Part shown: one piece after another, positions 1 to 64,000 of the stretch
Layout of the letters: each line of letters starts with the position of its first letter
Position numbering within the stretch: the stretch's first letter is position 1
Assembly (NCBI GenBank): GCA_036320915.1
Contig: JAXBDG010000007.1
Coordinates: forward strand, 2,604,001-2,668,000
Direction of reading: 5' to 3'
From: Linnemannia elongata
Lineage: Eukaryota; Mortierellomycota; Mortierellomycetes; Mortierellales; Mortierellaceae
Length of the DNA: 64,000 nucleotides
The notes under the pieces: model-generated
Database searches by the model: none
Seen by the model: the letters and a program-made list of their open reading frames with translations, nothing else
Told to the model about the DNA's origin: nothing
Made by a program: the position numbers and the translations under genes

Positions 1-3000
1 GCGGCGGGGGCGGGAGCAGAAGACTCGACGTTGTCGTTGGCGTAGTAGATCTCCTTGGCATCCTTCGAGGTGCAGAGAGTCGAACGCTGGAAGGTCAAGG
101 CATCATCGTAAGCCTCATACTTGAACTTGAGGGTACGCTGAGCCATACCGCAAAGAGTGGGCGAGGGTCCAACCTCGATGAGACGGACAACGTTGTACTC
201 CTTGAAGAGACGGTCCTGGGTCTCAATCCAGCGGACGGGGGAAGCGAACTGGTAGGCGAGCAACTCGACCAAGAGAGTGTAACCGAGACGCTGCTGTTGC
301 TTGGGAGTAAGCTTAGTATCGACCCAGTTCTTCAAGACCTTGCCAAGACGAGGGGACGAGGTCAAGTTGTAGACACCCTCAATGTACGACTTCTCGATGC
401 TGAAAGGCTGAGCAGTCAAGTTAGGGATGTACTTGGCGGTCAAGAGAGGGACGTTAATGAAGGTGGGGTTGATCTTCTTGGCGAGGTAGGTACGGAAGGG
501 AGCGACACCAGAGAGCAAGAAGCTGGAGTGGAAGGGGACATCAATACCAGCGAGGGGGATGGTGGCGACACCACGCTCGGGCTTGATCAAACCGTCCTTG
601 GCCAACTTCTCGGCAACCTTCTCAAGAGCACCGGCAATGATCTGGGAAAGATGCTTCTTGACCTCCTCGAGGGGCATGGTCTCCATGAGCTTCTGGAGAT
701 CGATCTTCTGGACCTTGAGGTAATTCAAAACAGTCGAGAGAGCGTCCAAGTTGGAGAGCTCACCGGCAGCGACGTACTGCCAGTTCTCGACGTTCTCGTT
801 GACAATCTCCAAGAGGCCGTTCGACTGTCTGGCAATGGCATCGACGACGTAGCGGAGGGCAGAGTCGTTGAAGGTAGGAGAGACACGAGACGGGTTGATG
901 GCAACCATTCCATAGTTGGAGCGTCCAACATCGTCACGTGGGACCGCGACCTGCATGGTCATACCACGGTAGAAGACGACATCGACCAGGGACTCGATGG
1001 GGAGGACCTCACCGATGGCGGCCAAGGCTGAGTACTCTCCGAGGGAGTGACCAGCAAAGGCGCAGTTATGCTGGATCAAGCCCTTGGAGCGCATGTCCTC
1101 GAAGGCGGCCTTCTCCATGAGGGTCAAGGCAGGCTGGGTGAACTGGGTAGCAGCCAAAAGACCGTTGGGAGACTGGAAGGTGTAGAAATGAGTGGTCTCG
1201 TTGATGCCAGGGAACAAAGGCAGGGTCTTGATGGAACCGTCCTGGTCGACGATATCGTAGCGCATCGACATGTAGTTCTGACGGATAGCGTTACCCTTGG
1301 GGCCACCAAAGTGGATGGTTTTCTTCAAAGGGTTGTTGCGGACAATATCCAAAATGGAGAAGCCTGTTGGTTGAAAAGTAGATAAATAAGGTCATTAGCG
1401 TCCGTGTTGTTAACATGCATAAAAAGTTGGTGTAGTTGCTGCCAAGAGATAAAGTGCTTACCATAGTTCTCCAGGAAATGGCGATCGGCTCTCTGCCAGA
1501 TGTCCTTGGCAACGGGGGAGGAGTCGTAAAGGGCCATACCCATGCCCTGCTCCTGAGATCCCTGACCAGTGAAGACGTAGGCGATAGTGGGCTGATCGAT
1601 CTCAGCGGTACCCTCGACAACCTAAAAGAAGTAATTGGACAAAGGGAGTCAATATACTATTTCGAAGAAATAAATAAACAAAAAAACATGCACCAACAGT
1701 GACAAGAGAACATACCTTGCTGCCGTTCTGGTTGAAGGTCTCAACCTTGATGATCTTCTTTCCGTTGATCATACCGATGTGCGACAACTTGGTGGTGAGG
1801 CGATCCTGGGGAAGAACCATCGACAAGAAGCTGACCTCGTAGCTAATATATTGGTAGAAAAATAGTAGGTAAGTAAATGAATTTGATCCGCATAACAATC
1901 AGGCAATACAAGGAAAATTAAAGCGAAGTTTACCTAGTGACACGCTGGGGGTGGTTCTCAGCAGCAAAGATCTCAACAAACTTGCGGGTCGAGGCACTGG
2001 TCCACATGCCGTGGGTAATAGTACCGGGGAGCTCTGCCAAGTCAGCGAAGTAAGGGTTGACGTGGATAGGGTTGAAGTCTCCCGAGACCTTGGCATAGGG
2101 CTCGTTGCTGAAGGGCGAGATTACCTCGGAGCTGAACGATCCCTCGGGCATGACAGAGTAACCGCCGTTTTCAAAGTGGATGGCCTGCTCAATGGGCGAG
2201 CCAGAGCGCTTCAAGTAGGCAAGGACGGGGTTACCCTGGGTCTCCTCGTCGGTGCTGTAGTTGACAGTGGCAATTTCAACATGCTCCTTGGTCGAGATCT
2301 GCATGGTAACAGTACCAGTGGTCTCGACGTGGGAGAAGGTGGTCTTGTTCTTGAAGCGAACAATGGTGTTGAGACGGAAGACCAAGGAGGCGTTGGGTCC
2401 AACAGTGTGCTCGCCCTCGGCCCACTGAATCCACTCCTTGCTCTTCAAGACGGCGACATCCTTGGCAGAGGTCAACTTGACCTCGACGGGGGTCTCGACA
2501 GTCTTCTGGAAGGTGTTGTGGTAGTCGGTGAAGGTACCGCGGTACAAAAACTCCGAGGTAACCTCCATAACACGCTTGCCGTCACGCAAGACAACTCCCT
2601 TGACTTGGACCAACTTGCCCGAGTCGTTGTTGACAACGGCGTTGATGTCAGCAATGGTATCGACAACATCACCCTGCTTCAAGGGCTCGGCACCGTCCAA
2701 CATGCGGAATCCGTTGGAGAGATGGACGAGCTTCAAAAGGTCACCATCGATCGACTTGGGGAAGATAGCCTTGATGATCGACTTCCATCCGACGACGATG
2801 GCAAAGTCCATGGGGGCATAGACGACCTTCTGGCGACGCTCAACGTAGAGCTCGGCCTGGTTACCAACAGCCTGGCAGAACTCCTTGATTTCAGCAGTGT
2901 CGACTTGCTCACCGTTGCAGATGAACTGCTCGGTGAAGGCATCGGTGGCGAGGCAGTTGTTGAACTGACCCTCTTCCGAAGGGAACCAAAGCTTGTAGTA

Positions 3001-6000
3001 GAACTCCTTGATTCTCTCGTTGCGGCCCTCCATGACCTCGTGGATGGGGGCATAACCCTTCTCGGGGGTGTAGTGGAAGAGGAGAGGGAAGGGGATCAAG
3101 CGGTCACCGTTCTTCTCGACCAAGACAACCTCAATAAGCTCGTTGGGCTGAAGGCGGGCACGGAGCGATGGCGACAAGTCGCTGGACTTGCTCGAGGCCG
3201 ACCAGGAGCGACGGTCGTAGACGGTGACGGTGTGGAGCTTGTCCTCAGTGTACTCAAAGTGGACAGCCTGCGAGACACGGGGACGGAAGATGCGGGCAAG
3301 GGGGTTGTTCAAGAACTTCTTGCCCTGGATGACAGCGGGGGCAGTCATCAAGGCGCGGAACCAAGAAGGATCCTGGCCGGCAAGGTACTCGAGCCAGTCC
3401 TCGGACTTGGGGAGGCTCGACTCCAACATCGAGGTCTCAACCATCTTGACCTTGCCGTTGTCGTAGTGCTCAACCTTGACAAGGGGAGCAATGGCGTTCA
3501 AGGCAGCCTCGAAACGAGCGGGCTTGCCACCGAAGTACTCAACCTGAGGGATGGAGGCATCATCGTTGTTGTAGTAACGCTCCTTGAGGGATGCAATGTG
3601 GCTATGGAAGATGCCGTCGAGAATGTCCTTGACGGGCTCGTCAACCTTGGTGGCGTAGCGGACAGCGGCGGGTCCCTGAAGAATACAGGTACGCTGGACA
3701 TCCTGGTCAACAACGGCAGCCAAGTCCTCAGCCTGCCAGAGAGAATCCTTCTTGAACCAGACCTCAAAGTCCTTGTCGAGGACGGGGATGAAGGGGACGG
3801 GCTTCTGGCCACGGCGGTTCATGAGGAAGAGGAAGTATCCGACATCCTCGGTGGTGAGGAGCTGGGTCTTGGTCAGGGGGTAGGTGTTGATGAACTCCTG
3901 AGCAAACTCGAAGGGGATGTCCAGCTGGGAGTAGGTCTGAACGATCGAGTTCGTCTCGACACCGACGAAGCGCTCCTCGATGCGGCGGAGAACGTCGCCC
4001 AAGAGGTTGCGGTGCGAGTGGTCGATCCAGCGCTCCTCGTGCTTGATGAAAAGCAACTCCATGAGACGGTTAATGACCTCCTCGTAAGTCATATCCTGCA
4101 AGTCAGCAACACTGCCATTGGCCTTCTTACCGAACCAGACCTATTATTCACAAATAATAAACATACATCGTTAGTGAACCGAAAACGAACAAGCTATAAT
4201 GGCGCACAAAACAAATCATAATGCAAAGTGCTAAAGTTACCTTCTGGAAGTCGGCGTTGAGGCGCTTGATGATGTAGTCCTTCTTGGCCAAAAGAGCAGC
4301 GGCACGCTTGTCCTTGGGGAGACCAAAGATGGTGTCGTCCATCTCCTTCCAAAGCTTAACTCCGCGGGTAGCAATCTTGTGAATAGGCTCGCCCAACTCG
4401 GAGCGAACGGTCATGACACCACCGGTGGGACCCTTGTAGGTCTTTTCCCACTCAGAATCCTCGACACCGGGAGCATCGACAATAGCTTGCTTGACGCCGA
4501 GCGAAGCCATACCCTCCTTGGCAACCATGACACGGGAACCAAAGAGCATACCGTCAAAGGGCATGGGAGGATAGTCGAGCTGGACAGACCAGTCACCAGT
4601 GAGGTAAGGGTAAGTGTCCTCAGCACCACCGAATCCAGATCCAGCAACAAGAACAACGTTGGGGTGGCGACGGATGGCAGAGTAGGTCTCTAGGATGGGC
4701 TGGTGGAAATCCTCGAAACTGTGATGTCCTCCGGCACGACCACCAGTCCACTGGAGAATGATGGGCATCTCGGGGTGGGCGGCAGCAATAGCCAAGACCT
4801 GGCGGATCGACTCGACCGAACCGGGCTTGAACGAGATGTGGCGGATACCGGCCTCGAGCATGTCAGTAATGAACTCGTTGGCGACCTCGAGCGAGGGGAC
4901 ACCGGCAGCGCAACAGAAACCCTCCATGGGGAGACCCTCGCGACGGAGCTTGGGGACCAAGGGAGCCTGGAAGCCCCACTGGCGGACGTTGATGAACAAG
5001 GTGTTCAAAGTGATACCGGCACCGGGGGTGGTGAGGTGCATGATCTTCTTGACCTTGCTACGGACAGCAGCCTCGTTGTAGTGTCCACCTCCAGCCAACT
5101 CGATGTGGTAACCAGCGTTCATGACGGCGCTGACAAAACCCTCGTTAACGGTCGAGGGGGTCATACCGGCAACCATGAGTGGGGGCTTGGCAAGGAGGCG
5201 GGACATGCGGGTATCGATGTGGATCTCGCCAGTGACGGAGCGGACGAGCTTGGGCTGGAACTCACTGGCCCAGTTGGGGGCGTAGCGGAGGGCAGCAGGG
5301 TTGGCATCAAAGAGGTCGGGCTTGTAGGAGAGCTCCCGGTTGACGCCCTCGGTGGCACCAGCGAGGATGACCTGGACACCGGTGCCGTCCTTGTTGCGGG
5401 CCGTCAAAGAGCCGACGCCGGAGGAGCCACCAGGGCCGAAATCGATCACGTGCGTCAATCCAGCCATCGCAGTCGCCTTTTCCCAGTGGACGGGAAGGGA
5501 ACAGATCTGGTTCACAAGATCCATGGTAATAGTGGGAGATCCAGCGATATCCTTGCCAGAGTCGGTCGAGAAGACGGGGATGGTCATGGCGTTGGCATCG
5601 AAACTCAAGTCGTAGCTGGCAATATCCTTCTCAACCAGGGCTGCAACACCATCCAAGTAAGACGAGTGGAAGGGGGCAGTGATGGGCAAGAAACGGGAAG
5701 AGAACTTGACCTTTCTCTGCGAGAAAGGAACACGTCCCTGCTCGAGACCAGTGGGGGCCTTGAGCTTGCGAAGGGCCAAGTTGAGACCGTAGAGGGACTG
5801 AGGGGGACCAGTGCAGATGGACGAGCGGGGTCCGTTGATGAGCGCAATCTTGATCTTGCGATCCTCAGGAAGATGGCGGTTGGTGGCCTCGACGTACTTT
5901 TGGACCTCAGAGGCACGGAGGGAGTTGACGACCAGCATGGGGGTGGGGTTGCCCTCGTTGTTGGAGAGCGAATCCTGGAGAATGGCGGGGTTGAGGGTGG

Positions 6001-8296
6001 TTTGGGGGTAGACCTCCTGGGAGCGGGTTCCGATCCAGAACAGCAGACCGAGAGCCTTGCGCGAGTTGATAAGGAAGTCGTCAAAGGTGGCGGACGAGGA
6101 AATGACAACGGATGAGATGATACCCTGGGAGTGTCCAGTCGAGCCCAAAATAACATCGCGAAGCTGCGCGGGGGTTTGATCGAGCACCTATTATTATTTA
6201 CCGTCGGTAAGAGTCTTAGTCAGTAACGCTGCAATAGACAAAATCATTCGACCTTTTCTGTTGATGATGCGTGCTCCTTCTTTTTGCAAAAGAGGAGATG
6301 ACATTTTTCTGTCGAAGATACATTCTTCTTTCAAAAAGTAGAAAGAGACAAACAGATAAACACACACGAAGACAAGAAAGAAGCGTACCTTGAGCATGAC
6401 ATAGTAGTGCATCAATTGCACAAGTCCGATCAAGGGGAGCGACACGGGAGCAGAAACCAAGTAAGCAACATCAGGCTTGGAATCCGGGTTTCTCAACCAG
6501 CCCATGACATCGAGTCCCTTGGAATGGAAAACAGAAGCATCCTCAGACCGAGCGTGATCGCGCAAGACGGCAGCCATGTCCTCGACATAATCCTGGACCA
6601 GGGTGGTATAGGTGGTGTAGATATCTGCGAGTTCGTCAAAGTACTCCTCGATGTTGCCCTGTCCGCCAAAGATGGCAAAGATCTTTGCTGAGCCGTCGTG
6701 TGCGGCAGCAAAGAGGGCCGAGGTTGGGGGGGTGTAGTCATCGTTGGAGAGGACGTCCATGGCGCGGAGGAAGGCCAGGGCGGAGAAGAAGGCGTTCATG
6801 ATGATGACGCGGGTATCCTTTGTGAGGGCGCGGGTGACGACGTGGATATCATTTCCTCTGAGGTATTTGGTGACGAAGAACAGGAACACTGTCTTTAACA
6901 CAGGCACAAACTGAAGCGACTGGTCGTTCTAATTGGTGTAAAGGATGTGAAGAAGACGTTGTTAGTGAACATTGCTTTCGTTCCTTCTTTCTTTTTCCTC
7001 TCCCTCCTTCTGGATCATATTGTTGAGCTGAGGCAAAAAGAAGAGACCCTCCCCCTGTCCTCCCGTGGGAAACAAAGCGATAAAATCGCCGCTGAAAATA
7101 AAGTTTGTGGCTGCTTTCCCTCTTCTTTTTTTCTTCTTTTTGGTTGCACCCAAAAAAGATTCCGACCCCACTCAATCGAACTCAACCGACAACAACACCG
7201 CACCCAATTTATACAAAAAGGAAAAGAAGCTAAGTGCCGCGAAGAAATAAAAGAAAAAAGAATCTCGCCGTGATATTCATCCGCACCCACATCCCTTCCT
7301 CTTGTCATCGTTGTCGAAGAGAAAGAAAGACCCTCCTCTCTCCTCCTTGGTTTGGATCCCCCTTCGTTCGTCAATTGATTAAAAGAGAAGGCAAGCCCCC
7401 TGCCACTATTGACTTTCCCCCCACAATCCATTCCACTCTCTTCCGCGTCCAAATTAAGCCCCTCCTCCTCCTTCTCCTTTCTCCTCTTCCCCAAAAAAAT
7501 AAGACAAGGACGCAGGGAGAGAGTCCCGTAGCCAAGAAAGAAATACAGCCTGCTGTTGCAATAACGAACACCCACATCCACTTCTTCAATTGCTTCCGAG
7601 AATTGTTGTCAATGTTGTCAATACATTGAAGAGGACAGAAGGCACAACTGAGAACCAATTGCTCGTTCAATTGCTTCTCCTTCATTCTCTTTCGCCATGA
7701 AAACAAAGGTGAGCTTTCTATTGTGTCATATCTCCCACTTGTTGATGCATCAATCCTGATCCTGTCCTTCGTCCAAGGGTCCAATATCCTTCCTTTGTTG
7801 GGGCAAAATACAAAAATCGAATAAAAAAGCGCACGCCTTCCTTGCGAGCATTGTTGCACCTCCATGGTAACACAAATTATAGAGTCCCAAACCGAAACAA
7901 GCAAAGAAACGTAAAACAAAACGTTCAACAATCCCAATGAACCTCCCTATCCTTCCTTTCCTTGCTTGCTTGCATGATTGCGATCCAAGATGTCCTTTAT
8001 CCAATTGATGAAGCATAGGTAATGATAAAAAAAACAAAAAATCTTACCTGCTCGCACTTGTCAGTGGCAAACTTGAGGAAGCGAGCAACGAGCTCCATCT
8101 CGGGAGCCTGCTCGTCAGCAGCACCCTCGACGGGGGCGGCAGCCGCAGCAGACTCGGTCGACGAGATCAAGAATTCCTCGCGCAACTGCTCAGCAGCGAG
8201 CCAGACATCGGAGGCAACGAGAATTGAGACCTCGGAAGTGCCCTGCTTGAGGGCCAAAGGACGAGTCAGGTTGTTGGTCTGCATGGTGGTCGTCAT
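1..8296 (-). CDS. FAS: Fused fatty acid synthase (beta + alpha in one chain), 3' part missing
   Basis: Cytosolic type I synthase making C16/C18 acyl chains from acetyl- and malonyl-CoA. Seven coding segments keep frame: 8296-8048, 6928-6389, 6187-4241, 4140-1934, 1842-1716, 1621-1462, 1363-1 (about 2,197 residues in the window). The order follows yeast Fas1: acetyltransferase with GHSQG (Ser283), enoyl reductase from about residue 590, dehydratase hot-dog with GDFNPIH (His1605), malonyl/palmitoyl transferase with GHSLGEY (Ser1850). Around residues 2080-2105 the chain passes, with no stop or intron, into sequence matching the start of yeast Fas2 ([16 protein letters not shown], later AKEIYY) and then an Ala/Pro linker that leads to the ACP. 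So the two subunits are fused, as in basidiomycetes. ACP, KR, KS and PPT domains lie beyond the left edge. Start: first ATG of exon 1; a second Met follows at codon 5. Intron 1 is 1,119 nt, the others 94-201 nt. Confidence 0.96.
6929..8047 (-). other. Long first intron of FAS
   Basis: The donor CAG|GTAAGA and the acceptor TTAG join residue 83 (Gln) to residue 84 (Asn) in phase 0, and the joined protein aligns with yeast Fas1 without a gap. At 1,119 nt it is 5 to 12 times longer than the other FAS introns. It contains no convincing ORF or RNA gene; small open frames are pyrimidine/purine-biased low-complexity sequence. Confidence 0.85.
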
Positions 8297-8419
8297 ATTA
8301 CTTTTGGCGGTGGTTGTTTTTTTTTTTGTTGTGATGGCGAAATGCTAGAGAGATAGATAGGTTAAAAGGCTTCTTTAAGGAGAGGGGGGAGGGAAGTATT
8401 TCTTTGACGAGGCGATAGA

Positions 8420-8800
8420 CAAGATTGAATGCAACTTTTCAATGGTTTGTTATCGTCAAGAAAGAAATGAAGTTTTTTGGGGTGAGGGAGGAGGATGAGA
8501 TATGCAACGAGAATGAAAGGGATTATGCGAGTAAGATAAAATCAAAGGGTCTATGCAAGGGAAAAAACAACAAAAAATAACGAGAAGAGGGAATGAGATG
8601 CGGAATGAGAGGAAAAAAGAGGAATGAGCAACGGGAGGAAGAAGAAGAGGAGAAAGAGGAGGGAGGATAAAGGGAGAGTGGAGAAAAAGAAGAAAAGAAG
8701 AAGAAGAAAAAAAGAAGGGAAAAGAACCGGAAAGTAATATACTGCAAAAAGTAGGGGAACCCAAAAAAAATAAAAAAAATTGAAATGCCTCCAACAAAAA
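8420..8800 (-). promoter_or_regulatory. CT-rich (coding strand) tract upstream of FAS
   Basis: The plus strand is almost pure purine over much of this stretch, so the FAS coding strand is pyrimidine-rich. The same bias sits before the start codons of most other genes here (for example 36470-36620, 44140-44250, 60230-60340). It probably marks the core promoter or 5' UTR of FAS. No TATA box was identified. Confidence 0.45.
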
Positions 8801-10292
8801 GGCAAAGATAAGTTTTGAACGCAGTGTATGTGTATGTGCGATCTAAGCAGTGCTCTCACTACAGGGATAACAAAGGGACATGGAGAAGTCAAAAAAGGAC
8901 GCGGACACCCAAAAAGTATTCAGAGGAATGGGAAAGGGGATCCATCCAACAAACACTCTTTGACAGAAAGGGGTTGTTTTGTGTGGGGAGGGCCAAAGCG
9001 AAAATGCTGTTGTATCGTAACAAATGCGATGATGGGTAGATTCCGCATTCAATTCGTATGTGATTCGCTGCTGGGAGTGTTCATTTACAGATCACTGATA
9101 AAAAAATTCTTTTTTATTTTTTTGGTGAATGAAACCCAGCCAAAGAGGACAATGCCCCCAACATTTGAGGCAGATCCAGGGCAACGTCGCTATTCGACTA
9201 CACTCTATTCTCCTCTTCTTATGTTTACTCTTCCTTGATCAAAGAAAGACATACAACACTCAACAATCAACACTCGACCAACTCTACGCCCAACGACCAG
9301 CTGGGATATATGTCTGTGTTTACTCCACTCCCTCCTTCTCCACCACAAAAACCTGGAGGTCAAGGACTCCGCCATGTTGCGGGATCAGGATCCAAAAGCG
9401 GGAAGCATTGGTCCCTGGTTGGCTGCGATCCATTCCTTCCAAAACCTTTGCTCTCTCCTTGGTATATTTGCCTTGTTACCCTTGGCATAATGAAGTAAGA
9501 AAGAAGAAAGGAACACTTCTCAATCAATATTCAATCCAGGGCCAACAGTTATTGCATCCTCTGTCTGCAACTCCTTTGTAATCAATCGTGTAGATCTACA
9601 CAGGGTTTAATGGAATGGATAAGAGAAATAAAAGGGGCGGCGGCATTCAACAAGACAATTGCAACATCACGTCGACAGGGGAGTAAAGTGTGTTGGGTAT
9701 GTCAACATATGTGTTCGTGTCTGCGTGTATGTGCGTACAGACCATGGCTCGGATGTATTCTGCTAGGGAAGATAAGCGTTACCGATCAGCCCTTGATGAG
9801 AAAATAACCTAGTGGAACAGCAGCAGCAAGAACTAAGCCAACGTGGGCAGCATATCTAGTCGGTTGTGCCACCAAATGGAATGGTGAGCTCAACAAAGCA
9901 CAAAAGACAAAAAGGCACACACAACTCCTTTGACCTTCGGATGAAACGAACGTCGAACAAAAAGAGAGGGTGACTGTCAAACGATAAATGATTTCAATTC
10001 GTTTTCTTCGCCCCAAGATTTTCATTATCGGTCGCCCCAAGATCCAGGGCAGGGTAGGGCCTTCTCCTTCTTGGTCAAGGGAAAGGCAGCAGAGAGCCAA
10101 CTACACCCGACTGCTTACTGTACAAAAGGGCACTTGTCAAGAAACGGAGGGCGGGGGAAACGGATCGTCTCCTTTTGGACATTGCCAACAACAAGAAAAA
10201 AGAAAACAAATAAATACTCATCGTCATTGTTCCTTCGCCACCATGGGGGGATAGGAGTGCGTTGCCCCATCCCCCATCCCCTCATTCATGGT

Positions 10293-10309
10293 CCCCCCCC
10301 CCCCCCCCC
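10293..10309. repeat. Poly-C/poly-G run (17 nt)
   Basis: Uninterrupted run of 17 C on the plus strand in non-coding DNA; the opposite strand is a G run that could form a quadruplex. Confidence 0.95.
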
Positions 10310-13127
10310 AATGCCGCACGCACACGTACGCAAATGCAATCATCATTTTATCGTGATAGTTGTATTGTTAATCATCCCTTTGCACTATTTGATTTGCAAA
10401 TTGCCGAGCCGCACTGATACGGAAACGGAGGGAAAAGGAGGAAGGGCTTGTTTGTCAAGCTTGTTCGCCACACGAGGCACAGACCATGGACTTAGATATC
10501 ACTTGCGGTATGTCACAAAATGGAGAGCAACACCCCTCAAGGCAAAGCAACTACGTCCACTTCTCAACCAACGCAGGAACAATAAAAACAAATGGCTCAT
10601 GTCCTTGCACATACAGATGCAAAAAACTTGTGCCCGTCAGTTCACCCCAGACTCGTTATCTCTTTCTACGAACAAAAGATCTAATCGTCGATTCGTAAAG
10701 AGCACCAGCATGTCCTTCCGGTGTTCATCCCATCGATGGATTAGATAACCCTCGCTCTATCCCTTGATACTGAGAAATCTTATGTATCTCCTTGGCTCAA
10801 GCGCAATATCCTTCTCGCCCGCTCATTTTCTTTCTCTCTCAGACACATTACTGAAAGAGGCACAGAGTTGCTCTCTCTCGCTCTCTTGTCCGAACTACTG
10901 GTTGCCTACGATACTGAGCAAGCCGACATTCCGTCTACCCTAACCTTTTTCACGCCTCTACAGTAACAAATAAAGGGATTCTTTCTTTCGATACAAACCC
11001 AAAGTTCAAACACATGCTGCTTCATTTTGCCCTTTTCGCATAAGACCCATCGCACGCCTTCCAAAACAAAATCAGAGTAATACTCCTTTATTTCATTTTA
11101 CGACATATACGTACCCGTGCGCGCATGTCGCTTCACCTTGGCCACAGACACAGTTACCTTACCTGCATACCCTACTCCAAGCCATAGATCATCAAGTCCG
11201 AGCAAGAGTACCCTCTAAGCCAGCACATTGACAGTCTATATTGACCCCATCTCTCCCTCTCTCCCACTCTCTCCATCGTTTTTTTTGGTACCCTTGCATC
11301 AACAAGACACAGTTGGATAAACCATCACAACCTTGCATGCACGACGCTGTCCACCATTTAAATCAGCAACAGGACTATGGAACAACCTTGGAATACTCGA
11401 TAGTTTCTTTGACACTTCAAGTTTCTTATGCACACTGAACAATTAAAATAAAGGTACTCGTTGATGACCTGCGCCTTACACCTCATTCTTTTGCAGCTAG
11501 ACTATCTATCTTCTCCCCTGTTCTCTGTTCCCAGACCCTCTTGTCTCCTCATCTCAGACACTCTTGTTTATTGTTGTGTAGCTTTGGGTCAACCCAAGTC
11601 ATCAGACAGATGGAAGTTTTGGGTGAGAAAAAAAATGATTATGAGACTATTGAGGCGTACATGCATACGTCTTTCGGGCCATCATGTTTACTGCTTCACT
11701 GAGAGGAAAAGTACATTGCTTTTTCAACATCATAATACATTTGCGACTGACTCGGGTCCTCGCCACCTGGGTGTCTGATTGAGAATATAGGATTGAGACA
11801 ACCACGCGCGTCAGACGACTTGAAGCAGAACAGGATGTAGGTCGGGTAAAAAGCTACAATTTCGCTAGGAAGTACCTCAAGTAAGAAAGATTGGTGGCGT
11901 TCCTGTTCTTATTTTGTCAGAATGCATCACGTGTATGTTTGCTAAGGGATCCGTTCCCAACGAACAAGCAAAACTTCGTTCGCACCCGTCTTTTTCACGA
12001 TGGCTTCCGACCATGGCCCAGCTTTTCCCTGTAATTTCTCACCCAACGTTTTTTTAAACTTTTCTTCTCTCGCCTTCAATGATTCTTCTCGTAAGCCCCT
12101 TCATGTCATCTCGGCCACCAACATACAAACAAACGGCGCTTTTTTTTTTTTTTTTGCTATGTGCGTGTGCTAGTGTGTGTATCCCTCCTTCCCCTAAATT
12201 AGGATTGTGTTCGGAGTGTTCACAAACCCCGAGGGAAGAGAGAAAGGAAAAGCGATTAAATAACCCACCAGCCCACCAGCCCATCCCCATCTCCTCCTTT
12301 CATTTCACCCATCAACGAATCACATGAGGGTATCCAATCAAATGTATGAGAAAAAAACCATTCAGGCACACACACACAAAAAAACGCACATCTTTCTTTC
12401 CGTCTAAATTGCATTTCAAGCTTGGTTCTTACCCTGATAACGTGCCCCTCCTGTCCCATTGGTAACTATCCATCCACAAGGACGATGATGAGGAAGAGAT
12501 GAAGGGAGTGTTGGTTGCTTTTCTCCCTATTTCACTCTTATTGCTGATCACGTCCCTCCAACTAACAATAGCAACGACTCGATGGACACTCCTTTTCATT
12601 TGATCTTCACAATTGTTCCTGAAATAGCGAAAGAGGACGTTAGTAATCATAACAAAAAGTAGCGTGATCGTAAGAACGAACAATAAAAACGAGATAATAG
12701 ATGGAGGGTGTGAATAAATTTGCAAAAGGAGACAATAGGACAATAGGACTATAGACAAAGAAAATAATGACATCCAAGGAAAAAAAAATAAAAACAGGTG
12801 GCAAGAAACACAAAAAAACGGAGATCGGTAGGGACCGAGAACCAGAAGTGAGAAGCGGCGGCAAAAATATAAACGATAAAGGCGGCAAAATAGAAATGCG
12901 CACATCTTTTTTTTTCCTTTCGTTCTGGTTCCTCTGTCTCAATCTACATACCAGAGCATTTTGTCTTGTCCTCGTTTCTCTTTTTTTTTTTTTTTCCTAC
13001 AGAATTCTGCTCCTTCTTTATTTTGTAAAACTCATGTGCCAATGGGGATGGATATGAATGGATGGGGTGTTACCGGATCATGTAATATGGTCCCAAAAAA
13101 AGTGCGGCGACTAATTTAAAAATCCAT

Positions 13128-13128
<1 letters not shown>

Positions 13129-13162
<34 letters not shown>
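13129..13162. repeat. Poly-A tract (34 nt)
   Basis: Perfect A homopolymer in intergenic DNA. No target-site duplication or retroposon body is recognisable next to it. Confidence 0.95.
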
Positions 13163-13164
<2 letters not shown>

Positions 13165-14296
13165 GATCGACTCTTTCGCAAATGAAGATGGCCAGCAAGC
13201 TTGGTTGCGTGTGTGTAATGCGAGTGCCAATGTAAATGTTTTCCTATCTGGATTGCTGACATGCTTGTGCATGCTCGATATTATTCGCCCTTGTTTTTTT
13301 GTTTTGTAGTATCCGATGGGCGATAAAAATAACCTTAAGCATGCGTTACTATCCGCTAGTTGGTGAGCCATTTCGCCTTTCTTGCATGCCCTTTTGTTTC
13401 TCGGGGATCATTCATGGACAATCCGCAAAAGCACCATTGACTGAACAAACAAAGTTCTGGAGCATTGGTTGTTTTCTTTTATTCTACTGACGGGTTAGAA
13501 AACAAGTGCTATGGTTCAACTTTGCGCTTGGTGCTCGCATCAAAAACGGGTTCTCGACAAAAAAAAAAAAAAAAAAAAAAATGAAATACATCTCCATGGG
13601 TATGTACCTTGCTGATTTTTTTTTCTTCGCCTCGTCTGTGTCATTGTGGGTGTACATGGGGTACATCCAATCGAGGTACCCATTTCATTTGTCAGCCTAC
13701 TGTTTTGGCTGTGTGCTTATAACCATGAGTCCACCTACAGCCTATCCGTTGTGCCCTTCTTCGTCGACTCCGAGCATTTGGCTTTATGTCTTGCCACCCC
13801 TCCTCCTCCCACTCTTCGCCCGATTGATTGCATCTCTGTGTTGGAAAGAGTAAGCATTGGACAGTAGACCGAGGGATGTGCAGCAGGGTACGTAGGTCAG
13901 CCCATCAGTACAAGTGCATGGGTCAAGTCAGAATAAACCACATTCCCTCCTTTCTTCTCCCTTGTCTATTGTACCAAGAGGAATGAAATGCGAAATGACA
14001 TGGCATGCAAATGAGGGCGCATGCTCCTGTTCCTAGAAAATTGTTTTGGTGATAGATGTTGATGTAGGATGGAGGGTGATGGATGATGCGTGATGAGTGA
14101 TACTTTATCCCTCTTCCTCCTTGTCCCTCCAACGGTTGATTGATTGATTGAACAACAAATATAAGCGGACAGGGATAGGGGTAAGGAGGACAAGAGACAA
14201 AGACAGGGGAAACGAAAAAACACGAGGCCTCTTCATTGTCTTGTTTTGTTTTGTTTGTTTGTGTATGTGTGTTTTCGTGCATACAAGCCCTTCCTC

Positions 14297-14320
14297 CTCT
14301 CTCTCTCTCTCTCTCTCTCT
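14297..14320. repeat. (CT)12 microsatellite
   Basis: Perfect dinucleotide repeat in the FAS to zinc-finger intergenic region. Confidence 0.95.
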
Positions 14321-14802
14321 CCCTCTTTTCTCGCTTTCTTTTTTTTCTTTGTGTACCCAAGAATGGACGGAGAAGAGAGAGGGGAGTGGGTGGAGGCCCT
14401 AAAAGACGGACAAACAAAAAAAAAGACACAAAGAAAGAGAGCAAAAAAAGAAAGACTAGACCAAAGAGGGAAGGCTTACCTTTTATTGTACCTCCAAAGG
14501 CAAAGGCATGACAGGATCATTCATCCACCATCAGCAACCACCTCCATCTTGGATTGATGTGCTTTAGTAAAAAATAAAAAGAGAACGCAAAACTATCGTG
14601 CACGAACAAATAAAACGAACGAAAAATAGCAATGCGAAACGAGCGATGAGTGACGAGAAGGAGGGCGCCATAGATTAGCCATAGGGATTGGGCTTATTCG
14701 CTTTGCAGGCTCGCAGGCTCGAAAAGCTGGGCTTTGTCTGGCTTTGCTTAGTTTTTAGTTTGGTTTGGTTTGGTTTGGCTTGCTTCGTTGGCCAACCCCA
14801 CT

Positions 14803-14804
<2 letters not shown>

Positions 14805-14845
<41 letters not shown>
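14805..14845. repeat. Poly-T tract (41 nt)
   Basis: Longest homopolymer of the window, a perfect T run in intergenic DNA. Confidence 0.95.
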
Positions 14846-14846
<1 letters not shown>

Positions 14847-16200
14847 GACACTTTTTAATTGCATTCCGTTAGACTGTGCAGGCCGTTTGTTTTTTTTGCG
14901 ATGCATACTTTTTTACATAGTCCAACAATAAAAGCCAAAACCCTTGTGGAGTCGACTTGACTCGACTCATGGGGGCTGGAGGGTAGAGCTTTGCAAAGAG
15001 AAAAAAAAGAAGGGCTGGATCCCATTCTGGATAATTAGACACCACCCATTGTTTACGCACATCCATTCACTCCATTCCATTCACTTTCATTCCTTCCTTT
15101 ATCTCCCTTGTTTTGTTTCTTCGACAGTCGCCTTCTAACAACTCTACTCCTCTTTTTTTTCCCTCCCTTTCTTTTTTTTTTTTGCTTTGGTTTTAGTCCC
15201 CCCTTTTCCTTTTTTTTTCTTTTGTTGGAAAAACAGGAGTCAACAGCAACAAAAAAGGTACCAGTGCAGTAGGTCAATTGGTTTAATAAGTTTATTTCTG
15301 GCATTTTGTTTGAATGATGAATGGACGATCGAGACAGAAAATGTAATAGCAAGGATGTTGGATGGATGGAACAGAAGAAAAAAAGAACTACGGACAGACG
15401 GTGATAGACAAGCAAATAAAATTGACGTGAACGAAATAGCAGACCCCGCAGCTAGGTCTAGCTGTGTATGTGCGTATGTATGTAGATAGATTGTCTGCTG
15501 GTTGGTTCGTTGGCTGGTTAGATGGTCATCGCGGATACAAGAACGTAAATTGCCTTTTTGACCTGTCTGACCTGTCTGACCGACCTGCCCCGGCGCTGGG
15601 TTTGTGCGAAATGAACAAAAGAAATGATTGCGAAGGAGAATGAGGGGAGTGAAAGGGGGGGGGCAGGGCACACTTTCATAATGCAGTAAACAAAACATAC
15701 ACAGAAAACGGGTTTTAGGGTTAGGTGAGATTGAATGAGGAATAGAGACGAGAACGAGAAAGTGAGAGAGGAAGGGAGGGGTGTCATGGTCATGCTAGGA
15801 CCAGACCGTGTCTGATTGGAGCAAAAAGCCGAGGCCCATTTCTTTTTTTTTTCTTTCTTTTTCTTTCTTGTTTTCTTTTATTCATTTCATCGACTTGCTG
15901 CTTTGTTTGTGTGTGTGTTTGAGTGTGCGTGTCCATCTTTCCAACAAAGAATAAGAAAAAACAATTGCCCAAGGTGTATCCTCGCTATCGTAAATGATAG
16001 TTGGCAAACGCAATTACAAGAAAATGGTCCAATGAGAATACGAACAATACAATATCGTTGCAATCGCCATTGAATCATTGGGCCAAGTCTGTCTGTCCAT
16101 AAAAAAAGATATGGTTATGGTTGAGAAAAAGTGATGTGTCTGGTGCAGACAAGTCAAGACACAGAGAAGGCGGACAAGGACGGACAACTCGAAGTAGAGT

Positions 16201-18413
16201 TCAGTTTTTTAGTTTTCTAATCCGGGTCTGCATCTCATGTTCTGGCTGGCTGTTCTGGCTAACTGTCTGGCTACCCTTCTCTTCAATTACTCTCACTTTT
16301 TACCCTTTTCGTCTTTGCTGGTCCACGTCAATCTGGTCGGATTCGGTCTCTGTTTAGAGTGTGCCTGTGTTGTTGTTGTCCGTTGTCCGTTGTCTGCTGT
16401 CTGTGTTGTGTTTTTATTGTTGTTTTTATGTGATTGTGCAATGTGATTTCTAACGGACTGTCCCTGTCTGTCTGTCTTCCTGCGCCTTGTTACCGTTTAG
16501 TTTTTAAAGTAACTGCAAGTGAATGGAGCGAAGCATTGTTGTTGTTTTTTTGTGTTTATGCGTTTTGGATATGTTGGATATGTTGTGTATGCCCCGCCGA
16601 CTCGACTCCTTTGTTTTGTTTCTCAGCCAGCCCTTCCTTTCCTGTTGTTCTTCTTTACCCGAACGGATAGTCCGCATCGTCTCTCACACATCCATATCCA
16701 TCTGGTCTTTTATTGTTTATGTTTATTTGTTCCTGTTGCCCACCCCTCATTTCATGGTCTTCTTTTTCTTTGGTAGATGTGTCTTCACGTCGTCTTTTGT
16801 TACTCGTTCGTGGTCGTTCATCATCATCATCATCGTCATTGACACCAATTGCTCAAAAAAACTGTAGCAAACTGTCACTGTTAAAACCTCAAACTATCAC
16901 AGCGCTACCGAGACGTCCCTTTTTTTTTAGATACGTATATCCAGTCCGGTGCGGTGGCGAACTAGAAACCCAGCCAACGGGCATCGTCTACTTTAGCAGC
17001 AGTCAGCACTGCAGTGTAGTCTTCGAGAGGACCATGACGATTGGCAAAAGGCGGAGACACACTAATTATTTGAATATGCGAAATAAAAAAAGAACTGCCT
17101 GTTCTGTCTTTTTGCTTATGCTTCATGCTTATGTCTGCGTTCAATATTTCGTTTGTTGTTACAGGTCGTCAACCGCCCCTCGCTGCACTGCTGCTACTGT
17201 CTTCTGTCTTCTCTATCTGTTCTGTCTGTAATGCCTACTTGTATAGTATTACCTGCCTGCCTGCCTGTTTGGATGGCTTGCCTGACCCCTTCATCTCCGC
17301 GTTGACCTTCTCCTTTCTTTTTCTTTCTTTTGTCGTTTCTTTTTTGCCTGTGTGTCTGTATGTATGTATGTACGTGTGAGTGTGAATGTCTTTGGTTCCT
17401 CCTCCTCTATTCCTCCTACAAGTCCTCCTCCTTCTTGTTACTCCCCCCCTTTTCCTGGTTCCTTAATAGCTAATTATTATCCTTGTTTTATTAGCAACAG
17501 CAGGCATGAGTAGTAGTAGCAGCTGCAGATAGACTTGTTCTGTTTTTATTTGCAAAGTGTGCATGAGTACATGAGTGTATGAGTGTTTGAGTGAGTAAGT
17601 GAGTGAGTGAATGAGTGTTTGAGTGAGTGGCAATGGGCATGTCTGCTAATACATGTTGTCCTATTTGTAACAACCATGGGCGTGCGTGAGTGTCCAGCCA
17701 GTGTGCTATTCATTTGCCGCCCATATCCTCTTATGCTTTCGCTGTTTTGCCTCTGTATTTCTACTTCTCTCACTTTTCCAAGTTCTTTTTTTCTTTTCTT
17801 CTCTCTTTACTCTCTTACTCCTTCCAAGTCCCCTTCCTCATCATCTCACTTTTTTATGAATCCCTAAAACCCTTTCTTCTTCCTCTTCTTCTCTTCTTCT
17901 TCTTCTTTCTTTCTTTCATCAACTTTCCCCCTTCCCCTTCCACTCACACTGACTCTTTAACCCTCACTCCCTCCCACACTCCCACTCTCTCACTCAACCA
18001 CATACTCACACACCCCCCACCCACTTCCCTCCTAACGACATATATCTGCATCGAGCACACCAAACACCTCTTCCCTTCACCCCCCCACCCTCTTTTAACG
18101 AACCCCCCACCTTGCATCCACTGCAATCCCCCCAATAGTGTCCTTATCCACTATCCCTTCCAACTTGCTACTCAACACTCTTCACGTTCAGCAACAAACT
18201 TTTACCCTTTACCCTTATTCCCTTCTACAAACCTCTCTTACCAACTCTCTTACTCCCGCCTTAAAAGAACTTTTCCCCTCGTCTTTTTACAATAACCCCC
18301 CTTCTCGTCTCAATATTACGCCCCGCCTCCGTCAACAATAACCCTTTCTTCTATCTCTCCATCGGCAATAACAACAACAACCCCTTCGCCATATTTCCTT
18401 TCAGACTAAATTG
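16201..18413 (+). promoter_or_regulatory. Pyrimidine-rich upstream zone and likely 5' UTR exon of the zinc-finger gene
   Basis: About 2.2 kb, increasingly C/T-rich on the plus strand and almost purine-free from 17750 to 18360. That matches, on a larger scale, the CT bias before other start codons here. It ends at a consensus donor (TTG|GTAAGCG) at 18413/18414, so the last part is probably transcribed as a non-coding first exon. A degenerate GAGT/GAGTGTTT repeat lies at about 17560-17630. No protein-coding frame is convincing. Confidence 0.45.
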
Positions 18414-19336
18414 GTAAGCGATATTATATTTCAACCCCTTTCGGGGGAAAAACACACCCACACCTGCTTGTGTCCGTCCTCCTCTCTCGGTCTGTCTTTG
18501 TTGATAATTTCATGTGCCCAGACAGCCAGGCAGCCTGGGCGCTCCTCCTCTTTGTCTTGCCTGGTCTTGCCTTGTGTAATCCAACTCTTGGCGAGATACA
18601 ATACAAACCACCTTCCCTCAACTGCAGTTGGGGGTTACTGCGGACATCCATATTCGACTCTATCTCCCCCCATCTTAATCTACATTCACACATATCTGCG
18701 CCTTATTGTTCACCCTCCCTTCCCCTACTCCTACTATTGTTCTTCAATTGCATTTTCCCTTCACACCAATAGCAGTAACGAGTGGCAACGATGAAATGAG
18801 ATATATTAAGAGTGAGGAGAGATAGGAGGCGCACGCGTAGTCAAAAGAGTGTGTTGTGCCTGGATGTTTCGTGATAAATATCTCTATTTGTTTTGGACCA
18901 CTCCTAGTTCACCCTCGTAGTGGGTAGAGAGTGGGAGTGGTTGATAAGCATATTGGACCTCAACCCAGCACACCCACCAACCAACAGCGAGGTTCAATCA
19001 ACCAAAAGTCAATATAATTCAACAGAACCCAACCAACCAGGCGACCTTGCCCCTTTCACTCCTTTTTAGTTTTATTATTTGAAGGGAGTGTCTGGCCCGT
19101 CGGTCCCGGGCATCAACAGACAACAGACTGCAGCTGCACCAAACCAAAAAAAAGGGGAAAAATCAATTTAACACAACAGTCAGACGGGCAGATAGAGAGA
19201 GAGAGAGAGACACTCAGTGAAATTACTCGGCGCTGATTGATACGTCATGTCTCACCACCTTGTATTCATAATTGATCGCAATCTGTAATTGAACAACCCC
19301 TTTCTAATTGCATATCTCCATTATTTTCTTTCTTAG
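18414..19336 (+). other. Probable 5' UTR intron of the zinc-finger gene
   Basis: Begins GTAAGCG and ends in a pyrimidine run plus TTAG at 19336, 28 nt before the ATG at 19365. The 923 nt between have no long open frame in a useful phase. A short (GA)n run lies near 19195. Inferred only from splice-site consensus and position. Confidence 0.45.
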
Positions 19337-19364
19337 AACATATAAAACACATATATCTCACATC

Positions 19365-20825
19365 ATGTCATTCGGAACAGCCTACTTTGCCCCCGCCCCC
19401 CTCGGACGCGACATGTTCATGGTCCCCAAGCTCGAGTCTGACCCCCGCGAGTTCTACGTCGACGACGAAAAGGACCTCACTGCCCAGGATGGCTCCTACT
19501 TGCACGTTGAGCGTGCTGCCCCAGGTGCCAAGCAGCCCCTCGACAGGATGAGACTCAACCGCATCCTCAACGGCGAGCAACAGCAGCACCAACAGGGAGA
19601 CCACGCACACCACCACCAGGATGGAGCCGACCAATACCAACAGCAGCAGCAGGGATATCCTTACCACGATCATTCACCCACCATGCAGTCCTTCCACTCA
19701 TCCGCCGGAGCTATCCCTGTCTCGACCTTCCCCGTCTCTCCCGTTGCCTCGCTCTCGCCCATGACTTCCTCCTCGGATGGATCCCCCGTGCCCGCTGGTA
19801 TGGCACCTACGTTGGCGACCATGTCCTCGCCCTTGTCGCCCATGACATCTTTCCCAACTATGAGCCAGCCCACTCTGATGTTTGACGAAGTGATGCCCTA
19901 CTCCTACAACATTCCTCAGTACCACACCACCCAAGCCTACCCCTTCAAGCATGCTGGAAATGCGAAGCCCATGGATTCTCCTGCGTTTGGTACCGAGGCC
20001 GGCAACAACTCGAACAACAACAGCCAGGGTCATTCCCCTCAGACCCACCACTACAGCAGCCAAGAGTCGGACCACTCAGACTCGTCCCCCACGGTCCTCA
20101 GTGCTTTCCCCCCTACACGTGCTATGAACTCGCTGGTCGATCATTCGTCGTACTCCATGCCCGACTCTCCCCCATACTCTTCCTCTTCCTTCTATCACAA
20201 CGGCCAGAACCAGATCCCCTCGCCCTACTCTGTTGGATCTCACAGCCCCATCTCGAACGGTCCCTACTTCACAGCCTATGGAACGCCATCGAATTTCACG
20301 CCAACACCGCCAACGACTCCTCCCTATGGATACTCACACACGACCGGTGCTGATGGAAGCCGTTACCCAGGAGGACCCATGCCCATGTACGCCGACCACC
20401 ACTTCTCCATGCCCACATCACAACAGCCCACTAACGCCCGGGCAAGTCGACCCTCGGGAGGCCGTGGTGGACGCAAGGCACCGTACGAGCCCCGCGCAGC
20501 ACGCGCATCAGAAGGAAACGCCAACGGTGTCACACCAGCACCCCGCCGGTTCCAGTGCCACGAGTGCGAGAAGGCCTTCCCCACCAAGGGCGAGCTTGCA
20601 TCACACTCCCGCTGCCACTTGACTGTCCCCGCTTTCATGTGCGGAATCTGTGGACGCCCCTTCAAGCGCCGGACAGACTATGTCCGTCACGTTCGCAATG
20701 TCCACGAGGAGGTCGGTCGCTACAGCTGTACCCAGTGCGGAGAGCGGTTTGGACGTCTCGACAAGCTCAAGCGCCATGACAAGCATGGTTGCGGGAATGA
20801 AATCAAAGACGGCAGCGACGTGTAA
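19365..20825 (+). CDS. C2H2 zinc-finger transcription factor
   Basis: Protein of 486 residues with three adjacent C-terminal zinc fingers, so a nuclear sequence-specific DNA-binding regulator. Finger 1 spans about 398-418 (CHEC...HSRCH), finger 2 426-447 (CGIC...HVRNVH), finger 3 455-476 (CTQC...HDKHGC). Linkers between fingers are seven residues, as in tandem arrays that track the major groove. Finger 3 is atypical: its last ligand is probably His or Cys in HDKHGC (C2HC). Residues 1-395 are low complexity: Gln/His-rich at about 65-105, then Ser/Pro/Tyr-rich, as in activation or condensate-forming regions. An earlier in-frame ATG (19308) would place 19 residues inside the putative 5' UTR intron, so MSFGTAYF at 19365 is preferred. 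Target genes cannot be deduced. Confidence 0.9.
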   Translation: MSFGTAYFAPAPLGRDMFMVPKLESDPREFYVDDEKDLTAQDGSYLHVERAAPGAKQPLDRMRLNRILNGEQQQHQQGDHAHHHQDGADQYQQQQQGYPYHDHSPTMQSFHSSAGAIPVSTFPVSPVASLSPMTSSSDGSPVPAGMAPTLATMSSPLSPMTSFPTMSQPTLMFDEVMPYSYNIPQYHTTQAYPFKHAGNAKPMDSPAFGTEAGNNSNNNSQGHSPQTHHYSSQESDHSDSSPTVLSAFPPTRAMNSLVDHSSYSMPDSPPYSSSSFYHNGQNQIPSPYSVGSHSPISNGPYFTAYGTPSNFTPTPPTTPPYGYSHTTGADGSRYPGGPMPMYADHHFSMPTSQQPTNARASRPSGGRGGRKAPYEPRAARASEGNANGVTPAPRRFQCHECEKAFPTKGELASHSRCHLTVPAFMCGICGRPFKRRTDYVRHVRNVHEEVGRYSCTQCGERFGRLDKLKRHDKHGCGNEIKDGSDV

Positions 20826-21357
20826 AAAGGAGAACCCAGACCTGATCTCTCTGCGTTTTTTTCTTTTTTTTCTTTCGGGCGTCTGTAGTTTTCTTTTGGT
20901 TTTCTTTCGTTTGGTTCATTTGGTAGTTTTAGTTATACGATTAGGAATAGATATCTTTTTACTTGTTACTTGTAGTTTTTCCCCCCAACCCATCCCCATC
21001 TCCCCCAATTCCCCCCTTTCCAATTACATTTTTTCATTTTTTTTTGCTCCCATACTTTAATGCCTGTCATGTATGTCTGTCTGAATGTTGGTGGTACCTC
21101 GAGAAAAGTCTGCGATAACCAGGCGCCTCAACTGGCGAACACAGCACAAAAAGAAAGATGCCGAACAAGTCGGTTTCCTCCGTGTTTGTCTGTCTGTCAA
21201 TCCAACGGCTAAAGCCTCAGGTTGCATAAAAAATAAGGGGGCTGGTTGGGCTTTACCCTGAAAGTGTGAGAAGTGTTTGCTAATTATTTGATAACTCCAT
21301 TGGCAGTTGGAGAGGACGAACAACTCACACAGAGACGGAGGCAACAAGGCAGATGAT

Positions 21358-21402
21358 ACACACACACACACACACACACATACATACATACATACATACA
21401 TA
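21358..21402. repeat. Compound (CA)n-(TACA)n microsatellite
   Basis: A CA dinucleotide run to about 21380 passes directly into TACA tetranucleotide units up to 21402. Confidence 0.9.
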
Positions 21403-21855
21403 AACACGCCGCTGTTACGTTGGCTGCAGCCTTGAATCCAGGAACAAGCGAAATAACAAATGCAGGCGGCTAGTGCGGGCGGCAAGTGCAGGTGGATAAG
21501 TTAGTCTAGTGTGTGTGTATTGTACTCTGGCTATCGTAACGGACGGAGGGGTAGCTGACTGTTCAGTCTTAGTCGCTGAGTTTGCGGAGCTTAATGCAAG
21601 ATATCTGGCACTAACAAAACGGCTCAGTTTCACACCCTCCCCTCCTCTTCCCCCTCTCGTCTCTCTCTCTCCCTCTTCTCGGACCCCCGCTTGTTCATTA
21701 TGTCCGGTCTGGCCCAGTTCTTTAGCCCAACAGTCTTTTTTTATATATTTTTGGTCGGTCGATTCTTCGTCAAATCATCACGGCTTGAAGCAAAGGATAT
21801 ACCAACGTGCACACATCACCTCACTCTGATTCAGCATACACGCCATGCCATGTAT

Positions 21856-21909
21856 CATGGTTGAAACCATAAGCTAGTGGTTGAGCGCCTCCTAGTGGTT
21901 GAGCGCCTG
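21856..21909. repeat. Hairpin plus 18-bp direct duplication
   Basis: A perfect inverted repeat (ATGGTT-GA-AACCAT, 21857-21870 approximately) is followed by two adjacent copies of an 18-bp unit starting CTAGTGGTTGAGCGCCT (21874-21891 and 21892-21909), which differ only in the last base. The unit resembles a tRNA D-arm/A-box but no tRNA body follows. Confidence 0.8.
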
Positions 21910-21964
21910 CAAAAGGGGGCCAGGCACATATATGTGAAGGGTTTAGGAGGAAGAAGGAGGAGCG

Positions 21965-21967
<3 letters not shown>

Positions 21968-22001
<34 letters not shown>
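21968..22001. repeat. Poly-A tract (34 nt)
   Basis: Perfect A homopolymer between convergent genes. Confidence 0.95.
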
Positions 22002-22003
<2 letters not shown>

Positions 22004-22808
22004 TCAAAACAATTTTGCCGCCTTTGTGCCCTCGCTCCAAAGAGAAACGAAACATTTTTACGAGACCTTGGATACATGCATGCATGTCTGCATGACCTCC
22101 CCCCTTCCAGGCTCCAATGCATTAGGGAGACAAACAAAACCAGTTCACACACAAAATGTGGGTGGCCAAAAGCAGAGAGAGAGTGAAATACAGTACTTCT
22201 TACTCAAAAAAACAAATGCTCTATCCCTAATCTGATTGACCCGATTATCCGCGCATCCTCCTTCCTTTCAACTCGTTCGCGTAGCAAAGACTAAATAAAA
22301 TAGCATGCATATCGCAAATTGACGAGACGAGACCTTGTCCATCCTTCGCGCTGTTTTTGGATTCTAAAACTGATAGTGGCAAAAGAGCAAGAGGGGGAGG
22401 AGAGCAGGCGATGGAGGGCTTGCTATGCATGTCAACCGAAGGATGACTGCGATCTTCTTACAGAAACATTTCGCAGTTGGCTCAATGGTACCTTGATGCG
22501 GATGAAAATACCTCACAAATGAACCGGTCGCCAAGTCGGATGCGGTCTTGAATACCACCTATGACTACAAAATAGCTCAACTATTTCAATTGTTTTGTAG
22601 CCCAATGGTTAAGAAACCCGATCATCCCATTTTTAGCATGTCCCCCATTGCTCCTCTGAGCAACCCATTAGCAAAAACAATAAAGTATTGTTATGGCGTG
22701 TATTTTTGGTTTTGAAGATGCAAAGATGAAAGGAAAAAACAAATGGTCTATGATAATGCTAAAAATGTAAACTAATGAATGAGTAGGTTTATGCGATGGT
22801 GCCTAGGT

Positions 22809-24461
22809 TCACACCTTGTCATTGTCTTGACTGGGAGTACTGCTCTCCCTCAATCCAGTCTCCTCGCGCTCCTTGTCGGTCCAATGTTGACGCCGCTCCT
22901 GTTCTGCCTTCTCCTGTGCCCCTGCCCAACGGTCACGCTTGCCCGACAGGAACCAGGCAACAATGCCCAAGCCCAACACCATGCCCGCAACCTTGGTCCC
23001 TAACGGCGTCTTTTCCTGCTTCCAATCTGATCCCGAGGCCCCATCCTTGCCTCCTGTACTCGAGCTGCCCCTGCCACCACTACTGCTGTTGCTGTTATTG
23101 CTGCTGGATTCAGTGGCGCTCTTGGTGTGAGCCTTCTTCAACGCCTCCGCTGCAACTTCTTGTTTCTTGATCGCGGCAGCGCGTTCGGCCTCTGCTTGCT
23201 TCTTGGCCACCGCCTCGCGTGCCACAACTTCCTCGAGTCGTCTCTGTTCCTCGGCGTGGACACGCGCAGCTGCTTCCTTCTCCTGCTGTTCCTTGATACG
23301 GAGTTCCTTCTCGTTTTGTCCCTTTGCCTTGCGCTCCTTTTCCAGTTGTTCCTTGTGTCGAGCCTCTTTCTCCGCTTGTTCCTTCGCCTTCATCTCTTTC
23401 TCCAACTGCTCCTTGTGAAGACGCTCCCTCTCCAGTTGCGCTTTGTGACGAGCTTCGTTCTCCAGCTGTTCCTTGTGAAGACGTTCCTTCTCCAACTGGG
23501 TCTTATGGCGAGCCTCCTTCTCGAGTCGCACCTTATGAAGATGCTCCTTCTCCATCTGTGCTTTATGACGAGCCTCTTTCTCGGCCTGTTCCTTCGCCAT
23601 CCGCTCCTTCTCCAACTGCTCCTTGTAAAGACGCTCCTTCTCCAATTGTGCCTTATGACGAGCCTCCTTCTCCGTCTGCTCCTTCGCCATTCGCTCCCTC
23701 TCCACTTGCTTCTCCTTCTGCTGACGCTCCAGCTCATGCTGAACCTTCAGTCTCTCCTCATTCTCACGCTGCAATCGCAACGCCTTGACCTCTGCAGCCT
23801 CTACCATAGCCTCCGCCTCATCCCTAGCCTTTGCAGCCTCCACAGCAGCCTCAGTCTCCGCCTTGGTAAACGCAGCGAAATCCTGCCCCTCTTTCTTGAG
23901 GGGTTCAACTTGTCCGTGCCAGATCTGTTGCCGGTCTGCAAGAAGCTCTTTCTCCTGTTGCTCCAAGATCTTTTGTTCTTGCTCTTGTACAGCCTTCATT
24001 TCTGTTGTTGTAGCTGAGGTAGACGAAGCCTTGGTCGAAGCACCAGCAGCGTGATGCGGAGTAGAGTGATGCTGATGGACAAAATGAACGACCCGATCAA
24101 TAAGATCCTGTTTCCGTCCTCCAACCTTGAGCCCATTCTCTTTCAACAGTGCTTTCAAATCCTGAACCGTCATGGCTTCCAGTTCCTGCGCTGTGTAGTA
24201 CGGAACCCGAAATCCTGCCCTGTCTAGAGGTGCTGGTGATTGTGTGGCATTAGTTGTTGCTGGGGAAGAAGAGGAGGAGGATTCGGTGATTTCTTGGAGG
24301 AGGGCTTGGGAGCTGGATCGGCGGGGTGTTGATGAGGAAGCGTAGTTGCGGTGGTGGAGAGGAGAAAGAAGGCTTGCAGAGAGCTGCTGTCTAGGAGTTA
24401 TGGAGAGGATGTGGCGCCGTGTTGCGGCGGTGACCAAGAGTGTTGACTGTTTGAACAGCAT
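22809..24461 (-). CDS. Mitochondrial SAP-domain protein with long charged helix (AIM34-like)
   Basis: Intronless, 550 residues. The N-terminus (about 1-45) is rich in Arg, Ser, Thr and Leu without acids, like a mitochondrial presequence. A SAP motif lies at about 97-131 (LKALLKENGLKVGGRKQDLIDRV in spirit), a helix-turn-helix that binds nucleic acid. Residues 200-440 are almost all Glu, Lys, Arg, Gln and Ala, including 14 tandem decapeptides at 256-395. One membrane segment is at about 488-507, followed by a basic stop-transfer (KRDR). SAP plus a C-terminal membrane segment is the layout of yeast Aim34, an inner-membrane protein of unclear function. The helix makes this protein more than twice the length of Aim34 (198 residues). 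The AIM34 relation rests on architecture rather than close sequence match. Confidence 0.85.
   Translation of the reverse strand: MLFKQSTLLVTAATRRHILSITPRQQLSASLLSPLHHRNYASSSTPRRSSSQALLQEITESSSSSSPATTNATQSPAPLDRAGFRVPYYTAQELEAMTVQDLKALLKENGLKVGGRKQDLIDRVVHFVHQHHSTPHHAAGASTKASSTSATTTEMKAVQEQEQKILEQQEKELLADRQQIWHGQVEPLKKEGQDFAAFTKAETEAAVEAAKARDEAEAMVEAAEVKALRLQRENEERLKVQHELERQQKEKQVERERMAKEQTEKEARHKAQLEKERLYKEQLEKERMAKEQAEKEARHKAQMEKEHLHKVRLEKEARHKTQLEKERLHKEQLENEARHKAQLERERLHKEQLEKEMKAKEQAEKEARHKEQLEKERKAKGQNEKELRIKEQQEKEAAARVHAEEQRRLEEVVAREAVAKKQAEAERAAAIKKQEVAAEALKKAHTKSATESSSNNSNSSSGGRGSSSTGGKDGASGSDWKQEKTPLGTKVAGMVLGLGIVAWFLSGKRDRWAGAQEKAEQERRQHWTDKEREETGLRESSTPSQDNDKV
23277..23696 (-). repeat. 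14 tandem 30-bp (decapeptide) repeats inside the SAP-domain gene
   Basis: Units read ExxxKxQxEK with variants such as EARHKAQLEK, ERLHKEQLEK and ERMAKEQAEK. EARHK and ERLHK types partly alternate, which suggests growth by 60-bp steps. No unit is frameshifted. Confidence 0.9.
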
Positions 24462-25136
24462 GGTTGTGTGCTATCGGTCGGTTGTTTCCTGTTTGTTGTT
24501 TTATCCGGTTTAATTGGTTGTTTGTTGTTGGTGCCGAGGATGTGTGCTGTTTACGCCACGAAGTAGGGACAACTAAATATTCATAACAATAAGAGCAACA
24601 GTAAAGTTAGGAGGTGAATGTAGAGAGCAACAACTGTCCGGAAATCACTCTTCTTTTCCATGAGGCCAGACAGCAACGAATCTCAAACTTTCTTACCAGT
24701 TGTTCGAGCAGCAGAGAGGGAATGGAGTAAAGAAAGGTGAGGATCGGAAACAAAAGGGAAGGAACAAAGAAGAAGGAAAGCCAATGCCGTTAGTGCTGTT
24801 TGTGTCTGAGACCCTCCTTTCTTCTCCCTCCGACCGGAACCAAAGAGAAGAAGGCAAGAAAAAAAAAAAAAAACTTTGACGCGCTTTGCATTAAGCCTTC
24901 TCTGTTGCACGTGACTCATGTTTCGTATTTAAAGGCACGGTCGCGCTTCTCGTCTTTTTTCACCCTACTCCTTTTGTACTTCCATCATTGCTTTCCTGTT
25001 TTCGTTTCGCCTTTTATTGCCCTCATATTCTTTCAAACACAACGACAAACGTAAGTAATTGCCAAATTGTGCTTTTGTTCCAAATTGTGCCCTTTTTCTA
25101 CTGTTATACACACATTGAATTAATTGACGGCGACCC

Positions 25137-25270
25137 ATGGCTACTGATGTGTTGACATCTGAGGCCCAGTGTCTAAAAGCGGTCGGGCCCACGTTAACCT
25201 CCAAGTTGAATGGTCTACCTTCATTGGAGGACGGGGGCACATTGCCGCCCTATGCCTCAATTGGTTTTTG
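25137..25270 (+). repeat. Structured 130-bp element, copy 1
   Basis: About 80% identical to copy 2 overall and nearly 90% in the core from CTAAAAGC to TGCCTCA. It can fold into CCTCCAA...TTGGAGG and GGGGGCA-CAT-TGCCGCCC hairpins. On the plus strand this copy also reads as an open frame from ATG at 25137, which is broken in copy 2. Confidence 0.75.
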
Positions 25271-25319
25271 TCGATTGTTTTTGCCTGTTTATTTTTATTT
25301 CTTTTACAATGAGCAATCG

Positions 25320-25448
25320 ATGGCGAACGGTGGCCACATCTGTGGCACAGTTCTAAAAGCGTCGGGCCCACATGAACCTCCAAGTTGAATGATCGACCTT
25401 CTTGGAGGACGGGGGCACATTGCCGCCCTATGCCTCATTGTTCTTTGT
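25320..25448 (+). repeat. Structured 130-bp element, copy 2
   Basis: Lies 180 bp after copy 1 at the conserved CTAAAAGC. Its first hairpin is a perfect 8-bp stem (CCTCCAAG...CTTGGAGG); the second hairpin is identical to that of copy 1. Single-base indels relative to copy 1 break any shared reading frame. Confidence 0.75.
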
Positions 25449-26105
25449 AGACCTGTTGAGTAATTTTGGGTAATTGAAGAAACTTGACAGATTCTTCTAA
25501 CAATATGACTAACGCAATCACTCTGGTTTCCATGTGATGCGCGAGAATGTCCACCGACAACGGTCAACAAAGGAAGAGCAGCCACCAAAACCTCGGTACA
25601 CGCAATACGGCAGATACAAGGAGCAGGAGAAGGTCTATTTTCAACATTTTGTTGCCGAAATCGGGAAGGAAGATGAAGTGAACTTTAGACTGGCGGAGAG
25701 CAAGAAGGAGCCGGTTGGTGAAGCATTGAGGCAAATGATGGTGGAAGATGGATGGCAGAATATCACAGACAGAGGAGAGGAAGGAGGACAGGATAATGTA
25801 GTCCGAGATGGTGCCTGCTTCGGCGAGTCCCCAAGTGGCGACGAATACCCAAGCATTGAACCCCACAATAAATCAATTGTCATATCACTCTCACGTGCTC
25901 CACTATATTCGGGACTGCCTTTGGTTAGAATAGCGCTTTTGAGAGGGGTGATTCAGTCCGAATGGTTTGGTTTTGGCGACAAAATCATCAACAAACTGTT
26001 AACAATTTTCTTCGTGATTTTGTCGTGTCTTCCTTTTTCCTCTTTGCACATCCCTCTTGCCTCCCTTTTCACCTCTCACGCACACTTCTTCACCCCCATC
26101 AAAAC

Positions 26106-27791
26106 ATGGAAGGCTGCACCCCCGTCTCCGCCAATTCTGCGGACACCACATTACCGCAAACAACAACAACACCTCTCGAACTTGCCACGGCAACAGCGGA
26201 GGCAACCTCAACAGCCATCGCAAGCACATCCTCTGATATGTCGCTCACAGCCGCCCTCGAGTCCTCCTGTACCCTCTCCGATTCTTTTTCTCCTGCCGAC
26301 GCTACCCTTGCTACTGGTGCCGCTGATCTTCCTCGTCCCTCACATTCGAGCCCCTTCGTTGTTGCCTCTGCTGCTGATGCTCCTTCGTGCGGTGGCGGAT
26401 GTACTGGCACTTCTTCTTCTTCAGCTGCAGAAGCGGAAGTGGGCGTAGCGCCAACAATGACGAGTATTGACGAATCCACCACCACCCCCTCGCACAACCA
26501 CACTCACAACACTAACAACAAAATCGACAAAAGCAAGAAGAAGAGGAAGGTGGTCAGGATAGATATCTACTCCGACACCACCTGTCCGTGGTGCTACATC
26601 ACAAAGAAGCGGCTCGAGAAAGCCATCCATGCCTTCCAACTCGCCTCTTCTTCTCCCTCTGACTCAACATCGATCAATGCAGATTCGAGCGTCGTCGTGC
26701 ACGAAGGGTGCTCTTCCAACTCAAACCCTCCCCCTCCTGCGGTAAAACCTTCAGCGCAGTCATCGTCTTCTGATCCATCCCCCTCCTCCTCCTCTTCCTT
26801 CGCAGCCCCGCCAATCAACCCAACCCTCCCTCCACGCGAAGAAGAGATACACTTTGACATCCACTGGCGCCCCTTCCAACTCGACCCCCAAGCACCCCGG
26901 GAACCCATCCGGAAAACGAAAATGTACCACCGCAAATTCGGGACAGAAAAGACCCTTCAAGTCCAGGAGCGGGTTGCGGCGGCCGGGAAGGCGGAGGGGG
27001 TGATCTTTACTTATTCCGATCAGTCGTTGTATTCAAATACGATTGATTCGCATAGAGTCCTTCGGTTTGCCAGGGAGCGGCTTGGTCGTCTTCCTCTTGG
27101 AACGACAAGAGAGGAAGAGGCTGTGGTTGTGGAGGAGGAGGGGAGGAGAAAGATGGTGGATAGTGGGAACGCACTGAACGGATCGTACCACCTCCAAGCC
27201 CAGGATCAGGAAGACTACTTCCCCACCTACACCCCGGCGAACCACCAAGAAGAAGACTCCTATTTCTCTTGCTCACCCCAAGAGGAAGAGGAGGAAGAGG
27301 AAGAGGAAGTGGACGAATGGGGCGCAAGGATGGAGGACGCAATGGTCGACGAACTTTTCAGGTCCCACTTTGAACGGGGCGAATGCTCAGAATTCGAGAC
27401 CCTCATATCCTGTGCAAGATCTGTTCTCGTACAAACCGCCGCTTTCTCCGCAGCCGCTGCCGCCGCCCTCTCTCTCTCTCTTCCTCCTTCCTCTTCCTCC
27501 GCCTCCTCCCTCCATGAACCAAACAACACCAATGAGAGCACAGAAGAGAAAGAACACACGGCCCGCTTACTAAAGGCAAAGGAACAGGAACTGATCGACC
27601 AACAGCTGGAAGAGCTCGACTTGTACCTCCACAGCGACGAAGGACTGGACGAGGTCAGGGAGGAGATCCGTGTTGCAAAGGAGGATCTGGGCATGCAGGG
27701 GGTTCCTATGATCGTTATACAGAACGAGTACCTCCTCTCGGGTGCTCAGACAACCAACACTTTTGTTCAGGTCCTCCAACGCGTTATTTAG
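26106..27791 (+). CDS. DsbA/FrnE-family thiol oxidoreductase with large disordered insertions
   Basis: Intronless, 561 residues. The core is a thioredoxin-fold DsbA-like domain of the FrnE type: strand RIDIYSDTTCPWCYITKKRLEK at about 151-172 in outline, with the CPWC redox pair Cys160/Cys163, and near the C-terminus the cis-proline element GVPMIVI followed by LLSGAQ, typical of the family. Such proteins catalyse dithiol/disulfide exchange; no secretion signal is seen, so cytosol is likely. The usual domain is about 210-220 residues. Here 140 Ser/Thr/Ala-rich residues precede it, a Ser/Pro segment (about 181-240) interrupts it after the first helix, and an acidic stretch with a run of Glu plus an Ala/Leu/Ser stretch interrupt the helical domain. 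The ATG at 26106 follows a CT-rich leader; the upstream in-frame ATG (25962) would add 48 atypical residues. Confidence 0.87.
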   Translation: MEGCTPVSANSADTTLPQTTTTPLELATATAEATSTAIASTSSDMSLTAALESSCTLSDSFSPADATLATGAADLPRPSHSSPFVVASAADAPSCGGGCTGTSSSSAAEAEVGVAPTMTSIDESTTTPSHNHTHNTNNKIDKSKKKRKVVRIDIYSDTTCPWCYITKKRLEKAIHAFQLASSSPSDSTSINADSSVVVHEGCSSNSNPPPPAVKPSAQSSSSDPSPSSSSSFAAPPINPTLPPREEEIHFDIHWRPFQLDPQAPREPIRKTKMYHRKFGTEKTLQVQERVAAAGKAEGVIFTYSDQSLYSNTIDSHRVLRFARERLGRLPLGTTREEEAVVVEEEGRRKMVDSGNALNGSYHLQAQDQEDYFPTYTPANHQEEDSYFSCSPQEEEEEEEEEVDEWGARMEDAMVDELFRSHFERGECSEFETLISCARSVLVQTAAFSAAAAAALSLSLPPSSSSASSLHEPNNTNESTEEKEHTARLLKAKEQELIDQQLEELDLYLHSDEGLDEVREEIRVAKEDLGMQGVPMIVIQNEYLLSGAQTTNTFVQVLQRVI

Positions 27792-27969
27792 GATTTCTTA
27801 GATCTTTTTAACACGACAGCCCCACGTTTTTTTAGTTTTTCATATTTACACACCCAAAAGGTCGCATTCACCAAACTAAGAAATGTGATATGATATGGTA
27901 CACTCTATTGATACAATGTTACAATTGCACTGAAGCAATGCCTATGCTTTCCTGAGACTATCCAAAAGT

Positions 27970-30900
27970 TCAGTCCCAGAGCTCGTAGTCGTCGAGATCA
28001 GGCAGGATCTCGTCGTCGTCTCCAAACTCAAACTCATTGTTGCTACTACTGCTCGGATCGCCCCACAACTGCCCCGTCTTAACCGCCGTCCGACTCTGCC
28101 CCACTTCCGCCTGCCTCCTCTGACTCTGCACCGAACCTTGATCCTGAGTCCGGCCTTGACTACGTCGTGGAGTCTGTCCTTGTCCATGTCCAAATGAAGA
28201 CCGCTGCGCCTTACGTCCTTGACTACCAGAAGGCGACCCTTTGCCCGCCTCACCAAACCTAGTGCTGGATAGGGTTCTTGCAGACACAAACCCTTGATGG
28301 CCATTCGACACCCTGGAAGTGTCCTGGTTTCGAGACTTGATGCCTCCAGGTACCTCATACCGCTCCCTCGCGTCTCCTTCGACAGCTTGCCTTCTCCACA
28401 CATCATCATCCGAACTCTCGATCAGCACGACCTCCTGCGGCGACGGTGTTGCTTTGGCGGTTTTCAGGCTGCCGGTTGCCTTCGTAGTGGGTTGTGGTGC
28501 CCTTGGAGGCAAATCATCCTGATGATTGTCTGTAAAAGTTGGCGCTTCTTGGTCAGGTTGATACCACTGCCCAGCGTTGGGTACGGGTGGGATATCAAAG
28601 ACAACAAACGCCATTGCAGGCTGTAGAACCAAGGACACCTCATCCGTCTCTTCCCCGTCAAGGTCATCCTGACCAAGCTCTGAACCGTCATCCTCCGAGG
28701 CAGGAGCTCTATACCACAGCGCCGGCAATGTAGCAAACTCCTGGAAATCAAATCCCTTCTGCTGTCTCGCTCTCGACTCGCGCGTTGGAAGAGGGTCGTC
28801 GTCTTCGTAAGGCGAGGGCGACATGGTGGGTCCTCGGCTGCACTGTTGATCGTCCTGGAACCCAAACATATTGTCGAGTCCGCCCATAATCTCTCGATCA
28901 ACTTCGTCATCCGAGACGGTATGAAAGAACGACTTGATCGATACTTGAGGTGCGGTGGCGGTAGGCTTAGCCTTGGAACCTGGCTTGGGTACAACTCCAC
29001 CTTCGTTCCTGGCATCCTTCTTCTGAGCCGCTGTAGTCTGCTTGCGCCGAGGTTTGGGCATTACCTTGGGACGGCCATGATCTCCTCCTGTCTTGCTACG
29101 ACCAATATCATCGTCGGTCGTCGTATGATCCTCCAACTCCGAATCACTTAGTATGACTCTCCTACGACGACCTGGTAGAGAAGAGCCTTTGGCGCTTCCT
29201 ATGCGTTGGCCAAGATCCTCCATCTCATCGTCATCCAGCGAGTCGTGTGAGTAGGCGTCGGAATTTTTGTTCCTACTCAAGAATGACTTCATCGCTGACC
29301 TGGACCGTCCTGTACCGTCGTCATCCTGGTCCTGATACATGTCCTGATCCAAAGTCTTCGACTTTTCGAGCAGCGCCAACATCCGCTTGGTATAAGGGTC
29401 CGGTTCGTCAGACGTCAAAGATCTCGAGGCACTATTCAGCGACTGCTCGACCCGAGCCTTGGCCATCCGATTGACATTCTTGATATACTCCAGTGTCCGA
29501 GTCGAGTGGCCAACTACGAAAGTCTTGTCTGGGACCATAGTAGATTTCTTGTTCCGCAACATCGTATTACACGCGCTGCGAAACGTAATCTTCCGGATCT
29601 GCTTCTTGGGCAACCGATACCGCTGCTGAAACTGCGCCAGTTCGTCAGGCTCCAAATAAGCGCCACGCAATCGATTCGTTTGCGCAGGAGTCTCATTCTC
29701 GAGTCGCTTACGCTTCTTGGCGAGTGCAGGGTTAACGTAGGTGGGGACGTTGATGTTGAGAAGATCGCATGTGGGGAGTGGTCCTGCAGGGATGATCTTG
29801 GGATTCTCGGGGTAGTACACGATCTGATTGCCCTGCGTGATCGCCTTTTGCACAGCCTTGTAGGTCGACTGCGACTTGCGGTACTTTCCCTCTTCCTGGC
29901 CCTCCGCAAGCAATAAGCAGATCTTTCCCGCACGCTTGCGTCCTGTGCGACCCATTCTTTGCAGCTATTAGCATGCAATGGATACCAATAAAATAAATAC
30001 ATCAGTTCACGCATCAAAGCAGACTTTCATTGAGAAGTCACTATCAAAAGATAAAAGCCAAAGGGTTGAGCTTACCATGCGGATAGGTGAAGAATGGCTG
30101 TCGTAACAGACGATTAGGTCGACATCTCCAATGTCGAGGCCCTCCTCTCCAATCGACGTCGCTACCAGGACATTGTACTCGCCCTTCTGAAAGTCAGCCA
30201 CAACCTACGTTTTAACAAACAAGAACAATGAAGACGATTTTAGAATGGACACCAAGATACCATTGCATTGCGGATCAAATTACAAAGAGGTCAAAGAGGG
30301 TACCTTTTGCTGCTCCTTTTGAGAAATACCCTTTTTGCCTTTGGCAGTGGCCTGTCCAATGAACTGCCGGACCTTGATCAAGGGTCGATGCTTCTCCAGA
30401 GCTCTGCTAATCTCGTCGACCGACTCTCGAAAATTGGCAAATATCATGATGCGTGTCTGTGCAGGAGTAGCACGGTCACCAGCGCCAGCGGTTGAAGACG
30501 AGCTTCGGGATGCATCGGTCTTGTCCTGGTGATCCATAAAGTGCTTAATCACAATCGCCACCAATCGTTCAATCTTGGGATGACTGACAAAAGTCGGCTG
30601 TTTAACCTTGAGCCGAATCTGATCCATCATCCTCATGAACTCTGGGTTCTCCTCCATCGCCTTCCGAGCTAACGACATCTTGATCTCATCATCTTCGTCG
30701 TCATCTTGGTTGTTTTTGTTCTTCTTGGAGCCGGTGCTTCCTCGACCTCTTCCTGTAGCTTCCTGCTCGTCCCGTTCTGCCGCAGCGTCCCTTGAAGAAT
30801 GTGGGTCCATGTTAACAAAGAATGGCCAGATACCGTAGACGACAAGCAGCTCGTAGGCGGCGACCAGACTCATGCAGATGAGAGAGGTCCTCACAATGAG

Positions 30901-32619
30901 GTTTTTGGTGAACGTGTTGCCTCTGTTTTCCTGTATATAGCCGTTCTTCCCCTGCAAAATAACAAACCGGCTCAGCTGCGCAGGGTCAGCGGTCCTGATG
31001 ACACCAGACTTCATGAGTCGCTCCAGATATGGCCGCATCATCCTCACAAATTTGTCCCGAATCTCACTGATATCTCTCCCACAAGGGACCACGATTTCGG
31101 TGATGTTGCGCTTGAACACATACGCCTGCAAGTCCATTGAATCCTCTGTCCGCGACTCGATCTTGGCAATCTTGAGGTTGGTGACAACCTTTTGGACCGC
31201 TCGGATGTCACTTCCAGGGGTAGCACTCAGAGCCAAGATCCGGACATCTCGATTGATGGGCTCCAGCTCTCGAACGACTTGCGAGTACGCATAGTTTCCT
31301 GTCGCACGATGGGCCTCGTCGACCACTAGACAAACTAGATCCTTCGCGGGGCAAAGTCCACTCTTGAGGTCGTTGTTGAGGATCTGGGGCGTGCAAAAGA
31401 AGACTCGTTTATCCTTCCAGACCTGTTGTCTGAGTGCTGGGTTGCTCTGTCCTGTCAGCTCCACGGTAGCTTCCTGGGGGATCCCACAGATGTTGAAACA
31501 AGCCTCAATCTGTTGGTTCACAAGAGGTCGGGTCGGTGCCATGAAGACGATCTTGGATTTGGGGAACCACCGAAAGTAGTTGAGCATTACCACAGCAGCA
31601 ATGAAGGTCTTTCCAAGTCCTGTAGGGAGCGAAACCAGGGTGTTGGTGAAGAGCGCCCGCCGAATGATGTTATACTGGTAGTCGCGCTTCGGGTAATTGA
31701 TGGGGTATTGCCAGGTGAGGATCGCCCGGTCGTCGATGGTATGGTGAGTCGGTCTCTGAGCGGGTTGGACGGGGATTTCTGGACTCTTGTAGATGTCTTC
31801 TGCAAAATCGTTGTTTGGATCGGACCGAGGGATTATGGCGGTGTTGTTTCTGTTGTTATTGGTGTTTGTTTTCCTCAGTGTTGCGAAGCCGTTATTATTA
31901 TTGTTGTTTGCCTTGAAGTATGGCGATGCATTGTTGTTCCCGTTGGCAGCCATGAGTCCAGATCCTGTCCTTGCCAACCCGCCTTGGATGTTGTTAGTGC
32001 TGAATCCATTGGCATTGTTGTTGTTAATGGGGTTGGGTTGATTCGTTGCGCCACCAAATATCGAAAACAGCTTTGCCGGTTGCGCAGGCTTTGTCTGAAC
32101 CTGAGGTGGTGTGGCCTTGTTGAAGAACTGTTGACCTTGGCCTTGGCGCTGCTGTTGGAGCTGTTGTTGTGGAGGCCTTATGTTATTTCCGGAAAAGAAG
32201 TTCGACCGAACAGGTACAGAAGAGGACGAAGACGACGTAGAAGGTGCGGGATTATCCTCGTCCATGAGGTCCTTGTCGTCCAACAAAAACGCGGCATCGT
32301 CCAGATCTCCGAAATCCTCAAACTCATCCCTTTGCTGTAGTTGCTGTTGCGCCCTATTGTTGTTGTTGCTGTTGTTGTTGTTGTTGTTAAAGGTAGGAGT
32401 GGTGTTATTTCTGTTGGATTGGAAGAATGTGTTTTGTTTGTTGTTGTTGCTGCTAGATGCAGTAGTGGTCTGATTCCAGGTATTATTGACAGAGGGCTGA
32501 TGTTGATGTTGAAAGCGCTGAGACTTGTAGTCGTTGGCGAGCATGGCCTTTTCGTCGTCGTCGAGGTCGAGGTCGGCGAGGTCGCCAAAGTCAAAGTCGT
32601 CGTCCATGGAAGGGGCCAT
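27970..32619 (-). CDS. mph1: Mph1/FANCM-type DNA helicase
   Basis: DEAH superfamily-2 helicase/translocase that remodels replication forks and D-loops, acting in the nucleus. Three exons (32619-30304, 30204-30076, 29964-27970) give 1,479 residues; both introns are phase 0. Motifs: Walker A PTGLGKT 332-338, DEAH 434-437, SAT, then [14 protein letters not shown] in exon 2 and [10 protein letters not shown] at the start of exon 3, all matching Mph1 order. The N-terminal 290 residues are Asn/Gln-rich and disordered. The tail (about 900-1479) is disordered but carries a PIP-box match QVSIKSFF (1155-1162) and two SUMO-interaction-like motifs ([17 protein letters not shown]). Human FANCM also has a C-terminal nuclease-like/HhH region, which is not seen here; fungal Mph1 lacks it too. 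The 3' end converges on the oxidoreductase gene with 178 bp between. Confidence 0.94.
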
Positions 32620-35600
32620 TGCGTCTTGTGGCCAAGTCTGGCCTCAGCTAGGGAGGTCGAAGGTCTGTTGAAGAGAGAGGGTTGTTGACTGTGCGTGTCA
32701 AAAAGGAAAGTGAGGTGTGAAAAAGGAAAGGTGAAGGCAAATTAATCTTTAGAAGTTTTGTGACTTTGTATGCGAGCAACGCGTGCGCCCTATGTTCTGT
32801 TCCTTATTGAGAATGAGCAGTACGCTCGAGGGTGGGTAATGAAAGGGTGGCAGATAGGGGAGATGGGTTGTCAAACGACAGAGTGATCATTGTAAAGACA
32901 TGATAAACAAACACGATATAGAAAGCAACAAGCGAAGAAAAGTCAATTGGCATGAAAGCAACATGGCAGACACTACAATTAGGATACTAGGATATGCCCT
33001 GGATTAAAAGACTGGCAGATATTCAAAAAGGCCTATCCTCCACGCGCTACTCAAATGATAGTTAAAGAGCGTCATCAAAGCCCTACAAACCTAGGGCGCA
33101 CTGACATGCATATTATCTCCTATCCAACACCCTGGCTGTTCTTTTTCCCATCATGCTTCAACATTCTATATACTTTAGTCGAGGTATGACGAACATGCTT
33201 TGCATTAGCAGGCCGTCATTCTCGTCCTGAAAACGTGTAGAGACATGTCATAGCAATAATTATTCAGAATACAGCATGACTACAATCGCGCTAGAGTAGT
33301 CTCGCGATCAATTAGGCTCCTCCTCTTCTTCCTAGCTAGAGCTTCAACGCCACCATCCCACCTAGAAAAGGCAAGCTTTACTTCAACCTGAAGCCTACCC
33401 GAAAACGTCATCACAGTCTCAAATGAAGTGCCATCCCTAGAAAGAAGCGATTCACAAGAAGTCTGTGGGAAAGGATGACGACCGCAGTACTGTAGAAGGG
33501 TAAGTATTTTCCCTCAAGTGTTCCATGGCAAAAGAAGTATGCTCTCAACAAAAAGAAAGTTGATCGAGATGCATATTCTTTTTTATTTCTCCGGAATGCT
33601 TACCGACAGGGACAAACGGGCGGAGGAAGTTGGGGGAGAGAAAGGCTATTGTAATTCTCTAGCGTGGATGGATAGGAGTACATAAATGAGCCCTTGAGGG
33701 TAAGAAGGGGGGCGAAAAAAAAATCATATCCGAGATACGCACATCCGGAAGGAGAGAGGAAGGTAACCATAAACTGCTTCGATGGCAACATTCAAATCTG
33801 CCCCTCTTCTCAATATTCTCCGTTTTGGATCCTCTTTCCTTCCTTGTTCAAAAGTTGGGAACTAAACTTGGTGGGGAAACAGACGTAATAAACTAGCTTG
33901 TCATCTCCAAGGTAGGCGCATCCAGGCAAGAGGAAACGCTAACAAGAAAATGATGATTATGAGACGATGGCTGTGATGGTCCATCTGTTCAATAGGATGG
34001 CGATCCCTCGTTTCAAACTATTGCTTCCTAACCTCTCCCGCTCTGAATCGCCCTTTTCCCTATCGATCAAGACATGTGCATATGCTGAGATATTCCAAGC
34101 AACGCAATTGAACAACTCCTCGAAGCAGATCACAAGCAAGCGCAACAAAAAAAAAAGGAATTGGTTTGCGGAGGACAAGAAATAAACCGCCCGACCGACA
34201 TTCAACCCCCGTTTCTTCCTATCATTTCCACTCCCTCTGAAAGAACACCTCGTTCATTGTCCCTGAGTTTTGTATGTTCGCTGAGTCTCAGGAGGGCAGA
34301 GGAGAGGAACAAATGACAGCCTGGTTTATTTTTCGTCAAATGAGATGTCAGAGGGGTAGTCATCCTAGTCATAAAAGGCAGAGATGAGAAGAAGAGGAGG
34401 GGAAGTGGGAGCAGGCTGCAGGGTAAAGTAAAGAAGAGAAGAGAAGAGAAGAGAAGGAAGGAAGTGGGTACCGGCAGTGATCCGAACCAATATGGCATGA
34501 TCAGCCAATAAGGACGGCGATCAATTTTGCATGGCTCAAAGGGGGTATCGTGGCTAATGGCATAATTAGGAGTCCATTGGACTCAAGAGTAGAGACAACC
34601 ACACCCAAAAGAGAATGGCGTGCTAGTGTGCTCTTCTATTTCTTTCTTTTTCTCAAGCCCCAAGGGTGGGCAATTCAAGGCAAAGGCTAGTGAGGCCCGT
34701 CTACAGCTTCGGTCCTATCCACACGCAAGTGTCATTCTCAAACAATTCAAGCGGCGCCTCAAGGAGTTAACCAACCAGTCTCTTTGCAAGGATGGATGAT
34801 GGGAAGAGGAAGGTGTATGTCTCTCAAAGGAGTCATGAAAAAAAAAATTAGCAAAGGGAGGACAGGGGGATTAAAACAAAAATGAGAACTGGACCATGGG
34901 AAGACATCCGATTAGCGAACAAGGATGGAAGGAGGATGAGGGATGGGAGCAAGGAAGTGACACTAATTTCATTTTCTCCCCACCACCCACATTTTAGCCA
35001 CCTATTGTTCCTATCATCATCGATTGCCATTCATCCGTGGATTACATCCATCCTCTGTCTTATTGTTGATGCTATGGTTTGTTGCCTTTTTGCAGATGCT
35101 TTCTTGGGTATGGCATTAACAGCAGCAAGAAAGCTGTGCACGCTCGATTGTTTATCCAAAACGAATAATTTTCCGCAGTAGGAGTGTGTAGATGACCTCT
35201 TTGCGCCTTTATTGGGTTTGTTTGGGGGTACAAAGTACACAAAAATCAAAATGAAGTTCCCATGAGGTCAGGTCTGTTGGTTGGCCGTTTAGATTGGCCT
35301 ACGAGCTGCGCATTCCAACAGGTATGTCTGCCTGGGATCGATATCTCCCGCAGCTATTACACCTCTCCCACTCACTTATCCAAACATGTACAAAGCTCTG
35401 TCATATACAGACAAGAGAGAGAACCAAACCAAGAAAACAAAAGAAGAAATAGAAGTGAGGGATGCTGTCCCGATCGGGTCACTTTCTCACGCCCACGACA
35501 ACCTAAGAAATGAACCTTTTTTTTTTTTTGTTTTTTCCCTTGTCTTTCTCTGAAGGGAATAATACCACACTAAGGCCAATGCTTCGCTCCAGTCCCGGTA

Positions 35601-36627
35601 AGTGGGTCATTATTCGGGGCAACCTCTCCTCCTCTTTCTCTTCTCTGCGCTGTTCATCTCTCTCATCTCCTGTTCAAAGGCTGAAGCAGAAAGAAAAAAA
35701 AATACACCCAAATCCCCGCTCTAGCCAATAGGACCAGTTCCCCAGGAGGACGGAGGACCTATTTTTCATCATCGATGCTCCCTTGGCTTCTCTTAGTCAA
35801 ATCGCATGCTTTTGCGAGAAACAAGCGAGTCTCTGAGTTCCTTTTGCGGACACTCAATCCACACTTGCTTACCTTTTTGGATTGTTGTTAGTATTATGTT
35901 TTCTCATGAAGTTGATGTGTATTTTGGGCCAAGTACACGGAGCTGAAGGGAAAAAGAAGGAAAGAAAGGAAAGAAAGAAAAAAATACTGCGGGTTCGGAT
36001 GAAGGATCGATAAGAGCAGAGAAAGAATGAAGAGCTCGATCGGCAAGAAGGGGGACAGGTTCAATTGAAGTTGGAAACGAGGACGAGAATAAGGGAAATG
36101 GACGATCAAGAACCAAGCGACAGATGTTAATCAACAAGTGAGAGGGAGAGTTGTATAGGAGTGGAAACGAATAAAAAATGGTTGCGAAATGGATGAAGGG
36201 GCAATGTCTCGGCTTGTTCATTTACGCATCTCCCTTCCCTTGGAATAGTCAATTGAAGGACGATAAGGCGTCTTTTCTCCTCTCTTGAACCTCAGTTCAG
36301 GGTTTGTCGGGACTAGGAGAACTAGTCAGTCATTGATGACCCCCCTTTCTGTCCTTAAACAGTACTTAAAGGATTCTTCTCGCCTTATTTTTTTTCTGTT
36401 TTTGTTGAATTAAAAAACTTTTTTTTCAATCCCTCCTGATCTTCTAATACCCAGTCCTTGGACTTTTTCCATTCTTCCTTCACTCCCTTCTTTCTCACCC
36501 ACATCCTCATCCTTTCCCCTTCTTTTCTTTTATCCCCACTCTTATCCTTCACTCACATACCCCTTCTCTTCTCCTCTCTTCCCTCCCCCACCCCTTCTCT
36601 CCTCCTTTAAACAATAAGAAATAAGAG
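32620..36627. other. 4-kb divergent intergenic region
   Basis: Between the helicase (-) and the OPT transporter (+). Open frames are short and not protein-like. No RNA gene was recognised; a short perfect palindrome (GAGTCC-ATT-GGACTC) lies at 34570-34584. Plus-strand CT-rich sequence from about 36400 to 36620 is the probable promoter/leader of the transporter. Confidence 0.55.
36470..36620 (+). promoter_or_regulatory. CT-rich leader of the OPT transporter gene
   Basis: Nearly purine-free plus-strand tract ending just before the ATG at 36628, with an AATAAGAAATAAGAG start context. Confidence 0.5.
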
Positions 36628-38940
36628 ATGAAGACAGAATACGAAGATGAAAAGGCACCGTCAACCCACAGACGCGACAGCATCCCTCTCGGCCGGACAG
36701 CCTCGTTCAAGGCCGACGACTATGTCCACGCTGATCACCCTGTCTCCTTTACCGAGGGCAAGCGTGAGGGCGAGGACCTCGTTACCGCAGATGATGATGA
36801 GGAGTTCCCTCCTGAGGATCACCAATTCACCTGGTACGTTTTTCTCTTTAGGTTGAGCAGATCAGTGGATCAACAAAGATTTTCTTGATCTGTTCAGAGT
36901 TTGTTTGTTGCCAAACAAAATTTTCCGCTGAGCCTTCTTACGTTACACACATACATCCGACCTGGAGACCTGCTTTGCTTTCTTCCGCTGTACGGAAAAG
37001 TAGCGCACACATTAACCAACCCTTTCACCCATTCATTCTCTTACAGGCGTGCAGCTATCGTTGGTTCCCTTCTCGGATGCGTCGTCGCAGCCTCCAACCT
37101 CTACGTCGGACTGAAGATCGGCTGGACCTTCGGCGCCTCCCTCTGGGGCGCCATTTTTGGCTTCATCATCCTCAAGCCCCTGGCCCGTCTCGCCGGAAAC
37201 TCTTTCGGCCCCCGCGAGAACGCCACCTGCCAGGCCGCCGCCACCACCGCCGGAGGTCTCTCCACCGGATTCGTCACTGCCATTCCTGCAATGTACCGTA
37301 TGGGCCTCATGGGCGTGGGTCGTATGCCCAAGGATGATGCTTTGACCTTGGTCCTTTGGACTACTTCTGCCGCCTTCTTTGGTATGTTCTTTGCGGTCCC
37401 CTTGAGGACGCATTTCGTCATCAACCAGGATTTGGTCTTTCCTACCCCTCGCGCTGCTGCAGAGACTATCCGGAACTTGCATCGGACGGGATCAAAGGCT
37501 GCGAACGATGCCAAGAAAACGGCGACGATCATGATGATTGCTTTCTTTTTTGCCATGGTCTGGGTCCTCATCGGAAACTGGATCCCCGGTATTTTTGATA
37601 CCGTTCATATCCTTTACTGGATCGGTCATGCTGCTGGATACGCCAAGCTCCAGCACGCAGATCAGGTCTGGGGTTGGGCTTGGTCGTTTGACTTCTCGTT
37701 CTTTGGTGCCGGTATGATGACCCCCGCTTCAACTGTCTTCTCCTTCATGCTTGGAGAGTTTATTGCCTACGGTGTCGCTGGTCCTCTCATGGTCGACTCG
37801 GGTTACCTCGAAGGACCCCGTGGATTCACAAAGCCCAACAATGGAAGTGCTCAGTCTTGGTTCCTCTGGCCCGGTATTGCCCTCATGGTCTTCACCGCCT
37901 TTGGAGAACTCGGCGTCAACGGCAAGTCGCTCTGGCACGGTGTCACCTCGGGAGTCCGTGAGGCCCGCAACTTGATCCGTCGTCTCACAAAGCGCACCCA
38001 GCTCGTTGATTCCTCTCAATACGTCAGCAAGGACACTGTCCCTGCTCACGAGCAAGTCCCAACCCTCTGGTGGGTTAGCGGTCTTCTCATTTCTGCAATC
38101 TTCACCATCGTCCTCATGGCTGTCGACTTCAAGGTCCCCGTCTACTCGACTATCCTCGCCATCATCCTCTCTTTCATCCTCGCCTTTGTCGGCCTCCAAG
38201 CCGCCGGTGAGACCGACATCAACCCCACCGGATCCATTGGAAAGGTCACCCAGCTCGTCTTCTCCCGCTTCCCTGGAGAGCTCCACGTCGTCCAAAAGAC
38301 CAACCTCATGTGTGCCAACATTTCGGCCTCCATCTGCGCCCAAGCCGTCGACATGGTCGGAGACTTGAAGACTGGTCACTTGTTGGGTGCCTCCCCTCGT
38401 TCTCAGTTCCTGGCCCAATGTGTCGGCTCTGTCTTTGCCATCGCTGCCGCCGTGCCTCTTTTCATTCTCTACACAGAGGCCTACCACTGCATCGTCGATG
38501 CAAGCATTGAGAAATGCGAGTTCGGACTTGTCTCTGTCGTCACCTGGCAATCAGTCTGCGAGATCCTGACCAACGGTGGCACTGTCCCTAAGGGCTCCGT
38601 CATCACTGCTTGCATCTTCGCCGTCCTCGCCATCGCCAACATCCTCATCCGTATCAAGCTCGTTCCCCAGAAATGGCGCCCCTACTGGATCAACCTCAAC
38701 GCTGTCGGACTTGGTCTTATCAACCCCTCCCCCGCCCTTGCTATGGCCATGTTGACCGGTTGGGCTGGTGGCCGTATCTGGGTCCAGATCAACAAGGTCG
38801 CCCACGAGAAGTACATGTACTCTGTTGCTGGTGGATTCATTTCTGGTGTTGGTGTTGCTGGTATTATCAAGGCCATCTTGGTCCTTGGTGGTATCAAGGC
38901 TGGTACTGTCCTCTGGGCATGCAACGATGATATTTGCTAA
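36628..38940 (+). CDS. OPT-family oligopeptide / metal-chelate transporter
   Basis: Two exons, 36628-36833 and 37047-38940, joined within a Trp codon, give 699 residues. After a charged cytosolic N-terminus (about 1-68) the protein is a polytopic membrane protein with many hydrophobic segments. Family features: the first membrane segment with ASNLYVGLKIGWTFG in outline, FGPRENATCQAAATTAGG, and a later NPTGSIGKVTQL in the second half. These resemble the YSL-like branch of OPT proteins, whose members move oligopeptides, glutathione derivatives or siderophore/metal complexes with protons. Substrate cannot be assigned from sequence. No gene partner is adjacent. The intron of 213 nt has donor GTACGT and acceptor TTACAG. 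Confidence 0.93.
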
Positions 38941-39598
38941 ACCCTTTTGGATGATGTTTAGTTAGAGCAATAGGGCTTGTCATCCCAATTCATATTTTTA
39001 TAGTTCCACCTTTTTTTAATACGCACTAAGCATGCCCTCCCCTCCATGTACATTAAAACTATCACTCCTTTTACTTCATTTACATTCATTTGTGCCTGAT
39101 TGACACATGTATTTTTCGCACGGTACGCTTGCTCAATTTATGAAATCAAAAAAAAAAAATGACGACGAAACCTCCCCCTCCCCCTTTCGAACTGTGGGAA
39201 GAATGGCACAGTTACATAGCAATACCCAAATTACCGCCCTTTTGCTGCCCACTCCCCTCGCTCATTCTCTTCTCATGAATGCGCCACTGAAGAAGAAACA
39301 ATAACAAACAACGGCTAAAGACCAAAACAGAAAAAACAAGATTGATTGTGGGTAAATCGGCACTCATCACACACATGCTATTAATAAGGTATCGCATTAT
39401 GTATTATTTTTACAAAGAAAGAAGAAGAGTAACTGGACCATCATCCCCGCCCTGCCCTCATCTGGCTCCGCCCCTCCTCTTCTTACCTCTCAATCCATCC
39501 ATTATCTCTCCTTATCTCCTCTCCTTCGTCGCTTGAGTGTACAGTACACGCTTGGTTGTTCAGCCGATTGAACAAAGGGAGCCAAGCAAGAAGTTCAA
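38941..39598. other. Convergent intergenic region
   Basis: 3' flanks of the OPT transporter and of the coiled-coil gene. T-rich after the transporter stop. No gene or repeat of note. Confidence 0.6.
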
Positions 39599-40369
39599 TC
39601 AACAGAGCAACTGTATGGAGCGCATACGCTGCTCTAAATCCCGCAATTCGGCCTCTAGTTTTGTTTGCTCCGCCTTGACAGGGTCCCTCGACCTCGCACC
39701 AGGACTCATCGCTCCTCCTGCTCCTCCTCCTAGTTGAGAGCTCTGGTGACCCTGTCCATGTTGCTGATGTTGTTGACAGTGCTGTTGGTGATGAAGTTGA
39801 TCATGTTCCCGTTGGGCATACTCTTGCTGCTGAAGCGTCATATTCCGAAGTCGTTCTTGCAACCTATCCATCATCGCCATCCCTCCTCCTCCACCACCAC
39901 CAACACTTACTCCTCCGCCTCCAAAATTCATATAATCTGGTATCCGGTCCAACCCCGCCAACGAAAATGGCGGCGTCGATGACCCACTCCTCCTCCCTCC
40001 CATACCACCACCACCTCCTACACCCCCATCATGCCGACTCCTACAAGCAGCATTGGAAAACAAGGACGCAGAAGTCCTTGAGAACTGGTCCATCATCTGG
40101 TCATACTCTCCCGGGGACATCAAATCGCGTTGTTGGACCAATTGTTGTTTTAGTAACTCGAGTTGTTGGATCTGGGTCCGGAGCGAGTTGACTTCGAGAC
40201 GGAGTTGGATCAGGAGTTGGTGTTGGTGGAGTCGTTGGAGTTCTTGGTCGGCGTCCAGGTGCTGTTCGTAGGGAGATGTTGGACCGCTGTTGTGGAGGTG
40301 GTGGTCGTGACAACCATTGGTGGCGGTGTTGCCGAAAGTTAGGTAGTGGGGTATCGGGTCCTCGTACAT
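39599..40369 (-). CDS. Gln/Gly-rich coiled-coil protein, function unknown
   Basis: Intronless, 256 residues, not recognised. Two coiled-coil-prone segments, about 38-90 (LQRLHQHQLLIQLRLEV in part, Leu-spaced) and about 232-254 (AELRDLEQRMRSIQ), flank a glycine-rich middle and a His/Gln-rich stretch (about 185-210, HQQHCQQHQQHGQGH). It lacks a signal peptide or membrane segment. Codon use (C-ending) and the purine-rich plus strand upstream (CT-rich on its own strand, 40570-40900) fit a real gene. A role as a scaffold or RNA-granule component would be guesswork. Confidence 0.75.
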   Translation of the reverse strand: MYEDPIPHYLTFGNTATNGCHDHHLHNSGPTSPYEQHLDADQELQRLHQHQLLIQLRLEVNSLRTQIQQLELLKQQLVQQRDLMSPGEYDQMMDQFSRTSASLFSNAACRSRHDGGVGGGGGMGGRRSGSSTPPFSLAGLDRIPDYMNFGGGGVSVGGGGGGGMAMMDRLQERLRNMTLQQQEYAQREHDQLHHQQHCQQHQQHGQGHQSSQLGGGAGGAMSPGARSRDPVKAEQTKLEAELRDLEQRMRSIQLLC

Positions 40370-41058
40370 CTTTGTTGTGTAGTGTGATAGGGTTTGGTCA
40401 ATTGATGTCGTTGTTGTTGCTTGTGGCCGTTGTCAGTGAGTGAGTGTAGATGTTGGAAGTAGACGTCGAAAGAGTGGACGTCGATTGTTTGGTGAATGTG
40501 GAGACAAGACGACACAAAGCAAGAAGTCGATGTCGTATTGTTGTTGTTTTAGGTTGTGGGTGTAAGTAATGTGAGAGAAATAAGAAAGTGAATGACGAAT
40601 GAGAGGAGGAGGGAGAGAGGGAGAGAGTTGACAAGAGTGACAATGAATGGCCAAAGGCAACGGGAAAAGGAGGGAGAGAATGAAGAGAGTGTGTGTGAGA
40701 GAGAGAGAAAGAAAAGAGGAGGTAACGAGAGTAAAGAGGATAAGAAGAAAGAGGCGGGTATGGGGCTGGCTATGGAGTGTGGGAAAGGAGGAACAAGGGA
40801 TAGGAACTGAAGGGAACTGGAGGATAGGGAAGAGAAGGGAAGAGAAGAGCGGAGTGAGGGGTGGTGCAAGGCTGACAAGATAAAAAATTGATAAGTCAGG
40901 TCGACAGACAGGAGAAGAGAACGTGATGAGAGAAAGGGTGCCCAGTTCTTTCCTTTTTTTCTGCCTTTTGTGCTTGTGCTCGACGTTGCTTGCTGGGAAC
41001 TGCAGTTGGAGGACATCAGCCAATCAAATCCAGACTGAAGACTCATTTCCCTCTTTTG

Positions 41059-41182
<124 letters not shown>

Positions 41183-41724
41183 ACTCACGGGAAGCAGTCA
41201 CTGCGTCATAATGCTTTTTGTGCCCGGGCAAAAAGGAAAACACACACTCACATACAATGCATTTGACACAAGCACTCATGCACAAGCACACAGACAGGAC
41301 ATGGAAACAGGAGACAGCCACAGGGACCTAAAAGGGACGCTCATAGTACAAAGACAAGGTACGCTGGCTGGTGTATACTACGGGAACTATTTATTCTACA
41401 TATATTCATTCACCTCGTCACAGCCAAACATATCCAATGATCAGGGAACCAGTAAACATACTAACAGCAAGCGAAGCGAGTGCATCATCCTCGGCAAGGA
41501 CCAAAGGGTAGACCACACTCCACTCCAAAACATTCCTTCCTCTCTGCCAAAAAAGCCTTTTTCTTTTTGTTCACTTTACCACTCTTATGGATACTCAACC
41601 AACAATACAACATCTGCCTATTGCCGCAATGCCATCCTATCAACAGCATTATAATAAAAAGAAATGCCTCATCATGTCCCTCGTGTGTATTCACCCACTT
41701 TACTCCTATTTCCCTCATTCCTCA

Positions 41725-41726
<2 letters not shown>

Positions 41727-41778
<52 letters not shown>

Positions 41779-41779
41779 C
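41727..41779. repeat. Compound (CT)n(CA)n(TA)n microsatellite
   Basis: Three dinucleotide runs join without interruption: CT to about 41739, CA to 41760, TA to 41779. Confidence 0.92.
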
Positions 41780-43018
41780 ATGGTTTCACGGGCATGCTCC
41801 TGGTAATCTATCCCTCTACTTCTTCCCCTTGCTTGTCGTCATCCCGCACTAGTGCTTAGCGAGATCATTCAGCCGAATTATCCTTTTCTCCTCGGCTTCC
41901 TTCCCTATTTCTCCACTTTTGCTCCTGGCGCGTAAAATGCTTCATCGCATTGACAAACTATCAAGAAGAAAAACGCGCCCACAACCAATACATTTCCCCG
42001 CCCACAACCACACTACTTGGGTCCTTCTCCTCCTGAAAAGAAAAATCAATTGCCGAGGAAAGACGAGTAATAGGAGAATAAGCCTGCGACAAGAGGAGTA
42101 GCAGCAGAGGAAGTAGACTAACAAACACAATAACAACCCGGGAGAGGTTACAAAGCACGCAGTTTACTCATCGTGCCTTTTTTTTATGGTATACTTTTCC
42201 AAGGAGTAGAATAGTGAGAGGTATGGAATGGAAGGAGTAGAGAGCGAGCAGTAAGGAAAAGGGTGGCAAAAATGCGCGTATGGAGACAAGTCTTTTTTCT
42301 TGCCTTGAGGCATTGCTATCAAGCCGAAAAGTGTTGATTAGGGACGTTGCCAGATCATGACATGTACGCCTCCGTTTCTATTATGTCGTCTTCGTTCGTA
42401 CAACAACATCACATACAAAGGAGAGAGATAAACAACGGAGTAATGGCGCATCTATTATCTTCCCACTGCCTGTAACAAACGGCGTGCGTACGGAGCAAGT
42501 TGAAACAGTTTTTGGATGACGCGGTTCACAAAAAAAGGAGAGAGACAGTTCATATCCTAATATTCTTTCACTTCATTTTACTTCGTTTGTGAAATGGGGT
42601 GATAAAATAAAAGGCGCACAAAAAACTTAAGGAACGGTATTCTATGGACGAATGCGCATGGATCGACCTTCATCTCTTTATATTTCTATGACGATGTGCG
42701 TTGCCTCGCGAAAGAAAGGAGATGCTAGTAGATGCTATGGCATATGTATATAATCTCACGGTAGGTCAACTCACTATCGCCTACCATCTACATCTCTATG
42801 TATCTATCTGCTCTCCCTTATTTCTCTCCGATACCTCCTGCATCTGGAAAAGAGAGACGCTAGGATCTCCTTTTCCTCGGTAAAAACAATGTGCTTTTTC
42901 CACAAACCTTCTTTTTTCTTCCTTCCGCAATGACAGCAAGAGATATGCCGCGTCTGGGCGTGGCAGTAGTGTCTCCAAACCCTCCATACGAGCCTTCGTT
43001 TTAGTATCCGATGGCTGG

Positions 43019-43028
43019 TAGGGTACTC
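43019..43028 (+). promoter_or_regulatory. TAGGGTACTC motif, distal site of ZIP gene 1
   Basis: Lies 1,243 bp before the ATG at 44262. Context GGCTGGTAGGGTACTCC shares its 5' flank with the sites at 43861 and 52312. Confidence 0.5.
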
Positions 43029-43801
43029 CTTTTGTCTTTACCGGGCGTAACTGACAAAACTGATAGGTGTACTGTCCACACCATATTCACACGCGAGTTG
43101 TCGAGTCTAGAAGGTCTTTTCTTACTGTACTACTGATGCTATCCCCCCTAAAGATGCGGCGGGTCGTTACCCTTTTTGCACAGAGTGTTGAGTAATACGA
43201 AAAGGTACCCATTCGATCCACTCCTTCCTGTATTACACGATGATTGACCATTGGTTGTTTATCTGCTAGAAATTGCATCCCCGACGAGTACGAGTCGCCT
43301 TTTTGTGCAATCCTTCCAAGGAAAAATTGTGAATGGAGCTCATTTCTCTTCATTCTAGACTTTTGTCTAGTAGTATCCAGCATCCTTGCCTTTTTTCGAT
43401 GAGGGGACTGGAAGCATTAGTCAGATCGACCATTGGGATGAGACAGAGGAGTATGGTTCCTGGAGAGTGAGTGTTTCAGAGAGAGAAAAAGAAGACAATC
43501 AATGACAACGATGACAGAGAGAAGGGAGTGAGTGAGTCGTAGCCGTTTGAAGAAAGACAATTGCTGACCATAACAGGCAATCCAAAAGAAAGAAAAGGCT
43601 ATCAGTTCTCTTATCAAGTCACCTGTTGGGGGTGAGTGAACAGTTGTGTTTGGCCAAGTGTTCAGTGTTCAGTGTTCAATGCGAGTAAGGTGAGGGTCCA
43701 TTCTCAGCGAAACAGGAACAAAGAAAAGAAAAGAAAGACGACACCGGCGGTTGAAAATAACGCCATGAACAGTGGACAATCAAGGTTTCATGAATGACCT
43801 C

Positions 43802-43811
43802 TAGGGTACTC
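43802..43811 (+). promoter_or_regulatory. TAGGGTACTC motif, proximal site of ZIP gene 1
   Basis: Lies 460 bp before the ATG. It forms an inverted pair with the site at 43861, with 49 bp between them. Confidence 0.55.
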
Positions 43812-43860
43812 ATTTCTTCTTATTCTTGCTCATTTGGGTGGCCACTAATTGGCTGTAAAC

Positions 43861-43870
43861 GAGTACCCTA
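43861..43870 (-). promoter_or_regulatory. TAGGGTACTC motif, inverted proximal site of ZIP gene 1
   Basis: Reads GAGTACCCTA on the plus strand, about 400 bp before the ATG. The extended match CTGGTAGGGTACTC is identical to that at 52312. Confidence 0.55.
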
Positions 43871-44261
43871 CCAGTCACCACTGTGGCTTCATCCTCGTTT
43901 GTTTTCTCCGCACGTTTTGTCGAGAAAGGTGAGAAGGGTGAGAAAGGAGCACAGTGCACCCAATCCGCCATCTCTTGATGATCCCCTGTGTCTCTGCCAA
44001 CCAACAATTTCCAGAGCCAAAAAACATATAAATTGATGGCCGAGAAGGTACTTTTGTTTATTTCTCCATCATCGTCTTTTCCTCGGTAATCCTCCTCCCC
44101 TTCTCTTCTGTTCTCTTACCGACAAATCAATCCTCACCTCTTTGTCAACCTTCTTTTTTTTTTTTCCTCTCTTAATACTCCTTCCTCCTCCTCCATCCGC
44201 TCATTCTACTCTCACTCCCCCACACCCTCTTTTTTACTCACTCATACAACTAACCATTACA

Positions 44262-46126
44262 ATGAGGTTATCACTCCCTTGCAGGATCACCGCTCTCAGC
44301 GCTGTTATCCTCCTCGCCACTCTCGTCCCTTCCACCCTTGCTCAGGACTCGGCTCTCATTAACGACAACAACAACATCATCAACAGCGGTCCTGAACACT
44401 ATAATACCTTCCCCAAGCGTGCCGGAGAAGACGACCACGATCATGACCATGACCACCCTCCCGCAACAACAACCACAGTCGCCTCTGTCGCCCCTGGTGC
44501 CACTTTTACTTCCTCAGGTGCTATCACCAACCCAACTGCTACCACTGTACCACCCCCTCATGATCACGATCACGACCACGACCATGATCATGACCATGAC
44601 CATGCCCACGACGACCACGATCATGCCCATGAGGAGGAGGGCCATGAGGGCCATAACCACGACCACTCGGAAGAAGCTGAGGCCGGCCATTCTCACGGAC
44701 CCGCTCGGTAAGTTAATTGTTTTCGTTCATTTTCTCCTTTGAACACAGAAATGCGTGTGCACAGTTTGCCATCCTCCTTCCCCTCCAATCCAATCCAAAT
44801 CCAAAATGCAATCCATCCAATCCCTTACATCGTCCAATCGATAAAGATCTTTATTCCCTTATGACTCTCAGACCCTCCAATCATCCCTATCACATAATCA
44901 ACATCCACACCCACATCCATCGACAGCAGTAAACAACTTTTCCCTAACGAATGAAGAACTAACAACGAAGCATCTTCCTATCATCTCTTTTACTACAAAA
45001 TAGCACTTGCGAGGCGCACGATCACGATCACGGCGAGTACGTCGTATGGCACCACATCGTTGCCCTCATTGTCCTCATGATCGTCGCAGGCCTCGGCTGC
45101 GTCCTCCCCATGATGATCCGTGAGAACAACCGCACCCGCTTCGCCGTCCAACTTGGCAAATACTTTGGTGCTGGTGTTGTTCTCTCCGTCGCCTTTGTCC
45201 ACATCCTCCCCGAGGCCCTCTTTGCTCTCACCCACCCCTGCCTCTCCAAGGCTTGGACGGATGATTACCCCGGATATGCCCCCCTGATCATGATGATATC
45301 TGGTTTGACCATGCTCGTCATTGAGTTCCTTGCTTCTACCGTTGCTGTCAATGTTGAGGCTCAGAACAAGAAAGCTGCCGCTGCCACTCTCTCTGGCGGT
45401 GCCATCGAGGAAGCTCACGAGCAAGGACATGCTCATACTCACGACAAGGATCATCACCACCACCATCATGACGACTCTGACTCTGCCGAGTTCCGGGACC
45501 AAAAGTCTGGCGCCGCCCCCTATGTCCACCCCCTTGATGCCGCCGAGCCCAACACTCCCAAGCCTGCCCAACACTCCTCCTTCGAAGACACTGGCTGCAG
45601 CCACGCCCACGGTCTGGCCATCCTCGAATGCGGCCCCGGCGTCTCCACAAAAGTCTCAACCTACATGCTCGAACTCGGTATCGCTCTCCACTCCATCTTC
45701 ATCGGCATTGCCCTCGGTGTCCTCGCGGGTTCCGAGTTCCTCGCCATGACCATCGCCATCTGCTTCCATCAGTTCTTTGAAGGTGTCGCCCTGGGCTCCC
45801 GTATTGCCGACTTGACCTTCAAGAAGAAGTGGCTCCCTGTCGTCTTGGTCTTGATCTTTGCTCTCGTGACTCCCTTTGGTGTCGCCATCGGAATGGGCAT
45901 GCGGTCCGGCTACCGTGCCAACAGTGTCGAGAACTTGATCATCACGGGTATCTGCAACTCGATTGCCTGTGGTGTGTTGTTATACACGGCCTTTGTGACC
46001 CTGTTGGGAGGAGATATCTTGTACTCTGAGCGGTTCCGTGCCGAGTCGCGTCGTCATAAGGCGAGCTACTTGGTTGCTGTCTGGTTGGGTGCCCTTTCCA
46101 TGGCTGTCATTGCCCTTTGGGCCTAA
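44262..46126 (+). CDS. ZIP-family zinc transporter 1 (with signal peptide and His-rich ectodomain)
   Basis: Imports Zn2+ (possibly Fe2+) into the cytosol. Two exons (44262-44707, 45004-46126) joined inside an Arg codon give 522 residues. Residues 1-28 form a signal peptide ending in STLAQ. Residues 50-146 are an extracytosolic His/Asp domain with about nine consecutive DH pairs (100-115), a likely metal-capture region. ZIP core: HILPEALFAL in TM2-3, a variable loop with HAHTHDKDHHHHHH, then the metal-site helices HSIFIGIALG and HQFFEGVALG. This resembles the Zrt1/Zrt2 type. ATG 44262 is chosen because the earlier in-frame ATG lies in the CT-rich leader and would precede the signal peptide. 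An AATAAA follows at 46275. It probably shares regulation with the second ZIP gene through TAGGGTACTC. Confidence 0.95.
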
Positions 46127-46274
46127 TTCTTCTTCTTCTTTGCTTTTAGAATTGCCCTACTCCCCTATATTTGTATATTTTTTCTCTTCTCTTTCTCATC
46201 CATCTAAAACCCTTTCATAATAGTCTTGCATATTCTCTCACCCATCCTTAAAAATCATAGTAGTAGCTTGTAAG

Positions 46275-46280
46275 AATAAA
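46275..46280 (+). terminator. Candidate polyadenylation signal (AATAAA) of ZIP gene 1
   Basis: Canonical hexamer 149 nt after the stop codon; cleavage site not determined. Confidence 0.4.
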
Positions 46281-46569
46281 TCGCACGAAGACCGTCGACT
46301 CTCGAGTCGATCATATAACCCATAACTCTAAAGAGACGTTGTCAATTGACCCACTTTCTCTCTTGATGACTGAAGAAAAACAGCATGCGCTCCTTCAAAA
46401 AAAAAAGTAACAAAAGATGTTGTTCCCCCAAAAGAAACATATCTTGCATAACCGAACGATCTTGGACCCCAATTGGTCTCAGGCTTTTTTTTTGCCATCA
46501 TTGTCTTTCACATCAGAACTTTGTCTCTTTGGGATTGTTTGGGACTTATGTTTCTGTTTTGTTTTGTGA

Positions 46570-47215
46570 GATGACGACGCCGCTATCAGTGGTGAGCTCA
46601 GGCACGAAACTCAAATGGTGGCCATCATTGGTCCACTAGAAAACATCTTCTTCAATGATCCTCGCGAAGAATCCCTGGTTCTGCAACAAGATATCGATGG
46701 CAAGATCCAAACATACCGTATCGTATCGTCCGAAGTACCTCATCTAGCTGTCATGTTATTCAAGGGAGGATTAGAACCACAGCCCGTGCTTGATCCTGAC
46801 AACCTGAACCAGTGGACCTTCGCAAAGAAGTAGAGTAGCTTGGTCTCATACTTATCGATCGGTGGTAATGGTGTGATTCAGGAACAAGGAACATCGATTC
46901 CTGAAGAGCAAAAAAGTGTATTGGCGTATCCCTTCTCAGGATGCAAGAGAAGGATACAACATGCTACCGAACAATATCCTTGGTTGCCTCTATTCCCACT
47001 CTAATTGTTAATTGCGCGACCTCTAGCATGATTTTCTTTTCTTGGACTTGTCTCTTGTACTCTGCTCTATGCCTAGGACCTTGCATGACCTTTGCTGGAG
47101 CACCTAGAACTGTTCTCAAGATCCCTCACGTTCGACGACGTTAGTTCTGCCAACACTGACCTCCACCAGCGATACCCGCAACCCGCGTACCTCACTATCG
47201 CCTCGCTCATGTGGT
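46570..47215 (+). pseudogene. Possible decayed gene fragment
   Basis: An open frame from 46570 (first ATG 46615) encodes a polar, non-repetitive peptide to a TAG at 46831. The same frame then stays open for another 55 codons to a TAA at about 47000. A different frame becomes open at about 47085-47215, with a leucine-patterned peptide (LEHLELFSRSLTF). Codon choice looks coding-like, but no family is recognised and there is no CT-rich leader. This fits a gene broken by a stop and a frameshift; it could also be chance. Confidence 0.3.
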
Positions 47216-48670
47216 AGATAAGAGACGCTTTACGCTGAAAGCAGGAGTAACTAAGCTTGCGAATAAAGAAGGCATTAACAGTGTTTTGACACCAAAAAAA
47301 ACGTGGGTGAATGTTTGTTTATTTCAAGGAATAACAAAATGGGTTCGTCGAATGCACAGACTGCAGTTTCCTTTTTCTCCCATTTCTCCCATTTCTCCTG
47401 AACCTTCATTCACTCTCATGCTTCCTTTTCTCCTTTTCCCTGTCTCTCCTCTCTCTCTCTGACCTCACACTCCTCCTAATGCTATTTTTCTTCTGCATGT
47501 CTTGAGTCGGACCTGAGAAAAAAAAAAGGCATTTGCATACACATGCACATACATATTCACAAGACAGATACAAATACAGTGGACAACGCATACATAAACA
47601 CAAATAATTGGCTTCTTATTTTTCCTTCCGTTCAACAAGGTGAATTTCTCCGATACTCCACCTCTTGCCTCGACTTGCCGAGTCCAGAAGGAGAAATGCT
47701 TTCTCCTCCTATTGAACGCCTCTGTTTCTTACACTTTTTCGTTATTGTTGTTGTTGTTTTTCTTTGTTGCATCGTTGTACGTGTGTCCTGTGGTGTCCCC
47801 CTTGCGTCTATGTCTTTATGGTTTGCATGGTTGCTATACTCACAGCGAGTTCTTTTCCTTTGGCAAGAGGAAGGACCTTGTACGTGGAAGAATACTGCCC
47901 ATGCCTCCTCCTGGTCCTTTTAGATTTTTGCATGATGTGTGTCGTGACTTCTAAAAAGGTCTGAGTAAACAACGTTTACACGCAATCCCTCACGGTGATA
48001 TACCTTTTTCCATTGCAAAGGAATGGCAGCCGAACACATAAGAGCATTGCATCAATTGAATGCGCACCTTCCAAAGACGGTCTTGTACACTGTCTCCTAG
48101 TGCATGCAAGACTAGGATGGCAGTCGATCTTTTCCAAATCTCTTGCTTGCCAGAGCCATAAAGCTGATAAGACATGTATCAAGATGAGATGAGTAAATAG
48201 TCACTGTTGAAAAACATTTAATGGCCTCCTCAATAGAACCAGTCCTTGTGGCCTACAAGACTCGACAACGTACCCATATGAAAGGAACGAACCATTTAGA
48301 TTCCCTTGGTGATGATTCCTACGTTTTCTGTTGGCTTTATCCACGTCGACCAGGACCTTTTCCATGGCCAATGAGTTTTGCGTTGGCGTTGAGTGTCAAT
48401 ACGAAATTCTGACTCGAATGTGTACTTGTTACTTTTCTTTTGCCACCAAATTTGCATCCGATGGGGGACTGTTTTCTCATTGCTTTAGCATTGGGATCCA
48501 ATCCTTCGCACTTAAATAGTCTTTCAGGATCTCACCCCTATCATTCCTCACTTCTTCTGTTCCATGACCATGTCGATCACCTTCTCATCCATTTATTCTT
48601 TATTTGTTTGTTGTCCCATCGTCTACGAAGGGAAAAACGAAAAGGCAAAAAGCAAATTCGATTAAGAGCG

Positions 48671-48697
<27 letters not shown>
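48671..48697. repeat. Poly-A tract (27 nt)
   Basis: Perfect A homopolymer in the gap between the ZIP genes. Confidence 0.95.
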
Positions 48698-48701
<4 letters not shown>

Positions 48702-48871
48702 ATGGCAACAAATGAAGAGCCGGCTTACATTGGCAATAAGGCGCGTTTCTTTGAAAGACTGCAGCATTTGTGGGCAGGGTTAACAACGTCTATTTTATAT
48801 ACTGTGACCAACTCGAACATGGGAATACGACCCATTGTTTCCGGGCTATGTTTGAGGGCTTGCCCAAGGCC

Positions 48872-48900
48872 TCGATAAAGGTCGATAAAGGTCGATAAAA
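48872..48900. repeat. Decamer tandem repeat (three near-copies of GGTCGATAAA)
   Basis: The first copy has CTCGATAAA in place of GTCGATAAA; the third runs into an A tract. Confidence 0.85.
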
Positions 48901-49734
48901 AAAACAGATGGCGGATTCAGGTTTGCAAAGGCCTATGAACAGTTTTCAGATCTCGAAGATATTTTTCGGATATCAGGATTTGTAGGATCCTGCCTCTTCC
49001 TTCAGCAAAGTTCAGTGAATCAAAGCCATGATTTCAGACGCCACATTGAAGGAGAGTACTGTAACTTGTACGGCTGCAACGAGTCAGTGTCGTGTTTCTT
49101 TATCGTTGACCTCAGAATCATGGCTACGTTCGGTGACAGCGAGGGGTTTCTTTCTCATCGTATGTGTTTTTTAATGTCGACGCGGTCGTTTGTTCAAGTT
49201 TTGCAAATGAGTTTTTAAATATTGCAGTACGGCATCCTTTGTGCTTACGTGAGAGTTATGCCAACGAGTTTTTATGTTTGGGATGTTAAAGGTTTTGTTG
49301 TACGATATGATTGTCGGGGGGGAAAGCGAGAGAAGGAGAGATGTTGGTTCGTTCGGGTCGCGCAATCTTTTTTATTCACAACTTTTCAAATTCCACACTT
49401 ATCTACTAAAGGGCGACGACATCTTCAGTCGTTAACCTTGCGACCAACTTTTTTTTTTTTTTTACTCTTTTGCACTTCATGTCTCCTTTGCTGATCACGA
49501 TGCCCCTTCTTAGCCACACCCATCACACCATTAGAAAAAAAAATACATGTCCCTGTCTGAAGTACACCTCTAGGTACTATCTCAATCCCTTTTGATCCAA
49601 GAGATCTTTTTTTTTTTATGCATTAGTTGACTATGTAGAAAAGATGGTAGATGATAGATGGTGGGAAAAAAAAGAAATAATGATGACGAAAAACACATCT
49701 GCAGAGTGGTGGAAGGAACAAGCGAGACAAAGAT

Positions 49735-51141
49735 TTAAGCCCACTTGCCAACAATAGCCATGGCAGCAGCACCAAACCAAAGCGCCAAAAACTGGACAAC
49801 CTGACTCTTGGGGCTCGCCTCTCTGAACGCAACATTCGAGTTGATCTCCGTCGACATCAACTGGACTAAGGCCGTGTATAACAAGATTCCGGCCGAACAG
49901 GCATCGAACACACCCTGGACAATCAACGACGTGACACTCTCGCCCTCGTACGTCGACCGGATACCGATCCCGATCGCCATACCCAGAGGGGTTGAGCATG
50001 CAAACCAGGCCGAGAGTAACCAGGGCTGGAGGGAGGACCGCTTGAATTGGAGGGAGGCGATTCGGCCACCAAGGGCGACGCCTTCAAAGAACTGGTGGAA
50101 GAGAAGGGCGATCAGGAGCGATACAAACTCTGTGCCGACGGTAGTTCCGAGGGTGATGCCGATGATCACAGAGTGCAATGCGATGCCGAATTCGAGGATG
50201 TAGGTGCCAATCTCACGAGATCGTTGTTCTTGTTGCGAGGAGGAGGACAAAGTCTTGTTGGAATCGTGGCCGTGGCCGCTATGGTTATGCTCACCGTCGC
50301 TGTGGTGGTGTGGATGGAGGTGCTGGTTCTGGTGTTGGCTCTTGTTGTTCTTGTTCACTAGTAAGATTTCTCCACCATGAACATGACCCATATGCAAGCA
50401 ATCCTCCGGCTTGGCCACCAACCCATCTACAGCAGCAACAGTGCCGACAGCGTACCCATGACGGCCCTCCTCTAAACTCCCAGCATCCTCCGAAACCACT
50501 CTCTTCTTCTCGGACTGCCCGGCGGTAACATCATCCTCATCGGAATAAATCACACTCAACCGATCAATCGCATGCACATCCCCACCACTCTTCTTGCTAC
50601 CCTTCTTGGACTGACTGTAGAACCGCTGGGTAGCAGTGTACTCGAGCAATTGCAACAGCATGGCCGAGACCATGGCGATCAAACCAGCCCAGCCAGTGTA
50701 TCCCGTGTCTTCTTGAAAGATTTCTGGGAGACTCGGATCGGATAGGTTACTGAATGCTGTAGGGAGCATGTGGATGAAAGCCGTGGCCAGGATGACGCCA
50801 GAACCGAAGGTGCGAGCGGTTTGGATGACACTGTGGATCTTGGATGTCGTTTGAGCGTTGAACGTTGTGTATGCGAACAAGATCGGCAACAGCACTGTTC
50901 AAGAGCATGAGAGGGGAAGGAAAAGAGACAGAGATGACGGCAGTAGGCAAGTTGATTAGTTTAGTTTCTGAAATGAATACAGGCAAAAATAAAAATAAAA
51001 AAACAAGAGAACAAAAGAAAGGAAATGGGTGAAAGACATACCACCAAAGGAACTGGCGGCCATGTTGGCGAAGAGGCCTCCGATGTGGAGACCCAGGTTG
51101 TAGTCTTCTATGGTAGGGGTGTCTGTCGAGTTGTCTGCCAT
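49735..51141 (-). CDS. ZIP-family zinc transporter 2
   Basis: Two exons (51141-51042, 50894-49735) give 419 residues. The N-terminus is short (TIEDYNLGLHIGGLFANM), with no signal peptide and no His-rich ectodomain, unlike the neighbouring ZIP protein. Core motifs: FIHMLPTAF in the third membrane segment, a cytosolic loop with HHSDGEHNHSGHGH, then HSVIIGITLG and HQFFEGVALGGR, the metal-binding helices, and a C-terminal IVGKWA. It resembles fungal plasma-membrane Zrt proteins. The intron (147 nt) lies inside the first membrane segment, splitting a Val codon. The gene converges on the first ZIP gene. The two proteins differ in ectodomain and intron position, so this is not a recent tandem duplicate. 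Upstream lie two TAGGGTACTC motifs. Confidence 0.95.
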
Positions 51142-51546
51142 TTTTATCGTTATGCGTTGAACAAGTGAAGAATGAAATGACAGGAAAGGAGAACTAGGGA
51201 TAAAAAGAAGGGATGAAGGGGGGGGAAGCAAGGAGATGGAGAAAGGAAAGGGAGAGATGTGTAAAAGAAGTGATAAAAGGGAGAGAGGAGACGCGTCTGT
51301 AAGGTAGGAAAGGTGATAGATGATATTTTGAAAGGTAGAAAAGAAACAAAGTGCACCTTGTCTATAATGAGAAGAGATAGAGAAAAGAAAAGAAGACGAT
51401 AGGGTCAAACAAAATGCGGGAAGGAAGTATGGTTTATATAGACGCAAAGGATAAACGGAAAAAAGGCGTGAGAGGAAAGAGGGTTAATGTGGATAAGACT
51501 CAGGATGGAGGACAGTGAGGACCCTAGGGGTTGCGGCCATGGCTTG

Positions 51547-51556
51547 TAGGGTACTC
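51547..51556 (+). promoter_or_regulatory. TAGGGTACTC motif, proximal site of ZIP gene 2
   Basis: Lies about 406 bp before the ATG of the minus-strand ZIP gene, the same distance as the proximal sites of ZIP gene 1. Confidence 0.55.
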
Positions 51557-51946
51557 ACTTGTTCCTCTGTTGGACGGGACATACCCCTAATCCCTTACTT
51601 CTGCCTTAGTCATAAATGGCGAATTGCGCGCGGGCTTGGAGAAGAACGAACGGTCCAGACACAACAGACACCCTTTTTGTAGCGAACGAGGAAAAATAAA
51701 ATAAAATAATAACACCCTCAGTGGGAAATGTAAACATCGGAGTTGTCCTCCCCATGAGCTTCGGAAGTACCTCTAGTGAAGGAAAAGAGATGAAGAAATG
51801 GAAGCACTAAGAAACGAGAACACTTTATCCCTCTTCCTGCTTACTTTTTTTCATCTTCCACCGCGAATTTACATGTTCAGTCCATGCCATCAATCGAACC
51901 CTCTGCTATCAATGCCAACGATAGATACAACTGTATGTAAACGTAG

Positions 51947-51974
51947 AAAAAAAAAAAAAAAAAAAAAAAAAAAA
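51947..51974. repeat. Poly-A tract (28 nt)
   Basis: Perfect A homopolymer between the two TAGGGTACTC sites upstream of ZIP gene 2. Confidence 0.95.
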
Positions 51975-52311
51975 GAAAAGATCGAACGCACTTCCGGCGT
52001 ACATTGTCTGCACATCTATAATCCGTTTACTCCTTATCCTGACGAGCGCCGTCGATCTTGCATCTCACCAACTCCCAACGGACATCTCACTCTGCATTCT
52101 ACGCCATACTTTTTCTTATCATCCCTTTCTTCATTCCATGGTCCGAAGTACAACAAGTACCCTTCACAGTCTCACACTTCCCAAAATGGCATCGTTGTTC
52201 CCTCTACCAAAGAAACATTAGGCAAAAGCAGACCCACATGGACAAGCACAACCTCCAAACTACGCTGTCGTTGCTCGTTTATGGATGTCAGAGACAAACT
52301 TCTGCAACTGG

Positions 52312-52321
52312 TAGGGTACTC
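52312..52321 (+). promoter_or_regulatory. TAGGGTACTC motif, distal site of ZIP gene 2
   Basis: Lies about 1,171 bp before the ATG of ZIP gene 2. Context ACTGGTAGGGTACTCATTTT; a partial inverted copy (GATACCCTC) follows within 20 bp. Confidence 0.5.
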
Positions 52322-52688
52322 ATTTTCTGATACCCTCTTGGCTGTTGGACACTTTGGATACTTTGGACACATCCAAATGGGTAAAATAATGCCTCATGGG
52401 CCAACAACGAGTGTTACTTTTTTCAACGTCCGAACGATAATGAACACTTGCGCCAAGTGCTCTCCTCTTCCTTTCTCGCTGAGTCTTCCAATCCATCGCT
52501 TTTCTTCACCCACGCTTCAATATGTAGCGATTGAGAAAGACGACAAACAAAGCAGGATATACGCCACACTAAGTATTTATCCTCTACCCGTCAGAGAAAT
52601 AGGAGACGAACATCACGATCGAAACGGGGGGGAGAGTATAACAAGCAAAAAGGAGTAACATACAGACAAGCTCTGCCTGGACATCTCA

Positions 52689-52690
<2 letters not shown>

Positions 52691-52721
<31 letters not shown>
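52691..52721. repeat. Poly-T tract (31 nt)
   Basis: Perfect T homopolymer between ZIP gene 2 and the bromodomain gene. Confidence 0.95.
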
Positions 52722-53138
52722 CCTGCTTCCCTCATCACTACTAGCCTCCAATGCCTGCTTTTCGCATCTGTGGCCTCGGGATAAAAAAAAACAAATCCTC
52801 TCCACGTTTCCACACATGCCTCTTCTTCCAGCCGGCTTCATGCACGTCCCTGCAGAGGAAAATAATGAACTCGCCGCGGAATTGCAACTCACGATCATTC
52901 TTGTCTTTGTTGTGCTTCGGTTCACTATTTATTATTATTTGAGGGGCTGTTTTACATTCGTTTTTTACAATTGGGGGGAAAAAAGAAGAAAGAAGGAAAG
53001 AAAAAAAGCATTGGAACGGGAAAGAAAGAATGAAGGAATGAAAAAGAAATCAAAAAGAAGAAAAAAATGGAGGATGGAATGAGAGTAGAACAAAAAAAAA
53101 TGAGAGGAGAAAGGTTGTAATAACAAAGATCCGAGCAT

Positions 53139-56100
53139 CTAGGGTGATGATCCAGGCGACGAAAGTGAAGACGCAGATCCTTCTCTCTCAGCGGAAGCAG
53201 CTACTGCTACTTCTGGGTTTGATTTCGACAATGCCACTGGTTCAGGGGCTGGTGTTGCAGCAGTAGACTCGGCGTTTGGCGCTGATGAGGCTGCCAAGGG
53301 TTGAGCCGCGGCAGTTTCTGTCGTCGTGGAGGTGTTCAATGGCGCCATAGCGGTCGCTGTCAATGCTGCTGTCGAGTTTGAGGGCGCTTTTGCCTCCGTC
53401 ACCGCTGGGGATGACAGTGCTGGCGTAGCAACGGATGTGGGCATGGGTGCGGGTGCCTCCGTTGCCTGTGCTGTTGTTGTTGCTGTTGTTGTTGTTGGTG
53501 CTGGTGTGGACAGAGCAGAAGGAGGTGTGGTTGTTGTAGGAACTGCCATCGCGATAGGTGTAGTGGGTGCAGTGGGTGCAGCGGCTGTAACAGAAGCGTT
53601 CTGTGAGGTGGCAGGAGTGACGACGGCTGAACTAGATGCAGTGATAACTGGAGAGGCAGTCGGTGCAGGAGTCGGTGAAGCAGCAGCAGGTGTGACCACG
53701 GCAGGGGTGGCGGGAGCAGCAATTGATGCAGATGCAGCAGATGTAACACTAACAGGCACGGCAGCAGCAGGTGTAGGCGTGACAGACGCAGGCGTAGGGA
53801 CAGGAGGAGCGGGTGGTGGTGGGAGTTTTTGGGCATTGATCTCGGAGAGAGGGACATACTTGGCCATCTCTGCAAGTCGCTCGCGGATGCTCTTGGTCAG
53901 TCGCTGCACCAGGGCCTTGTCATCATCAGATAACGTGACCACCTCCACATCCTTGTCCTTGACAGCTTTACGCTTGTCCTCGGCGGTCGTGCTCTCAGCG
54001 GTACCCTCTGAGAGTACCTTTGCTGCCTGGCCCTCAGCGGTCTTGGCTGCAACCAGTTCAACCACCTTCCGCATGTCGGCCGAGTTCTTCTCGAGAGACT
54101 CTCGGACCCACTTCTTGCTCTCCTCCGAATCTCCGCCCGTCCAGCTCTGGCCCCACTCGATCTTGACTTTCTCGTCCGCTGGTGCCAGTGGTAGAAGACT
54201 ATCAAGTTCGATCTTCAACTGTTTCCAGCTTTCATAATCGGCCTTGACCTTCTGCACCTGGGGCCACGCTTTGATATCACGCACGACCTGTCGAATGTCA
54301 ATCATTTCTGGCTCCGCCTGGCTCGGCGTCATGCGTACACCCGGTTTCTCCTCGCTCCTCTGGTTTTTGACACATTGCTGCGAGTCAGACTTCTCCTCGC
54401 TCTTGACTTCAGCGTCCTTGAGCTCGACATCAGCGGCGGTTGTAGTGGCTGTGGCTTCTGCTTCTCCTCCTTCTGATGGAACAATCGCATCTTCCATGAC
54501 CACATCCTCTGGCTCCGTCGGCTGGTCAATCTGCATATCTTGACTGTTGTCCTTGGGAATGTCCTTGTTCGCTCCGACCTTCTCCTCCAATGGGGCTAAG
54601 GTTGTGGTGGTCTCAGTTGCATCGCCCATTTCGGTATCGAAATCCTGCTTCCAGATTGCCTTGGGAACGCGAGTGTCTACGTCCGAAGATTGACCCGTCT
54701 TTTCCTCCAACACAATGGCTGCCACCTTGTCAGCAATCGTGCTGGCTCCCCGAGTCAGTTTCTCGACCTTCTTGCGAATGTACTCCTTGACCTGCAAGAG
54801 ACCCGCGGCATCGGATTCCGTCATCTGCGAGACCTCGTTGTCATCGACGATACCTTCCATGAACATGGCAAGACTTCTGACATAAGCCTCGCCAGTGTCG
54901 TCTCCAAAGACCATTCCTGTGAAGACTGGGAGGCTCACACTGGAGGATCCATCGGTCTCGACAGGAGACTTGTCCATGACCGCATACGGCCCATAGTCGA
55001 GATAGCCTGCCGGACGAGAGCCAACGGTGGGTGGTTTCCAATAGGGGTAGTCGTCGAGATATTGCCCGTTGTAGGAGGAGTTGGTATCGAGGAGCGGGCG
55101 TAAGGAAGGCGGTGAACCAAATTCTTGATGAACGGGGATGAGGGACCATGGGTCGGGATGAGACGCTGGGTCGATGGATCCGTCGGTGGCGTAGGTGAAG
55201 GCGATGGTTCCGTCTCTGCGGTGTTTAATTTTCTTTGTCTTTCTGTACTGCTGTGGCGTGTGTGATCGACCAGAGTCTGCGATCGACATCGGCGACTATT
55301 GTCAGTAGGTATTCGGTATAGAACATTAATATTGCGGCATATTAGTGATTTGATCAAACAGCAACAAATATAGTGAGACAACATCACTACAAAAATATCA
55401 TCGTCATCATCATCATCTATCGTATCATTCAAATTACAGCGTATGTTTCAACCTCCGCAATCTGACATCATTTTCACTTACATCAACCGCTGACTCCACA
55501 CTCATAAACGATCCACGGCTCTGCAGCCCGTTCGCAGTTCCACCCCCGCCACTATTACCGCTATTAGCGCTGTAGTCGCCCATGCCGCCAACGTCAAGCG
55601 TCTCCTCATCCTTCACAGTCCGCAGAACTTCATCGTCCCGATCCAGAATAGTCTTGCGCTCACGTTCAATCGCACGAGACCCCCAATCCCAGAGTTTGTC
55701 CGCCTGTCTCCAATAAAGCGTCTCCTTGGCGTTGTACAGTCGCGCATTGTCGCAAACAAGCTGAAAGTCAGATAGGAACTCGTCGATCGTCGGGTAAAAG
55801 TTGCGCTCCACCTTTGACCGCATGGTTGAAAAGTCCATGGGGTTCTTGATGATGGTCGCATAATCCAGCACCACAGTAGGATCCACAGGCTGACTGAACA
55901 AGACGTACGAATCTCGTCTGCAGGTCAAGGGTGTTATAAAGATTGCGTTAATAAAGTAAACCAATGCGTTTATGGCTAGAAGTCAGACAATCCAACGCAT
56001 CGAAACTTACTTGATAAAGTTGTCTAGTAACTTGTGGCAGACAACGGAGAGCTCTTTCTTTTTCGGGATGACGGGTGTTGTCGTCTTGGGGGTCAAATTC

Positions 56101-57626
56101 CGCTTGGATCCCTTGCCCTTTCTGCCGCCTTTAGTTGAGGTTGGGACGGATCCTTCGCGAGGTGTTGACTCTGCAGTGTCCTTGCCCTCCTTGCTCTCCT
56201 TGGCAACTGAAGGCTTGTGTGCCTTTTTGGGCTTGGATGCCGATGCAGATGGTGGAAGAGTCTTGGAGCCCATTTGACCTGCCCTGACCGTCTTTGATCC
56301 AAACTGCGCGTTGGTTCCTGGGTCCAAAATAGGCGAAGTCAACTCGCCATTGTCCGACTCATCTCCTTCATCCTCCTCGTCTTCTTCTTCATCGTCATCA
56401 TCATCCTCTAGCTCATCGAGTTCGCCTGCCAAGGGGTCGTCCAGGTCCTCATCCTCGTCCTCTGACACCACTGTCTCCTGCGTCACCATGCTCTGCAAAG
56501 ACGATCGAGGCTTCTTCATCCCGAGTTGAGAATGCGGATGTGCTGGCACAGGCTCCTGGTAGGTAGGCTGAACCGGAGATTCCTCCTGCTTGATGCTGAC
56601 CGACACATCTCCATTACTCTGACTGACGGATCGAGACCGGGACCGAGCTTTGGACTGTTGCGGTGGTAGAGGGGCTGGCCGCTGGTATTGCTGTTCGGCT
56701 TCGTCCGAAGGGTGACTGGGGTGTAATCGATGAGATGAAGATCTCCGGCTCTTCTTCTTCCTCTCCTTGCCAGACCGCATTGTGATCCTGGGCGAGTCGT
56801 ATCCACCTACATCTTCATCCTCCAATTCTTCTCGATCTCCTTCTTCCGCTGGCTCCTGCTCGTAGTACTGCTGTTGGTGTTGGTGTGCCTCTTCGACGTC
56901 CTGATTCTCATGCTTGGGGTGTCGGTGCCGATGCTTGTGCTTGTGCTTCTTCTTTTTTTTATGGGACGACGACTGCGGGGCGTCCATGTCCTGGTCCTCG
57001 TTCAGGTCAACAGGTGATTGCCTCCGGTGGTATGAGTAGTTGGCCCCTTGCTCATCGTTGTCATAGTCGTTACTGTTAATATCACCTTCGTCATCCGACA
57101 CGATGCTAATCTGCTCCGAGGAACGCCGCTTCTTTTTTGACGAGCTGCTGGACTTGTGGCTGGAGGAGACAGAAGAGGATGGTGGGGCGATTGAAGATAG
57201 CTTCAGCGAGATCTTGAGAGGTGGCAACTTGATAACGGATCGTGATGATGATGATGATTGTGGCGGTGGAGGGGGCGTAGCAGTCTCGTCTTGTTGATAT
57301 CCATGGTACCGATCCTGATCATGATCGTTGCTGTTGTTGTTGTCGTAGTCGTAATAGTCGCTGCGGCGTTCCTTTTTGTTCTTTTTTTTCTTTTTCCTGT
57401 CACGGCTGGAGGAGGGGTCGTGGTCGTGGTCGTTACTGCTGTTGTTGTTGTTGTTGTTGTTGTAGTGGTAGTAGTCTTCGTCTACAGCAGCAGCAGCAGT
57501 AGCAGCAGTTCTTGAAGAAGAAGAAGAGGACTTTCGCTTGACAGAGGAACGGTGGGTATAGGAGGAGGTATCTGAGGAGAGGGGCGGATCCAGGTCAGGC
57601 GGGGGCGGTGATCGTGCAGCACCCAT
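53139..57626 (-). CDS. BRD7/BRD9-like bromodomain protein
   Basis: Chromatin reader, probably part of a SWI/SNF-type remodeller. Three exons (57626-56011, 55917-55482, 55295-53139) give 1,402 residues. Residues 1-520 are low complexity: Ser/Asn/Asp runs, Lys-rich nuclear-localisation clusters and an acidic block (DEDEDLDD... region, about 395-440). The bromodomain spans about 525-620: YATIIKNPMDFSTMRSKV (ZA loop) and CDNARLYN with the acetyl-lysine-binding Asn601. The region after it (KKIKHRRDGTIAF, then FTGMVFGDDTGEAYVRSL) resembles the DUF3512 segment that follows the bromodomain in BRD7/BRD9. The C-terminal 230 residues are Ala/Pro/Thr-rich. The first intron splits the Lys539 codon inside the first bromodomain helix. 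Shares a 401-bp divergent promoter with the METTL4-like gene. Confidence 0.9.
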
Positions 57627-58027
57627 GAGCGAGAGAGTGAATGCGGGTTGTATGAAACTATTTGAGGGTGGACTGTTGGACTGTTGTTGAATGAATGATG
57701 GCCACTGACTGTTGGTGGGTGGTCGGCAACTTGAAATTAGGCGGTCGTCTCTTTTGTCGTCTGCTCGATCTTTGTCTTGAGTGTGTCCTTGTTACTTGTT
57801 ACAAGTGGAGGGTAGGGTGTGTGTGCTGTAAGGGCAGAGTCTTATGTCTGTGAGTGATAGGATTGCATTTTTTTCATGTGGCTTGGTCGCCTCTTTCTTC
57901 AGAGAAATGCTTTTCTTGCACGTGATGCATTTCACTTTGAGCGCAAAATCTCCAGGCAAACACATATTCTCCACAGCTCCTCCTCATTAACGTAGACAAG
58001 CAAAGACAAAGGGGATTCAACACTCGG
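57627..58027. promoter_or_regulatory. Bidirectional promoter region, bromodomain gene / METTL4-like gene
   Basis: 401 bp separate the two start codons. It holds runs such as TGTTGGACTGTTGTTG and no ORF of note. Shared control is inferred only from the layout. Confidence 0.5.
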
Positions 58028-59648
58028 ATGAGGACAACATCCATAATCACAACCACAGACGACGCTGCCTTCCTCGGGCCAGTCAAGGAGCCTATCACAG
58101 GGTGGAGCATACGGCCAGGCACCTTCCGTGTCGCACAACCATACGACAAAGTAACAGAAGGCACAATAGAAGCAACAACAGAACCATCGGCTCAGTCGGT
58201 CGAACAAGGTCATCCTCGTAAAAAGCAAAAGCTATCGGCTCCCGAATCCAACAACGATGATGAACTCACGCAATGGCTCCAATCCACACTTCAGTTGATC
58301 CTGGAAAAAGACAGCACAAAGACATATTTCTCTTCGATGCAACAGGACTACTTTTATGGTACATATGTCGGCGCTCCCGCCAACGAAGAGTTCACTATGG
58401 ACCTCGTCAAAGCCCAGCCAACTTTACAATTACTTCGTCACGGATTTCAGTCGAGTTCCACCAACCGGCGGCGGAACCAGGCAGACGATAACATGTCTGT
58501 TGAATTCGACGAGATCCAACTTGATCCAGACAACCACCAGCAGCAGCTGGAAATGACTGACGTGTACGAGACACTCGTAGCCAACAAGGACTCCCGACCT
58601 GCATTCATCAATTTTCCAACGGAGGGGCAACCCTGCTATCTGGTTCCACCCTCGTCAGCATTTATCGCATCCGACTTTAGCAGCATACAAGGACTGAAAG
58701 CAATCGGTATGTCTCAGGTTCAATACTTCATGCGCCCAATTTGCGTGGACTTGCTCTCCTTCCTACATCTCACTCAATCTCCTCTCACTATTACCCTGAT
58801 TAGCGGCACAGAGAGGAGGGTTCGATATGATTGTTATGGACCCGCCTTGGCAGAACGCGTCAGTTGACAGGATGGGTCATTATGGAACATTTGACCTGTA
58901 CGAGCTCTTCAAGATACCCATTCCCGACTTGTTGTCTCCCCTCGCCAACGTCAAGGGAAATCAGGAAGGAGGAGGAGGAGTGGTTGCCGTTTGGATCACT
59001 AATCGAGCCAAGGTCCGAAAGGTTGTTGTCGAGAAGCTGTTTCCTGCCTGGGGACTCGAACTTGTTGCTCAATGGTACTGGCTCAAGGTAAGGTTACTTT
59101 ACTCAGAAGACCGACAGCTGTTACTTATCGGTGTCAGGATAATGTCCCATATCAACTATGTCCTTCCCTAACGACCTTAATAGGTGACAACACATGGAGA
59201 ACCTGTGCTAAGTCTAGACAACAAGCATCGGCGACCTTATGAAGGCATTCTGATTGGGAGGAAGAAAGCGCCAGTACCTTTAGGACCGTTAGGATCGGTC
59301 GCTGGCGCAGAAGTGGCTCCAGTTGACACAGGACCAAGGCGCAAGCTGATTGTGAGTGTGCCGAGCCAACATTCTCGCAAACCGTCAATCATGGATATCT
59401 TGTCAGAGGAATACTTTCAGAATATCCGACCACAAGGCACTTCAGACGACACGGCAATACATAACGAGCCAGAGTGGCCACCAAGCCAACTAGAGCTGTT
59501 TGCAAGGACTCTGGAGGAAGGTGTTCTTTCATGGGGTAATGAGCCTTTCAAGTACCAATACTGTGGCAGAGGGTCTGCGCCATTCATCCAGGATGGATAC
59601 CTCATCCCTTCGTCAACGAATGGCACCCCTGGTAATGGTTTATCATGA
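58028..59648 (+). CDS. MT-A70 family N6-adenine methyltransferase, METTL4-like
   Basis: Transfers methyl from S-adenosylmethionine to adenine N6. Three exons (58028-58706, 58819-59087, 59184-59648) give 470 residues, close to human METTL4 (472). The catalytic DPPW is at 234-237 within FDMIVMDPPWQNASV in outline; further matches to the family are VVAVWITNR, WYWLKVTTHGEP across intron 2, and NKHRRPYEGILIGR. The N-terminal half is poorly conserved, as usual, with a basic PRKKQKL stretch that may direct it to the nucleus. The acceptor of intron 1 is a tandem AGGAG (58815 or 58818), so one extra Gly is possible. METTL4 proteins methylate U2 snRNA; DNA 6mA activity has been reported in some lineages and disputed in others, so the substrate here is open. 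Confidence 0.93.
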
Positions 59649-60353
59649 TGTAGTCATTGAACAGCCGTTGGAGTAATAAAAATGGCCGTAATGGCTACTG
59701 CTGGACCGTTCTTGTTTGTGAACACATACATGGGTGATAACATGTCACAAGCGGCGGGTAGTTTGTGTGAAAATCGGCAAGACATCCGAGATATGTGCAA
59801 TTGGACCCGCCGATGGCCCATCGTTCGTTTACAACCATTGCCCATGCTTGACTGCACATTATGCACATACTGCGGACAAATAGACCAGTTTTTGACATGC
59901 CTTCACAGAACAAGAGGGAGCGAGGCGCACTCTTTCGTGTTCTCTTCCTTGCCATATTTGGATCCGTCCAGGGTCGATGCAAAGCAAAGCAATGCTTGAT
60001 TCTTTGCCACGAGAGTGCTCTCTAGTCCCTCTCCCTTTGCTCTCCCCAAAAACAACAACCACAAGACGCCATAGTGCTCCCTCCTCCCGTGCCTTACTGA
60101 CCTCGAAGGGCTGCGATTTGATTTGAGCGTTGGAAGAAGACTCAAAAGGAGAAAAGGGAAAGCAAGCCCTAACCAATTGACGCTTGCTCTTGTGAGTTCC
60201 CTGTAAACAAAGAAAAGGCAAAAGGGAACCGTGTGCCTTTTCTTCCTTCTCACTTCTTCCCTCACCTTCCCGTTTCCTTTTTCTTTTTTTTCTTTCTCAC
60301 ATCAACCTTCCTTCTTTCGCCTCCTTTCAACTCTCATTCTCATTTCAGGAAAC
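59649..60353. other. Intergenic region before the carboxypeptidase
   Basis: The left part is the 3' flank of the METTL4-like gene. A 105-codon open frame at 59682-59999 has no recognised match or leader and is not called. From 60230 the plus strand is CT-rich up to the ATG, the usual leader. Confidence 0.55.
59675..59680 (+). terminator. Candidate polyadenylation signal (AATAAA) of the METTL4-like gene
   Basis: Canonical hexamer 26 nt after the stop codon. Confidence 0.45.
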
Positions 60354-62832
60354 ATGAAAAAGTTTCTCAGCATCTCGGTCGTATTGAGCTTTGCTCTCTT
60401 GGCCACTCAGTCCGCACCCCAGGTGCTCTCTGTCACAGGCGACCTGACCTTCACCTCTGAGGGTGGTGTCTCGGAAAGTGCTCAGGTGGTCTTTGGGGGT
60501 CGCCGTCAGAGAGAAAGTGGACCTCAGCGTATCTCCCACTGTGATGAAGACGACATTTTTGGAATCAAGCAAGGTATCATTCCCAACTGACACTCTTCTT
60601 CTGTTGTTACTGCCCTGAGACAACAAGAGAGAGCGAGATAATTGACCTCGGCCCCCTATCCAACTACCTACACTAACCTTCCACGCGCATATGACTTCGC
60701 TTTATTGCTGTTGCTGTTAGTCAATTACCCACGCGAGCTCAAAAACCATGCTCTGGTTCGTTTCAATGCCCGCAAACACCACGACATCACCTTCCCCGTC
60801 CCTGCAGGATTCGCTCTCGAGGACGTCTCACCCTTGTCCTCCTCGACATTTCAAGAGCAGGAAGAACCCATGGAGACAATGCTCCAGCACCTCGATGTCT
60901 GGTCCCGCTCCAGCGCCCCAGACGAGGTCTTGGCCCATTTCACGGCTTCCCAGTTTGAGCGGTTCGAGCGTGCGATGCACCTGAAGGGCATTCCCGAGGG
61001 TGGCGACGATTGGCAGGTCATCGAGCGGGATCTTCAACGCGTAGCAGACGAGGATGCCGAAAACATCTATATGACTTCGCTCCGGGTGCGTGTAGAGGAG
61101 GAGATATCTCTCTGGAAGAACAAGCACCACGGCAACAAGGACAAGAAGAAGAGTCGAGTCGACTTTGAGACCTGGTTCAAGAACTACCACCGTCACGACG
61201 AGATCAAAGACTTTTACTTGCAGATTGCGGACGACTACCCGGAGCTGGTCACCTATATCCCTTCGATTGGACAGACCGTTGAGGGACGCGACATCTTTGC
61301 CATCAAGCTTACCGCCAAGGAGCATGATGGAAGCATCAAGGAGAAGCCCCAAATCTGGTGGCAAGGCCTGTAAGTTACCAATTTGTGTATTCCTTTCTGT
61401 TTCTGGTGGAAGTTGTCTATGTATGGCGCTACCTTCTTCTGGAAAGTGATTCTTGATTAAGGTCCGGGCTGGGCTTGAGACCTTGGCTTGAGACCTTGGC
61501 TCTGTTACCCGCAATCATTCGCACCTTCAACTGAAAACTGAACACAACTGACTTGAGCTGACCCCATGGTTTCTTCCTTTTGTTCGCCCGATTGTCTCTG
61601 TTTCTAACCCTCACTTTAAAAAAATATCGTTAACCCGTTTCCCTTGTCTTCTTCCTTGTCGATGACGATACTTGTATTCATGCCAAAGCCAGCACGCTCG
61701 CGAATGGGCTGGTGGTTCTACAGGTGAGTTGCAATGAGAAAATCTTATTGTCGCTTTTAATCAACATGGATCATCGGTTTAAGGAAAAGGAAACATTAGA
61801 AACATTCCATATGGCGTCTTTCATTCTGTGTTTCCCACTGGATCTGTGTCTTGGTTGAACTGCAATTGCATGTACCTGTATGCGTGTGAACATTCTTTCC
61901 AACCTCAACTTTCATGCCTTGTTTCTAACACCTCTTTTTTTCTTTGACGTTTACGCTTTACTCTTGTGTGTGATATGATGCTCTCATAGTCCAATTCCTG
62001 ACCCACCACTTGACGAGCAACTACGGCAAGAACGACAACATCACAGCCATCCTGCGCGACACAGAGTTTGTGATCGTTCCTATCATGAACATCGACGGTT
62101 ACGACTACACCTGGAACAATAACCGTCTCTGGCGCAAGAACCGTCGTCAAAACGGTCTCGGTGCCTATGGCGTCGACCTCAACCGGTACGCATCTACTTC
62201 TTTTTCATGCACCCCTTCATGCCTGAGGCATTGACTGACTGTCTTTTGCTGATTTTACATTTACATTGTGCTCAAACGCATTTTTCTCTTTTAGCAACTG
62301 GGATGACCACTTTGCAGAGGGTGGATCGAGTGGATTCCCATGGAGCGAGACCTACCACGGCCCATCGGCCGCCTCAGAGCCAGAGGTTCAAGCCCTCCAA
62401 AAGTTCTTTAGCGAACAAAAGCGTATCGTCGGCGCCATCGACTTCCATTGTTACTCCCAGCTCGTCCTCCGCCCTGAGGGCTGGACCACCAAGCTGTCCC
62501 CTCACGAGAAGGAGCACAAGTTTGTCGGCGACCGTATCGTCAGCATCATCAAGAATGTCCATGGCAAGACATATATCAGCGAACCCTCAGTCGCCCTGTA
62601 CAAGACTACAGGCGCCGCCAGCGATTGGTTTTATGGCGACCAGGCGACTGCTGCCAACAACGGTCAGCATGTCTACTCGTACACTATCGAGTTGCGTCCC
62701 TCGGACACCAACCCTGGCGGACGTAGCGGGTTCATCTTGCCCCCCGAGGAGATTATTCCTCTGGGTGAGGAGATTGCCCAGGCCATGGAGTTCTTTGTTG
62801 ACTACGTCGTCAAAAACCCACTCAAGAACTAG
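60354..62832 (+). CDS. Secreted M14-family zinc carboxypeptidase
   Basis: Removes C-terminal residues from peptides outside the cell or in the vacuole. Five exons keep frame: 60354-60573, 60721-61369, 61689-61723, 61990-62185, 62295-62832, giving 545 residues. Residues 1-20 are a signal peptide (KKFLSISVVLSFALLATQS). A propeptide follows to about residue 215, before the conserved start of the catalytic domain (FETWFKNYHRHDEIKDF in outline). Zinc ligands: His292 and Glu295 in HAREW, His418 in DFHCYSQ. Arg/Asn pair in VDLNRNW (364-369), catalytic Glu499 in TIELRP. All key residues are present, so the enzyme should be active. The first zinc motif sits in a 35-nt micro-exon. Substrate preference (A-type or B-type) was not assigned. 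Confidence 0.93.
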
Positions 62833-63630
62833 ACCCGCGTCTTGGCGTTGTGTATATGTAAAGAGAAGAATCGTATATAGTAAAAATACATTTTATACCT
62901 TGTAACCTTTGGTGTTGAATATGGATCTTGTGTAAGCGACATGGATTGGTCCTCCATATTTGGCTTCTTGAGTTTGTTAGTGACTTGGGAAAGATGCAGG
63001 ATGGCCTAGTCTGCTTTCTGTCATCGATGACCACTGTCCACAAGGGCTTCTCTATCCATTGATGGCGCAACAAAGAACAACTTGAACAACCTCATCATCT
63101 TTTTTCCCTTTTATTGCGTACAAGGGTTAAAAAAAACAATAGACGTTCAAGCGGAAGTAAACAATGACATCGGATGTTGAGTGTATCTGTATCTAGACGG
63201 TCGTATCTCATCATATCAAACAAACATAAAGTATTTGCCTGCCTTATGCGTGCATCAACCCCTAACCCATGTCATATTTCATTAGCGGTGTGAGAGCACT
63301 TTGTGGGCCAAGGCAAGGAACCAATACGCCCTCGTCTTCTTCCCAGCAAGTAATAAAGTTGTGGTGTTAGAGAGATGAGGGAGTGATTCTCTTTCTTTTT
63401 TCTTTTCTCTTCTCATCATACATCCAGGACGAATCAACCGACATTCGAGTTCTTTGTGAGTTGCGATTCTGAACAAGGACACGCCAGGACAAATAACCAA
63501 TCACTCCTCCAACAGACAAGGACAGGAGGACATCACACTAGCAGCAGTCAACAACCTTTTCCAGACAGAAACTAGAGGAACAACACCCGAGGCTGATAGA
63601 GGGATCACTGATTGATTAACTGATTGGACG
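62833..63630. other. Intergenic region between the carboxypeptidase and the right-edge gene
   Basis: 3' flank of the carboxypeptidase, then AT-rich and unstructured sequence. No gene, RNA or notable repeat. There is no strong CT-rich leader before 63631; the stretch there is GACA/CAGA-rich. Confidence 0.5.
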
Positions 63631-64000
63631 ATGAGTGAACCGTTATCACTTCCAGGGCGCAGACAGTCTCAACTGCCATCAACAAGAGCCTCCGCTGCAG
63701 AGTACCTCATCACCCGCAAGAAACCATCTGCCGTTACTGCCGTCGCTGCTGGTTCAGGAACCATAGGCACTAGCAACAACAATACAAACAGAAGCGACGA
63801 CTATGACAGCACCCACCCTTTACCTGCGCCACCTGCACCCACCCATCATAGTCTCGACCGCCATCAAGTACACAAACAAGCACAGGGGCAGGAACAAGAA
63901 AAAGAACATGGACTGGAACAGGATGAACCACTGAGCCTCCAATTTGCCAGCAGCACCACCTCCCACCAACAGCAGACTGAATATCTTTCCGACATCCCGC
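63631..64000 (+). CDS. 5' end of an unidentified protein gene, cut by the window edge
   Basis: ATG at 63631 opens a frame of 123 codons with no stop before the edge. It begins MSEPLSLPGRRQSQLPSTRA and continues as a polar, Thr/Ser/Gln/His-rich, probably disordered segment (poly-Asn-Thr at about 50-55, HQVHKQAQGQEQEKEHG at about 88-105). Stop codons lie upstream in frame (TTAACTGATTGG context). Such leaders are common in fungal regulatory proteins, but no domain is visible yet and function is unknown. An intron could begin before the edge. Confidence 0.6.
   Translation, partial: MSEPLSLPGRRQSQLPSTRASAAEYLITRKKPSAVTAVAAGSGTIGTSNNNTNRSDDYDSTHPLPAPPAPTHHSLDRHQVHKQAQGQEQEKEHGLEQDEPLSLQFASSTTSHQQQTEYLSDIP

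Follow-up and report, generated by a model that had tools for sequence, protein, structure and literature searches.

A zinc regulon under the control of Zap1 or ZafA has been described from yeasts, Aspergillus and Cryptococcus. The Zap1 site (ZRE) of Saccharomyces cerevisiae is ACCTTNAAGGT, and the targets of Zap1 include ZRT1, ZRT2, ZRT3, ZRC1, ZRG17 and IZH1 (PMC2535606). The left half ACC(C/T)T also occurs in the yeast ZREs ACCCTAAAGGT and ACCTTAAGGGT (PMC2535606). The ZR motif of Aspergillus fumigatus ZafA is 5'-DYYVYCARGGTVYYY-3' (PMC6070888); at the position of its core C the yeast Zap1 site (ACCYYNAAGGT) tolerates any nucleotide. In fission yeast, genes of the Ecl1 family have been linked to zinc-limited lifespan. 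The Loz1 response element of Schizosaccharomyces pombe also provides zinc-dependent control of ZIP genes, in this case by a repressor. No zinc-responsive promoter motif from Mucoromycota appeared among the titles and abstract beginnings of the literature matches listed.

In this work we analyzed a 64-kb stretch of the Linnemannia elongata genome (the window) that contains two ZIP genes, ZIP A and ZIP B, preceded by several copies of a common site. Judged by its sequence, this site is a variant of the known Zap1/ZafA zinc-response class and not a new kind of element.

Sites in front of the two ZIP genes

The decamer TAGGGTACTC occurs in the window at 43019 (+), 43802 (+), 43861 (-), 51547 (+) and 52312 (+). 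The first-pass annotation had placed all five exact copies ahead of the two ZIP genes, at about 0.4 and 1.2 kb, and both the sequence search and the distances to the start codons confirmed this. Given relative to the ATG and to the orientation of the gene, the copies are located at -1243 (+), -460 (+) and -401 (-) of ZIP A and at -1180 (-) and -415 (-) of ZIP B. The longer 5' flank TGGTAGGGTACTC common to three sites and an inverted decamer pair separated by 49 bp were likewise found as described. The six copies of the 9-mer AGGGTACTC were recovered; 100 dinucleotide shuffles gave 0.21 on average and never more than 2, against the earlier chance estimate of 0.5. The following features were distinguished (matches are to the ZafA ZR motif unless indicated otherwise):

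44262..46126, + strand: ZIP A gene, presumably Zrt1/2-like; two exons (44262-44707, 45004-46126); ectodomain rich in His; Pfam Zip, E=1.8e-62
49735..51141, - strand: ZIP B gene, presumably Zrt1/2-like; exons 51141-51042 and 50894-49735; Pfam Zip, E=6.5e-64
43011..43032, + strand: putative ZR element A1, ATGGCTGGTAGGGTACTCCTTT; about -1.24 kb of ZIP A; 13/15
43794..43815, + strand: putative ZR element A2, ATGACCTCTAGGGTACTCATTT; about -460 of ZIP A; 13/15, and 10/11 to ACCYYNAAGGT; complement includes ACCCTAGAGGT
43857..43878, - strand: putative ZR element A3, GTGACTGGTAGGGTACTCGTTT; about -400 of ZIP A, inverted relative to A2; 13/15
51539..51560, + strand: putative ZR element B1, ATGGCTTGTAGGGTACTCACTT; about -415 of ZIP B, reverse relative to the gene; 12/15
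52304..52325, + strand: putative ZR element B2, GCAACTGGTAGGGTACTCATTT; about -1.18 kb of ZIP B, reverse relative to the gene; 13/15
51517..51531, - strand: weaker ZR-like site, ACCCCTAGGGTCCTC; inverted relative to B1; 14/15
44027..44032, + strand: TATA-like hexamer of ZIP A, about 150-230 bp downstream of A2/A3; consensus match only
51433..51440, - strand: TATA-like stretch of ZIP B, about 100-120 bp downstream of B1; consensus match only

Distribution of the decamer and of the extended element in the genome

The 51.1-Mb genome contains 42 copies of the decamer and 70 of its reversed control; therefore, the decamer is not common, nor is it a dispersed repeat, a possibility that the first-pass annotation had raised. 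Five of the 42 copies fall inside two 1.5-kb upstream regions (P ~8e-16, calculated post hoc and assuming an even spread). The decamer was rejected as the functional unit: among the 37 copies outside the window, all of which were read, 36 fall short of the 19-mer built from the five sites even when two mismatches are allowed; the exception (C17:129064) reaches it with a single mismatch. At least 13 of the 37 lie within stop-to-stop frames of at least 200 codons, and the copy near an MSC2-like CDF gene is, by our reading, in the coding sequence of that gene.

The extended motif was derived from the window alone and was broadened by one base for a second search. The original 19-mer had no further exact match in the 51.1 Mb and three matches with one mismatch: the first precedes a ZRT3-like ZIP gene by about 600 bp, the second an Ecl1-family gene (Pfam E=1.7e-10) by 305 bp, and the third lies ahead of an LMW phosphatase gene. 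The five sites extend to the 22-bp consensus RYNRCYKSTARGGTACTCNYTT, which was found seven times in exact form (expected 0.024; reversed control 0), in the five window sites and once each upstream of the ZRT3-like ZIP and of the Ecl1-family gene. The sites, their rarity and the genes adjoining them were observed directly. With 0, 1 and 2 mismatches the 22-mer gave 7, 1 and 16 matches, and the reversed control 0, 1 and 17. The sole one-mismatch match precedes a second Ecl1-like gene by about 330 bp, and two of the 16 two-mismatch matches are found ahead of further Zrt1/2-like ZIPs.

The broadened 19-mer had 65 further matches, two of them upstream of the latter ZIPs (C30:584780 and C32:1139242), where 0.0076 would be expected (P=2.9e-5, assuming an even spread). 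The broadened motif led to these two ZIPs and to the second Ecl1-like gene. It should be mentioned that the C30 and C32 sites are weaker (two mismatches to the 22-mer) and that the added flank of the 22-mer was read with them in view. A weight matrix trained on the five sites scored 26.4 at the ZRT3-like site and 25.2 at the first Ecl1-like site, and at best 1.3 and 2.5 upstream of an ATX2-like and a YKE4-like ZIP; in 227 kb of decamer-holding loci, 14 and 6 places scored at least as high as the C30 and C32 sites, respectively.

Two window ZIPs, the ZRT3-like gene and two further Zrt1/2-like ZIPs carry a site with 0-2 mismatches, and therefore five of the seven ZIP loci found in the genome have the element, the ATX2-like and YKE4-like loci being without it. 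The nearest site lies at about -180 to -600 from the ATG of the five ZIPs (about -930 for the C32 ZIP, whose start codon is uncertain, if its later ATG is used), and the element is placed within about 1.2 kb upstream of genes for zinc uptake or mobilisation.

The CDF, PAQR/IZH and cobW matches in the genome had no match to the broadened 19-mer within 10 kb, although ZRC1, ZRG17 and IZH1 are Zap1 targets in yeast; CDF, PAQR and cobW genes were rejected as further targets. The five Ecl1 loci from a six-frame Pfam scan likewise had none within 10 kb. The second Ecl1-like gene was not recognized by Pfam from the 61 residues read, and a homologue search with the first Ecl1-like protein gave two candidates, neither at E<=0.01. 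Non-zinc targets of the element may exist, since genes were examined at three of the 16 two-mismatch 22-mers, with the one-mismatch matches of the broadened 19-mer at C27:2343311 and C30:128507 outside the set covered.

Candidate regulator and alternative explanations

The genome encodes a Zap1-type protein on contig 23 (C23:786451-787450), with two CWCH2 fingers and at least five further fingers (the fifth incomplete) in a C-terminal array. It is 46% identical over 77% to a Choanephora protein named ZAP1, a name borne by one of the 120 homologues listed, the others having mostly generic names; its best PDB matches are generic C2H2 arrays. We take its fingers QRQK..R, ISGALTI and ESSNLT to resemble those of yeast Zap1. 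The vicinity of its gene contained no match to the broadened 19-mer at up to two mismatches, more degenerate sites being outside this search. The C2H2 protein of the window, proposed earlier as a possible regulator, found no support: it matches generic C2H2 Pfam models only and is absent from the four genomic places found with a Zap1 finger pair.

The five window sites are most probably ZR elements through which a Zap1-type activator would, under zinc shortage, induce zinc uptake and release from the vacuole together with Ecl genes. We infer that the contig-23 protein binds them, that it activates and that its action depends on zinc. When zinc is scarce, it would occupy the elements of about 22 bp and switch on the ZRT3-like vacuolar exporter, two Ecl1-family genes and four Zrt1/2-like uptake ZIPs, of which the window contains two; under ample zinc, the activator would bind the metal and thereby be silenced, as happens in yeast. 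Ecl1-family genes are thus predicted to be direct targets of the zinc activator, which, if true, would connect zinc status to TORC1. To the broader proposal, for Mortierellomycotina, that Ecl1-family TORC1 inhibitors are under the direct control of a Zap1-type regulator acting on the enlarged 22-bp element, zinc shortage causing both uptake and growth arrest via one element, we give roughly even chances. In this view, the additional length of the element might be recognized by one more zinc finger at the C-terminus, whose predicted contact is the GAG block; in two close relatives the helix of this finger is RPDQLTR. ECL1 is absent from the main texts of the Zap1 and ZafA regulon papers, and passages from two of the three papers that mention Ecl1, Zap1 and zinc together do not state that Zap1 controls ECL1.

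It is unlikely that a zinc-responsive element convergent with the ZR motif is read here by an unrelated factor (another C2H2 protein, a bZIP protein or a Loz1-like repressor). Such a factor would be in keeping with the absence of C at the first core base, with the degeneracy of the Zap1 palindrome in its right half and with conserved flanks (NYTT and RYNR) that exceed the 15-bp ZafA site, binding by the contig-23 protein being itself a prediction. Against it, a Zap1-type protein is encoded whose fingers presumably are like those of yeast Zap1. Furthermore, ARGGTACTC preceded by DYY agrees with ZafA sites, for example ACTCCCAGGGTACTT (PMC6070888).

It is still less probable that the element serves another regulon (iron, general starvation or stress) and that ZIP and Ecl1-family genes are among its members by coincidence. 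ZIPs can transport iron or manganese, the Ecl genes of fission yeast answer several starvations, zinc or iron limitation among them, one further match precedes the LMW phosphatase gene, and the genes were examined at a minority of the weaker matches; however, the ZIPs with the element are of the Zrt1/2-like and ZRT3-like kinds, as under yeast Zap1 control, and the motif class is the zinc one.

Common descent, with promoters copied together with the genes or the decamer belonging to a repeat, was already considered the weaker explanation and can practically be dismissed: although ZIP A and ZIP B are convergent, 3.6 kb apart and have sites at similar distances, they are not recent duplicates (33% protein identity, different intron positions), apart from the motif the matches between their 2-kb promoters are short, at most 24 bp (the best of them with E=0.002, on par with the motif's own; those inspected were low-complexity), the decamer is rare, and the same motif stands at unrelated Ecl1-family genes. 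Both a dispersed repeat and a promoter duplication were rejected on the genome count and this comparison.

Comparison with the Zap1 and ZafA systems

The reading of the sites as zinc-responsive elements gained strong independent support, the window-derived motif having led elsewhere to a third ZIP and an Ecl1-family gene; the supposed novelty of the motif did not stand. It had been said to differ from the yeast Zap1 site and from other described fungal zinc elements. The reversed A2 site, ACCCTAGAGGT, is one base off the yeast ZRE ACCCTAAAGGT, and ten Linnemannia sites agree with the ZafA ZR motif at 12-14 of its 15 positions, a score of 13 being reached by 0.1% of background 15-mers, although any GGTACTC alone already averages 11.7/15.

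Comparison of the ten sites with the described elements revealed that: (i) like ZafA sites, all have the DYY 5' flank, RGGT and VYYY, and nine have A before RGGT, giving the core ARGGT (ACCYT on the other strand); several copies stand in the 1.2 kb or so ahead of ZIP genes, and a Zap1-type regulator is present; (ii) in contrast to ZafA sites, the first core base is T in eight sites, G in one and A in one, so that the full hexamer CARGGT occurs in none of the ten; position 5 is G (seven sites) or C (three) where ZafA has Y, the RYN and NYTT flanks are additionally conserved, and Ecl1-family genes, with no occurrence of Ecl1 in the main text of PMC6070888, are among the predicted targets; (iii) the Loz1 element of S. 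pombe is alike in the zinc-linked control of ZIP genes, while its sequence differs and its regulator is a repressor; (iv) unlike the yeast ZRE, the Linnemannia element is not palindromic, its right half AAGGT appears degenerate (7-10/11 to ACCYYNAAGGT), and it adds a conserved GAGT block and an A/T-rich flank, while (v) like yeast ZREs, its complement begins with ACC(C/T)T in nine sites and with ACCTC in the tenth, and the putative targets include Zrt1/2-like and ZRT3-like genes, as for yeast Zap1. The Zap1/ZafA zinc regulon would thereby extend to an early-diverging soil fungus, in which the 22-mer, with seven exact copies in 51 Mb, is rare enough for regulon members to be predicted from sequence.

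The decamer in the window and in the genome

All six 9-mers and five decamers reported by the first-pass annotation were found in the window at the positions given there. The 9-mer is indeed rare: 100 dinucleotide shuffles of the window yielded 0.21 copies on average and two at most, the annotation's own expectation of about 0.5 being higher. The decamers precede two Zrt1/2-like zinc transporter genes, both assigned to Pfam Zip (distances are from the ATG):

ZIP A, ATG at 44262, + strand: decamer sites at -1243 (+), -460 (+) and -401 (-)
ZIP B, ATG at 51141, - strand: decamer sites at -1180 (-) and -415 (-)

The two proteins share 33% identity, in agreement with the earlier view that the genes are not recent duplicates. 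Between the two genes, at 46570-46830, lies a short open stretch (MVAIIGPLENIFFNDPREESLVLQQDIDGKIQTYR...), conceivably the remains or a fragment of a gene.

In the genome (51.1 Mb in 32 contigs, window included), which protein matches assign to the Mortierellaceae, we counted 42 decamers vs 70 for the reversed control, and 304 9-mers vs 291. Thus, the short word as such is not enriched, and the unusual feature is that five of the 42 genomic decamers precede two ZIP genes. All of the other 37 were read, and at least 13 are located within long open frames (at least 200 codons from stop to stop). Raw motif counts are inflated by coding copies, since similar long frames 20 kb apart hold one decamer each, with near-identical flanks (C1:2440843 and C1:2460618). 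A decamer by an MSC2-like CDF gene falls, on our reading, within coding sequence. Two of the genome's decamers are found in a palindrome (C30:2216722-2221721) whose arms span 2.2 kb or more and match perfectly in all 250-base blocks except the innermost; it represents either a recent inverted duplication or an assembly artefact.

The extended element and the adjoining genes

Agreement of the five window sites extends past the decamer to a 19-mer, RCYKSTAGGGTACTCNYTT, whose five exact genomic copies are all inside the window. With up to two mismatches it has 34 matches vs 36 for the reversed control, and C17:129064 is the only one of the other 37 decamers to reach it at this level. Three sites differ by one mismatch: C1:824349, C12:3975214 and C17:129064. 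The first precedes, by about 600 bp, a ZIP gene found independently of the motif, which encodes, when spliced, a 687-aa ZRT3/GufA-like protein (86% identity to a Mortierella hygrophila protein). At the second, an Ecl1-family gene (spliced product, 130 residues read; Pfam Ecl1, E=1.7e-10) follows 305 bp downstream, and at the third, an LMW-phosphatase-like gene about 370 bp downstream. In C17:128074-130073, two copies of AGGGTACTC in the same orientation (sites 996 and 1113) precede this LMW-phosphatase/ArsC-like gene (ATG at about 1363), which may be an additional target unless the sites are there by chance.

Because C1:824349 and C12:3975214 both have A in place of G at one core position, the pattern was broadened, after these sites had been seen, to RCYKSTARGGTACTCNYTT, which with up to two mismatches has 72 matches vs 87 in the control. 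Besides the window and these two sites there are 65 matches, two of which precede ZIPs (C30:584780 and C32:1139242). Assuming an even genomic spread of matches and a 1.5-kb upstream limit of our choice, 0.0076 matches are expected at the four remaining ZIPs and two were seen (P=2.9e-5); for the unbroadened 19-mer, one of 29 matches outside the window is upstream of a ZIP (P=0.004), as is one of the three one-mismatch sites (P=4e-4). No broadened match was found within 10 kb of CDF, PAQR/IZH or cobW matches, or of the five Ecl1 loci from a six-frame Pfam scan. The Ecl1-like genes bearing the motif were not among these loci, probably owing to an intron within the domain.

A 22-mer was then formed by adding RYN 5' by eye from the nine sites known at that stage, with the C30 and C32 ZIP sites in view; it gave 7 exact, 1 one-mismatch and 16 two-mismatch sites vs 0, 1 and 17 in the reversed control (221 vs 370 in total at up to three mismatches), so the excess is in the exact class only. 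The one-mismatch site, C14:649091, was absent from the set behind the flank. It precedes a second Ecl1-like gene by about 330 bp, and this gene shares with the first the start MDC..CAVCS, an intron after residue 17 and a motif on the gene strand (at about -330 and -305, respectively); its protein (61 residues read) was not recognized by Pfam. The three two-mismatch sites of 16 with a gene read comprise two ZIP sites and one phosphatase site.

A PWM derived from the five sites of the window scored 26.4 at the ZRT3-like site and 25.2 at the first Ecl1-like site, the maximum being 11.0 in the window outside 42700-53200 and 18.0 over 227 kb of loci selected for containing the decamer. The C32 ZIP reached 14.1, with a second site of 12.5 at 25 bp distance, and the C30 ZIP 12.7, values attained at 6 (14.1) and 14 (12.7) places in the same 227 kb. 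For the ATX2-like and YKE4-like ZIPs, which we take to be intracellular types, the best scores were only 1.3 and 2.5. Of the seven ZIP loci identified, five thus carry the element. The paper on yeast Zap1 mentions YKE4 a single time, in a reference title, and does not mention ATX2 (PMC2535606).

A candidate activator and its proposed action

The finger pair of Zap1, the yeast zinc activator (sequence confirmed against PDB 1ZW8), matched at four genomic locations, of which two share a single open frame, C23:786676-787155 (best E=0.004). Encoded there are a His-rich region, a pair of CWCH2 fingers and an additional finger array with helices NYDSLTT, QRQKAMR, EANIMAQ, ISGALTI and ESSNLT... The protein is 87-89% identical to Linnemannia zychae and Mortierella sp. 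AD031 proteins and 100% to another match. Among the 120 homologues listed most have generic names and one, from Choanephora, is named ZAP1; in the PDB, the top-scoring entries are generic C2H2 arrays. Two close relatives read ESSNLTK and then one extra finger, RPDQLTR. From C- to N-terminal fingers, the C2H2 code presumably gives RPDQLTR ~GAG, ESSNLTK ~nAC, no assigned triplet for ISGALTI, EANIMAQ ~A-N-C and QRQKAMR ~GGN, an order that would fit the element 5'-GAG-TAC-CYT-ASM-RGY. This Zap1-type protein is the likely binding protein of the element.

The sites, their rarity, the adjoining genes and the presence of such a factor are established. As to binding, zinc dependence and the sign of regulation, we infer that low zinc would free the activator to occupy the predicted sites: at ZIP A the two mutually inverted sites between about -400 and -465, and at ZIP B the element B1 and, inverted against it, a weaker site, in both cases upstream of a TATA-like box. 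The predicted outcome is higher levels of the uptake ZIPs and of Ecl1-family proteins, together with greater release of zinc from the vacuole. In fission yeast, Ecl1 binds zinc and is linked to zinc-limited lifespan and TORC1 inhibition (PMC11984688).

Relation to the ZafA and Zap1 motifs

The first-pass annotation considered the motif distinct from described fungal zinc elements, which is not upheld by comparison with two of them. The Aspergillus fumigatus activator ZafA binds 5'-DYYVYCARGGTVYYY-3' (the ZR motif), which appears functional up to 1.2 kb from the start codon (PMC6070888). Ten sites (five window, ZRT3-like, two Ecl1-like, C30 ZIP and C32 ZIP) agree with it at 12-14 of 15 positions, a figure to be read with caution, as any GGTACTC averages 11.7 of 15 (77 background places). 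DYY, RGGT and VYYY are matched in 10/10 sites, A in 9/10 and V in 7/10, whereas the fifth position is matched in 3/10 and the first core base in 0/10. The yeast ZRE, ACCYYNAAGGT, agrees with the reversed element at 7-10 of 11 positions in the ten sites, and the ZIP A site A2 (ACCCTAGAGGT) is one base off ACCCTAAAGGT, a ZRE of yeast ZRT2, ZAP1 and IZH1 (PMC2535606). The motif class is thus already known. As far as our literature searches reach, what is new is that it occurs in Mortierellomycotina, and in this exact form, with a core never starting with C, a 22-bp footprint and Ecl1-family genes as predicted direct targets.
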